Below are positions 1 through 39,701 of a stretch of 39,701 bases of DNA, piece after piece. The position numbers and the translations under genes are program-made. Each line of letters begins with the position of its first letter. Within the stretch, counting starts at the first letter, position 1. The notes beneath the pieces are model-generated. The model ran no database searches, was not told where the DNA came from, and was given only the letters and a program-made list of their open reading frames with translations. The stretch comes from Eubacteriales bacterium (GTDB lineage Bacteria > Bacillota > Clostridia > Christensenellales > Aristaeellaceae), in the NCBI GenBank assembly GCA_021371895.1, contig JAJFVI010000032.1:1-39701 (forward strand), read 5' to 3'.

Positions 1-69
1 GCTTTATTATAGCATACCCGGGCACAGCGCGGTAGGGGAATACTTTTCCCTCGCCCCCTGCCAGCGCTT

Positions 70-96
70 GTGGATACGGCGGCTGCCGCCCTCCAC
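70..96. other. Stem-loop upstream of dinB promoter
   Basis: GTGGA at 70-74 pairs with TCCAC at 92-96 around an inner GGCGGC/GCCGCC palindrome (78-90). AGCGCTT also occurs on both sides, near 63 and 101. It lies just upstream of the dinB -35 box and could be the terminator or leader of a gene outside the window, but it has no T-tract and its role is unknown. Confidence 0.3.
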
Positions 97-105
97 ATCT
101 AGCGC

Positions 106-134
106 TTGCAAATGGGAACGTTTGTTTGTATAAT
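106..134 (+). promoter_or_regulatory. dinB sigma-A promoter
   Basis: The -35 box TTGCAA (106-111) and the perfect -10 box TATAAT (129-134) are separated by exactly 17 bp. The start site would fall near 141, inside the LexA box, about 95 nt before the dinB ATG. Confidence 0.8.
116..127 (+). promoter_or_regulatory. Possible second LexA site between -35 and -10
   Basis: GAACGTTTGTTT matches the Gram-positive LexA pattern GAAC-N4-GTTC except at its last base. It sits inside the promoter spacer, 25 bp (centre to centre) upstream of the perfect box. It may give cooperative repression or be a chance near-match. Confidence 0.4.
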
Positions 135-140
135 ATATAC

Positions 141-152
141 GAACGTGTGTTC
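141..152 (+). promoter_or_regulatory. LexA (SOS) operator of dinB
   Basis: GAACGTGTGTTC is a perfect GAAC-N4-GTTC box, preceded by C as in the Bacillus/Clostridium LexA consensus. It starts 7 bp after the -10 box, over the predicted transcription start, where bound LexA would block initiation. This places dinB in the SOS regulon. Confidence 0.85.
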
Positions 153-237
153 TTTTCGTTTTTCTCCTCCCCATGGCGCCTACGCCGGGGAGAGAGACGC
201 ACCAGCGGTCAGGCGCATTTTGTACGGGGGCGATACG

Positions 238-1482
238 ATGAGCAAAGTGGTTCTTCACGCCGACTTGAATAATTTCTACGCGTCCGTCGCCTGCCTTGCT
301 CATCCCGAGTGGCGGGAACTTCCGCTGGCCGTTTGCGGCGATCCCACGCTGCGCCACGGCATCGTGCTGGCCAAAAACATGCCCGCCAAGCGCAAGGGCG
401 TCATCACGGGGCAGGCCATCTGGCAGGCGCGGCAGTCCTGCCCCGATCTTCGCACCATTGCGCCCGATTTTGACGAGGTGCTTCGTTACAGCGGCATCGT
501 GCGCGGCATCTTCTCCCGCTACACCAACCGCGTGCAGCCCTTCGGCGTGGACGAAGCCTGGCTGGACGTCAGCGGCCCACAGGTGGAGATCGACGACGGT
601 TTTTGCATCGCCAATCACCTGCGCCACACCGTGCGCGAGGAAACCGGCCTTACGCTGAGCGTGGGCGTAAGCGACAACCGTGTTTTCGCCAAACTTGGCA
701 GCGACCTGAAAAAGCCGGACGGCGTAAGCGTAGTGTGCGCGCAGAACCGCGCCCGGGTGCTGGATCCCCTGCCGGTGAGCGATCTGCTCTTTGTGGGCCG
801 CGCGACCGCAAAAAAGCTGCACGCGATCGGCATCTTTACCATCGGGCAGCTCGCGGAGGTCGACCCCGGGGCTCTCAAGGCGGTTTTTGGCAAAAACGGC
901 ATGATGCTCAGCCGCTTCGCCCGCGGGGACGATACGGCCTCGGTGATCGCCGAGGATATGCAGCCCACCATGAAGAGCATCGGCAACTCCATCACCACCG
1001 CGCACGACATCACCACGCTGCACGACGCGCGCATTACGCTTTATGGCCTGTGCGAAAGCGTCGCCTCCCGGATGCGCAAGCATCACGTGGCCGGGCGCGT
1101 GGTGCAGCTCTCCATTCGCAACGCGACGCTGGATTGGTACCAGCGCCGGCAGAAATTATCCTTCGATACCGATTCCAGTTTCGATCTGTTCGTGACGACC
1201 TACGCGCTGCTGCAAGCCAATTGGCAGGAGGGCGCGCCCCTGCGCTCCCTGGGGGTGAGCGTAAGCGCCCTTTCCCCCGCCGGGGAGCTGATGCAGCTCT
1301 CCTTTCTCCCCGAGGACGCCTTGCGCCAGAAGCATCAGATACTGGAACAGACGATCGATCATATCCGCGATCGCTATGGCCATTTCGCCATCCAGCGCGC
1401 CATCATGCTTTCGGATCGGGCGTTGGGCAAAATCAACCCTGAAGAGGAGCACGTGGTCCATCCTTTGCCTTTCTTCAAATAG
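238..1482 (+). CDS. dinB: DNA polymerase IV (Y-family translesion polymerase)
   Basis: A 414-residue Y-family polymerase that copies damaged DNA as part of the SOS response. The N-terminal palm carries HADLNNFYASV with metal-binding Asp9, and GVDEAWLDVSG supplies Asp105 and Glu106; the FY pair at 13-14 is at the steric-gate position. Helix-hairpin-helix-like sequence follows in the thumb, then a little-finger region, and the protein ends in a Pro/Phe-rich tail resembling clamp-binding tails. Length fits the family. The start at 238 is chosen because homology begins there, although the frame is open upstream to 106; a G-rich stretch precedes it. The gene stands alone and is controlled by a LexA-covered promoter. 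It converges with the amt gene across a long repeat-rich spacer. Confidence 0.95.
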   Translation: MSKVVLHADLNNFYASVACLAHPEWRELPLAVCGDPTLRHGIVLAKNMPAKRKGVITGQAIWQARQSCPDLRTIAPDFDEVLRYSGIVRGIFSRYTNRVQPFGVDEAWLDVSGPQVEIDDGFCIANHLRHTVREETGLTLSVGVSDNRVFAKLGSDLKKPDGVSVVCAQNRARVLDPLPVSDLLFVGRATAKKLHAIGIFTIGQLAEVDPGALKAVFGKNGMMLSRFARGDDTASVIAEDMQPTMKSIGNSITTAHDITTLHDARITLYGLCESVASRMRKHHVAGRVVQLSIRNATLDWYQRRQKLSFDTDSSFDLFVTTYALLQANWQEGAPLRSLGVSVSALSPAGELMQLSFLPEDALRQKHQILEQTIDHIRDRYGHFAIQRAIMLSDRALGKINPEEEHVVHPLPFFK

Positions 1483-1519
1483 GGTTTCGCGTTTGAAGAC
1501 GCGACCAAAGGGTAATTTT

Positions 1520-1662
1520 CCCTTTGAAATCCCTATAGGTTCCGCACAAGTGGGTGCGGGCAAGGCGATGCGCCTGCGGTTACACCAACGGGATATTCCC
1601 TTTGGAATCCTAAGGGAACGTGCCCTGCGGGCATGTGGAGTTCCGCACATGTGTGTGCGGGC
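1520..1662. repeat. Two imperfect direct copies of a short hairpin module
   Basis: CCCTTTGAAATCC near 1520 and CCCTTTGGAATCC near 1598 are each followed downstream by TTCCGCACA-(A/T)GTG-(G/T)GTGCGGGCA, at 1541-1562 and 1642-1662. In both copies CCGCAC pairs with GTGCGG (1542-1547 with 1554-1559; 1643-1648 with 1655-1660). The two units lie about 100 bp apart. Confidence 0.55.
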
Positions 1663-1700
1663 AGGGGCTTTCCGCTCGCCCCTGCACCCTTCGGGGCTTG
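1661..1700 (+). repeat. 40-bp hairpin repeat, left copy
   Basis: It begins with GCAGGGGC, which pairs with GCCCCTGC eight bases after a nine-base loop, and continues into CCCTTCGG. About 36 of 40 positions match the reverse complement of 2437-2476, so the same module is present twice in opposite orientation. Confidence 0.6.
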
Positions 1701-1711
1701 CGTTTGTAGTA

Positions 1712-1846
1712 GGGCGCAATGCTCCCTTTTGAAATACAGGATAGTCGTCCGGTCATACCGCGTTCGTCCGCACGCCCTGAAGGGCGTACGTACGCGCGGT
1801 AAGCCCGACCGACAAGCCTGTCTTCCTGTCAGGGAGCATTGCGCCC
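1712..1846. repeat. 16-bp inverted repeat enclosing the left MITE-like element
   Basis: GGGCGCAATGCTCCCT at 1712-1727 is the exact reverse complement of 1831-1846. The arms enclose the 88-bp element at 1735-1822 with little extra sequence, as though it had been inserted in the loop of an older palindrome, or as though these were its outer ends. The right-hand copy lacks these arms. Confidence 0.6.
1735..1822 (+). repeat. MITE/REP-like element, left copy
   Basis: The 88-bp element starts TACAGGATAGTCGTCCGGTC and ends ACCGACAAGCCTGTC; the two ends are imperfect inverted repeats (ACAGG...GTCG). Its centre forms a hairpin from TACCGCG (1756-1762) and CGCGGTA (1795-1801) with an inner CGCCCT/AGGGCG pairing. 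The first 28 bases are identical to the reverse complement of the right copy at 2188-2272 and 26 of the last 28 match, while the hairpin core differs. Confidence 0.65.
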
Positions 1847-1997
1847 CTCAAGCAACAATCTGCAAGCGAAAAAAAACGTCCGTCAAATAGGTTTAACATT
1901 CGTTGAATAACAATAACGTAATACTACACTTGCTTACCCAAGCCGTTGATTTCATGGCGAGGAAAAGGATATAGCGAGAATCGTATACTATACCTGT

Positions 1998-2111
1998 TCA
2001 TTGTATTTTAACCTTGCCTGAATGCCATTCAACATGGATAACGATTTTCTTCCCGTCGTCATAGCACAAGCAGGTATGGAGTGTGTAAGCAGTTCCATTC
2101 CAAATTGAACA
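1998..2111 (-). pseudogene. Possible 3' remnant of an unidentified gene
   Basis: In the AT-rich centre of the repeat tract, a minus-strand frame is open for 37 codons between a TAG at 2112-2114 and a TGA at 1998-2000. Its translation reads like the end of a soluble protein: AYTLHTCLCYDDGKKIVI followed by HVEWHSGKVKIQ. There is no start codon with a ribosome binding site. I do not recognise the family. It may be debris of a gene interrupted by the surrounding repeats, or a chance open frame. Confidence 0.2.
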
Positions 2112-2187
2112 CTATCCAACATGTATCGTATTTCCCCTGTCGCCTTGGAATCACCAGGCGGGAAGCGCGAGGGGTCGCCGGCAGGAG

Positions 2188-2272
2188 GACAGGCTTGTCG
2201 GTTGGGCGTACCGCGTGTACGTGCTCCCATAGGGAGCACGTACACGCGGTATGACCGGACGACTATCCTGTA
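2188..2272 (-). repeat. MITE/REP-like element, right copy with perfect 20-bp hairpin
   Basis: Inverted copy of the element at 1735-1822. Its core is a perfect hairpin: 20 bp at 2209-2228 pair without mismatch with 2232-2251 across a 3-nt loop. The flanks are shared with the left copy but the hairpin core sequence is different, so palindromicity rather than sequence is conserved. Confidence 0.7.
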
Positions 2273-2436
2273 CTTCAAGAGCACCGTAGAGAAGCGTGTG
2301 CCCTGTGGGCACCGTTGCGTAGCAACGAGCGACTCGAAGGTGGACGGTTTAACAAGAGCAAAGCACGGTAGTGCTGTACTCGCCAATTAAACCGGCTAAA
2401 ACGCATGTGACCAGTTTATACCCGCCGCATAAGAAG

Positions 2437-2476
2437 GCGACACCGAAGGGCGCAGGGGTGAGCGGAAAGCCCCTGC
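2437..2476 (-). repeat. 40-bp hairpin repeat, right copy
   Basis: Reverse-orientation copy of 1661-1700. Read on the minus strand it contains GCAGGGG and CCCCTGC as a 7-bp stem, followed by CCCTTCGG. Confidence 0.6.
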
Positions 2477-2512
2477 TCGCCCTCACAGGGGCGACACCGT
2501 ACTCCTGGGATT

Positions 2513-2555
2513 CCAAAGGGCAGTAATGCCCTTTGGTGCGCTCCTCAGGGCGCAC
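2513..2555. repeat. Two adjacent perfect hairpins
   Basis: CCAAAGGGC (2513-2521) pairs with GCCCTTTGG (2528-2536), and GTGCGC (2536-2541) pairs with GCGCAC (2550-2555). The first matches, in opposite orientation, the weaker AAAGGG/CCCTTT hairpin at 1507-1525, which completes the mirrored order of modules across the tract. Confidence 0.5.
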
Positions 2556-2599
2556 TCCCCTGGGATCCCGCATCCACGGGTTCATCTTTTCGCTATAAA

Positions 2600-2637
2600 G
2601 GAAAAGAAAGGAGCCCCTTCTTACAAAGCGGCTCCTT
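2600..2637 (-). terminator. Candidate terminator downstream of amt
   Basis: On the minus strand AAGGAGCC and GGCTCCTT form an 8-bp stem with a 14-nt loop, followed by TCTTTTCCTTT. It lies about 260 nt after the amt stop, so amt transcripts would carry a long structured 3' UTR if they end here. Confidence 0.5.
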
Positions 2638-2674
2638 GAGGGGACCCCCAGGGGGATTCAACCCCCCCCGGTCT

Positions 2675-2799
2675 GTGCCTTTGGCACGGAATCTCCCTTC
2701 CCATGACACAGGGAGCCCACGGGCAGTTCCGAAAGGGAGAAACCGCCCGGGGCTCCCACAGGAAGGCCCCGTGCAAACCCCACAGGGAAGGGCTTGCAC
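2675..2799. other. Cluster of hairpins in the amt 3' region
   Basis: GTGCC/GGCAC (2675-2687), a nested GGGAGCC/GGCTCCC plus CGGGC/GCCCG structure (2711-2757) and GTGCAA/TTGCAC (2771-2799) follow each other. If transcribed with amt they would form a compact 3' UTR. No function is recognised. Confidence 0.4.
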
Positions 2800-2899
2800 T
2801 TATCGTTGGGGAAAACGGCGAACGGCGCATTGCGCGGAGGCACAAAGCCCGCCGCCCGTCGATTTCCGCATGGCGCTTCCAGCGCCGCTGGTTAAGCTG

Positions 2900-4627
2900 T
2901 TATTCCACGTCCTGCAGCGCGTCGTAACCCTCTTCGCCGGTGCGAACCTTCACGACGTTCTCCACGTCATACACGAATATTTTGCCGTCGCCGATGTGTC
3001 CGGTGTACAGCGCAGTCTTGGCGGCTTCGATCACAGTGCGTACGGGAACCTTGCACACCACGATTTCCACCTGAATCTTGGGCAGGAGCGTGCTTTCCAT
3101 TTCAACACCGCGATAGTACTCAGGCCGACCCTTCTGCATACCGCAGCCGAGCACCTGCGTAACCGTCATGCCGGTAACGCCGATCTGATCCATCGCCGCC
3201 TTGAGGCGTTCAAACATGCTCTGTTTGGTGAGGATAACGACGTTGGACATCTTGAGTCCCTTGGCGCGAGCCGCCGTGGGCGTGCTCTTATCCACAACGG
3301 GGACTGCTTGTTCCACAGACGCGGTAGGCTTGATGATTTCCAGAGCATCGTTGCCCACCGGGATTTCACCCTGGCTAAGCATAGGCATGAAATCCGCGTA
3401 GCTGCTGACGAGCCCGTGCTCTTCCACATCCAGGCCGCGAATCTCTTCCGTAGCGGATACGCGCAGACCGAAGGTCTTTTTAATGATGGTGAAAACGATG
3501 AGCATCGTAACCGTAACCCAGGCAGCGACCGCCAACACGCCGATGGCCTGAACGCCCAGCAGGTGGAACCCGCCGCCGTAGAACAGGCCGCCGTCAAGGG
3601 CGAACAGGCCGACCATCAGGGTGCCGGCAGCGCCGCACAGACCGTGCACGGCTACCGCGCCGACCGGATCGTCTACCCTGAGTACCTTGTCGATGAACTC
3701 AACGCCGAACACGACCACGAAACCGGCGATGAGGCCGATGAAGAACGCGCCGACAGGATTCACAAAGGCACAGCCAGCGGTGATTGCCACCAGACCGGCC
3801 AGGGAGCCGTTTAGCGTCATGGAAACGTCGGGTTTCTTGTATCGAATCCAGGTGATAATCATGACGGTCACAGTCGCCGAGGCGGCCGCGAGGTTGGTGG
3901 TCATGAAGATGTTGCCGGCAGCCGTAGCGGCCGCGCCTTCGATGGACAGGGTGGAACCGGGGTTAAACCCGAACCAGCCGAACCAGAGGATGAATACGCC
4001 CAACGCACCCAGCGTGAGGCTGTGGCCGGGAATCGCGTGGGATTTGCCGTCCTTGTCGTACTTGCCGATGCGGGGCTTAAGCATCGCGGCACCGATGAAA
4101 GCGGCGATACCACCGACCATGTGCACAGCGGTGGAACCGGCGAAGTCGAGGAAGCCCAACTGACTCAGCCAGCCGCCGCCCCAGATCCAGTGACCGCTGA
4201 CCGGGTAGATGACCGCCGAGATCACTGCCGAATATACACAATAGCTGATGAATCTGGTACGTTCCGCCATCGCGCCGCTGACAATGGTCGCGGCCGTCGC
4301 GCAGAAGACGGTTTGGAACATAACGAAAGTAAACTTGGAGATGTTTGCGGGAATGGCGAACATATCACCGCTGATTAGCAGGCTGATGGACCCGAAGAGG
4401 CCGCCGTTATCCTTGCCGAACATGATCGAAAAACCGATAAACCAGAACACAACCGAACCGATTGCGAAGTCCATCAAGTTTTTCATGATGATGTTACCGG
4501 CGTTCTTGGCGCGTGTGAACCCGGTCTCCACCATGGCGAAACCTGCCTGCATGAAGAATACCAGCGCGGTGGCTACCAATACCCATATGGTATCCGTGCT
4601 TGAAATGGTTGATACGATCGTCTCCAT
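2900..4627 (-). CDS. amt: Ammonium transporter with C-terminal PII domain (Amt-GlnB fusion)
   Basis: A 575-residue fusion. Residues 1 to about 410 are an Amt/MEP/Rh ammonium channel with about eleven membrane segments; STAVHMVGG and AVHGLCGAAG supply the twin-histidine pair of the pore. A soluble linker follows, then from about 458 to the end a complete PII domain: T-loop sequence KGRPEYYRG with the usual uridylylation-site Tyr near 505, then TGHIGDGKIFV and VRTGEEG of the ATP/2-oxoglutarate pocket. In most bacteria a separate GlnK binds the channel and blocks it when nitrogen is plentiful; here sensor and channel are one chain, so gating is probably intramolecular. AGGAGG at 4635-4640 fixes the start. 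It follows glnN on the same strand, behind a terminator-like leader. Confidence 0.95.
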   Translation of the reverse strand: METIVSTISSTDTIWVLVATALVFFMQAGFAMVETGFTRAKNAGNIIMKNLMDFAIGSVVFWFIGFSIMFGKDNGGLFGSISLLISGDMFAIPANISKFTFVMFQTVFCATAATIVSGAMAERTRFISYCVYSAVISAVIYPVSGHWIWGGGWLSQLGFLDFAGSTAVHMVGGIAAFIGAAMLKPRIGKYDKDGKSHAIPGHSLTLGALGVFILWFGWFGFNPGSTLSIEGAAATAAGNIFMTTNLAAASATVTVMIITWIRYKKPDVSMTLNGSLAGLVAITAGCAFVNPVGAFFIGLIAGFVVVFGVEFIDKVLRVDDPVGAVAVHGLCGAAGTLMVGLFALDGGLFYGGGFHLLGVQAIGVLAVAAWVTVTMLIVFTIIKKTFGLRVSATEEIRGLDVEEHGLVSSYADFMPMLSQGEIPVGNDALEIIKPTASVEQAVPVVDKSTPTAARAKGLKMSNVVILTKQSMFERLKAAMDQIGVTGMTVTQVLGCGMQKGRPEYYRGVEMESTLLPKIQVEIVVCKVPVRTVIEAAKTALYTGHIGDGKIFVYDVENVVKVRTGEEGYDALQDVE

Positions 4628-4653
4628 CTCTTCTCCTCCTAACGAAATGTATC

Positions 4654-4741
4654 AAAAAACAAGCCTGCCATACGTTCGGCATTGAACGATGGTGCGTAAC
4701 GAGGGAGAATATCTCCGTCTCACGTATAGCGGCTTGTTTTT
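4654..4741 (-). promoter_or_regulatory. Terminator-shaped leader hairpin upstream of amt
   Basis: On the minus strand AAAAACAAGCC pairs with GGCTTGTTTTT (4731-4741 with 4655-4665), extended by GCTATACGT with ACGTATGGC (4722-4730 with 4667-4675) around one bulge and one G-U pair, and followed by a run of six T. The loop of about 46 nt has smaller inner pairings. The run of T ends only 14 nt before the amt ribosome binding site. It can end glnN transcription or attenuate read-through into amt. No ligand or binding protein is recognised. Confidence 0.6.
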
Positions 4742-4762
4742 CTACGGCGGGGAAGTGCACAT

Positions 4763-4800
4763 TATTGTGCGACTTCTGGCGGCGGACATATCGCCCACCT
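4763..4800 (-). other. Hairpins in the glnN-amt spacer
   Basis: On the minus strand GGTGGGC/GTCCGCC forms a small stem (4780-4798), followed by a second stem, GAAGT-GCAC with GTGC-ACTTC (4753-4777), with one bulged C. Together with the terminator-like stem next to amt they make most of the spacer structured. Confidence 0.35.
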
Positions 4801-4848
4801 TAACTTGTGCATCGTTTTAGTTCGTTCGCGCGGCCACCGTGCGGCCGC

Positions 4849-6939
4849 TTACACGTACATCAGAATATCCTGATAGGTGGGCATCGGCCAGTACTTCTTG
4901 GCGACCAGCCCTTCCAGCACATCCGCATATTTGCGGACTTCCGTCATCGCGGCGAGGATGGTGTCGTGAGTGTAGGCCGCCTGTTCCATCAGTTCCAGAT
5001 CCCCGTTTTGCCCGGCAATCGCCTGATCCAACATGTTCATGGCCGCGTAGAGCGACGCAGTCTCGGTACTGAGCTTCTCCAGCATCGACATCTCGGTATC
5101 CACCGCAATGGAGGTAGATACATTCTTTTTAAACTCGGCTTCTTTGGCTACTTCCTTGCTGTACTCCAGCACCGCGGGAAGGATCATGCGACGCGCCATG
5201 TCCATCATACACAGCGCCTCGATGTTGATGACTTTTACATACTTCTCCAGCCTGATCTCGTAGCGGCTGTGCATTTCCGCTTTGGAGAAGATGTGATGCT
5301 TCGTAAACAGTGCGATGTTCTTTTCGGAGATGTAGCAGGGCGCGGCGTCCACGGTGGTCTTCATGTTCAGCAGCCCGCGCTTCCGGGCTTCTTCCACCCA
5401 AGCGGGGTCGTAGCCGTTGCCGTTGAAGATGATGCGTTTATGCTCCTTGAGCACACGGCGGATCAGCGCGTTCAGGGCGAAGGTGAAATCAGAGGCGTTT
5501 TCCAGCTCGTCGGCAAAACCGCACAGGCTTTCGGCGACGGCGGCGTTGAGCGCCGTGTTCGGGCCGCTGATGGACTGCGAGGAGCCCAGGCTGCGGAACT
5601 CAAACTTGTTGCCTGTGAAGGCGAAAGGCGAGGTGCGGTTGCGATCCGTGTTGTCTTTGGAGAATTCGGGAAGCACGTCCACACCCAGCAGCATCTGCAC
5701 ACGCTCACGGTTCTGGTATACGCTTTCGCTGACGATGGATTCGATCACCGCGGTCAGTTCGTCGCCCAGGAACATGCTGATAATCGCGGGCGGCGCTTCG
5801 TTGGCGCCCAGGCGGTGATCGTTTCCGGCATAGGCGATGGATACGCGCAGCAGATCCTGATAATTATCCACCGCTTCGATCATCGCGGCGAGGAAGAGCA
5901 GGAACTGCGCGTTCTCGTTGGGGGTCTCGCCCGGATCCAGCAGATTCACGCCGGTGTTGGTGGAAAGGGAGTAGTTGTTATGCTTGCCGCTGCCGTTGAT
6001 GCCGTCGAAGGGCTTCTCGTGCAGGAGGCACACCAGGCCGTGCTTGTTGGCGACCCGCTTCATCACTTCCATGGTCAGCTGGTTATGGTCAGCCGCGACG
6101 TTGACGGTCGCGAACACCGGCGCCATCTCGTGCTGGGCAGGGGCGACCTCGTTATGCTCGGTCTTGCTGTACACGCCCAGCTTCCAAAGCTCCTCGTTCA
6201 GCTCTTTCATGAAGTCCCCCACACAGGGGCGAATCGCGCCGAAGTAATGATCGTCCAGCTCCTGGCCCTTGGGTGGTTTGGCGCCAAACAGCGTGCGGCC
6301 GGTATTGATCAGGTCAGGACGCTTTTTATAGTCTTCTTTATCGATCAGGAAGTATTCCTGCTCGGGGCCGACGGTCGGGTATACGTTGGAGACATCCGCG
6401 TTGCCAAAGAGTTTCAGCACGCGCAGCGCTTGTTTGTTGAGGGCCTGCATGGAGCGCAGCAGGGGGGTCTTTTTATCCAGCGCCTCGCCGCCATAGCTGC
6501 AAAACGCGGTCGGGATACACAGCGTGCCATCCTTAATGAAAGCGAAGCTGGTGGGGTCCCACGCCGTATAGCCGCGCGCTTCAAACGTGGCGCGCAGCCC
6601 GCCGCTGGGGAAGGAACTCGCGTCCGGTTCGCCTTGCACAAGCTCTTTGCCGCTGAACTCCAGGCTTACGCTGCCGTCGCCACGGGGTTTGATAAACGCG
6701 TCGTGCTTTTCGGCGGTGATGCCGGTCATCGGCTGGAACCAATGGGTGTAATGGGTGGCGCCCATTTCAAGCGCCCAGTCCTTCATGGCGTTGGCAACCA
6801 CGCCCGCGACTGCCGGGTCAAGCGAACGTCCCTCTTCGGTTGTACGCTTCAGGGCTTTGTAGGTTTCCTTGGGCAAACGCTTTTGCATGACAGCGTCGTT
6901 GAATACGCATTCTCCGAACCTTTCGCATGAATTCCTCAC
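4849..6939 (-). CDS. glnN: Glutamine synthetase type III
   Basis: A 696-residue class III glutamine synthetase (GSIII), which joins ammonia to glutamate with ATP in the cytoplasm. Family blocks are intact: FNDAVMQKRLPKETYKALK near the start, GATHYTHWFQPMTG, TEHNEVAPAQHEMAP, NGSGKHNNYS, GNDHRLGANEAPPAI and NRTSPFAFTGNKFEFRS. Length is normal for GSIII, about 1.5 times a GSI chain. The start is a GTG at 6939, chosen because AGGAGG at 6949-6954 lies nine bases upstream and homology begins right after it; the frame is open further up, but that part lies in the leader. A strong promoter with a structured leader precedes it, and the Amt-PII gene follows, so uptake and fixation of ammonium are encoded together. 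Confidence 0.95.
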   Translation of the reverse strand: MRNSCERFGECVFNDAVMQKRLPKETYKALKRTTEEGRSLDPAVAGVVANAMKDWALEMGATHYTHWFQPMTGITAEKHDAFIKPRGDGSVSLEFSGKELVQGEPDASSFPSGGLRATFEARGYTAWDPTSFAFIKDGTLCIPTAFCSYGGEALDKKTPLLRSMQALNKQALRVLKLFGNADVSNVYPTVGPEQEYFLIDKEDYKKRPDLINTGRTLFGAKPPKGQELDDHYFGAIRPCVGDFMKELNEELWKLGVYSKTEHNEVAPAQHEMAPVFATVNVAADHNQLTMEVMKRVANKHGLVCLLHEKPFDGINGSGKHNNYSLSTNTGVNLLDPGETPNENAQFLLFLAAMIEAVDNYQDLLRVSIAYAGNDHRLGANEAPPAIISMFLGDELTAVIESIVSESVYQNRERVQMLLGVDVLPEFSKDNTDRNRTSPFAFTGNKFEFRSLGSSQSISGPNTALNAAVAESLCGFADELENASDFTFALNALIRRVLKEHKRIIFNGNGYDPAWVEEARKRGLLNMKTTVDAAPCYISEKNIALFTKHHIFSKAEMHSRYEIRLEKYVKVINIEALCMMDMARRMILPAVLEYSKEVAKEAEFKKNVSTSIAVDTEMSMLEKLSTETASLYAAMNMLDQAIAGQNGDLELMEQAAYTHDTILAAMTEVRKYADVLEGLVAKKYWPMPTYQDILMYV

Positions 6940-6997
6940 GTAGCTGTCCCTCCTGTGTTGATAGGCCTTACACTGTATGAGCCCGAATAATACAAGA

Positions 6998-7036
6998 AAC
7001 GGCGCGATGGAATGCTGAACAATCCACAGCGCCGTT
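6998..7036 (-). promoter_or_regulatory. Leader hairpin of glnN
   Basis: AACGGCGC and GCGCCGTT (6998-7005 with 7029-7036) form an 8-bp stem that encloses a second stem, TGGATTG with CATTCCA (one mismatch), around the loop TTCAG. On the minus strand the structure is followed by a T-rich stretch. It sits between the promoter and the GTG start, where attenuation or protein binding could act. Confidence 0.5.
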
Positions 7037-7049
7037 GCTGTATGCGTGG

Positions 7050-7078
7050 AGTATATACCGCGCGGCAAAACGTGTCAA
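7050..7078 (-). promoter_or_regulatory. glnN promoter
   Basis: Perfect -35 TTGACA (7073-7078) and -10 TATACT (7050-7055), separated by 17 bp, on the minus strand. Transcription would begin near 7043, giving a leader of about 105 nt. Confidence 0.8.
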
Positions 7079-7142
7079 GCGATGGACTGTATTTCGGTTG
7101 TATTTTGTACCCCGTAAAACATTACCTGTACGTTTTCCCCGT

Positions 7143-7161
7143 CCGCCCTGTTTTCGGGCGG
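7143..7161. terminator. GC-rich hairpin after the secreted-protein operon
   Basis: CCGCCC (7143-7148) pairs with GGGCGG (7156-7161), just past the stop codon of the last gene of the minus-strand operon. The T-run is on the plus-strand side, so on the minus strand it is at best a weak terminator or 3' end structure. Confidence 0.35.
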
Positions 7162-7175
7162 TTTTCATCGTCCGT

Positions 7176-8849
7176 TCAGGGTGCGGGGGTTTCTGTCGGT
7201 GAAACGGTCGCCGTCGCGGTTCCGCCCGAGGAAGGCAGGCCAATGTAAGGCAGGAACAGCAAGCCGCCCTTGACCGCCGCCTGCGTAAGCAGTGCGTTGA
7301 GCGCGGTCTGGCTCATGCCATCCAGCGCGGTGGCGGCTTTCACATCCAGCGGATCAGGCGTCCATTTCCCCTTGGTGTTCCCGGCAAAGATCATCGTAAC
7401 GGTTTGGGGCAACTCTTCGCCCGAAAATGTCAGGGTCATATTGAGTGCGGTGGAGGCATTTTTCGCCTGTCCGCTGGTATACGTCTCCTGCAGGGTGAGG
7501 GTCATGGGTGAAAATACCACATAGCGCGCTGCCTGTTCCTCCGTGGCGATGGTTGAAGCCGCGTCACCTGTTTCCCCGGGCGTATATTCCGGCGAAAGAG
7601 TAAACTCGTAGTCGCACTGCACGGTGTCCTGCCCCTGCGCGTTGGTCGCCTCGGTACGCTTGCCGGTGAAGGTGAAGGCCGCGGAAAAAGCCTTCCACGT
7701 TTCCGCTGCGGCCGTATCCTGCGCGCCCACCTCGAACGTCCCCGTGTCCGGCGGCGAGCGCAGCACCGTTCCCTGATAGACGGTCGTGCCCGTCAGGGTA
7801 TCGTAGGTCTGGTAATTGACGCGGAGCAGTTCCTGATCGTTTTCGAGCTGGAGGGTGTTTTCTTCCGGCAGGTCGCCCACGCCCTGCCTGCGGTCGTACG
7901 TAAGCGTCGCTTCGCCCCCCTTGCTGTCATACAGGGGCAGCGAGAGCGAAAGCGCAAGCGTGTCGCCTTGCAGGCTCATGGTTCGGGACAGCTTCAGGTT
8001 TCCGGTCAGAGGCAGCTCGTCAATCGTAAAGAAATAGTAGTTTTGCTGGCTCGGGTCCAGATAGCGCTTTACATCCTCCTCGGGCAGCACCCCTGCAAGC
8101 GCAGTAAGGAAAGGCTCATCCGCCAGCAGATCCATCACCATCTGCTTCAACTGTGCCTTGACAGCCGAGGTGGGAATGGAGTACTCGATATCTATGGTAG
8201 TGCTGCCGTCGCTGGCCTTATTGATCTGCGAGCTTTGCCGGAATCCCTCAATCCACAGATCAATCTTGGTGGTGTAGGGATCCGCATAATTTGCCCACGC
8301 GGACGTATCAGCCCCAGACAGGCGCGCCAGCACTCCCGCCGCGAAGGTCGCCAGACCGGGCAGCGCCGCCTGCCCCAGCAGGTTTTGCGTCGTCTGCGCA
8401 AGCGTGGCTTGCTCCCCGTCTCCCGCGGCATCAGCAATGGCGGTATCGCTCAGGGTATACCAACCATCCCCCAGCAGTGAGCTTTTCAGCGCCTGCAATC
8501 CGGCGCGGAATGAAAGTTCCGCCGTCCCCAGTGTCTTATCCCCGTCCACAAACGAGACGACCAACCGACTTTCCGCTTCACTGCCGGTTGCCGCGTCCGC
8601 ACGAACGGCGATATAATCAAAGGCGAAGTTCAGCGGCTGGATGGTGGTCCACGCATCGCTTTCGCGTCCCGCCACGGCATCGGCCTGCACGGTCAGCGTA
8701 CCTTCAAACCCGCTTCCCGCCTGCAGCTGTTTCGCCAGTTTTTCCTCCAGCGTGTAATCCAGGTCGCTCGCCGTTTGTGCGGCGGCGCTGGAAAAGAGCA
8801 GTCCAAACACCAGACAGAACGCAATGAGCCGCATCGTCCATTTTTTCAT
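7176..8849 (-). CDS. Secreted protein of unknown function
   Basis: A 557-residue exported protein. The N-terminus MKKWTMRLIAFCLVFGLLFS, followed by SAAAQ, is a typical type I signal peptide with cleavage after AAA. The mature part is rich in Thr, Ser, Gly and alternating hydrophobic residues, as in beta-rich extracellular proteins. It ends in a Thr/Pro-rich tail (TVSPTETPAP) without an LPxTG motif or membrane anchor. No family is recognised. The start is set by GGAGGG six bases upstream and by the signal peptide; upstream codons in the frame are ignored. It lies 65 bp after the preceding gene, which has a similar plan (signal peptide, then Thr-rich beta sequence), so the two may be distant paralogues acting together outside the cell. 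Confidence 0.75.
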   Translation of the reverse strand: MKKWTMRLIAFCLVFGLLFSSAAAQTASDLDYTLEEKLAKQLQAGSGFEGTLTVQADAVAGRESDAWTTIQPLNFAFDYIAVRADAATGSEAESRLVVSFVDGDKTLGTAELSFRAGLQALKSSLLGDGWYTLSDTAIADAAGDGEQATLAQTTQNLLGQAALPGLATFAAGVLARLSGADTSAWANYADPYTTKIDLWIEGFRQSSQINKASDGSTTIDIEYSIPTSAVKAQLKQMVMDLLADEPFLTALAGVLPEEDVKRYLDPSQQNYYFFTIDELPLTGNLKLSRTMSLQGDTLALSLSLPLYDSKGGEATLTYDRRQGVGDLPEENTLQLENDQELLRVNYQTYDTLTGTTVYQGTVLRSPPDTGTFEVGAQDTAAAETWKAFSAAFTFTGKRTEATNAQGQDTVQCDYEFTLSPEYTPGETGDAASTIATEEQAARYVVFSPMTLTLQETYTSGQAKNASTALNMTLTFSGEELPQTVTMIFAGNTKGKWTPDPLDVKAATALDGMSQTALNALLTQAAVKGGLLFLPYIGLPSSGGTATATVSPTETPAP

Positions 8850-8914
8850 ACCACGCCCTCCTTCATGCCGTGTCGGCACTGCCGACAGTTCCGTTCCGGG
8901 GGAAAGCGGCCGGT

Positions 8915-10672
8915 TCACAGCGCGCCCAGCAGCGCCTGAAACGCGGCGAAGTCCGCATCCGTCATACCGTCTCCAAGCAGTGCGGCGTCTTCCGCCGGCA
9001 GGGCGGCCAAGGCCCGCAGCAGTTGTCCCGCAAGGTTTTGCGCCGCTTCTGCCAGTATGTTTTGCAGCGTAGCCGCCGTCGCACCGTCCAGGCGGACGGT
9101 TGTCTCCGTTTCCGGTACGGTGTAATCCGTAAGCCCCGTCGGCGAGGAACCAACCAGATAGGCCGACGTCTCCGCCGTCTGTGTTTCACCCATGCCGATA
9201 CCGGCGGCAGCCTGGAACTGCGAATCCTGCGCGATCTGCTCCAGCGAGCTTAAAGGCGGGTCGGTTGCCACCACAGCCGGAGTCTCGGTCGCGGCAGGGA
9301 TCAGGGCGATCATCACGCCGCTATCATCCGTATTATCCGCCGTCGCCGTTTCATCGTCGGTAGCGGCGAGCTTCGCGGCAACGCCGGCGACGTCCGCGCC
9401 CAGCGTCCACACCAGTTCGTTTTGCACGGTTTGATCCTTCATACTTTGCACGGTAACGGTTCCGGAGAGCGTATTGCCGCCGTCCTGCGGCACGAGGCGC
9501 AGATCGACAGTCGTGCCAAGAGCGGTTTGCGTGGTAGCGCTGCTCACGGTCTGTGAAAGCGTCTGTCCGACGTTGCCCTGACACGCAAGCGTCCCAGTGG
9601 AGTCCTTCTTACCTGTCAGGTCTATCGTCGCCGTGCCCGTATCGATCACTTTGTCGCGTTTCAGCGTGGTCTCGGTTTCACATGCGAGGCTGAAATCTGT
9701 GCTCTTGCTCACCTGCGTGCAGCTCGCGGTTATGGTGCGGTTATCCTTCGTGCCCGTCGTTTTGGTAGCATCATATTTAAAGGTATCCTTGCGTTCCAGT
9801 CCGTTGGTGCTGAACGCCCATTGCCACAGGAGGTTGCGCCGGCTGCCGTCGGGATAGGCCACTGTGCCCTTCAAATAGACGCAGTTGTCCTGTTTGTCCG
9901 CGTTCTGATATAGTGCCACAACGAAACCCTTTGCGAAAGTCATCTGTGCGATCTCGGCGCGATAGGCTTCGTCCATACCGCAGGCGAGCACCGCGCGCAG
10001 CTCGCCCAGCAGCGTTTCGCTCTGCTCCGCCGTCAGGCGGGCGATGCGGCTCCATTTCCCCGTACCGATGCCCTTGATACTGTAGTTGGCGCGTTTTTCC
10101 GTGGCGAAATCCCGGATGCCGTCCGTCAACGCCTGGTAACAGCCCTGCAATTCGGTAATCGCGTCCGGAAAGCTGAACGCCTCCGCGACGTCGGAAGTAT
10201 TTACGCCCCAGGCCGCGTCAGCCGCGTCGTTTTCCGGCGTCGCCTGTGTTTCGCCCGTCTCCCCCGCGTCGGTCAGGATAGCCATAGGCGAGCCCTGAGC
10301 GGAGGTGAGAATACGGTTGGGTAACAGCGACGTTGCAAACGTATAATCCCCGTCCTGCAAACGTTCCGTCCAGTCCATCATCTTTTCGCCATCCACGGCG
10401 ATCTGCGCTGCCGTCAGGCTGTTTACACCGTCCCGCGAGAGGCTCGCGTCCACGGTGATATGTCTGAGCACTCCGTTGAGCTTTACAATTGTCGCATCGT
10501 CAAAAGGAAGGAGGGCGGTAAGCTGCAGCGAAGCGGAAAAGCGTACGGTATTCGCGTCGTCCAGCCAACGCGACAGCGCCCTGTCCAGCGTTGCGACATC
10601 CGCCAGCGCGGGCAGGCAGCAGCCCGCGATCAGCGTCAGGCAGATAAAAAAGGTCAGCAAGCGTTTGGTCAA
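8915..10672 (-). CDS. Secreted protein of unknown function, coupled to dusB
   Basis: A 585-residue protein with a signal sequence (MTKRLLTFFICLTLIAGCCL, then PALAD). Cleavage after PALA is likely; LIAGC also resembles a lipobox, so a lipoprotein cannot be excluded. The mature chain is Thr/Ser/Asp-rich with predicted beta segments and no recognised catalytic motif. The start is a TTG at 10672, overlapping the dusB stop as TTGA, with AGGAGG seven bases upstream; the signal peptide begins exactly there. It is followed by another secreted protein of similar design. Coupling to a tRNA-modifying enzyme looks like shared transcription rather than shared function. Confidence 0.75.
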   Translation of the reverse strand: MTKRLLTFFICLTLIAGCCLPALADVATLDRALSRWLDDANTVRFSASLQLTALLPFDDATIVKLNGVLRHITVDASLSRDGVNSLTAAQIAVDGEKMMDWTERLQDGDYTFATSLLPNRILTSAQGSPMAILTDAGETGETQATPENDAADAAWGVNTSDVAEAFSFPDAITELQGCYQALTDGIRDFATEKRANYSIKGIGTGKWSRIARLTAEQSETLLGELRAVLACGMDEAYRAEIAQMTFAKGFVVALYQNADKQDNCVYLKGTVAYPDGSRRNLLWQWAFSTNGLERKDTFKYDATKTTGTKDNRTITASCTQVSKSTDFSLACETETTLKRDKVIDTGTATIDLTGKKDSTGTLACQGNVGQTLSQTVSSATTQTALGTTVDLRLVPQDGGNTLSGTVTVQSMKDQTVQNELVWTLGADVAGVAAKLAATDDETATADNTDDSGVMIALIPAATETPAVVATDPPLSSLEQIAQDSQFQAAAGIGMGETQTAETSAYLVGSSPTGLTDYTVPETETTVRLDGATAATLQNILAEAAQNLAGQLLRALAALPAEDAALLGDGMTDADFAAFQALLGAL

Positions 10673-11652
10673 TGCGGTTCCTCCTGTTCTTCGCCGTTAA
10701 AAAGCAAGCGCAGCAGTTCCTTCTGTTCCGCCGTGGTTTTAGCGGTGTTCAGCGCCCTGCGCATGGCGGCGGCGCCACGTACGCCGGCGATATAGTGCCC
10801 GATGTGCGTGCGCATTTCCCTGACGGCCAGCCGTTCCCCCTTGTGGGCTACCATCAGGTCGATGTGTTCCAGCGCCATCCCAAAGCGTTCCGCTGCCGTG
10901 ATCTCCGGCTCGGGCTGCCCGGCAAGCAGCGCTTGCGTTTTTTGGAAGATCCACGGGTTTCCCATCGCACCCCGGCCGATCAACACCCCCGCACAGCCGC
11001 TTTCCGCCAGCGCGCGGCAGGCCTCCTGCGCGGTAAACATATCGCCGTTAGCGATTACGGGGATGCGTACCGCCCCGGCGATGGCCGCAATGGCGGCATA
11101 ATCCGCCTGCCCGGCAAACATCTGCGCACGCGTGCGCCCGTGGATGCAGATCCATTGCAGCCCCAACGCCTCCGCCGCACGGGCCAGCGGCAGCGCGTTC
11201 ATGTTTTCGGCGTCGAATCCCAGCCTCGTTTTCACCGTGACCGGCAAAGAACTGTGCATTTTCACCGCTTCCATGAGCCGATATGCCAGATCCGGCGTTT
11301 TCAGCAGAGCGCTGCCCTCGCCCGACGAGGTCACCTTGCGGGCCGGGCAGCCCATGTTGATATCAATGCCGGTAAAGCGATGCAGTTCGCATGCCCGGGC
11401 GGCGGCCTCCGCCATTACAACAGGATCCTTGCCAAAAAGCTGGAGGGCGGTATTGTATTCCTCCGGCGCGGTCTGCGTGAGCAGGTGGTAAACGGGATGA
11501 TCCTGTTTGGCGCACATCCAACCCACGGCGCTGACCATTTCGGTGCATGCGTACGTGGCACCCATACGGTAGCACAGCGCGCGCATGGGCAGGTCGGTCA
11601 CCCCCGCCATCGGCGCCAGGCCGATCAGCGGTGCCGGCCGCGCGCCGTTCAT
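10669..11652 (-). CDS. dusB: tRNA-dihydrouridine synthase
   Basis: A 327-residue flavin enzyme that reduces uridine to dihydrouridine in the D-loop of tRNA, using FMN and NADPH. The TIM barrel opens with LIGLAPMAGVTDLPMRALC; INMGCPARKVTSSGEGSALLK carries the catalytic Cys; VKTRLGFD, IHGRTRAQMFAGQADY, PVIANGD and GVLIGRGAMGNPWIF form the FMN and tRNA sites. Length fits DusB. The ATG at 11652 overlaps the stop of the upstream gene as ATGA, and no strong ribosome binding site is visible, so translation is probably coupled; the frame is open further upstream but has no homology there. Its stop in turn overlaps the TTG start of the next gene. Confidence 0.95.
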   Translation of the reverse strand: MNGARPAPLIGLAPMAGVTDLPMRALCYRMGATYACTEMVSAVGWMCAKQDHPVYHLLTQTAPEEYNTALQLFGKDPVVMAEAAARACELHRFTGIDINMGCPARKVTSSGEGSALLKTPDLAYRLMEAVKMHSSLPVTVKTRLGFDAENMNALPLARAAEALGLQWICIHGRTRAQMFAGQADYAAIAAIAGAVRIPVIANGDMFTAQEACRALAESGCAGVLIGRGAMGNPWIFQKTQALLAGQPEPEITAAERFGMALEHIDLMVAHKGERLAVREMRTHIGHYIAGVRGAAAMRRALNTAKTTAEQKELLRLLFNGEEQEEPH

Positions 11653-13310
11653 ACGTTGCGCGATGCGCGTGGGAACGCCGCGATACGCCCCAGCGTATCG
11701 GCGTACGGGAGCAGCGTCAGTTCGTAGGCTTCCCCAAGATCGCAGCCCTGCGGCGGCGGCGGTATCTTCCCCCCGCGCGCCCTCCACGCCGGGGCGTCGC
11801 ACGCGTCCACGCGCACCCGCGGGCGTCCGTTTTCCCACGTTACGGTCGGTTTGCTGTCCTCATCCAGCGCGTATTGCCAGGCGGCGTTTTCGTCGGGCAG
11901 CGGCAGCGCCATCAGGTACGCGGCGCAGTAAACGCTCGCGCTTCCACGGAAGCCGCTTTCCATAAACGGCTGACAATCCAGCCGCAGCATAACGGTATCC
12001 CCCGTTTCAAAGCGCCGGCGCAGCGTAAACAGTCGGCCGCATTCCGCGGGCGTGGGCTTAGCGCCGTTGAGGGACACGCCGGCGCTGTGCGCGTACCCCG
12101 GCACGAACATGGACAAGGCAAACTCCACCGGCTGCCTGGTTTCAACGGTGATGGTCATTTCGTTTTCGCCCGTTTTGCGCGCAGTTGCCCGTACCGGCGT
12201 GCCGTCCATACGCACAAGGCAGACGCTTTCGTAGGGCAGGAACATCGCCAGTTCGTTTTCGGCCTTTGCCATCCATACCGAGCGCCGCACGGCGTACAGC
12301 GCGCGCAGCAGCGCCGTGCTCTGCGCGTGCACAGCGGGGGCAACCAGGCAGGTTTCTTCCGCCGCGAGGCGGTTGACCGCCTGCCGTGCGCATAGTCCGT
12401 TTTCCTGAAACACGTTGCTCAGCGCATTTTCGGTGATTCGTTCCATCCTTTCGGCGAAGGTCACGTCCCCGCTGGCCGCCAGCAGATCGTGCATCGCTTC
12501 CAGCTGTGCGCAAATCGCCGGCAGGTCGGTCGCCGCGGCCGGATCGCGCCCTGCCAGGTAGGGGTCGGCGGAAAACGCGCCGTGCGGTATTCCGTGGTAG
12601 CGCTGCAGCGCGGTTACGCCGATCTTGGAGGCACTCGCGTCGCGGGCGGAGCCGCTGAACATGGCCATCTGTGCGGTTATCGCCAGAGCGTCGGCCGTGA
12701 TCGCACCCGTGCCCAGCATCCGCATCCGGCGAAAGTACTGCGAAGCCTCGTCCATTGCGTCCTCCCGGACAGGTTCGGGCGTAAATACTTTGATAAACGG
12801 AAAGGAGTGGAACATGCCAGCCACGTCCGGCAGTTGTACGCGCAGCCGTTCCAACAGGGTAAGCAAAAATTTCTGTCCCGTGCGGCGGTACAGCTCCGCA
12901 GTTACGCGAAGCGCGTCCGCGCCTACAGGCGTAAGCGTGGGTTCCCCGATGTCGGGAAGTGCCTGCGCAAAGGCGCGCATCGCGTCCAGCACCTCGACCA
13001 TCGCGTTCTTGCTCTTATTCGCGGAAGCGATCATCATCCCGGCGCGCACGGCGTCCAGAAACATGCGCGGCCGTGCGGGCAGGTGCGCCCGTACCGCGGT
13101 CAGGTTGGGCATGGACGGCAGATCGGCATATCCGCCGAGTTTGGTGGCGATTACCGCGTCCAGCGGAGAAATGGCCACCAGATCCACGGTATCCAGCGCG
13201 CGGTGAATCAGCCGTTCCAGCGAACCTTCGATATGGACGGCACTGTCCGGCAGGGCGACGCAGGCAGGGTCCACCAGCGGCGCGCGGCAATAGGCATCGT
13301 ACGTGGGCAT
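11649..13310 (-). CDS. GH127/DUF1680-like protein with an incomplete metal site
   Basis: A 553-residue cytoplasmic protein (no signal peptide) resembling the beta-L-arabinofuranosidase family GH127 (formerly DUF1680). Matching blocks are an alpha-helical barrel region with RYHGIPHGAFSADPYLAG and CAQLEAMHDLLAASGD, then ENALSNVFQENG, then a beta domain with PVEFALSMFVPGYAHSAGVS and ETGDTVMLRLDCQP. In characterised GH127 enzymes a zinc site is built from a Glu and three Cys in an ExC motif and a CxCC-type cluster. Here the first block reads AIC and the second TCLVAP, so a Glu and part of the Cys cluster seem absent. It may use another mechanism or be non-catalytic. It is the first gene of the operon, with GGAG just before the ATG, and overlaps dusB by four bases. 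Confidence 0.7.
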   Translation of the reverse strand: MPTYDAYCRAPLVDPACVALPDSAVHIEGSLERLIHRALDTVDLVAISPLDAVIATKLGGYADLPSMPNLTAVRAHLPARPRMFLDAVRAGMMIASANKSKNAMVEVLDAMRAFAQALPDIGEPTLTPVGADALRVTAELYRRTGQKFLLTLLERLRVQLPDVAGMFHSFPFIKVFTPEPVREDAMDEASQYFRRMRMLGTGAITADALAITAQMAMFSGSARDASASKIGVTALQRYHGIPHGAFSADPYLAGRDPAAATDLPAICAQLEAMHDLLAASGDVTFAERMERITENALSNVFQENGLCARQAVNRLAAEETCLVAPAVHAQSTALLRALYAVRRSVWMAKAENELAMFLPYESVCLVRMDGTPVRATARKTGENEMTITVETRQPVEFALSMFVPGYAHSAGVSLNGAKPTPAECGRLFTLRRRFETGDTVMLRLDCQPFMESGFRGSASVYCAAYLMALPLPDENAAWQYALDEDSKPTVTWENGRPRVRVDACDAPAWRARGGKIPPPPQGCDLGEAYELTLLPYADTLGRIAAFPRASRNV

Positions 13311-13368
13311 CGTTCTCCATCCTTACAGGCTGATCTTCCGCAGCCGGGTTGATAACCAATTCTACAAT

Positions 13369-13396
13369 ATTATATATCGTTTTCCGGGCACGTCAA
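13369..13396 (-). promoter_or_regulatory. Promoter of the GH127-like/dusB/secreted-protein operon
   Basis: Minus strand -35 TTGACG (13391-13396) and -10 TATAAT (13369-13374), 16 bp apart, about 60 nt upstream of the first gene. No other convincing promoter is seen within the operon. Confidence 0.75.
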
Positions 13397-13431
13397 CCCT
13401 GGCGGTGGAACGAGGCGGGTATCCGCCGGTA

Positions 13432-13460
13432 TCGACAAGCGTGAAGGGAGTGTGTATAAT
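13432..13460 (+). promoter_or_regulatory. Divergent promoter of the small operon
   Basis: -35-like TCGACA (13432-13437) and perfect -10 TATAAT (13455-13460), 17 bp apart. Transcription would start near 13467, about 27 nt before the leader ORF. It diverges from the promoter at 13369-13396. Confidence 0.7.
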
Positions 13461-13493
13461 GGGCGCAGTACCCTGAAAAAAGGGAGGTTATCC

Positions 13494-13562
13494 ATGCGAT
13501 ACGAGTATAAAACGCGGTATACGCGCCTTTTCCCCTTTACGCGCGGGATGAAAACAATATGA
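13494..13562 (+). CDS. 22-residue leader ORF
   Basis: ATG at 13494 preceded by AGGGAGG seven bases upstream (13481-13487), the best ribosome binding site in this small operon. It encodes a short basic peptide rich in Tyr, Arg and Thr (MRYEYKTRYTRLFPFTRGMK, then TI). Its stop overlaps the next start as ATGA, so it probably loads ribosomes for the 101-residue gene, which has no good site of its own. It could also be a regulatory leader peptide. No conserved family is recognised. Confidence 0.5.
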   Translation: MRYEYKTRYTRLFPFTRGMKTI

Positions 13563-13864
13563 AGGCAACGACGATTTCCACAGGCGGACGCCTGTGGGTG
13601 CGACTCATCCGCGGGCATCGCGCCGCGCGGGATTTGATTGTACCCTGTTCGGCGGATAATCCGCTGCCCGCGCTGCGCGAAGCGATGCATGAACTGGATC
13701 TGAGCATGCCGGTATGGCTGCCGCGCCATCAGGCGGATTGGGAAGCGTTCCGGCTGACGCGTTTCACACAGGAGCATTTTCTGGACAGCGTAAATTTTGA
13801 CCGGATGGAGATTTCCTACATCGCACCGGAAGAAGAGCGCAAGCCACCCCGTTTTACGGAATAG
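13559..13864 (+). CDS. Hypothetical protein, 101 residues
   Basis: A small soluble protein without a signal peptide or membrane segment. The N-terminal part (ISTGGRLWVRLIRGHRAARD) is basic and strand-like; the C-terminal half is rich in aromatic and acidic residues (LPRHQADWEAFRLTRF, NFDRMEISYIAPEEE). I do not recognise the family. Its ATG lies within the stop of the 22-codon leader ORF (ATGA), and only a weak GGGATG precedes it, so translation is likely coupled. The NTF2-like gene follows 13 bp after its stop with a good ribosome binding site. Confidence 0.65.
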   Translation: MKATTISTGGRLWVRLIRGHRAARDLIVPCSADNPLPALREAMHELDLSMPVWLPRHQADWEAFRLTRFTQEHFLDSVNFDRMEISYIAPEEERKPPRFTE

Positions 13865-13877
13865 GGAGGGATTGGGG

Positions 13878-14174
13878 ATGCGAGATCGTGAGCGCCTTTT
13901 TCAGGCGTACTGCGACACCTGGGTTCGGGAAGACGCCTCGACGTTGGAAGACTACTTTACGCCGGATGTGGTTTATACCGAAAGCGACGGCTCGCGCTAC
14001 GAGGGTATTACGGAGATTCGGCGCTGGTTCGCGGCCTGGCTGACACGGGGCAAAGTGCTCGCCTGGGACGTGTTGGGCTACGTGCATCAGGGCGGCGTTA
14101 CAGCAGCCGAATGGCGCTTCCTTTGCCGCTACGACGGCGTAACCGCCGCTCTGGACGGCGTAAAACACTCATGA
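13878..14174 (+). CDS. NTF2/SnoaL-like protein, frame broken before its last third
   Basis: A small alpha+beta-barrel protein of the NTF2/SnoaL superfamily, which includes ligand-binding proteins and small isomerases. The pattern is typical: helix ERLFQAYCDTWVREDASTLE, then DYFTPDVVYTESDG, the helix GITEIRRWFAAWL, and strands with AAEWRFLCRYDG. A GGAGGG site precedes the ATG. The frame stops at 98 residues, but the missing C-terminal strand is encoded immediately after in the -1 frame (14171-14278). A -1 shift at the AAAA run at 14162-14165 would give a normal 133-residue protein. It may be a real mutation, an error in the sequence, a slippage product, or two coupled ORFs (ATGA overlap). Confidence 0.6.
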   Translation: MRDRERLFQAYCDTWVREDASTLEDYFTPDVVYTESDGSRYEGITEIRRWFAAWLTRGKVLAWDVLGYVHQGGVTAAEWRFLCRYDGVTAALDGVKHS

Positions 14175-14278
14175 ATTTCGACGCGCATGGCAAAATCTTC
14201 CGTTTGCGTGAGTTTTCGGCTAAAAGCGTGACCGGGGAAGCCGAGATGACCGCGAAGAAAAATGTTGGAGAAACGTAA
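14171..14278 (+). pseudogene. C-terminal part of the NTF2/SnoaL-like gene in the -1 frame
   Basis: The frame reads MNFDAHGKIFRLREFSAKSV and continues to a TAA at 14278. The pattern FD..GKI..LREF is the last beta-hairpin of SnoaL-like proteins, so it belongs to the gene upstream. Its ATG overlaps the upstream stop as ATGA, with no ribosome binding site of its own. Confidence 0.55.
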
Positions 14279-14307
14279 AATTTCTGTCGCATTATTTTTA
14301 TATCCAT

Positions 14308-14339
14308 CGGTCGCACCATCGGGGACGACCGTTTTTTTT
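14308..14339 (+). terminator. Rho-independent terminator of the small operon
   Basis: CGGTCG (14308-14313) pairs with CGACCG (14326-14331), followed directly by eight T. It separates the NTF2-like operon from aroA. Confidence 0.8.
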
Positions 14340-14351
14340 CGCTCCGGGTTA

Positions 14352-14360
14352 TGGTATACT
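14352..14360 (+). promoter_or_regulatory. aroA promoter (extended -10)
   Basis: TGGTATACT at 14352-14360 is an extended -10 element (TGN plus TATACT), just after the preceding terminator. The -35 region is only a T-run. It lies about 55 nt upstream of the aroA ATG. Confidence 0.55.
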
Positions 14361-14414
14361 GTTACAGTGTTCGACGATTTGATGACTTTTTATCGACTGT
14401 CAGGAGGTTTGTCT

Positions 14415-15752
14415 ATGGCCACCGGCACCTTCCACGCTGCGCGACTTAAGGGTGTGGCGACCATCCCTCCCGCCAAAAGCGAGGCGCATCGGGCGCTGCT
14501 GCTGGCTGCTCTGGGCTGGAAACCCTGCCGGCTCAACGGCTTTGCCCCTCCCGTTTGCGACGATACGCAGGCGATGATCAACGGCGTAACCGCCCTGGGC
14601 GCGACCGTCGAGCTAGCGGACGACGCGCTGCTGGTGACGCCTGCGCCCTACGCACCGCCAAACGCGGAACCGGTCGCCTGCGAGGTGCATGCCTGCGCCG
14701 CGGCGCTGCGCATGCTGATACCCGCCTTTCTCGCGCGGGGCCGCGCCGTGCGCTTCACCATGGAAGACGCGCTTTTTGCCCGCCCGCTGGCGGCGTTTGA
14801 TCCGCTGCTGCAAAAGCTGAACGCCACGTTTACGCGCACCCCTTCTCACAACGGGCGGCGCGCCACGGTGGAACTGTCCGGCTTCATGCCTGCCGGTACC
14901 TACGAGATCGACGGCTCGCTGTCCAGCCAGTTCGCTTCAGGGCTTTTAATCGCGCTGGCGCACGCGCGCGACGATACGGGCGCACCCGCGTCCGCGACGC
15001 TCAGGGTGAAGCCACCCATCGTCAGCCGACCCTATCTGGATATGACGCTTGCGCAGATGCAGCGGTTCGGGCATACGGTTTCCGAGCGGGATGATGGGCT
15101 GTTTGCGCTCTCGCCTGCGGCAGCGTCCGCGCCCGCCGAACTGGACGTTGCGCCGGATTGGTCGCAGGCGGCGGTTTTCCTGTGTGCCAATGCCATGGGC
15201 AGCAGCGTGATCCTCGCTAAAATGAGCGCCCCGAAGGCCGGCGAGCATTCGCTGCAGGGGGATGCGCGCATCGTATCGCTTCTTAGGGAAATGGGGTTAC
15301 GCATCCGTAACCTGCCGGAAGGGCTGCTGGTCAGCTGTCCTTCGCGAGCGGAGCTTTTGCCCTTAACGGTGAATTGCGCGGATATTCCGGATCTGGCGCC
15401 CATTCTGGCGCTGACATGTACACAGGCTGCGGGCGAATCCACGCTTACGGGCGTAGGCCGCCTGCGCGTAAAGGAGTGCGACCGTCTGGAAGCTACATAT
15501 ACGTTATTAACACGGCTGGGCGCGCGCGTGGAAATCGGCGCGGACGGGGATACGTTGCGCGTTTGGGGGCCAACCGCGCTGGACGGCGGATTTGCGGCCG
15601 ACGCGCGCGGCGACCACCGCGTGGTAATGCTTATGGCGACCGCCGCGCTGCTTTGCCGCCGCCCGGTCGTGCTGGCAGGCATCGAGGCCGTGCATAAATC
15701 CTGGCCTGGATTCCTGGCTACCTATCAGGCGTTGGGAGGAGAAATGATATGA
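14415..15752 (+). CDS. aroA: 3-phosphoshikimate 1-carboxyvinyltransferase (EPSP synthase)
   Basis: A 445-residue enzyme of the shikimate pathway that transfers the enolpyruvyl group of PEP to shikimate 3-phosphate. Conserved residues are visible: K21 and S22 in PPAKSEAHRALL, R26, the catalytic Asp in CADIPDLAP, the RLRVKECDRLEA block, GDHRVVM and a final Lys in HKSWPGF. The glycine-rich PEP loop is unusual: where E. coli has GNAGTAMR, this protein has HACAAALR (92-99), so the Gly96 equivalent is Ala and the Thr97 equivalent is Ala. AGGAGG at 14402-14407 fixes the start. Its stop overlaps the aroC start (ATGA), so the last two enzymes of the pathway are made together. Confidence 0.93.
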   Translation: MATGTFHAARLKGVATIPPAKSEAHRALLLAALGWKPCRLNGFAPPVCDDTQAMINGVTALGATVELADDALLVTPAPYAPPNAEPVACEVHACAAALRMLIPAFLARGRAVRFTMEDALFARPLAAFDPLLQKLNATFTRTPSHNGRRATVELSGFMPAGTYEIDGSLSSQFASGLLIALAHARDDTGAPASATLRVKPPIVSRPYLDMTLAQMQRFGHTVSERDDGLFALSPAAASAPAELDVAPDWSQAAVFLCANAMGSSVILAKMSAPKAGEHSLQGDARIVSLLREMGLRIRNLPEGLLVSCPSRAELLPLTVNCADIPDLAPILALTCTQAAGESTLTGVGRLRVKECDRLEATYTLLTRLGARVEIGADGDTLRVWGPTALDGGFAADARGDHRVVMLMATAALLCRRPVVLAGIEAVHKSWPGFLATYQALGGEMI

Positions 15753-16867
15753 GCGGTCACATCGGTCACGCACTGTGCGTGCAGATATTCGGAGAATCCC
15801 ACGGGGCGGCGCTGGGCGCAACCCTGGACGGATTGCCCGCGGGCTTCCGCGTGGATCTTCCCGCGCTGGAAGCTTTTTTACAGCGGCGCACGGCGCACAG
15901 GGGCGGTGAACTGGCCACCGGACGCAGGGAGAGCGATAAGCCCCGCATTCTTTCGGGGTTGAAAGACGGCGTAACCACGGGCCAGCCGATCACCGCCATT
16001 TTTGAAAACGCCGATACCCATTCCGCGGATTATGCTTTCCTGCCGGATCGCCCCCGGCCCGGGCACGCGGACTATCCCGCAATGGTTAAAAGCGCCGGGT
16101 ATGACGACCTTCGCGGCGGCGGCTACCACAGCGGCAGGCTGACGCTCGCGTACGCATTCGCGGGGGGACTGGCGCTGCAGTACCTCGCGGCACAGGGGGT
16201 GCGCATCGCCTCCCACGCGCTGATGATCGGGGGGGTAACCGATACGCCCGTCGATCCGCTCACCCCGGATATGGATGCCCTGCAAGCCTGCCGAACGTTC
16301 CCCGTACCGACGCTTGACGCGACCGCCGGTGAGCGGATGCGACAGGCGATCCTTGCTGCCAAAGCCGCGGAGGATTCCGTAGGCGGTGTGGCGGAGGTCG
16401 TGGCCACAGGTCTGCCCGCGGGGCTGGGCGCACCCTTCTTTGACGGGGTGGAAGCCGTAGCCGCGGCGCATTTCTTTTCCATTCCCGCGGTCAAAGGCGT
16501 CGCGTTCGGCGCCGGTTTCGCCGCTGCCAACATGCGCGGAAGTGCCTATAACGACCCCTATACGGTGGCTGACCATCGCGTCGTAACGATTAAAAACGAC
16601 GCCGGCGGTCTGCTGGGCGGCCTGACCGACGGCATGCCGGTGGTCGCGCGCGTCGCTTTCCGCCCCACCCCCTCCATCGGGCTTGCGCAGCAGACGGTCA
16701 GCCTGACCGCCATGGAAGAAACGACGCTGACCGTGCAGGGCCGCCACGACCCTTGCATCGTCGTGCGCGCGCTGCCGGTGGTGGAAGGCGCGCTGGCGTT
16801 GGCGCTGTGTGATCTGTGGCTTGGGCGGCACGGCGACGCGCCCGCGGAGGCGACAGATGCTGATTAA
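15749..16867 (+). CDS. aroC: Chorismate synthase
   Basis: A 372-residue enzyme that eliminates phosphate from EPSP to give chorismate, using reduced FMN as cofactor. Signatures are intact: FGESHGAALGATLDGLPAG near the N-terminus, RRESDKPRILSG, RPGHADYPAMVK, GGGYHSGRLTLAYAFAGGLA, and RPTPSIGLAQQTV near the C-terminus. Length is usual for the bacterial enzyme. The ATG overlaps the aroA stop, with GGAGGAG a few bases before it. The next gene starts inside the end of aroC, so aroA, aroC and the methyltransferase form one transcript. It acts in the cytoplasm as the branch point to aromatic amino acids and folate. Confidence 0.96.
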   Translation: MSGHIGHALCVQIFGESHGAALGATLDGLPAGFRVDLPALEAFLQRRTAHRGGELATGRRESDKPRILSGLKDGVTTGQPITAIFENADTHSADYAFLPDRPRPGHADYPAMVKSAGYDDLRGGGYHSGRLTLAYAFAGGLALQYLAAQGVRIASHALMIGGVTDTPVDPLTPDMDALQACRTFPVPTLDATAGERMRQAILAAKAAEDSVGGVAEVVATGLPAGLGAPFFDGVEAVAAAHFFSIPAVKGVAFGAGFAAANMRGSAYNDPYTVADHRVVTIKNDAGGLLGGLTDGMPVVARVAFRPTPSIGLAQQTVSLTAMEETTLTVQGRHDPCIVVRALPVVEGALALALCDLWLGRHGDAPAEATDAD

Positions 16868-18215
16868 AAACCAGATCATCACCCTCACCTGCGACCGCCT
16901 TGGCGCGGAACTGGAAAGCGTTTGCCGCTACGAGGGGCAGGCGGTGTTCGTACCCGGCGCGCTGCCAGGGGAGACTTTCACAGCGCAGATACTGCAAGCC
17001 CGTCCGCAATACGCATTCGCCCGGCCAACGAAGATCCTTACCGCATCGCCCGACCGCCGGGAGCCGTTTTGCCCCGTATATCGGCAATGCGGCGGCTGCA
17101 GCGGCCAGCATATGTGTTACGAGGCGACGCTTACCGCCAAGCGGCAGCAGGTGTACGATTGCCTTTCGCGCATCGGCGGCCTGCCGCTTGCCGAAGCGGA
17201 CGTGCCTGCCGTGATTGGGGCGGAAGATCCGACCCATTGCCGGAATAAAACCAGCCTGCCCGTCAGCGGAACTGTAAACGCCCCCGTGCTCGGCTTTTAC
17301 CGCAAACGCAGCCACGACGTGGTTGCCATCGACGATTGTCCCGTCGCCATGGGCGACGTCCGGGGTGTGATCGCAGCCGTGCGCGCGTGGATGCTGGAGG
17401 CTGGCGTAACCCCTTCCCGGGAGGAAACCCACACCGGGCTGTTGCGCCACGTCGTTGTACGCTCTTCTCGCGCCGGCGCGGTGCTGGTACTGCTGGTGGC
17501 GACTTCCTTTTCCCTGCCGGATACGGAGGGACTCGCGCGGCGGCTGCGCGCGGAAGTCAAGGGCTTTCAGGGTCTGCACGTGAGCGAAAATCAAGTGTGC
17601 AATAATGTAATCCTCGGCAAAACCAGCCGTAAGCTTTTCGGCGCAGACGCGATTACGGAAACGCTGATGGGGCTGACTTTTGAAATTACCCCGCTCTCCT
17701 TTTTCCAGGTCAACCCCGCGCAGACCGAGCGGCTATACCGCCAAGCCGTCACGTTCGCCGCACTCTCACCCGAGGATACGGTAGTGGATGCCTACGCCGG
17801 AGTGGGCACGATTTCGCTGTGCATGGCGAAACGGTGCCGGCGCGTAATCGGGCTGGAGATTATCCCCCAGGCGGTGGAGAGTGCCCGACGGAACGCCGAA
17901 ATCAATGGCATCACAAACGCGGAGTTCCATGTAGCAGCGGTGGAAGAACGTTTACCTGCACTCGTGGAACAGGGGCTTCGCCCCGACGTCGTTATGCTCG
18001 ATCCGCCTCGCAAGGGCGTGGAGCCATCCGTGATTGACGCTATTCTGCGGGCCGCGCCCAAACGGGTGGTATACGTCAGCTGTCATGTGCCAACGCAGGC
18101 ACGCGACGCGGCGCTGCTCGCGGCAGGCGGTTACCGTGTAACGGGCTGCCAGCCGGTCGATCTTTTCTGTTACGCAGCGGGCGTGGAGAATGTTTTGCTG
18201 CTGGAACGCGGTTGA
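16857..18215 (+). CDS. rlmD: 23S rRNA (uracil-5-)-methyltransferase, RumA/RlmCD family
   Basis: A 452-residue SAM-dependent RNA m5U methyltransferase of the RumA/TrmA family, in Gram-positives usually RlmCD acting on 23S rRNA. A TRAM-like N-terminus comes first, then the iron-sulfur cysteines CPVYRQCGGCSGQH with a fourth Cys in IDDCPVAM. The methyltransferase domain has VDAYAGVGTISL (SAM loop), MLDPPRKGVEPS and the catalytic Cys in VVYVSCHVPTQARD; the more usual sequence there is SCNPxTLARD. The final ENVLLLER holds the general-base Glu. The ATG at 16857 lies inside aroC (11-bp overlap) with GGAGG six bases upstream. A strong terminator follows. The exact target uridine cannot be read from sequence. 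Confidence 0.92.
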   Translation: MLIKNQIITLTCDRLGAELESVCRYEGQAVFVPGALPGETFTAQILQARPQYAFARPTKILTASPDRREPFCPVYRQCGGCSGQHMCYEATLTAKRQQVYDCLSRIGGLPLAEADVPAVIGAEDPTHCRNKTSLPVSGTVNAPVLGFYRKRSHDVVAIDDCPVAMGDVRGVIAAVRAWMLEAGVTPSREETHTGLLRHVVVRSSRAGAVLVLLVATSFSLPDTEGLARRLRAEVKGFQGLHVSENQVCNNVILGKTSRKLFGADAITETLMGLTFEITPLSFFQVNPAQTERLYRQAVTFAALSPEDTVVDAYAGVGTISLCMAKRCRRVIGLEIIPQAVESARRNAEINGITNAEFHVAAVEERLPALVEQGLRPDVVMLDPPRKGVEPSVIDAILRAAPKRVVYVSCHVPTQARDAALLAAGGYRVTGCQPVDLFCYAAGVENVLLLERG

Positions 18216-18243
18216 AGACGCATCCCTGCCCGACAGACGCTGA

Positions 18244-18283
18244 AAACGCCTTTTCCGTAGTTGCGGAAAAGGCGTTTGTTTTT
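18244..18283 (+). terminator. Rho-independent terminator after rlmD
   Basis: A 14-bp perfect stem (18244-18257 with 18264-18277), a 6-nt loop and then GTTTTT. It closes the aroA-aroC-rlmD operon. Confidence 0.9.
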
Positions 18284-18455
18284 CGGCACTCCTTGCCGTT
18301 AACTTCACTTCGCTGTCATCGGGAAAAGTGCGCACGCAGGCCGATCTGCCGCAGGGGCAGCGCCGTTTCCGACCTTCCTTCGCTCCCACGGGACACCTGC
18401 ACATCCGTGCCGCAGCGGGGTATGGCCTCCGCGCAAAAGGGAAAACGTTCCGTCG

Positions 18456-19214
18456 TCAGCCGACGCGCGCGCCACTCGGGATGGCCGTGATGGCGGCTTG
18501 GGCGGCTTCCCGCTCCGCCGAGGGCACGGACACATTCAGATCGCGGCGCGCCATGAGTACCGCGGCATCCGCAAGCAAACGGTAGCCCACGTCGTTTGGG
18601 TGAATGCCATCCAGGCTCATCAATTGCTCATAATTCGGCTGCGCCAGAAACACGTCCCGAAGATCCAAAAGCGGACAGCGTGTTTTCAGCGACACGTTAC
18701 GCACGGCGATGGCGTAACGCTCCTGCCAGCGGTAGATATGGTATACGTCGCCCAGCGCCGCAAGCACCTTATCCGCGTCCAGCCCGCGGGTGACCCAGGC
18801 GAAGTAGCGCGGCGCGTGCAGCGGCAGCGGCGTAATGAGCACCGGTCTCATGCCCCGTACGCGGATACGGTGTACGAACGTATTCAGCCCCTCCTCGAAC
18901 GCCGTCAGCGTCACTTTGGACATCACCGGCTCATCCGGATGCTCGGCCACATAACGCCAATCCAGGTCACAGTCGTTGCCGCCGAACTCCACCGCACACA
19001 GTGCGCCGGGCACAGGTTGGAACGCCTCAAACCAGTTCAGCCCGTCCAACACCGTTGCGCCCATGTTGGAATGGTTGACCACCTTGCTGTCCAACGCTTC
19101 CTCCAGCCGGGTTACACAGCGCTCACGGGAAATGGCGTAGCGTCCTTTTTGTTCATTATACAGAATTCCTCTGGCCAGCGAATCGCCCCAGATGTGAATT
19201 TCAGGATAAGTCAT
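18456..19214 (-). CDS. SGNH/GDSL-type hydrolase
   Basis: A 252-residue hydrolase of the SGNH superfamily (esterases, lipases, deacetylases). The catalytic blocks are present: IHIWGDSLARG with the nucleophilic Ser (block I), the Asn/Gly of an AVEFGGNDCDLDW block (block III) and LMSLDGIHPNDVGYRLLAD with the Asp-His pair (block V). There is no signal peptide, so it is probably cytoplasmic. The substrate is unknown; carbohydrate or cell-wall acetyl esters are typical of relatives. The ATG at 19214 is preceded by a modest AAGGCGG, and a strong promoter lies 37-64 bp upstream. It diverges from the DUF1836 gene. The 170 bp between its stop and the rlmD terminator show no gene. Confidence 0.88.
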   Translation of the reverse strand: MTYPEIHIWGDSLARGILYNEQKGRYAISRERCVTRLEEALDSKVVNHSNMGATVLDGLNWFEAFQPVPGALCAVEFGGNDCDLDWRYVAEHPDEPVMSKVTLTAFEEGLNTFVHRIRVRGMRPVLITPLPLHAPRYFAWVTRGLDADKVLAALGDVYHIYRWQERYAIAVRNVSLKTRCPLLDLRDVFLAQPNYEQLMSLDGIHPNDVGYRLLADAAVLMARRDLNVSVPSAEREAAQAAITAIPSGARVG

Positions 19215-19250
19215 GGCTTATTACCGCCTTATCATCTAGTATTCATTACC

Positions 19251-19278
19251 AGTATACGACTCTTATGTTGCTTGTCAA
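19251..19278 (-). promoter_or_regulatory. Promoter of the SGNH hydrolase gene
   Basis: Perfect -35 TTGACA (19273-19278) and -10 TATACT (19251-19256), 16 bp apart, on the minus strand. Confidence 0.75.
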
Positions 19279-19297
19279 GCATCCTCTGCAAAAATAC

Positions 19298-19326
19298 TTG
19301 TCGTTTGCCATACCGCATGGTATAAT
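19298..19326 (+). promoter_or_regulatory. Promoter of the DUF1836 gene
   Basis: -35 TTGTCG (19298-19303) and perfect -10 TATAAT (19321-19326), 17 bp apart. The imperfect palindrome TACC-N4-GGTA (19311-19322) overlaps the -10 region and could be an operator. It is back to back with the SGNH promoter. Confidence 0.7.
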
Positions 19327-19366
19327 AAGCCCCATTGAACACCAGTCTCCATCTCGGAGGTACGTT

Positions 19367-19957
19367 ATGCAAGATCGTCAAAGCGAGTTTGCCGTGCGGC
19401 TGGAATCCTTCTCCCCTGCGCCCTGGGAGATGATTCCTGATTTTGGATTGTATATGGATCAGGTGGTCACTTTCGTGGAGAGGCAATGCAGAAACCTCTT
19501 CATTGAAGGCGAGCGCGTTTTTACGCCTGCCATGGTGAATAACTACGTGAAATTCGGCCTCGTGGATCGCCCAAACGGCAAGAAATACGGCCGGGAGCAG
19601 CTCGCCCAGCTGTTGATGATTTGCGTACTCAAGCAATCCGCTTCCGCGGACGGCATGAAGGCGCTCCTGAAACCGCCCGAGGGAACGACCCTGCAGGCAC
19701 ATTATGAAAGCTTTTGCAAAACCGAGCGGGAGGTACTCGGCGCACTAAGCGAAGCGTTGCCCCTTCCCTCCGCCATGACCTGCGCGGTGCAGGGGGCAGC
19801 CTACCTGTTTTTATGCAACGCATTGCTTTTTAAAAAGTCGCAGCCCACCCCGCGCCACGCCAATAAACAGGCGCCATCCACGGCCACATCTACCGGGGAA
19901 GATACCGCGAACAAAACAACCGCCGCTGTGCCAGACAACGCCGCAGAAAAGATATAA
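19367..19957 (+). CDS. DUF1836 domain protein
   Basis: A 196-residue protein with a DUF1836 domain, a family found mainly in Firmicutes. The hallmark is the helix-turn-helix-like stretch FTPAMVNNYVKFGLVDRPNG followed by KKYGREQLAQLLMICVLKQ, resembling the MerR-type arrangement, so a DNA-binding role is plausible but unproven. The domain covers roughly residues 20-150; a hydrophobic patch (AVQGAAYLFLCNALLF) comes near 150-165, then a low-complexity Thr/Ala/Lys tail. CGGAGG six bases upstream fixes the start at 19367. It is transcribed alone, divergently from the SGNH hydrolase. Confidence 0.85.
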   Translation: MQDRQSEFAVRLESFSPAPWEMIPDFGLYMDQVVTFVERQCRNLFIEGERVFTPAMVNNYVKFGLVDRPNGKKYGREQLAQLLMICVLKQSASADGMKALLKPPEGTTLQAHYESFCKTEREVLGALSEALPLPSAMTCAVQGAAYLFLCNALLFKKSQPTPRHANKQAPSTATSTGEDTANKTTAAVPDNAAEKI

Positions 19958-20062
19958 CTCTGTAGGGCATTGACAACAAGGCAATAGAAACGCGTGGCAC
20001 GCTGCGAACGCCACGAAACAACGGTATATACAGATCGAAAATTCTTAGTTTACGAGGTCATT

Positions 20063-20590
20063 ATGGAACGCGTACTGATCGTCGGCTGCGGTGGCAGCGG
20101 AAAATCCACCCTCGCCCGCGAACTTGGGTCGATGCTGAGCTTGCCCATTATCCATCTGGATCGTCTCTTTTGGCAGGAAGGGTGGCATAACGTTACCAAC
20201 GATGTTTTTGACGCGCGCCTCGCGGAGGTACTGGCCCAACCCCGTTGGATTATCGACGGCAATTACGACCGTACCCTGCCCTTGCGTATCTCCCGGTGCG
20301 ATACGGTGATTGCGCTCAATTACTCCCGTGCCGTGTGCCTGCGGAGCGTCGCCAAACGCGTACTGCTCAGTCATGGCCGTACTAGGCCGGATATGGCCGG
20401 CGGTTGCCCTGAGCGCGTGGATTGGGCGTTTCTGCAATGGATCTGGGCGTTTAACCGCGAGAAGCGCCCACAACTCCTCGCCATGCTTTCCGAAGCCGCC
20501 CGGAACGGTGTGACCGTGCTTACGTTCAACCACCGCCGGGAGTGCCGCAAGTGGGTGCGTACCTGTCCGCCGGTGTCGGCGGTGCTATAA
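20063..20590 (+). CDS. P-loop kinase-like protein (topology modulation protein FlaR-like)
   Basis: A 175-residue P-loop NTPase similar to proteins annotated as DNA topology modulation protein or adenylate-kinase-like kinases. MERVLIVGCGGSGKSTLARE contains the Walker A motif GCGGSGKS (residues 9-16); IHLDRLFWQEGW and WIIDGNYDRTLPLRISRCD are the family's substrate-side blocks; RPDMAGGCPERVDW is a lid-like segment. The phosphate acceptor is unknown. The start is chosen at the first Met of the P-loop strand, with GAGG upstream. It has no obvious partner. Immediately downstream the base composition drops sharply to AT-rich. Confidence 0.8.
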   Translation: MERVLIVGCGGSGKSTLARELGSMLSLPIIHLDRLFWQEGWHNVTNDVFDARLAEVLAQPRWIIDGNYDRTLPLRISRCDTVIALNYSRAVCLRSVAKRVLLSHGRTRPDMAGGCPERVDWAFLQWIWAFNREKRPQLLAMLSEAARNGVTVLTFNHRRECRKWVRTCPPVSAVL

Positions 20591-20650
20591 ACCATCTGGT
20601 TACAATGAAAAAGCGGAAACAGCATTAACTGCTCCCACTCTTCTATATAA

Positions 20651-21373
20651 TTATATCTCAACTGACGAAATCATGCTCTTGGGCAACTCATCCCAGAAAT
20701 TTATAATTGCATTATAATATACGGTAAAATCATCTGTACTTATATGAATTGTCGGTTCAAGCAACGTGGATTTATATAACTTCAGTAAATCCATATCTCC
20801 CATGCCATGACTATTTATAAAATAATCGGGGCGGATTTCTCGAAGACTTTTTTCCGAATAACCTTCTGCATGCTTAAGAACATTGAATAAATGCCTTAAT
20901 TCCTTTAGTTTGCCCCAAGAAGCCATATGCTCAAATGGTTGATTATGATACTTAAATACATCTTTTGAAAAGGCAAAGCCTCTACCAATATCAGCTTCAG
21001 AATAAACTTTAAGATTATGATGTACCTCTTGAATAATAAAGGCAAACAGCTGTTGCTCCCAAACTTGACACATACAAGAAATCCACATACCAATTGTTCT
21101 ATATTGCATTAGAGTTAGCATATTATACTTTCTTAACCCCTCTGCTTGAATGTTGCTAACGAAATCAGCAGGATCAATCATGTCATTCTCGCCATAATAA
21201 GGTTGTTCCATTTGATTGCTCAACAAGTTATTTTCATATTCTTCTGCTTCTTTTTCTGCATTTGCAAACAATGGATAAATCCGTTCGAAAAACAGCTCTT
21301 TAATACTGGTTATGTCTTTTTTAAAAATTTCTCTTTGACCATCATAAAGATATAGTTCTGTTTTTCTTGGCAT
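20651..21373 (-). CDS. AT-rich orphan gene, possible HEPN-like protein
   Basis: A 240-residue soluble protein, probably all-helical. The stretch 20600-21400 is much richer in A and T than its neighbours and uses AT-ending codons, which points to recent acquisition. RTIGMWISCMCQVWEQQLFAF and KLKELRHLFNVLKHAEGYSE, followed by REIRPDYF, resemble HEPN-type helical proteins seen in defence genes, where a conserved Asn/Arg-to-His helix lies in this position; a strict Rx4-6H motif is not present. I cannot name a family. The ribosome binding site is weak. It stands alone on the minus strand between a kinase-like gene and the TfoX-N gene, a typical place for a single acquired gene. Confidence 0.65.
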   Translation of the reverse strand: MPRKTELYLYDGQREIFKKDITSIKELFFERIYPLFANAEKEAEEYENNLLSNQMEQPYYGENDMIDPADFVSNIQAEGLRKYNMLTLMQYRTIGMWISCMCQVWEQQLFAFIIQEVHHNLKVYSEADIGRGFAFSKDVFKYHNQPFEHMASWGKLKELRHLFNVLKHAEGYSEKSLREIRPDYFINSHGMGDMDLLKLYKSTLLEPTIHISTDDFTVYYNAIINFWDELPKSMISSVEI

Positions 21374-21448
21374 ATGTTATCACCGTCTTTAAATGTTGAA
21401 AACAGGTACTAAGTATATCTGTCACAATTCTGCACTCCTGCCCCAGAT

Positions 21449-21772
21449 TTATTTTGTTTTCTTCTTTTTCGGCGTCGGAAGCGGAACGATCGGTTCCAGA
21501 ATAGCGATGATTCTCCTTGTGAGGTCGACGTCGTCGATGTCCAGAATATAATGCTCCTTGGCTCCAGTATAGGGTGTAGCCCTCTCCGCTGTGTGCATTT
21601 CACCGGCAAGTTCGTCGCGCATCTTTACATAGGTCGTGTTGTCGCAGACGAGAAGAAGTGGCTTATCGTTGACATAAACCATATACTCACCGAACATTTT
21701 TCTATACCGAACCTCACCCGACCCGGCAAGTTGTTCGCAGACGTATTGGATATATTCCAAGGTTGATGCCAT
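21449..21772 (-). CDS. TfoX N-terminal domain protein
   Basis: A 107-residue protein consisting of the TfoX N-terminal domain alone: VRYRKMFGEYMVYVNDKPLL, then LVCDNTTYVKMRD and PYTGAKEHYILD. In gamma-proteobacteria TfoX/Sxy regulates competence and also has a C-terminal domain; stand-alone N-domains are common in Firmicutes and have no settled role. It ends in a Lys-rich tail (PTPKKKKTK). AAGGAACG lies before the ATG. It may share transcripts with the AT-rich gene downstream, but the 75-bp gap and the change in composition argue for separate origins. Confidence 0.85.
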   Translation of the reverse strand: MASTLEYIQYVCEQLAGSGEVRYRKMFGEYMVYVNDKPLLLVCDNTTYVKMRDELAGEMHTAERATPYTGAKEHYILDIDDVDLTRRIIAILEPIVPLPTPKKKKTK

Positions 21773-21860
21773 AATCGTTCCTTTCCGAGTGCCGACAGGG
21801 TGCTTTCTCCGGCAATCTTACCGCAAATTAAAAACAATCTTCATCCTTGCTCTTTTATGA

Positions 21861-21898
21861 AACAACACCCCTCGGGTCAACCGAAGGGTGTTGTTTTT
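21861..21898. terminator. Terminator between the SPFH and TfoX-N genes
   Basis: AACAACACCC (21861-21870) pairs with GGGTGTTGTT (21886-21895), with an inner CGG/CCG stem. The plus strand has the longer T-run, but the nearest gene reading into it is the minus-strand SPFH gene, whose stop is 14 nt away; on that strand only three T follow the stem. Confidence 0.65.
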
Positions 21899-21911
21899 AT
21901 TGATTTCGTCG

Positions 21912-22967
21912 TTACCCGATCTTCTCCCCGCAGTTGGGGCAGAATTTGGTGCCGGGCGTCACTTCCGTGTTGCATTTCGGGCACTTGGTGGCTACTGCCT
22001 GCGCTGCGCCGCATTCCGGGCAGAAGCGGCTGCCTGCGGGAATCGGCTTGCCGCAGGATACGCAGGGAACCGTCTGCGGCTGTGCCGCGGTCGGCGTCTG
22101 TTGTGTGCCCGCCATGCTCTGTGCAAACATCTGTCCCATCGCCGCGCCCGCGCCCATGCCAACGCCCATGCCGGCCATGCCGCCGCCGGGGTTATTGGCC
22201 GCCTCACGCATCGCCTCGGCCGCCTGGTACTGGCTGTATTTGTTCAGGTCGCCAACCACACCCATAGAGGTGCGCTTGTCGATGCTCTTTTCCACTTCTT
22301 CGGGAAGGCTGATGTTCTCGATCACGAAGCTGGTCAGCGACAGGCCCAGCGATTCCAGCTTGGGGCTGAGCGCCTTAAGCGCGTACTGGCTCAGTTCCTC
22401 GTAGTTGGCTGCCAGATCCAGCGCGGGAATCTTGCTTTCGGCAATCGCGTCGCTCAGGCCCGATACCAGCGTGCGCTTGATCTGCCCTTCCACGTCTTCC
22501 ACGGTGAACATGGCGTTGGTACCGAATACTTCCTTGAGGAACGTCTCGGGGTTAGTGACCCGGAAGGCAAAAATGCCAAACGCCCGGATGCGGATCATAC
22601 CGAAATCGGTGTCCCGCATCATCACGGGGTTGCTGGTTCCCCATTTGCGGTCGAGAAACTGTTTGGTGTTCACAAAATAAATGTCCGACTTAAAAGGGGA
22701 ATTAAAACCGAACTTCCATGATTTCAGCGCGGTCATAATGGGCATGTTCTGGGTCGTCAGCTCGTAGCGGCCAGGCTGATACACATCCGCAAACTGCCCT
22801 TCGTTCACAAAAACCGCTACCTGGCTTTCGCGAACCGTCAGCTGCGCGCCCATCATGATTTCCTTGCCGTTCATATCGTAACGGTGAACCATGGTGTTTT
22901 GGGTATCGTCCTTCCACTCGATGACGTCGATCAGCTGGTTGGTGACGATGTTTTTAATGAAACCCAT
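21912..22967 (-). CDS. SPFH domain protein with C-terminal double zinc ribbon (YdjI-like)
   Basis: A 351-residue protein of the SPFH/band-7 class often called virion core protein-like or YdjI. The SPFH core spans about residues 20-260 (FIKNIVTNQLIDVIEWKDD, RESQVAVFVNEGQFADVYQP, FGIFAFRVTNPETFLKEVFG). A flexible Gly/Met/Ala-rich linker follows, then two zinc ribbons, CVSCGK...CPECG and CPKCN...CPNCG. It has no membrane segment; Bacillus YdjI works with PspA-type envelope stress proteins. Two in-frame ATGs exist (22973 and 22967); the second is preferred because it is nine bases from the GAGGGG site and matches the usual MGFIK start. It lies 34 bp after the receiver-like gene, so the two share a promoter. 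Confidence 0.88.
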   Translation of the reverse strand: MGFIKNIVTNQLIDVIEWKDDTQNTMVHRYDMNGKEIMMGAQLTVRESQVAVFVNEGQFADVYQPGRYELTTQNMPIMTALKSWKFGFNSPFKSDIYFVNTKQFLDRKWGTSNPVMMRDTDFGMIRIRAFGIFAFRVTNPETFLKEVFGTNAMFTVEDVEGQIKRTLVSGLSDAIAESKIPALDLAANYEELSQYALKALSPKLESLGLSLTSFVIENISLPEEVEKSIDKRTSMGVVGDLNKYSQYQAAEAMREAANNPGGGMAGMGVGMGAGAAMGQMFAQSMAGTQQTPTAAQPQTVPCVSCGKPIPAGSRFCPECGAAQAVATKCPKCNTEVTPGTKFCPNCGEKIG

Positions 22968-23001
22968 ATGCATGTACCCCTCTCTTTTTGTCTGCCCGCC
23001 C

Positions 23002-23802
23002 TCAGAGCTGGTCGCCTTCGTCAGTGAAATCGGTCAAGCCGTTTCGCATGCGGATCTCCGCGACGCTCATGGAAAGTCCGAGGTAGTTGTGGATCTGCTC
23101 GATGGTTTCTTCAACGTATTTCTGGGCCCGGGGCAGCGATACGGCGTGCCCTCCCTCTCCCCGCTTGGGACAGATGACCACACGAATCTCTTCCGGCGAA
23201 ACCACCGCCAGATGGATCAGCTGATGGTCAAATTCTTCACCGAAAAAATTCTGCAGCGCCGTGCCAAGGCGCTCACTGCCGTAGTGCCAGCGACCGGTGA
23301 TGAACGTGTCCCCTTCGGGAACGCTGACACGCACATACAGGCATGGCATATGCGGATCATCAGCGCAGCGGTACATGCGCTCGTGTGTCAGAATAAATTC
23401 TTCCGATGGAGCCAATCCGGATAGCAGGCTCTTTTTCCAGCGTTTGCGAGCCTGCTGGAAATAATAACTCTCGTCATAATCGTCGTTGGAATCGTCGGAA
23501 TGCAGGTGGTTGAGCAGCAATTCAATCTCCCGGATGATCTCCATCTGCTTTTCTATGTCCCGCGCGATTTCAAAAATCGGCATATCGGGCTTGTTATTTT
23601 CCAGCCACCGATCAAGTTGGGCATACTCCGGCTCGGCGTCAATAGCAATTGCGTCGATGTGATGCTTATGTATGCACTCTATGGCTTCCTCCACGGTCTT
23701 ACGCAGACGCGGCGGTTTAAAGCCCATCGCTTCCCAACCTTGCATGGAGCCGAACATATCTTCGACCTGTTGATTCCGTGTGACGATCAGAAGTCTGTAC
23801 AC
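23002..23802 (-). CDS. Degenerate receiver-domain protein without a DNA-binding output
   Basis: A 266-residue protein. The first 75 residues fold-match a response-regulator receiver: YRLLIVTRNQQVEDMF as the first strand and helix, and IDAIAIDAEPEY with Asp55 at the phospho-acceptor position. The acidic pair that should follow the first strand is replaced by Thr-Arg, so normal phosphorylation is doubtful. A charged helical stretch (EKQMEIIREIELLLNHLHSD) leads to a second domain like the middle part of YesN-type regulators (SGLAPSEEFILTHERMY, FFGEEFDHQLIHLAVVSPEE). No AraC-type helix-turn-helix follows. The start is a GTG at 23802 because GGAGGG lies six bases upstream. It heads an operon with the SPFH/zinc-ribbon gene. 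Confidence 0.65.
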   Translation of the reverse strand: MYRLLIVTRNQQVEDMFGSMQGWEAMGFKPPRLRKTVEEAIECIHKHHIDAIAIDAEPEYAQLDRWLENNKPDMPIFEIARDIEKQMEIIREIELLLNHLHSDDSNDDYDESYYFQQARKRWKKSLLSGLAPSEEFILTHERMYRCADDPHMPCLYVRVSVPEGDTFITGRWHYGSERLGTALQNFFGEEFDHQLIHLAVVSPEEIRVVICPKRGEGGHAVSLPRAQKYVEETIEQIHNYLGLSMSVAEIRMRNGLTDFTDEGDQL

Positions 23803-23836
23803 GCGTAACCCTCCATGCTCTTTCAAATCCTCCCCT

Positions 23837-23865
23837 ATTATACATAATTCCCGAAGAAAATTCAA
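23837..23865 (-). promoter_or_regulatory. Promoter of the receiver-like/SPFH operon
   Basis: -35 TTGAAT (23860-23865) and perfect -10 TATAAT (23837-23842), 17 bp apart, on the minus strand, about 35 bp before the GTG start. Confidence 0.75.
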
Positions 23866-23879
23866 TGTTTTTGGGAATT
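23846..23879. promoter_or_regulatory. Inverted repeat across the -35 region
   Basis: AATTCCC (23846-23852) and GGGAATT (23873-23879) are separated by 20 bp and bracket the -35 box of the operon promoter. Possible operator. Confidence 0.4.
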
Positions 23880-23943
23880 TCATTCCCTGGGACGGTTTTG
23901 TGTCCCATCAATTTTCCATCCAAGCAGGGTGCGCGCCGTTCTT

Positions 23944-24951
23944 TCAGCGGGCGATACGGAACCCGCCCCGGTCGCCTCCCTTAAGGGTAAACACCTCCGC
24001 ATCGGCCTTGATGAACAGTGAATGGTAGTTCGTTCCATGCTCCGGGCACAGGGCGATGCCTACGTTGCAGGCCAGCTCCCCGTCGAAACCATCCGGGCAA
24101 ATGTCGCCGACCGTTTTGCATATCATCTCCGCGCGCCGGGCAAGCAACTCCCGATCGCCGATCTTTTTCATCACAACCATAAACTCGCTTCCGCCCACGC
24201 GCCCGATAATATCCTGTCTTCGGAAAAGCCTCGTCAGTCTTTCGCCGAAAACCTCCAGCACTTCGTCCACGGTCCGGGGGCCAAGCCGTTCGTCCAGCTG
24301 CCGCAGGCGCTCCAGATCAATCACCAGCAGCGCCGCGCCTTCCCGCTCGCCGAAACGGCTCAAGTAAGTTTCCGCAACACTTTCTGCGGCCGCCTTATTC
24401 ATGACGCCCGTCAGGTTATCTGTGTTGCAGCGATGCCGCATCTCGCTAAGCAGGCTGAAATCCTGCAGGCGGATCAGGAACTGCCTGCATCCGACCAGCG
24501 TCGTTAACACGAAGGTAACAGCTGCGATAACCACGTCCATTCGAACATTCTGTGCGCCCTTGAGCAGGATGCTGATCCATACGAACGCCACTGAACCGCC
24601 TGCCGTGATGAGGACGCTTATCCATGGCGGCAGAATGAACAGTTGCATCAGCGTCATGGCGAGCGGCGCAAACAACACACTCGGCGCCTCTCCCATAAAG
24701 GCTGAGGAGAGGTATGCAATCAGGATGAGCATCGTAATGAGGTATGCGGCACAGAACGCCTGCAGGCGCAGCGGCCGTTTCCGCAGTTTTCCCGTGCCCA
24801 GGAATACCAAGATGCTCATGCCCACATAAAACGAAAGCCCCGCTGCGCTGGCAATGTCTACCAGCTGCAACGGACGATAGAAACGGGATGCAATCAAAAT
24901 GCCCAAGAGAAAAAGTACGCTTGCCAGACAAGCGTTTCGCAATGAACGCAT
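23944..24951 (-). CDS. Membrane GGDEF-domain protein with a defective signature
   Basis: A 335-residue protein with about six membrane segments in residues 1-175 and a C-terminal GGDEF domain (NTDNLTGVMNKAAAESVAET onward). GGDEF domains make cyclic di-GMP, but the signature here is GGSEF, with Ser in place of the metal-binding Asp/Glu. The DxxxFKxxND block is DLERLRQLDE, where the nucleotide-contacting Asn is Asp, and the GH that usually follows is GP. The protein is therefore probably not a cyclase but may bind a nucleotide or a partner. The ATG at 24951 is chosen because the first membrane segment follows (ACLASVLFLLGILIAS), although its ribosome binding site is poor; the frame is open to 25125. 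Its promoter lies about 160 bp upstream. Confidence 0.8.
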   Translation of the reverse strand: MRSLRNACLASVLFLLGILIASRFYRPLQLVDIASAAGLSFYVGMSILVFLGTGKLRKRPLRLQAFCAAYLITMLILIAYLSSAFMGEAPSVLFAPLAMTLMQLFILPPWISVLITAGGSVAFVWISILLKGAQNVRMDVVIAAVTFVLTTLVGCRQFLIRLQDFSLLSEMRHRCNTDNLTGVMNKAAAESVAETYLSRFGEREGAALLVIDLERLRQLDERLGPRTVDEVLEVFGERLTRLFRRQDIIGRVGGSEFMVVMKKIGDRELLARRAEMICKTVGDICPDGFDGELACNVGIALCPEHGTNYHSLFIKADAEVFTLKGGDRGGFRIAR

Positions 24952-25113
24952 ATTGAACGCGGCGGTTTGCTCGCCGCCGTTTTGCCAAAAATCACATCTA
25001 AGAACGAAGTAACGCCGAACCGAACCCTGCAAATGCCGCCACAAACCCAACCACTCCCGTTCCGATGTCCGCACCTTCGGGCAGATCAGAAAGCACGCCA
25101 TAATTGTGTAGAA

Positions 25114-25142
25114 AGTATAACACATAAATCATATTTATGCAA
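25114..25142 (-). promoter_or_regulatory. Promoter of the GGDEF gene
   Basis: -35 TTGCAT (25137-25142) and -10 TATACT (25114-25119), 17 bp apart, on the minus strand. It implies a leader of about 155 nt before the ATG at 24951, with a GGCGG/CCGCC hairpin close to the start. Confidence 0.65.
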
Positions 25143-25259
25143 TCTATTCATGTATTCGTAAAATAGTTGTAATGTTCTGTCTTCCCGGATTCGCCCGCTT
25201 TTCATCGCGTTATGGCGGCATAGCGGCGGCTCTGCTCAATACGCAACCCTAAAAGCAGA

Positions 25260-25300
25260 TAAACGGCCTCCCCTGCGGAACGCATTCCGAGGAAAGGCCG
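25260..25300 (-). terminator. Terminator of the repeat-rich membrane protein gene
   Basis: On the minus strand CGGCCT (25295-25300) pairs with AGGCCG (25264-25269), with an inner CGGAA/TTCCG stem, followed by TTTA. It lies about 90 bp after the stop. The rest of 25143-25392 shows no gene. Confidence 0.6.
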
Positions 25301-25392
25301 ATAATGATGGCATGGCTCTTTCGTCAATGGCGTCTGTGAGGCGCAGCGGTGATCGTTCGTCGCGCGTAATAAAGAGACGTAACGGAGCTGCG

Positions 25393-27702
25393 TTACGGCC
25401 GGCGAACACCTCTTTGCCCCATCGTACTCACGATGCGGGGTTGCGCAGGCTGCGTTCCTCCCTGCATCGCCTCACGGGGAGACGCAAGCGGGGCGTAGGG
25501 GCCAAACCCTCCAGAAGGCGCTTCCGTTTGTGGCATATACGCCTGCTCGTCTGCCGCGTATCCCCTGAGGGTGCTCACGATCCGTACCGGCGCAAGCGGC
25601 ATCGGCGTTAATACAGGCGTTGGCTGCGGCATACGTTCCATGGCGGGGGGCGGCATAGGCGTACGCAGGCCATTCGTTGCTCCACCCGCCATCGCGGGCG
25701 TATGGAAATAGGGTGGGATTTCCGGCGCTGGACGCGCGCCTATCCATACGGCCGGCGCGGGAGCCACGGCGCGTGCCGGTGAAGGCGCGGCGTACGGCAC
25801 GTAAGCCGCGGCGCGTGCCGGGGCAGTAACCGTCGTGAACGGCACATTAGCCGCGGGCGTCACGTCGCGTGCCTGTACGGGCTGCCGTGTAGCAACGATA
25901 ACTCGATCGTTGGACGAAGATTTTGTTTGCCATTCCGCCTGTGTGTTCGCGGCGCGGTGGTAGGCGGTTTCAACAGGCGCTGGCGGTTGCACACGGCGTG
26001 CTGCTGCCGGTTGCGCTTCTCGCGGCGCATATGGCGCGGGTACGGCGGCAGGCGTGTTTTCCGAGAACACGACCGGTTGCTTTACAGGCACGGGCTGTGC
26101 CACACTAACTTGCGTGCGCGGCGGAGCAGCAACGGCCGCAGCCGCCGTCTGGACAGTCTCGGGCCGCGCCTCGCGCGTTACACGTGCCACAGGCACGGCA
26201 TTCAGTTCGACCTCCGGCATGATAGGCGGGCGATTGGTCGGTGCGGGCTGTGCCGCATTCACTTGTGCGCGCGGCGGTGCGGCGACAGCTGCCGCTTGGA
26301 TGGTCTCGAGCCGCGCCTCGTGCGTGACTGGTGCAATGGGCACGGCGGCCAGTTCTGCTTCTGGCATTACGGGCGGGCGATTGGTCGGCGCAGGTTGTGC
26401 CGCGCGTACTTGCGCACGCTGCGGGGCGATGACGGCCGCTGCCTGGACAGTCTCGAGCCGCGCCTCGTGCGTGACTGGTGCAATGGGCACGGCGGCTGGT
26501 TCGACTTCCGGCATAACACGCGGGCGATAGGCCGGCAGTGGCTGTGTCACACTAACTTGCACGCGCTGCGGGGCTACGACAGCCGCCGCCTGAACGGTTT
26601 CGGGTCGCGCTTCGTGCGTGACTTGCGCTACGGGCACCGCGACCGGTTCGACTTCTGGAATGACAGGCGGCTGATAAGTCCGCGCGGCATACGCAACGGC
26701 GGTAGGTTCGTCATAGGCTGCAAAGGCGTTATATTCGGCCTCAGCAGGCGCGGACCATTGCGGAACCGCTGTGGGCTGCGCGGAAACGGATGGCATTGGG
26801 ATGTCCGATGCCTCGAAGGCAGTCTTTTCGATGTCGTGTCGCTGCTCCTGCTGTACAGGAACGGTATAGGCGGCGGGGTCGGCTTGCACAGGTGCGTAAC
26901 GCTGCGTATAAACGGCGCGCGATACGGAGGCGGCGGCCGCTTCGATAGCGGCAACCGGCATCGGCGGTTTCACCGCCGGGGCAAAGACGGCTTCAGGCGT
27001 AGCCGCAACAGGGGTGATAAACTCATCGGGTTCGGCCTCCACGGGGGCGGGGCTCTCCCAGGTCGTCGCGCCGTAAACAATCTCTTCCATTTCTTTGGCC
27101 GTAGGTTTGGTAGTCGGGAACAGGAGCGAGTGCGGTTCGGGAATATCGGCGGCAACCACGGGAGTTTTCCACTTCTTGGACTCCGCAGTCATTTCCGCAG
27201 AGGCTGCGGAAATCGTATCATCCTTCGGGGCCGTAAACGACGGCCGGGTATCCACGGGCGCGGCGGAGACCGTATCCGTCTTCGGGGCCGTAAACGACGG
27301 TCGGGTATCCACGGGTGTGGCGGCAGTTACGCGCGGAACGCGCACGCGGTTTGGTTTCTCCTCGGCTTGCGTTTCCGGCTTGGACTCCGCCTTCTTTTCC
27401 GCTTTCGGCGACAGAAAGCGCGATTTAAACAGCGCCTTTTCCGCCACGCTTTTCAAAATGCCGCCCAGCAACAGCATTACCATTCCGACGATGAACACGA
27501 AATAGTTGTGATCCAGACAATACTGGATCACACCGTTGACGCCGTTCAGCAGGGCGCTGTCGCCCTGCGCCGAAAAAGAAGCGACGATGCTCTGCACTCG
27601 CTCGTTTTCGATCATGGGAACCGCGGTAGCCAGAACGCCCATCAGCGCCACCAGACCGCCGATAAAGCATAAAAGCCTTCCGAATACTCTTAAAAACCTC
27701 AT
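25393..27702 (-). CDS. Membrane-anchored Pro/Ala/Val-rich protein with 49-residue repeats
   Basis: A 769-residue protein. Two membrane segments lie near the N-terminus (about 10-30, LLCFIGGLVALMGVLATAV, and 68-87, FVFIVGMVMLLLGGILK), followed by a basic stretch and a very long low-complexity tail of Pro, Ala, Val and Thr, probably disordered. A 19-residue repeat (PVDTRPSFTAPK...) occurs twice near 130-165. Four tandem 49-51-residue repeats lie at about 343-540, each with PEVEP/PEAEL, VTHEAR and APQR/APPR blocks. No enzyme domain is seen. GAAGG precedes the ATG. It diverges from the VWA-phosphatase-kinase triad over 190 bp, and its many Thr make it a possible kinase substrate, which is speculation. 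The family is not recognised. Confidence 0.75.
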   Translation of the reverse strand: MRFLRVFGRLLCFIGGLVALMGVLATAVPMIENERVQSIVASFSAQGDSALLNGVNGVIQYCLDHNYFVFIVGMVMLLLGGILKSVAEKALFKSRFLSPKAEKKAESKPETQAEEKPNRVRVPRVTAATPVDTRPSFTAPKTDTVSAAPVDTRPSFTAPKDDTISAASAEMTAESKKWKTPVVAADIPEPHSLLFPTTKPTAKEMEEIVYGATTWESPAPVEAEPDEFITPVAATPEAVFAPAVKPPMPVAAIEAAAASVSRAVYTQRYAPVQADPAAYTVPVQQEQRHDIEKTAFEASDIPMPSVSAQPTAVPQWSAPAEAEYNAFAAYDEPTAVAYAARTYQPPVIPEVEPVAVPVAQVTHEARPETVQAAAVVAPQRVQVSVTQPLPAYRPRVMPEVEPAAVPIAPVTHEARLETVQAAAVIAPQRAQVRAAQPAPTNRPPVMPEAELAAVPIAPVTHEARLETIQAAAVAAPPRAQVNAAQPAPTNRPPIMPEVELNAVPVARVTREARPETVQTAAAAVAAPPRTQVSVAQPVPVKQPVVFSENTPAAVPAPYAPREAQPAAARRVQPPAPVETAYHRAANTQAEWQTKSSSNDRVIVATRQPVQARDVTPAANVPFTTVTAPARAAAYVPYAAPSPARAVAPAPAVWIGARPAPEIPPYFHTPAMAGGATNGLRTPMPPPAMERMPQPTPVLTPMPLAPVRIVSTLRGYAADEQAYMPQTEAPSGGFGPYAPLASPREAMQGGTQPAQPRIVSTMGQRGVRRP
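26083..26676 (-). repeat. Four tandem 147-bp coding repeats
   Basis: Units at 26676-26530, 26529-26383, 26382-26236 and 26235-26083 (the last is 153 bp, with two extra codons). They encode versions of a 49-residue block starting YQPPVIPEVEP, YRPRVMPEVEP, NRPPVMPEAEL and NRPPIMPEVEL. Units 2 and 3 are nearly identical in DNA, pointing to recent duplication or unequal exchange. Confidence 0.85.
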
Positions 27703-27743
27703 GTCGTGCCTTCACACTCCCAGCCGCACGAAACGCCTTTGGC

Positions 27744-27749
27744 ATTATA
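27744..27749 (-). promoter_or_regulatory. Possible -10 box of the repeat-rich protein gene
   Basis: TATAAT on the minus strand, 42 bp before the ATG. No convincing -35 box is seen. The divergent triad promoter in the same 190-bp spacer could not be placed with confidence. Confidence 0.3.
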
Positions 27750-27892
27750 TTTCGACAGGCGCGGTTCACCTTCCTTCTCCAAGGCAACATGCTTTTTAAC
27801 AAAGTTCTTCAATCGTACGGAGGAAAAACGCACTCGACGAAGAATAGAATAATAAACCTATTTTGGCTTACCAAGCACCCAAGGAGGTAGCC

Positions 27893-28573
27893 ATGGAAAA
27901 ATATCAACTGACCTACCACGTGGACATGGTCTTTTGTATCGATGCGACGGGAAGCATGCGGCACGCGCTGGAGTTGGTGAAGCACAACGCCCTGAACCTT
28001 TACAAAGATGTGACCTTCGCCATGGAAAAGAAGCATAAAGTCATTAGCCGGATGCGCATCCGCGTGATCGCTTTCCGCGATTATGTTGCCGACGGCGAGC
28101 AGGCGATGCTGGCCAGCGATTTCTTTGTTCTGCCGGAACAATCGCAGTTGTTTTATGAGTGCGTCAGCGATATTACCGCACAGGGCGGCGGTGACGTCCC
28201 CGAGGACGGGCTGGAGGCGCTGGCCTACGCGATCCGCAGCGATTGGACGCGCGAAGGCGTGAAGAAACGGCATATCGTCGTCGTCTGGTCGGATGCGCCG
28301 ACCCATCCGCTGGGGCACGGGAAGATCGCGCCCTGGTACCCGGAGGGAATGGCCCGGGATTTTGAGGAATTAAGCTTGTGGTGGGAGGACGAGCAACTGG
28401 GCGGCGCGATGGACGAAAATGCCAAGCGCCTCTTGATGTTCGCACCCGACGCCCCGGAATGGAGCCGGATCTCCCAACGCTGGGCGCAGGTCATCCACGT
28501 GCAAACGGTAAGCGAGGGCCTCTCGGAACTGGATTACCAGCAGGTGGTCGACGCGGTTTGCAACACCATCTGA
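27893..28573 (+). CDS. VWA-domain protein (TerY-like)
   Basis: A 226-residue protein that is almost entirely one von Willebrand A domain. The metal-ion site (MIDAS) is complete: DMVFCIDATGSM (Asp17, Thr19, Ser21), QGGGDVPEDG with Asp101, and HIVVVWSDAPTH. There is no signal peptide or membrane segment, so it is cytoplasmic. AGGAGG before the ATG at 27893 fixes the start. VWA proteins of this type next to a PP2C phosphatase and a Ser/Thr kinase were described in comparative genomics as the TerY-P triad, a phosphorylation-based signalling unit linked to tellurite/stress systems; the two partner genes follow here. No TerC, TerD or other ter genes are in the window. It could be the phospho-regulated adaptor of the unit. 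Confidence 0.88.
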   Translation: MEKYQLTYHVDMVFCIDATGSMRHALELVKHNALNLYKDVTFAMEKKHKVISRMRIRVIAFRDYVADGEQAMLASDFFVLPEQSQLFYECVSDITAQGGGDVPEDGLEALAYAIRSDWTREGVKKRHIVVVWSDAPTHPLGHGKIAPWYPEGMARDFEELSLWWEDEQLGGAMDENAKRLLMFAPDAPEWSRISQRWAQVIHVQTVSEGLSELDYQQVVDAVCNTI

Positions 28574-28647
28574 ATCGTTTGAAAAACTTAAACGCGGGCG
28601 CCTCCCACGCCATTGCGGGCCAGGCCGCCCAAAGCGGCGCTGCAGTG

Positions 28648-29655
28648 ATGAAAAAAGACGAAACAATCGCGGACGGGCAGGGCTTCGTGGTGGATTACGA
28701 AGCGGTTTCCCAGGCGAATGAAGACAGTTTTACCGCCGAGACGGACGCTCTGGGCGGTTTCTTGTGTGTGGCGGACGGCTGCGGCGGCGGCGGCTCGCGA
28801 CGGTACGAAAAGCTCGCTTACCGAACGGAGGCGTATTATGCCGCACGCATCGCCGTGGATTGTGCGCGGGCTTGGGCCGCACCGTTCCACGGCATACCGC
28901 TTCCCGCCGACGAGCGGGAGGCGCGGCCGCACGCGGAACATCTCGCAGACGATCTTCGGCGGCGGCTGGGTGAATTTCAAACCCTGCACCGCGAAGATGC
29001 CCCTTCCCACATCCTCGTCAACCGGTTGAACCGTCCCCTACCCACCACGCTCTGCACAGCGCTCATCGACGCGCGCGACACAGGAAGCCTGTCCGCCGTG
29101 TTCTTCTGGGCGGGCGACAGCCGCGGTTATGTGCTTTCCCCTACCGGCCTGCGCCAATGCACGGCCGACCACCTTTCCGGGCGGCTCGACGCGATGGAAA
29201 ACCTGTATCAGGACGCAAGGCTAAGCAATCTGGTTTCCGCAGACGGGAATTTTACTTTAGATTGCTTCGGCCTGACCCTGCCCAAGCCATGCGTCGTGCT
29301 TACGGCGACGGATGGGGCTTTCGGCTATCTGCCCACGCCTATGGAATTTGAACTGCTTTTACTGCAAACGCTGCGCAAGTCCGCAAGCCTGCATAGCTGG
29401 CAGATGCGGCTTCAAAACGCGCTCAAGCGCGTCGCGGGCGACGACGGGACGCTGGCGCTGGCCTGTTACGGCGTACAGACCTTTGCGCAGCTGCAAGCTT
29501 TCTTCGCCCCGCGCCGTGCGCAATTACAGGCTGACTTCGTTACGCCCGTGCGCCGCCGTCGGCAAAACCCGGCTTTCGCGCGCAGCCTTTGGGAAGAATA
29601 CCGGAAGGATTACCAGCTTTGCGAGGAGGGGCGGCATGCGGATTGGCGCTTATGA
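28648..29655 (+). CDS. PP2C-family Ser/Thr phosphatase
   Basis: A 335-residue PPM-type phosphatase that would remove phosphate from Ser/Thr with two metal ions. Motifs follow in order: QANEDSF (residues 22-28), VADGCGGGG with the metal-binding Asp43, FFWAGDSRGYVL, and LTATDGAFGYL; the final Asp block (GDDGTLALA) is also present. A C-terminal extension from about residue 280 is rich in Arg and Gln (RRRRQNPAFARSLW). The start is uncertain: ATG 28648 fits the homology but has no clear ribosome binding site, and an upstream TTG at 28579 or a GTG at 28645 is possible. It lies between the VWA and kinase genes and overlaps the latter by 20 bp, so the phosphatase and kinase should be made together. 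Confidence 0.85.
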   Translation: MKKDETIADGQGFVVDYEAVSQANEDSFTAETDALGGFLCVADGCGGGGSRRYEKLAYRTEAYYAARIAVDCARAWAAPFHGIPLPADEREARPHAEHLADDLRRRLGEFQTLHREDAPSHILVNRLNRPLPTTLCTALIDARDTGSLSAVFFWAGDSRGYVLSPTGLRQCTADHLSGRLDAMENLYQDARLSNLVSADGNFTLDCFGLTLPKPCVVLTATDGAFGYLPTPMEFELLLLQTLRKSASLHSWQMRLQNALKRVAGDDGTLALACYGVQTFAQLQAFFAPRRAQLQADFVTPVRRRRQNPAFARSLWEEYRKDYQLCEEGRHADWRL

Positions 29656-30574
29656 GTGCGTAACCCCGCTTACGACTGCGGGCAGCGGCAGCGCGCACTG
29701 GTGCGTGGCCGTCCGAGAGGGGCAGAAGTATTTTTTAAAGCAATTCCTCTCGCCCGTGCAGCCGGACGCGTTATCTTCCGCCGCATCGGAGTTGCGCCAC
29801 AGGCAGCGGGAGCGCTGCGAAGCCTTTGAACGCCGCAAGACCGCACTGTACGCGGCGCTGCGATGTACGCTGGGCGACTGCGTGGTGCCTGTAACGGATT
29901 TCTTCGCTTTTGAGGGGCGGTATTATGCGGTTTCGGAGTATCTGCCCCAGCCAATGGAGACGCTGGAAACCATAGGCCGGGTTTCTCCCCAGCGGGCGCG
30001 CAAACTGCTTGGCGCGCTGGCGTACTGCCTGGGCCGCCTGCACGCGCAGGGTATCGTACACGCCGATCTGAAACCCGAACACGTGTTATTGCAACGCGAC
30101 GGCGAAGAGGAGCGCGTGCGCCTGATTGACTTTGACAGCGGCTTTACCCAAGACGATCCGCCCGCGGAATCGCACGACATCGAAGGCGACCCGGTTTACC
30201 TTGCGCCGGAAACTTTTCTGCGCATCAGCGGTCAGCCCGGCACGCTGAACCGTAAGCTGGACACCTTCGCCTTCGGGATTACCGCCCACCGCCTGTGGAC
30301 AGGCGAACTTCCCTCTCTTGCGGGGGGCGCGACCTACCCCTACGAAGCGGCGCTTTCCGGCAGCGCGATACAGATATCGGAAGAACTGCCCCCGCCCCTG
30401 CGCTGGCTGATCGGTCAAACGCTGGCCGTCCACCCGGAGGATCGTCCGGACGACGGTCTGTTGGAACGGCTGCTCTCTCCGTCGTTAGCGCGCCCGCGTG
30501 CCGCCGGGCTGGTCGAAAACGGCCTGACCCGCTTTTGGCTGGAGGATTGGGAGTCTGCGCCGGATCAGGAGTAA
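29636..30574 (+). CDS. Ser/Thr protein kinase-like protein
   Basis: A 312-residue kinase-fold protein without a membrane segment. A loose glycine-rich loop (TTAGSGSAHWCVA), the ATP-binding Lys35 in KYFLKQF, and the catalytic loop VHADLKPEHVLL are seen. Asp144 and Lys146 are kept, but the Asn normally found five residues after the Asp is His149. The metal-binding DFG is DFD (IDFDSGF), followed by GDPVYLAPETF and DTFAFGITAHRLWTG. Activity is likely but with altered metal binding. It lacks the PASTA repeats of PknB-type kinases. GAGGAGG lies just upstream of the ATG, which is 20 bp inside the phosphatase gene. It completes the VWA-phosphatase-kinase triad. Confidence 0.88.
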   Translation: MRIGAYECVTPLTTAGSGSAHWCVAVREGQKYFLKQFLSPVQPDALSSAASELRHRQRERCEAFERRKTALYAALRCTLGDCVVPVTDFFAFEGRYYAVSEYLPQPMETLETIGRVSPQRARKLLGALAYCLGRLHAQGIVHADLKPEHVLLQRDGEEERVRLIDFDSGFTQDDPPAESHDIEGDPVYLAPETFLRISGQPGTLNRKLDTFAFGITAHRLWTGELPSLAGGATYPYEAALSGSAIQISEELPPPLRWLIGQTLAVHPEDRPDDGLLERLLSPSLARPRAAGLVENGLTRFWLEDWESAPDQE

Positions 30575-30646
30575 GGGTTTTGAATCGCAATGATCGGCGG
30601 AATCCATTGGTGAAATAGTGGCGTGACCGGCAGCGTTCGCTATACA

Positions 30647-30675
30647 AAAAGAGGCCGCGTGTTGCGGCCTCTTTT
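30647..30675. terminator. Bidirectional terminator
   Basis: AAAAGAGGCCGC (30647-30658) pairs over 12 bp with GCGGCCTCTTTT (30664-30675) around a 5-nt loop. It serves the kinase gene on the plus strand and the DUF308 gene on the minus strand. Confidence 0.9.
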
Positions 30676-30702
30676 GCGAATCCGTTTTCAGTTTTTCACC
30701 GG

Positions 30703-31254
30703 TCATGTCTTCATGATTTTCAGTTCCCGCCGCACGGTCAGCAGCGCGACCACGTCCAGCGCCGCCTCCACCAGCAGTGATATACCGGCGATCTGCGTAA
30801 CGGTGTAGGCAAAGAACACTGACTTTGACACGGCAATGATGCCCAACAGGAACGAAATAAGCGCGCCCAGCAGCATCAGCCACCAGCGGCCGCGATCCAC
30901 ACGCTTCAAATCGAAGGCGATCTGCACCTTGGCAAAGCCGCCCACGATCATCGCGACGCCCCACAGAAAGGGCAGAAGGTTAATGAGGATATTGCTGCGA
31001 ATCATCAGCCCCACGCCCACCATCAGCAGGATTAATCCCTTGGCCAGCCCAAAGCCCAGGATGCCGTTGATCGTTTCGCCTCGCAGGTAATCCACGATGC
31101 TGATCAACCCCACGACGCACAGCACCGCCGCCAGCGCGAAGTTGGCGGTTTTCAGCGCCAGATCAGGCCACAACAGCAATAGCAGTCCGCAAACCGCATA
31201 GAAGAGGATGATCGTCCAGCCGGTTAAACTCCAATGGAAAGTCTTTGAACGCAT
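30703..31254 (-). CDS. DUF308/HdeD-like membrane protein
   Basis: A 183-residue integral membrane protein with six predicted segments arranged as three pairs (TGWTIILFYAVCGLLLLLWP, FALAAVLCVVGLISIV, GLILLMVGVGLMI, LLPFLWGVAMIVGGF, WWLMLLGALISFLLGIIAV, IAGISLLVEAALDVVALL). This matches the DUF308/HdeD family, linked in E. coli to acid resistance but of unknown mechanism. A Lys/Arg-rich end follows. AAGGGG lies before the ATG. It starts 60 bp after the aminotransferase stop on the same strand, so the two may be co-transcribed; a bidirectional terminator ends it. Confidence 0.85.
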   Translation of the reverse strand: MRSKTFHWSLTGWTIILFYAVCGLLLLLWPDLALKTANFALAAVLCVVGLISIVDYLRGETINGILGFGLAKGLILLMVGVGLMIRSNILINLLPFLWGVAMIVGGFAKVQIAFDLKRVDRGRWWLMLLGALISFLLGIIAVSKSVFFAYTVTQIAGISLLVEAALDVVALLTVRRELKIMKT

Positions 31255-31314
31255 CGGAAACGCCCCTTTCTGTCGATTGTCGGTTTGGAAAACGGTTCTT
31301 GGGAGTCAGCCCGG

Positions 31315-32442
31315 TTATTGGTAAAAGTCGTGCAGTGCGCGCAAAACCGCGGTGCAGTCTTCCTCGCTCAGGCCGTAGTACATCGGCAGACGCAGCAGGC
31401 GTTCGCTCTCGCGCGTCGTGTAGCGATCTTCCCCGTGGAAGCGGCCGTATTTGCGCCCTGCGACCGCCGAATGCAGGGGGATGTAGTGAAACACCGCCAT
31501 AATATCCCGGCCTTTCAGGAACGCCGTGAGCGCCGTGCGCTCCGTGATGTCCGCGCATTTAATGTAATACATATGGGCGTTGTGCTCGCAGCCGTCGGGA
31601 ACCGCAGGCAGTTCCAGCTTTCCCGCCGTTTGCAGATCCTTAAGTCCCGCGTGATACTGGTTCCAGCGCGCCATGCGCCAGGCGGTCATCTGTTCGTGGT
31701 TTTCCAATTGACAAAGCAGATAGGCCGCGTTGATCTCGCTTTGCAGGATGGATGAACCCAAATCCACCCACGTATACTTATCCACCTGCCCGCGGTAAAA
31801 GCGGCTGCGGTCGGTGCCTTTTTCACGCACGACCTCGGCGCGCTCCACAAAGCGCGGGTCGTTGAGCAGCGCCGCTCCGCCCTCGCCCATGCTGAAATTC
31901 TTGGTTTCGTGGAAGCTGTAACAGCCGATGTCGCCCAGCGCGCCGGCCGCCTTGCCCTTCCAGCGGGCGTCCACGGCCTGCGCCGCGTCCTCCACCACGA
32001 GCATACCGCGCTCCCGGGCCATGGCGTTGATGGCGTCCATATCGCAGCAGATGCCGGCGTAATGCATCGGCACGATAACCTTCGTACGTTCGGTAATCGC
32101 CTCGCGGATGCGCTCCGGGTCGATATTCATGGTATCGGGGCGGATATCCGCAAACACAAGGGTAGCGCCACGCAACGCAAACGCGTTGGCGGTGCTGGAA
32201 AATGTGAACGACGGTAAAATCACCTCGTCGCCCGCCCCCACGTCGCACAGGATGGCGGCCAGTTCCAGCGCGCTGGTGCCGGAGGTGGTCAGCAGCGCCT
32301 TCCTGGTGCCGGTCATCTGTTCCAGCTGTTCGTGGCAGCGGCGGGTAAACGGCCCGTCGCCACAGATTTTATGATTATGGATGGCTTGTAAAACGTATTC
32401 GTCTTCCTGACCAAAATACGGGGGAACATTAAAGGGAATCAT
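31315..32442 (-). CDS. rffA: dTDP-4-amino-4,6-dideoxygalactose transaminase (RffA/WecE-like)
   Basis: A 375-residue PLP-dependent DegT/DnrJ/EryC1 aminotransferase. It would convert dTDP-4-keto-6-deoxyglucose to dTDP-4-amino-4,6-dideoxygalactose, a building block of surface polysaccharides. MIPFNVPPYFGQEDEYVLQA at the start and ALLTTSGTSALELAA are typical of RffA. VVEDAAQAVDA holds the Asp that contacts the PLP ring nitrogen, and YSFHETKNFSMGEGGA holds the Schiff-base Lys. GGAG before the ATG at 32442 supports the start. It has its own promoter (32493-32521), separate from the ATP-grasp genes upstream. No other nucleotide-sugar gene is in the window, so the substrate must be supplied from elsewhere in the genome. 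Confidence 0.92.
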   Translation of the reverse strand: MIPFNVPPYFGQEDEYVLQAIHNHKICGDGPFTRRCHEQLEQMTGTRKALLTTSGTSALELAAILCDVGAGDEVILPSFTFSSTANAFALRGATLVFADIRPDTMNIDPERIREAITERTKVIVPMHYAGICCDMDAINAMARERGMLVVEDAAQAVDARWKGKAAGALGDIGCYSFHETKNFSMGEGGAALLNDPRFVERAEVVREKGTDRSRFYRGQVDKYTWVDLGSSILQSEINAAYLLCQLENHEQMTAWRMARWNQYHAGLKDLQTAGKLELPAVPDGCEHNAHMYYIKCADITERTALTAFLKGRDIMAVFHYIPLHSAVAGRKYGRFHGEDRYTTRESERLLRLPMYYGLSEEDCTAVLRALHDFYQ

Positions 32443-32492
32443 GTCGACCGCTCCGTTTCCTGCCGCGGGCGGGCCGCGACCGATTACCTTGG

Positions 32493-32521
32493 AGTATATC
32501 ACAAACCCACGCGGTTGTCAT
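32493..32521 (-). promoter_or_regulatory. Promoter of the aminotransferase gene
   Basis: -35 ATGACA (32516-32521, one mismatch) and -10 TATACT (32493-32498), 17 bp apart, on the minus strand. Confidence 0.7.
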
Positions 32522-32602
32522 GAATCGCGGGCAGCGCCGTGCCCTCCCTGTTCGTACGCGTCACCGCTTCGTCCCACGCACAGGCGGGGAGGATCGTTCC
32601 GC

Positions 32603-33460
32603 CTATACGCGCGAACGAATCGCGTCCAGATACAGCCCGGCAATATCCAGTTTGCTTACCTGGTAGAGCATCCGGCTGCCCACCACGTCCTCTACCTCGC
32701 TGAGTACCGGCTCTCCCTGATCGTAGAGCATATCCACCCCCGCCAGGCACAGCGGCGCGCCGGCCTGCGCAAAGCGGTTGATCACGCTTTGCGCCAGCGT
32801 CTGCTCCTGCGGGGTCAGGGTATGGAGTTCCACGTCGCCACCGCGTTTGAAATTGCTGATGATCCCCTGCCGCGCCGTACGCAGCACACCCGCGGCGATC
32901 TCGCCGAAAAGCACGTAAACCCGCAGGTCCTTCCCCGCGTCGCCGGCAATCTTCTGCTGCACGATGTCCCCAGGCAGAATCTGATCCACGGCCTCCCGCC
33001 ATTCGTACTCGTTGTTCACCTGCCGCACGTTTTCCCCGCCGTGCCCGCGCGCGGGCTTGACCACCAGCGGAAAATCGCCTTCATCGGGGGCGACGGCGTA
33101 GCGGTGGCTGATAAATCTGGTTTCCAGCATCGGGATGCCCGCGAGAAACTGCTGCGTGCGTCGCTTGTCGTTACAGATGCCGCACACGCGCGCGCCGTTG
33201 AACACCGGCACGCCCATCGCCTCGAACTGTGCGCTGGTCAACTCGTCCCGCTGGCGGGAAATCACAAAATCCGGCAAAATTTCGCGTCCGCTTCGGCGCA
33301 GGCTCAGCTCGCCGCCTGCGCGTACCCCCAGCGCAAGCTCGCTCACGCGCACCGTTTGGATGTCCAGCGCGCGCTGCTTCCCTTCGCGCTCGATATACTC
33401 CGCAAACTCGCGGTTTTGCGCCAGATCGCTCTCTTCGTATAATAACCATCCCGTTTTCAT
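32603..33460 (-). CDS. ATP-grasp ligase, RimK family (second of a pair)
   Basis: A 285-residue ATP-grasp protein of the RimK type, which joins a carboxylate to an amine with ATP. After an N-terminal pre-ATP-grasp domain, ICNDKRRTQQFLAGIPMLET marks the start of the grasp fold. FPLVVKPARGHGGENVRQV is the ATP-binding loop with its Lys, DLRVYVLFGEIAAGVLRTAR is the central block and GEPVLSEVEDVVGSRML the metal-binding end, where an Asp (EVED) stands in place of the more usual EVN. The start at 33460 overlaps the preceding gene's stop as ATGA and has GGAGGC upstream. Only about a fifth to a quarter of the sequence resembles its neighbour, so the two are distinct partners, perhaps a heteromer or two successive steps. 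Confidence 0.85.
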   Translation of the reverse strand: MKTGWLLYEESDLAQNREFAEYIEREGKQRALDIQTVRVSELALGVRAGGELSLRRSGREILPDFVISRQRDELTSAQFEAMGVPVFNGARVCGICNDKRRTQQFLAGIPMLETRFISHRYAVAPDEGDFPLVVKPARGHGGENVRQVNNEYEWREAVDQILPGDIVQQKIAGDAGKDLRVYVLFGEIAAGVLRTARQGIISNFKRGGDVELHTLTPQEQTLAQSVINRFAQAGAPLCLAGVDMLYDQGEPVLSEVEDVVGSRMLYQVSKLDIAGLYLDAIRSRV

Positions 33461-34338
33461 CGGCCCGCCTCCAGACGGTCGGCGATCTCGCCCAGCAGCT
33501 CGGTCGCCATGTTGACGCCCGTACAATCCAACGTCGTTTTGAAATGCGCGTTGCTGTTGACCTCGCACAGTAGCGGCCCTTCCTTGCCAAATAGCACATC
33601 CACACCCGCAAACGTAAGCCCCAGTTCCTTCGCAGCGCGAAGGGCGAGCGCCGCTTCCGCAGGCGTGGCTTCGTAAGGTTTCATGGAACCGCCCAGCGTA
33701 AGGTTGCTGCGGAAATCGCCGTTGGTGCTTTTACGCAGTGTGCTGGCGGCCACGCGCCCGCCCACGACGTTGATGCGGGTATCCCGTCCGTAGCTTTCCG
33801 CTACCAGCTGCTGAAAGAGCATCGGCGTGCCCGCCAGGGCAACCACCTTGGCCCGGAGAGATTCCAGATCGTCCAAAAGATACACTTGCTGGCCAAAGGA
33901 GCCGAAACATTCCTTGAGCACCAGCGGAAGGCCCAGCTGCCGCGCCGCCTCGTCCACAAAGCCGGTTTCAGGGTAACCGACGGAGGGAAAGGTTTTCGGC
34001 GCCAGAATCGTATACGGCATCGGCAGCCCCACACGCTTGAGCGCAAGGTAGGTAAGCGCCTTATCGTCGCAGTACAGGATGCTCTGCGCGCTGTTGAACA
34101 CCGGCAGGCCGCGCTGTTCCAGCTGCGTGGCCAAGGCCACGTCCTTATCCCAGAAGAGCACGAAATCGTATGTTTCCGGCGTAAAGGCGGGCGTATCCAC
34201 TACGGTGCATAGCTCCGCGTTGGTACGTACGGAAAACTCCATCCCGCGCTGCTGGGCGGAATGAAGCAATAAGGTATAAAGCTCACTGAATTTGGAGGAA
34301 TGCAGAAAAGCATTGACAACCATCAAACCATGCGGCAT
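33457..34338 (-). CDS. ATP-grasp ligase, RimK family (first of a pair)
   Basis: A 293-residue RimK-like ATP-grasp enzyme. The N-terminal part (MPHGLMVVNAFLHSSKFSEL) is a Rossmann-like pre-grasp domain; ILYCDDKALTYLALKRVGLP begins the grasp fold; LPLVLKECFGSFGQQVYLL binds ATP; GRDTRINVVGGRVAASTLRK and LLCEVNSNAHFKT are the metal and substrate blocks with a canonical EVNSN. Family members add Glu or other amino acids to proteins, cofactors or peptides; the acceptor here is unknown. The ATG at 34338 is preceded by AGGGAG; the frame is open further upstream but without a site. Its stop overlaps the second ligase gene (ATGA), so the pair is translated together. Confidence 0.87.
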   Translation of the reverse strand: MPHGLMVVNAFLHSSKFSELYTLLLHSAQQRGMEFSVRTNAELCTVVDTPAFTPETYDFVLFWDKDVALATQLEQRGLPVFNSAQSILYCDDKALTYLALKRVGLPMPYTILAPKTFPSVGYPETGFVDEAARQLGLPLVLKECFGSFGQQVYLLDDLESLRAKVVALAGTPMLFQQLVAESYGRDTRINVVGGRVAASTLRKSTNGDFRSNLTLGGSMKPYEATPAEAALALRAAKELGLTFAGVDVLFGKEGPLLCEVNSNAHFKTTLDCTGVNMATELLGEIADRLEAGR

Positions 34339-34560
34339 GGCGTCGGCTCCCTTCCGGGGCGCAGCGTCCGCGTAAAGGCGCGGTTTCGCCCCCGCCCGGT
34401 TAACCTGTTTCAAGTCTTTCATACACGGGAGCGTGCCGGTGATTCTGGCCTTGACCAAGGAGCGGAATCGAAGGTGCAGCCGTGCCTGCGCCGTAATTTC
34501 ACAACGATGCCTGAGCGTAAAAGCGCCGCAAGTTCAATGTGATATGGGTCTGCAATCGTA

Positions 34561-35220
34561 TTACAGCGCAATCTCCGTGGGCTGGCTGTTGAGGTGTAGA
34601 ATAATCTCGTAAAGAGCGTCCAGCACGTGCGGGAAACAATATTCGTCATAGCCGCTCATCAAAAGCCGGGTGCTGATCTCCAATTGAATCGCCGGCACGC
34701 GGCAGCGCGCCGCAACCGTGGCGCTGACGCTGTTGGGGTCAATGGCCGCATAAGGCTTGTCCACGGTGATGCGCTTCACGCCATGCCGGTGAAAAATCTC
34801 GGTGATGATCTCGACAATGTCCGTTTGCCCCATCAGGTTTCGCCCCAGCCCGGTGCCTATGCACACGTCCATGTCACGTTCGGGCTTCATCTGGTGCAGA
34901 TCCACCACAAAGCGGATGTCGTGCTGCTTTACGTAGCGGCAAAGGGCATCGCGGTAATCGCTTACGGGGTCGTGGTTGGCGTCGTCGCGCAGGTGGCGGG
35001 TTTTATAAATTACGGGGCAGCCGATACGTTCGTGCAAAAGACGACAAAGCATCCCCGTAAACCGCTCCGCGCATTTCACGGAGCCGTTTCTCGTTTGTAG
35101 CATCGCATGAGGCGCGCTGAGCATCGTATCCCCGGTTCCTTCCAACAGTTCGTAGCTGCAATAGTGTTCTTCGTCGGTAAAGTAAGCCAGAGCCCGGTCG
35201 ATCTGTTGTTCGGTGGTCAC
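34561..35220 (-). CDS. N-formylglutamate amidohydrolase-like protein
   Basis: A 219-residue zinc hydrolase of the N-formylglutamate amidohydrolase (FGase) superfamily, related to carboxypeptidase-like amidases. Visible motifs are MLSAPHAMLQTRNGS (first metal ligand), TRHLRDDANHDPVSDYRD and FVVDLHQMKPERDMDVCIGT (DLH with second metal ligand), with a late Glu in PAIQLEIS. The start is a GTG at 35220, set by AGGAGG at 35229-35234; an in-frame ATG at 35247 lacks one. It lies 222 bp upstream of the ATP-grasp pair on the same strand. FGase-like hydrolases next to ATP-grasp ligases were noted in surveys of amidoligase gene neighbourhoods, where they probably trim or recycle amide-linked products. 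No histidine degradation genes are near. Confidence 0.82.
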   Translation of the reverse strand: MTTEQQIDRALAYFTDEEHYCSYELLEGTGDTMLSAPHAMLQTRNGSVKCAERFTGMLCRLLHERIGCPVIYKTRHLRDDANHDPVSDYRDALCRYVKQHDIRFVVDLHQMKPERDMDVCIGTGLGRNLMGQTDIVEIITEIFHRHGVKRITVDKPYAAIDPNSVSATVAARCRVPAIQLEISTRLLMSGYDEYCFPHVLDALYEIILHLNSQPTEIAL

Positions 35221-35352
35221 AGGGGCTACCTCCTTGGTATATTCCATGGTACGCCGGCCGCAAGGCTTTTCAGGGCCGCGTGTCATTCAAACCGGCGAGC
35301 CTAAATATTACCACTCGTATGTTCGTTTGTCAACCGAAGGCTTCTGCGGCAC

Positions 35353-35901
35353 TTATGCCTCCGTATCCGTTTTATCGCCGGGAAAACCGTTGAACCACGC
35401 GCGCTGCGCAAAGGGCTTTTTCGGCACGCGCTTCACCGTTTCCGCTGCGCGCCCGACCGGCAGGTAGCAAACCAGTTCGTACTCCGCGGGCACGCCCAAC
35501 AGATCGGCCATTTTTCGGCCCAGACGATCCTTGTCCGTAATCTGCCCTTCCACCCAGCAACTTTCGTACCCCAGCGCCATGATCGCCAGCAGCATGTTTT
35601 GGATGGCGGCCGCGTAATCCTGCACATAAAAACTGCGGTCGCGGTAGGCAATGATTTTGCGCGTCAGCACGCAGATCATGGCGGGCGCGCTTTCGCTCAC
35701 GCCGGACACGAGTATCTTGCACAGTCTGGCCAGCACTGCCGGATCATCCACGGCAATGAGGCTCACGGTCTGCTTGTTGCAGCCGGAGGGAGCGGCCAGC
35801 CCCGCTTTCAGAATTTGCTCCAGATCGGCGCGGGGAACGGGCGCAGGCAGATACGCGCCCCGATAACTGGCTCTTTGCATGATACTGTCTAAAACATTCA
35901 T
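35353..35901 (-). CDS. Nitroreductase family flavoprotein
   Basis: A 182-residue FMN-dependent oxidoreductase of the nitroreductase family. The N-terminal SIMQRASYRGAYLPAPVPRAD corresponds to the usual RRSxR FMN-contact segment, AGLAAPSGCNKQTVSLIAVD to the second FMN block, and DYAAAIQNMLLAIMALGYES and VCYLPVGRAAET to the dimer and C-terminal FMN blocks. The natural substrate is not evident. The ATG at 35901 has GGAGG six bases upstream; a TTG two codons earlier is less likely. The 132-bp gap to the FGase-like gene has no obvious terminator, so the genes may be co-transcribed. Confidence 0.88.
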   Translation of the reverse strand: MNVLDSIMQRASYRGAYLPAPVPRADLEQILKAGLAAPSGCNKQTVSLIAVDDPAVLARLCKILVSGVSESAPAMICVLTRKIIAYRDRSFYVQDYAAAIQNMLLAIMALGYESCWVEGQITDKDRLGRKMADLLGVPAEYELVCYLPVGRAAETVKRVPKKPFAQRAWFNGFPGDKTDTEA

Positions 35902-35932
35902 AGGCAACCTCCATTTCGTTCCGGGTTTCGCC

Positions 35933-35976
35933 GGAGCGCACTTTCGTAATGCTCGCTCCCGTTTTTCTTAATTATA
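35933..35976 (-). promoter_or_regulatory. -10 box and leader hairpin of the nitroreductase gene
   Basis: TATAAT on the minus strand at 35971-35976, followed in the transcribed leader by GGAGCG/CGCTCC (35933-35938 with 35954-35959), a 6-bp stem with a 15-nt loop. No good -35 box is seen. Confidence 0.45.
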
Positions 35977-36064
35977 CTCCAACCTCCGCCTGGGGAACAG
36001 GCCGGATTAAAAAGATCATCGCGTCACCGTCGCGCTGCGGCGTAAAATCATCCCCGATTACGCA

Positions 36065-36093
36065 TTGAAAAAAACATCCTTTTCGTCTACGAT
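36065..36093 (+). promoter_or_regulatory. Promoter of the glycosidase operon
   Basis: -35 TTGAAA (36065-36070) and -10 TACGAT (36088-36093), 17 bp apart, about 90 bp before the GH42 gene. No operator or catabolite-control site was recognised. Confidence 0.55.
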
Positions 36094-36183
36094 TATGCAC
36101 ATGAACAAAAGCCGCGTCTGATCAACCCGCAGGGCAAACGCAAAGGCGCGCGACAAATACGCATAGCGAGGAGCGCACGCATT

Positions 36184-38226
36184 ATGGCACAGTATCCCCC
36201 CATCATGAAGGGCATGCCCGTACTGCTGCACGGCGGCGACTATAACCCGGAGCAATGGCTGAAGCAGAAAGATACTATATGGAAAGAAGATATGGCGTTC
36301 GCCAAAAAGGCCGGTATCAATACCCTTTCCATCGGCATCTTTTCGTGGGCGCATCTGGAGCCGCAGGAAGGCTGTTATACCTTCGAATGGATGGACGAAG
36401 TGATGGATATGCTGCATGCGAACGGCATCAAAGCCATCCTCGCCACACCCAGCGGCGCACGGCCCCCCTGGCTGGCGGAAAAGTATCCCGAGGTGCTCCG
36501 CGTCAATAACCTCCGCCAGAAAATGCTGTACGGCGGGCGGCACAACCATTGCCTCTCCTCCCCCGTTTACCGGGAAAAGGTCGCCCAGATCAATGAAAAA
36601 CTGGCGCAGCGCTACGGCAAGCACCCGGCGCTGGGCATGTGGCATATTTCCAACGAATACGGCGGGGAATGCCATTGCCCCCTGTGCCAGCAGGAGTTTC
36701 AGGATTGGCTCAAAGATCGCTACGGCACCATCGAAGCGCTCAACGAAGCCTGGTGGAACCAGTTCTGGGCGCACCGCTATAACAACTTCAGGCAAATCGA
36801 AAGCCCCACCTCGCCCGATTGGCTCGGCGAAAACGAGAACCATGGACTCAAACTCTCCTGGAGGCGCTTTACCAGTTGGCACCATTGTGATTTTTACGTG
36901 CACGAGATTGAACCCCTCAAGCGCATCACCCCGGAAATTCCCTGCACCACCAACCTGATGTCCACCTACCCGGCGATTGATTATTTCGCCCTGGGCCGCC
37001 TGTTGGATCGCTCCAGCTGGGATAACTACCCTGCGTGGACGGGTACCGAAGCGGACGCGGAAGTATGCACGGATACGGCTTTCAAGCACGATCTGATGCG
37101 CGGCGTGGGTGACAACAAGCCCTTTATGATGATGGAATCCAGCCCCTCGGCGGTCAACTGGCAGCCGATCAACGGCCTCCGGCGGCCGGGTACAATACTG
37201 CTGCAAGGCCTGCAAGCCGTCGCCCACGGTTCGGACACGGTACAGTATTTTCAGTTCCGCAAGAGCCGCGGCAACTTTGAAAAATTCCACGGCGCGCTGA
37301 TCGACCACACAGGCCGCAGCGACACCCGCGTGTTTCAGGAAGTATGCGCCGTTGGCGAAGCGCTGAAAACCATCGCCTCCGTGGCGGGCAGCAGTGCTGA
37401 AAACAAGGTCGCCCTCCTGTACGACTGGGAAAACCGCTGGGCGCTGGATGACGCGCGCTTTGTAACCCCCCAGAAGGGGTACGAGCAAACGGTGATCGCG
37501 CACCACAGCGCGCTGATGGCCGCTGGCCTTGGTGTGGACGTGGTGGATGAAACCTGCGCACTCAACGGCTACCGGCTGGTGGTTGCCCCCATGTGCTACA
37601 TGTTGCGCAACGGTTTTCCCGATCAGGTGAAGACGTTCGTGGGCGCGGGCGGCACGCTCGTACTTACCTATATCTCCGGCTACGTCAACCAGGACGATCT
37701 CTGTTTCCTGGACGGCTTCCCCGGCCCGCTCCGGGAGGTCGCGGGCGTGTGGGCCGAGGAAGTGGACGCCCGTCCCCCGCAGCTGACCAACTCCTTTGCG
37801 TACGAAGGGAAAACCTACTTATGCCGGGAGTATTTCGAGCTGATCCACGCGCAGACCGCCGAGGTGCTTTCCGTTTACCAGAGCGATTTCTACGCGGGGA
37901 TGCCGGTCGTAACAAAAAATGAATATGGCAAGGGCTGCTGCTATTACGTGGCGGCGCGCACAGGCACGGACTTCCTTACGGCTCTCTACCGCACGCTCAC
38001 GCGCGAACAGGGGCTGGAACCCATCGTGCCGGGTTTGCCGCAGGGTGCGGGCGCGACCCTGCGCGTGGGCGCGGATGGCCTGGAATATCGGTTTGTGATG
38101 AACTATCTGCCCGAAGAAACGCGCGTGAACGTAGGCCCCCCGCAGCGCGACCTGCTTACGTGCCATACAGTTGCAGGTGAAACAGTTATACCGCCCCGCG
38201 GCGTGCTGGTGCTGGTGAAGGAATAA
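36184..38226 (+). CDS. GH42 beta-galactosidase
   Basis: A 680-residue glycoside hydrolase of family 42, which releases terminal beta-galactose from small oligosaccharides or pectin/arabinogalactan side chains. The TIM barrel begins LLHGGDYNPEQWLKQKDTIW; the acid/base is Glu158 in WHISNEYGGEC and the nucleophile is Glu318 in FMMMESSPSAVNWQP. Cys123, Cys163, Cys165 and Cys168 (the last three in ECHCPLC) form the zinc site of many GH42 enzymes. A trimerisation domain (VALLYDWENRWALDD onward) and a small beta domain complete the family layout. There is no signal peptide, so it acts on imported sugars. GAGGAGCG lies before the ATG. The GH31 gene follows 12 bp later. Confidence 0.95.
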   Translation: MAQYPPIMKGMPVLLHGGDYNPEQWLKQKDTIWKEDMAFAKKAGINTLSIGIFSWAHLEPQEGCYTFEWMDEVMDMLHANGIKAILATPSGARPPWLAEKYPEVLRVNNLRQKMLYGGRHNHCLSSPVYREKVAQINEKLAQRYGKHPALGMWHISNEYGGECHCPLCQQEFQDWLKDRYGTIEALNEAWWNQFWAHRYNNFRQIESPTSPDWLGENENHGLKLSWRRFTSWHHCDFYVHEIEPLKRITPEIPCTTNLMSTYPAIDYFALGRLLDRSSWDNYPAWTGTEADAEVCTDTAFKHDLMRGVGDNKPFMMMESSPSAVNWQPINGLRRPGTILLQGLQAVAHGSDTVQYFQFRKSRGNFEKFHGALIDHTGRSDTRVFQEVCAVGEALKTIASVAGSSAENKVALLYDWENRWALDDARFVTPQKGYEQTVIAHHSALMAAGLGVDVVDETCALNGYRLVVAPMCYMLRNGFPDQVKTFVGAGGTLVLTYISGYVNQDDLCFLDGFPGPLREVAGVWAEEVDARPPQLTNSFAYEGKTYLCREYFELIHAQTAEVLSVYQSDFYAGMPVVTKNEYGKGCCYYVAARTGTDFLTALYRTLTREQGLEPIVPGLPQGAGATLRVGADGLEYRFVMNYLPEETRVNVGPPQRDLLTCHTVAGETVIPPRGVLVLVKE

Positions 38227-38238
38227 GGAGGAGCGTAT

Positions 38239-39701
38239 ATGCGCTGTTATCAGGAGAGCGGAAAGCTGTACCAACGGTTGGGCACCGAGCTTCTCTGCGT
38301 GGAGGCGTGGGGCGCCAACGCCCTGCGCGTGCGTGCTACACGTTCTGCAACCCTGAGCAGCGAAACCTGGGCGCTTCTGGAAGACGTGTCCGCCTGCAAT
38401 CACCCGGAGATATGTTTGGACGGGGAAAGCGCCGAAATCCGCAACGGCGATCTGCTCTGCCACATCAACGCGGAAGGCTGGCTGCGCTTTGCAAACGCGC
38501 GCGGGGAAACGCTGCTTACGGAGTACTGGCGCAACCGCAACGATATCCGTCGTTACGCCGTGCCCTTGAACGTGGACGCGCGGGAGTTGAAACCCGTACC
38601 CGGCCAGGAAGGGTATCGGCTGACCGCACGTTTTGAAAGCCGGGAGAACGAGCGCATCTTCGGCATGGGTCAGTATCAGGATGGGCTCCTCAACAAAAAG
38701 GGAGCCGTTTTGGAGCTGGCGCACCGCAACACGCAGGCTTCCGTGCCATTCTACGTCTCCAGCCTCGGCTACGGCTTTTTATGGAACAATCCCGCCATCG
38801 GCCGGGCCACCTTCGGCGCAAACCTGACCCAATGGGAAGCCACCGCCACACACGAATTGGATTACTGGGTCTGCGCAGGGGATACACCCGCGGAGATCCT
38901 TGCCAGCTATGCCGATGTTACCGGCCACGCGCCCATGATGCCGGAATACCGCATGGGCTACTGGCAATGCCGCCTGCGCTACCGCACGCAGGAGGAGTTG
39001 CTTACCGTCGCGCGCAGGCATAAGGCGCTGGGTTTGCCCATGGACGTGATCGTCGCTGACTTTTTCCACTGGACGATGCAGGGGGATTTCAAGTTCGATC
39101 CCATAGATTGGCCGGATGTACCCGCCATGGTGCGAGAGCTGGACACAATGGGTATTTATCTGATGGTTTCCGTCTGGCCCACGGTGGACACCCGCAGCAA
39201 GAATTACCGCGAGATGGCCGATAACGGATATCTGGTCACACTGGATCGCGGCCTGCCCGTGCATATGAACTGGATGGGAGACTGCGTGTTTTTCGACGCC
39301 ACCCACCCCGGCGCGCGCGCGCTGCTCTGGCAAAAGGCGAAGGAAAACTACTATCGCCACGGTGTGCGCATCTTCTGGCTGGATGAGGCGGAACCGGAGT
39401 ACGGCATATACGATTTCGACGTGCAGCGTTACCATCTGGGGCCCGCGACCCAGGTGGGCAACCTCTACCCCGCCATGTATGCCAAAGCCTTTTACGATGG
39501 CATGACGGCCGAAGGGCAGCAGAATGTGCTCAACCTTGTGCGCTGCGCATGGGCGGGCAGCCAGCGCTACGGTGCGCTGGTCTGGTCCGGGGATGTGGAA
39601 TCGTCCTTCCGTTCCATGCGCGAGCAGCTTGCCGCGGGATTATCGATGGGCATGGCGGGCATCCCGTGGTGGAACAGCGATCTGGGCGGCTTCATCGGCG
39701 G
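38239..39701 (+). CDS. GH31 glycosidase (alpha-xylosidase/alpha-glucosidase type), 3' end outside window
   Basis: The first 487 residues of a family 31 glycoside hydrolase, cut by the window edge. An N-terminal beta-sandwich (galactose mutarotase-like) runs to about residue 230, followed by the barrel, PEYRMGYWQCRLRYRTQEEL. The nucleophile is Asp382 in FWLDEAEPEYG and the acid/base is Asp452 in VWSGDVESSF; GIPWWNSDLGGF continues the barrel. The close resemblance is to bacterial alpha-xylosidases and related alpha-glycosidases (WLDEAEPE), and the exact linkage is uncertain. AAGGAGGAG just before the ATG and 12 bp spacing make it the second gene of the GH42 operon. No signal peptide, so it is intracellular. 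Confidence 0.93.
   Translation, partial: MRCYQESGKLYQRLGTELLCVEAWGANALRVRATRSATLSSETWALLEDVSACNHPEICLDGESAEIRNGDLLCHINAEGWLRFANARGETLLTEYWRNRNDIRRYAVPLNVDARELKPVPGQEGYRLTARFESRENERIFGMGQYQDGLLNKKGAVLELAHRNTQASVPFYVSSLGYGFLWNNPAIGRATFGANLTQWEATATHELDYWVCAGDTPAEILASYADVTGHAPMMPEYRMGYWQCRLRYRTQEELLTVARRHKALGLPMDVIVADFFHWTMQGDFKFDPIDWPDVPAMVRELDTMGIYLMVSVWPTVDTRSKNYREMADNGYLVTLDRGLPVHMNWMGDCVFFDATHPGARALLWQKAKENYYRHGVRIFWLDEAEPEYGIYDFDVQRYHLGPATQVGNLYPAMYAKAFYDGMTAEGQQNVLNLVRCAWAGSQRYGALVWSGDVESSFRSMREQLAAGLSMGMAGIPWWNSDLGGFIG

Follow-up and report, generated by a model that had tools for sequence, protein, structure and literature searches.

The TerY-P triad is composed, in the account given in PMC11090510 (citing Anantharaman et al. 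2012), of a TerY-like VWA protein, a PP2C-type phosphatase and a Ser/Thr kinase with a C-terminal zinc ribbon. Links to restriction systems are described for both TerY-P and TerY-P-like modules, and the TerY-P-like versions with an OB-fold kinase represent stand-alone defence (PMC11090510). A different use of a kinase and a PP2C phosphatase is found in the ReoM/IreB systems, in which PrkA phosphorylates a dedicated regulator and PrpC removes the phosphate (PMC7286690).

In the current work, a module is described that is encoded within a stretch of 39,701 nucleotides (the whole of which is referred to as the window), and in which a VWA protein, a PP2C-type phosphatase and a protein kinase are combined with a divergently encoded membrane protein (Table 1). 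An earlier note, made from the sequence of the window, had described the three former genes as a triad of overlapping or adjacent genes, and their coordinates and classes were upheld by profile searches, structural models and recurrence in other genomes, the reading frames of the phosphatase and the kinase overlapping by 20 nt. The same note had pointed to an under-described signalling system, an assessment that is maintained here, with the membrane protein now shown to belong to the module.

Table 1 Features of the module and their positions in the window.
Feature	Position	Strand	Details
Membrane-tail protein	25393..27702	-	769 aa; hairpin of two TM segments with conserved outer loop; extended tail rich in Pro, Ala and Glu
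C-terminal motif RIVSTMG, candidate phospho-switch	25417..25437	-	Conserved in complete ends
Internal second motif copy RIVSTL	25567..25584	-	Motif list
147-bp (49-aa) tandem repeat in tail	26093..26670	-	3.9 copies; Tandem Repeats Finder
Conserved N-terminal hairpin domain	27418..27702	-	Invariant M1, G15, P29, N33, F43, N56, G80 (alignment)
Weak SigH-like promoter toward membrane gene	27750..27777	-	GAAGGAAGG-N12-GTCGAAA, 3 mismatches; sequence and aligned gaps
SigH-type promoter for triad	27819..27845	+	GGAGGAAAA-N11-GAAGAAT, 0 mismatches; promoter scan with shuffles
VWA protein	27893..28573	+	226 aa; Pfam VWA_4 9e-8
PP2C-type phosphatase	28648..29655	+	335 aa; NCBIfam Stp1 4e-6; Pfam PP2C_2 weak, 0.002
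Ser/Thr-type protein kinase	29636..30574	+	312 aa; Pfam Pkinase 6e-20
His149 codon, replacing catalytic-loop Asn	30080..30082	+	Motif HAD-LKPEH
DFD motif, residues 165-167	30128..30136	+	Asp165 invariant

Comparison of the triad with TerY-P

As in TerY-P, the genes for the three protein classes are next to each other in the triad, whereas it differs in the absence of ter genes, in a kinase that carries neither a zinc ribbon nor an OB fold, in its dedicated membrane-tail partner, in its SigH promoter and in the His that replaces an Asn of the kinase. No Pfam match to a C-terminal zinc ribbon or OB fold was obtained for the kinase, and in its AlphaFold model the kinase fold is followed by a low-confidence tail of 30 residues in which no CxxC pair is present. 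Searches for TerD and for TerC, the controls of which were positive, gave no match in the draft genome to which the window belongs (2.9 Mb, 347 contigs and 90.8% complete, absences from which are therefore not final), and the lack of ter genes noticed earlier thus holds beyond the window; on these grounds a ter linkage of the triad was rejected. TerY-P itself is often, but not necessarily, linked to such genes. Both a fusion of the kinase and a link to ter genes were looked for; neither was found, and the module is therefore TerY-P-like and not TerY-P, so that of the match to TerY-P that had been proposed the likeness stands and the identity with TerY-P proper does not. A TerY_C domain search returned no match in a run in which no control responded either, and a tblastn search of plasmids with the VWA protein, performed without a TerY positive control, matched no TerY-annotated gene; the tblastn matches to plasmids and phages were distant or unannotated only.

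Distribution of the module and linkage to the membrane-tail protein

Relatives were collected by searching 150 related genomes, analyzing the regions around the matches and then scanning one genome per species, genes outside the triad being called with a purpose-written, simple codon-usage caller. The genes for the VWA protein, the phosphatase and the kinase were found side by side in dozens of genomes, far above chance, and all three are present in nearly every complete locus of the two sets distinguished here, which were drawn from the 80 loci listed out of 148 confirmed. The close set comprises at least 19 loci from Candidatus Limiplasma and Clostridiales with a VWA identity of 77-85%, while the wide set comprises at least 60 loci (an approximate count) with a VWA identity of 52-60%, from Lachnospiraceae, Oscillospiraceae, Blautia and Faecalibacterium among others.

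A homologue of the membrane-tail protein is encoded divergently to the VWA gene in all 19 close loci listed, at a distance of 93-229 bp in those measured, and in none of the wide loci listed. Profiles of the VWA protein and of the first 100 residues of the membrane protein were then used to search 250 genomes of the family, a profile score of over 440 bits being taken to denote a close-type VWA. The genomes from which the N-terminal domain of the membrane protein was recovered are precisely those with a close-type VWA, 21 in number, as against 0 of the 229 others, and in all 21 the gene for the membrane protein is adjacent and divergent to that of the VWA protein. The gene-neighbourhood survey that the earlier note had suggested therefore revealed a strict co-occurrence of the membrane protein with the close-type triad (21/21 versus 0/229). 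The close set forms one clade in the kinase tree (support 99/97), and the linkage therefore represents a single gain followed by inheritance and counts once. The flank on the kinase side varies between loci, with wecE and ATP-grasp genes, pilus-like genes, groEL, or AraC and sugar transport genes, and a transketolase gene is found on the opposite flank in 11 of the 19 close loci. The four genes are thus a stable unit, of which the membrane-tail protein is the constant fourth member. The module belongs to a single family of uncultured gut Clostridia, within which two genera carry it; some of these bacteria are named Candidatus Limiplasma.

The wide Firmicutes triads (L057-L117) resemble the close triad in their homologous VWA protein (52-60% identity), phosphatase and kinase, and in the absence of ter genes among the neighbouring genes that were read, whereas they differ in a kinase that retains Asn, in zinc-ribbon neighbours that replace the membrane-tail protein and in the lack of perfect upstream SigH sites. 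In 50 of the 60 wide loci listed, zinc-ribbon genes are present at a distance of 2 kb or less from the triad, and they are enriched nearby (94/204) as compared to farther away (19/219; Fisher p about 7e-19). They may encode partners or substrates of those triads, and triads seem to associate with differing partners, of which the membrane-tail protein would be that of the close clade. Many of these zinc-ribbon genes (loci L057-L117) were also seen to encode Pro-rich or TM segments.

Several other arrangements were observed. A second, wide-type triad with a kinase Asn (L031, G004:C18) is present in a genome that also carries a His-type triad. Two loci from the same bacterial order (L034 and L035) are larger systems, in which at least two VWA genes are combined with genes for a PP2C of more than 700 aa and for a long kinase, and resemble the duplicated-VWA TerY-P layouts. 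A plasmid of Herpetosiphon (Chloroflexota) bears a triad with the same gene order as in the window. A wide-type VWA gene (55%) is located at positions 2091-2777 of MT836186.1 (L133), a human faecal contig which is entered, unverified, as ‘Bacteriophage sp.’ and is probably bacterial and mislabelled. In the window itself, the region beside the triad (31315-35286) encodes a WecE-like aminotransferase, two ATP-grasp proteins and a small hydrolase-like protein, which are conserved together in the genus and possibly constitute a peptide or cell-surface biosynthesis operon, while an SPFH/Band 7 protein with a C-terminal double zinc ribbon is encoded at 21912-22973, with a few genes lying between it and the membrane-tail protein.

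The membrane-tail protein and its C-terminal tag

The repeat-rich membrane protein that the earlier note had placed opposite the triad was confirmed as such by two predicted TM segments and a 147-bp repeat. The two hydrophobic segments would form an N-terminal hairpin, the loop between its helices containing the conserved residues P29, N33, F43 and N56, and no convincing Pfam family was found for this domain. By the positive-inside rule, both ends of the protein are predicted to be cytoplasmic. The tail varies widely in length and is unalignable between orthologues, and in one orthologue (L024) a zinc ribbon is located within it.

At their ends, the orthologues nevertheless share a motif that hardly varies, (R/K)I(K/R/V)STMG(K/R). 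Among 18 complete tail ends (one of them taken from contig fragment L119), the I, the S and the T are each found in all 18, the M and the G each in 17, an R or K before the I in 17, and a K or R two positions after the M in 15. Approximately half of the orthologues possess a second, internal copy of the motif, for example IRSTF. In a DNA pattern search of seven genomes, the membrane-tail protein was the only one with the motif in frame at its end. A regulon of STMG-tagged proteins was rejected, the other pattern matches corresponding to an unrelated multi-pass membrane protein or to short, unsupported frames. The motif was also absent from the protein ends of the neighbours of wide-set triads.

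SigH-type promoters in the intergenic region

The SigH consensus of the Bacillus subtilis regulon is RNAGGAWWW-N11/12-RNNGAAT. SigH promoters are characterized by AGGA and GAAT boxes 17-18 nt apart (PMC12456013), and in the triad promoter of the window this distance is 17 nt. The promoter scan covered 19 gaps in both directions (38 tests, with spacers of 11 to 14 allowed), and a site without mismatch was retrieved in 9 of these tests as against 0.04% of shuffles, and a site with at most one mismatch in 25 as against 0.8% of shuffles. The layout of the gap is conserved across the close loci and reads as two back-to-back SigH promoters, the site facing the membrane gene being weak in the genus of the window and closer to the consensus in the majority of second-genus orthologues. 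An inverted repeat in the gap was considered as an operator or RNA hairpin and rejected, paired SigH promoters giving a better fit to the spacing and the outer boxes. No perfect SigH site was found within 3 kb upstream of the triads in the 60 wide loci listed.

The genome of the window encodes SigH (351.8 bits, cut-off 294.8), and both features of SigH-regulon membership, an upstream promoter and an encoded SigH, are therefore present. Three genomes of the second genus gave a match to Spo0A above the family cut-off, but none was obtained in the genome of the window (G000, 90.8% complete) or in G003 (97% complete), and SigH control therefore need not imply sporulation. Since the triad starts, as judged from the sequence, at a SigH promoter, the module is probably made in the transition or stationary phase, when growth slows. 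The combination of a full-strength SigH without Spo0A in G000 and G003, in contrast to the presence of both in three sister-genus genomes, is an observation in itself, and it is possible that sporulation was lost in these two lineages while SigH was kept.

Conserved features of the VWA protein, phosphatase and kinase

The VWA protein is the best conserved member of the module (77-85% identity in the close set), and its AlphaFold model is confident (pLDDT 90.5). The fold is integrin beta-I-like, the best PDB matches of the model being integrin beta chains (Foldseek; TM-score about 0.6-0.68 by query length). Because the MIDAS residues D17-x-T19-x-S21 and D134 are conserved in the alignment, the VWA protein is likely to bind metal. 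The integrin beta MIDAS binds peptides.

In the phosphatase, D43, D157, D222, D265 and D266 are conserved among 77 sequences, and its gene adjoins that of the kinase in 17 of the 18 close loci that are complete at that place. One genome (G005) contains a triad locus without PP2C, and an intact homologue of 305 aa with GNTR replacing GDSR is encoded elsewhere in that genome.

The kinase is modelled with a normal kinase fold (AlphaFold, pLDDT 91.6), structurally near PknB, PknA, DAPK, CaMKII and phosphorylase kinase. Lys35, Asp144 and Asp165 are invariant, and the features of an active kinase, namely the Lys, the HxD Asp, the DFx Asp and the kinase fold, are all present. The catalytic-loop Asn expected of an active eukaryotic-like Ser/Thr kinase is not present; His149 occupies its position in 19 of 19 close-clade kinases, as opposed to Asn in 59 of 59 wider relatives, and is thus a marker of the close clade. 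Asp167 of the DFD motif is found in all close kinases and in 54 of 59 wider relatives. DFD is consequently a trait of the kinase family and not a local oddity, the latter having been ruled out by this family-wide occurrence and by the precedent of the Mnk kinases, which rank among the better hits when the PDB is searched with the kinase profile. Mnk1 and Mnk2 share with this kinase DFD instead of DFG, whereas they are eukaryotic, retain the Asn and have no VWA or PP2C partner. Of the two substitutions highlighted in the earlier note, His for the catalytic-loop Asn and DFD for DFG, both residues are as described, but it is the change from Asn to His, rather than DFD, that is unusual in this kinase. 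At their C-termini, the close-clade kinases carry a conserved basic end (NxLSRFMK-like), and many wide-set kinases end in FxxxAGDL.

Proposed mechanism and alternative explanations

The constant company of the triad with a Ser-Thr-tagged membrane protein suggests an on/off switch at the membrane. In the reading preferred here, held with confidence evenly balanced between acceptance and doubt, the four genes form a SigH-driven module in which the kinase and the phosphatase toggle the Ser-Thr tag of the tail, with the VWA protein as a docking scaffold. The membrane-tail protein would be anchored by its two-helix hairpin, the short conserved outer loop of which may sense an envelope or external condition, and its disordered tail would lie in the cytoplasm, as the positive-inside rule indicates, bearing one or two I-x-S-T-(M/F) sites. 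The kinase would phosphorylate the Ser or the Thr of these sites, the PP2C would remove the phosphate, and the VWA protein would dock on the tail or on the enzymes as a metal-dependent part for assembly or read-out.

This toggling of the tag is favoured by the retention of I-x-S-T at 18/18 complete ends of an otherwise unalignable tail, by the conservation of the catalytic residues of both enzymes together with the standard fold modelled for the kinase, and by the strict linkage of the membrane protein to the triad while the kinase-side flank varies. The reading is also supported by the basic residue before the I in 17/18 ends, by the frequent internal copy of the site and the restriction of the terminal one to this protein in the genomes searched, by the SigH promoter together with the encoded SigH, and by the resemblance of the VWA protein to integrin beta chains. 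Against it stand the origin of that linkage in a single evolutionary gain, the His in place of a key metal-binding Asn of the kinase, and the triad of G005 without PP2C. The nearest working analogy would be ReoM with PrkA and PrpC: there, as with IreB and IreK/IreP, a kinase/PP2C pair toggles a dedicated regulator (PMC7286690), although in those systems the kinase is located in the membrane, whereas the close module combines a soluble kinase with a membrane candidate substrate and an additional VWA protein, and the regulators are not homologous. A further point against this reading is that a search of the draft genome of the window returned no FHA-type phosphothreonine reader.

A docking peptide would account for the invariant Ser-Thr tag equally well. 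In that case, which is judged rather unlikely, the tag would bind the VWA protein or the kinase, the membrane-tail protein would merely tether the triad, and the true substrate would be the VWA protein or another protein. The tag is, like docking peptides, short, terminal and near-invariant including its flanking basic residues, and the most conserved member of the module is the integrin-like VWA protein; however, the invariant core of the tag is a Ser-Thr after basic residues, which is typical of a kinase site, this core is often duplicated as I-x-S-T-F, and an integrin MIDAS usually takes an acidic ligand whereas the tag has no conserved acidic residue.

That the module is a TerY-P-like anti-phage cassette appears improbable. 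The links of TerY-P and TerY-P-like modules to restriction systems and the stand-alone action of the OB-fold-kinase versions (PMC11090510) would accord with such a role, as would weak matches of the kinase to defence-system kinases in PADLOC; yet generic kinase domains match many kinase profiles, PADLOC, which may or may not include TerY-P models, gave no match for the VWA or the membrane protein, no nuclease or other effector adjoins the module, and both its inheritance within two genera at partly conserved sites (the transketolase flank in 11/19 loci) and its SigH promoter are atypical of defence islands. An equally improbable alternative is that His149 makes the kinase a pseudokinase, the PP2C acting on the product of another kinase and the triad serving as a regulated binding scaffold, for although the Asn is one of six residues acting in ATP/substrate binding and catalysis (PMC1821047) and the His is fixed across the whole clade, Lys35, Asp144 and Asp165 are invariant, His is able to bind metal, all but one of the ten key kinase residues are dispensable in some family (PMC1821047), and the PP2C partner lies beside the kinase in 17 of the 18 close loci complete there.

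Significance of the module

Three layers could not be seen by the earlier note: the invariant Ser-Thr motif at the C-terminus of the tail, the SigH promoter, and the status of His149 as a clade marker. VWA-PP2C-kinase triads are common in gut Firmicutes, and for those that are ter-less no described substrate or trigger was found. The close clade supplies a candidate substrate in the form of a near-invariant tag of ten residues, a candidate trigger (SigH) and a natural active-site variant, and the function of the triad is therefore directly testable with peptides and purified proteins. From the comparison of the two sets, it would seem that the partner of a triad is exchangeable and may be a membrane protein or a zinc-ribbon protein. 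More tentatively, and as a possibility on the doubtful side, the module may be a transition-phase switch in which a soluble His-for-Asn kinase and a PP2C toggle the Ser-Thr tag of a membrane sensor, and an integrin-like VWA protein reads it. If true, bacteria would possess a membrane signalling circuit whose design is without earlier description.
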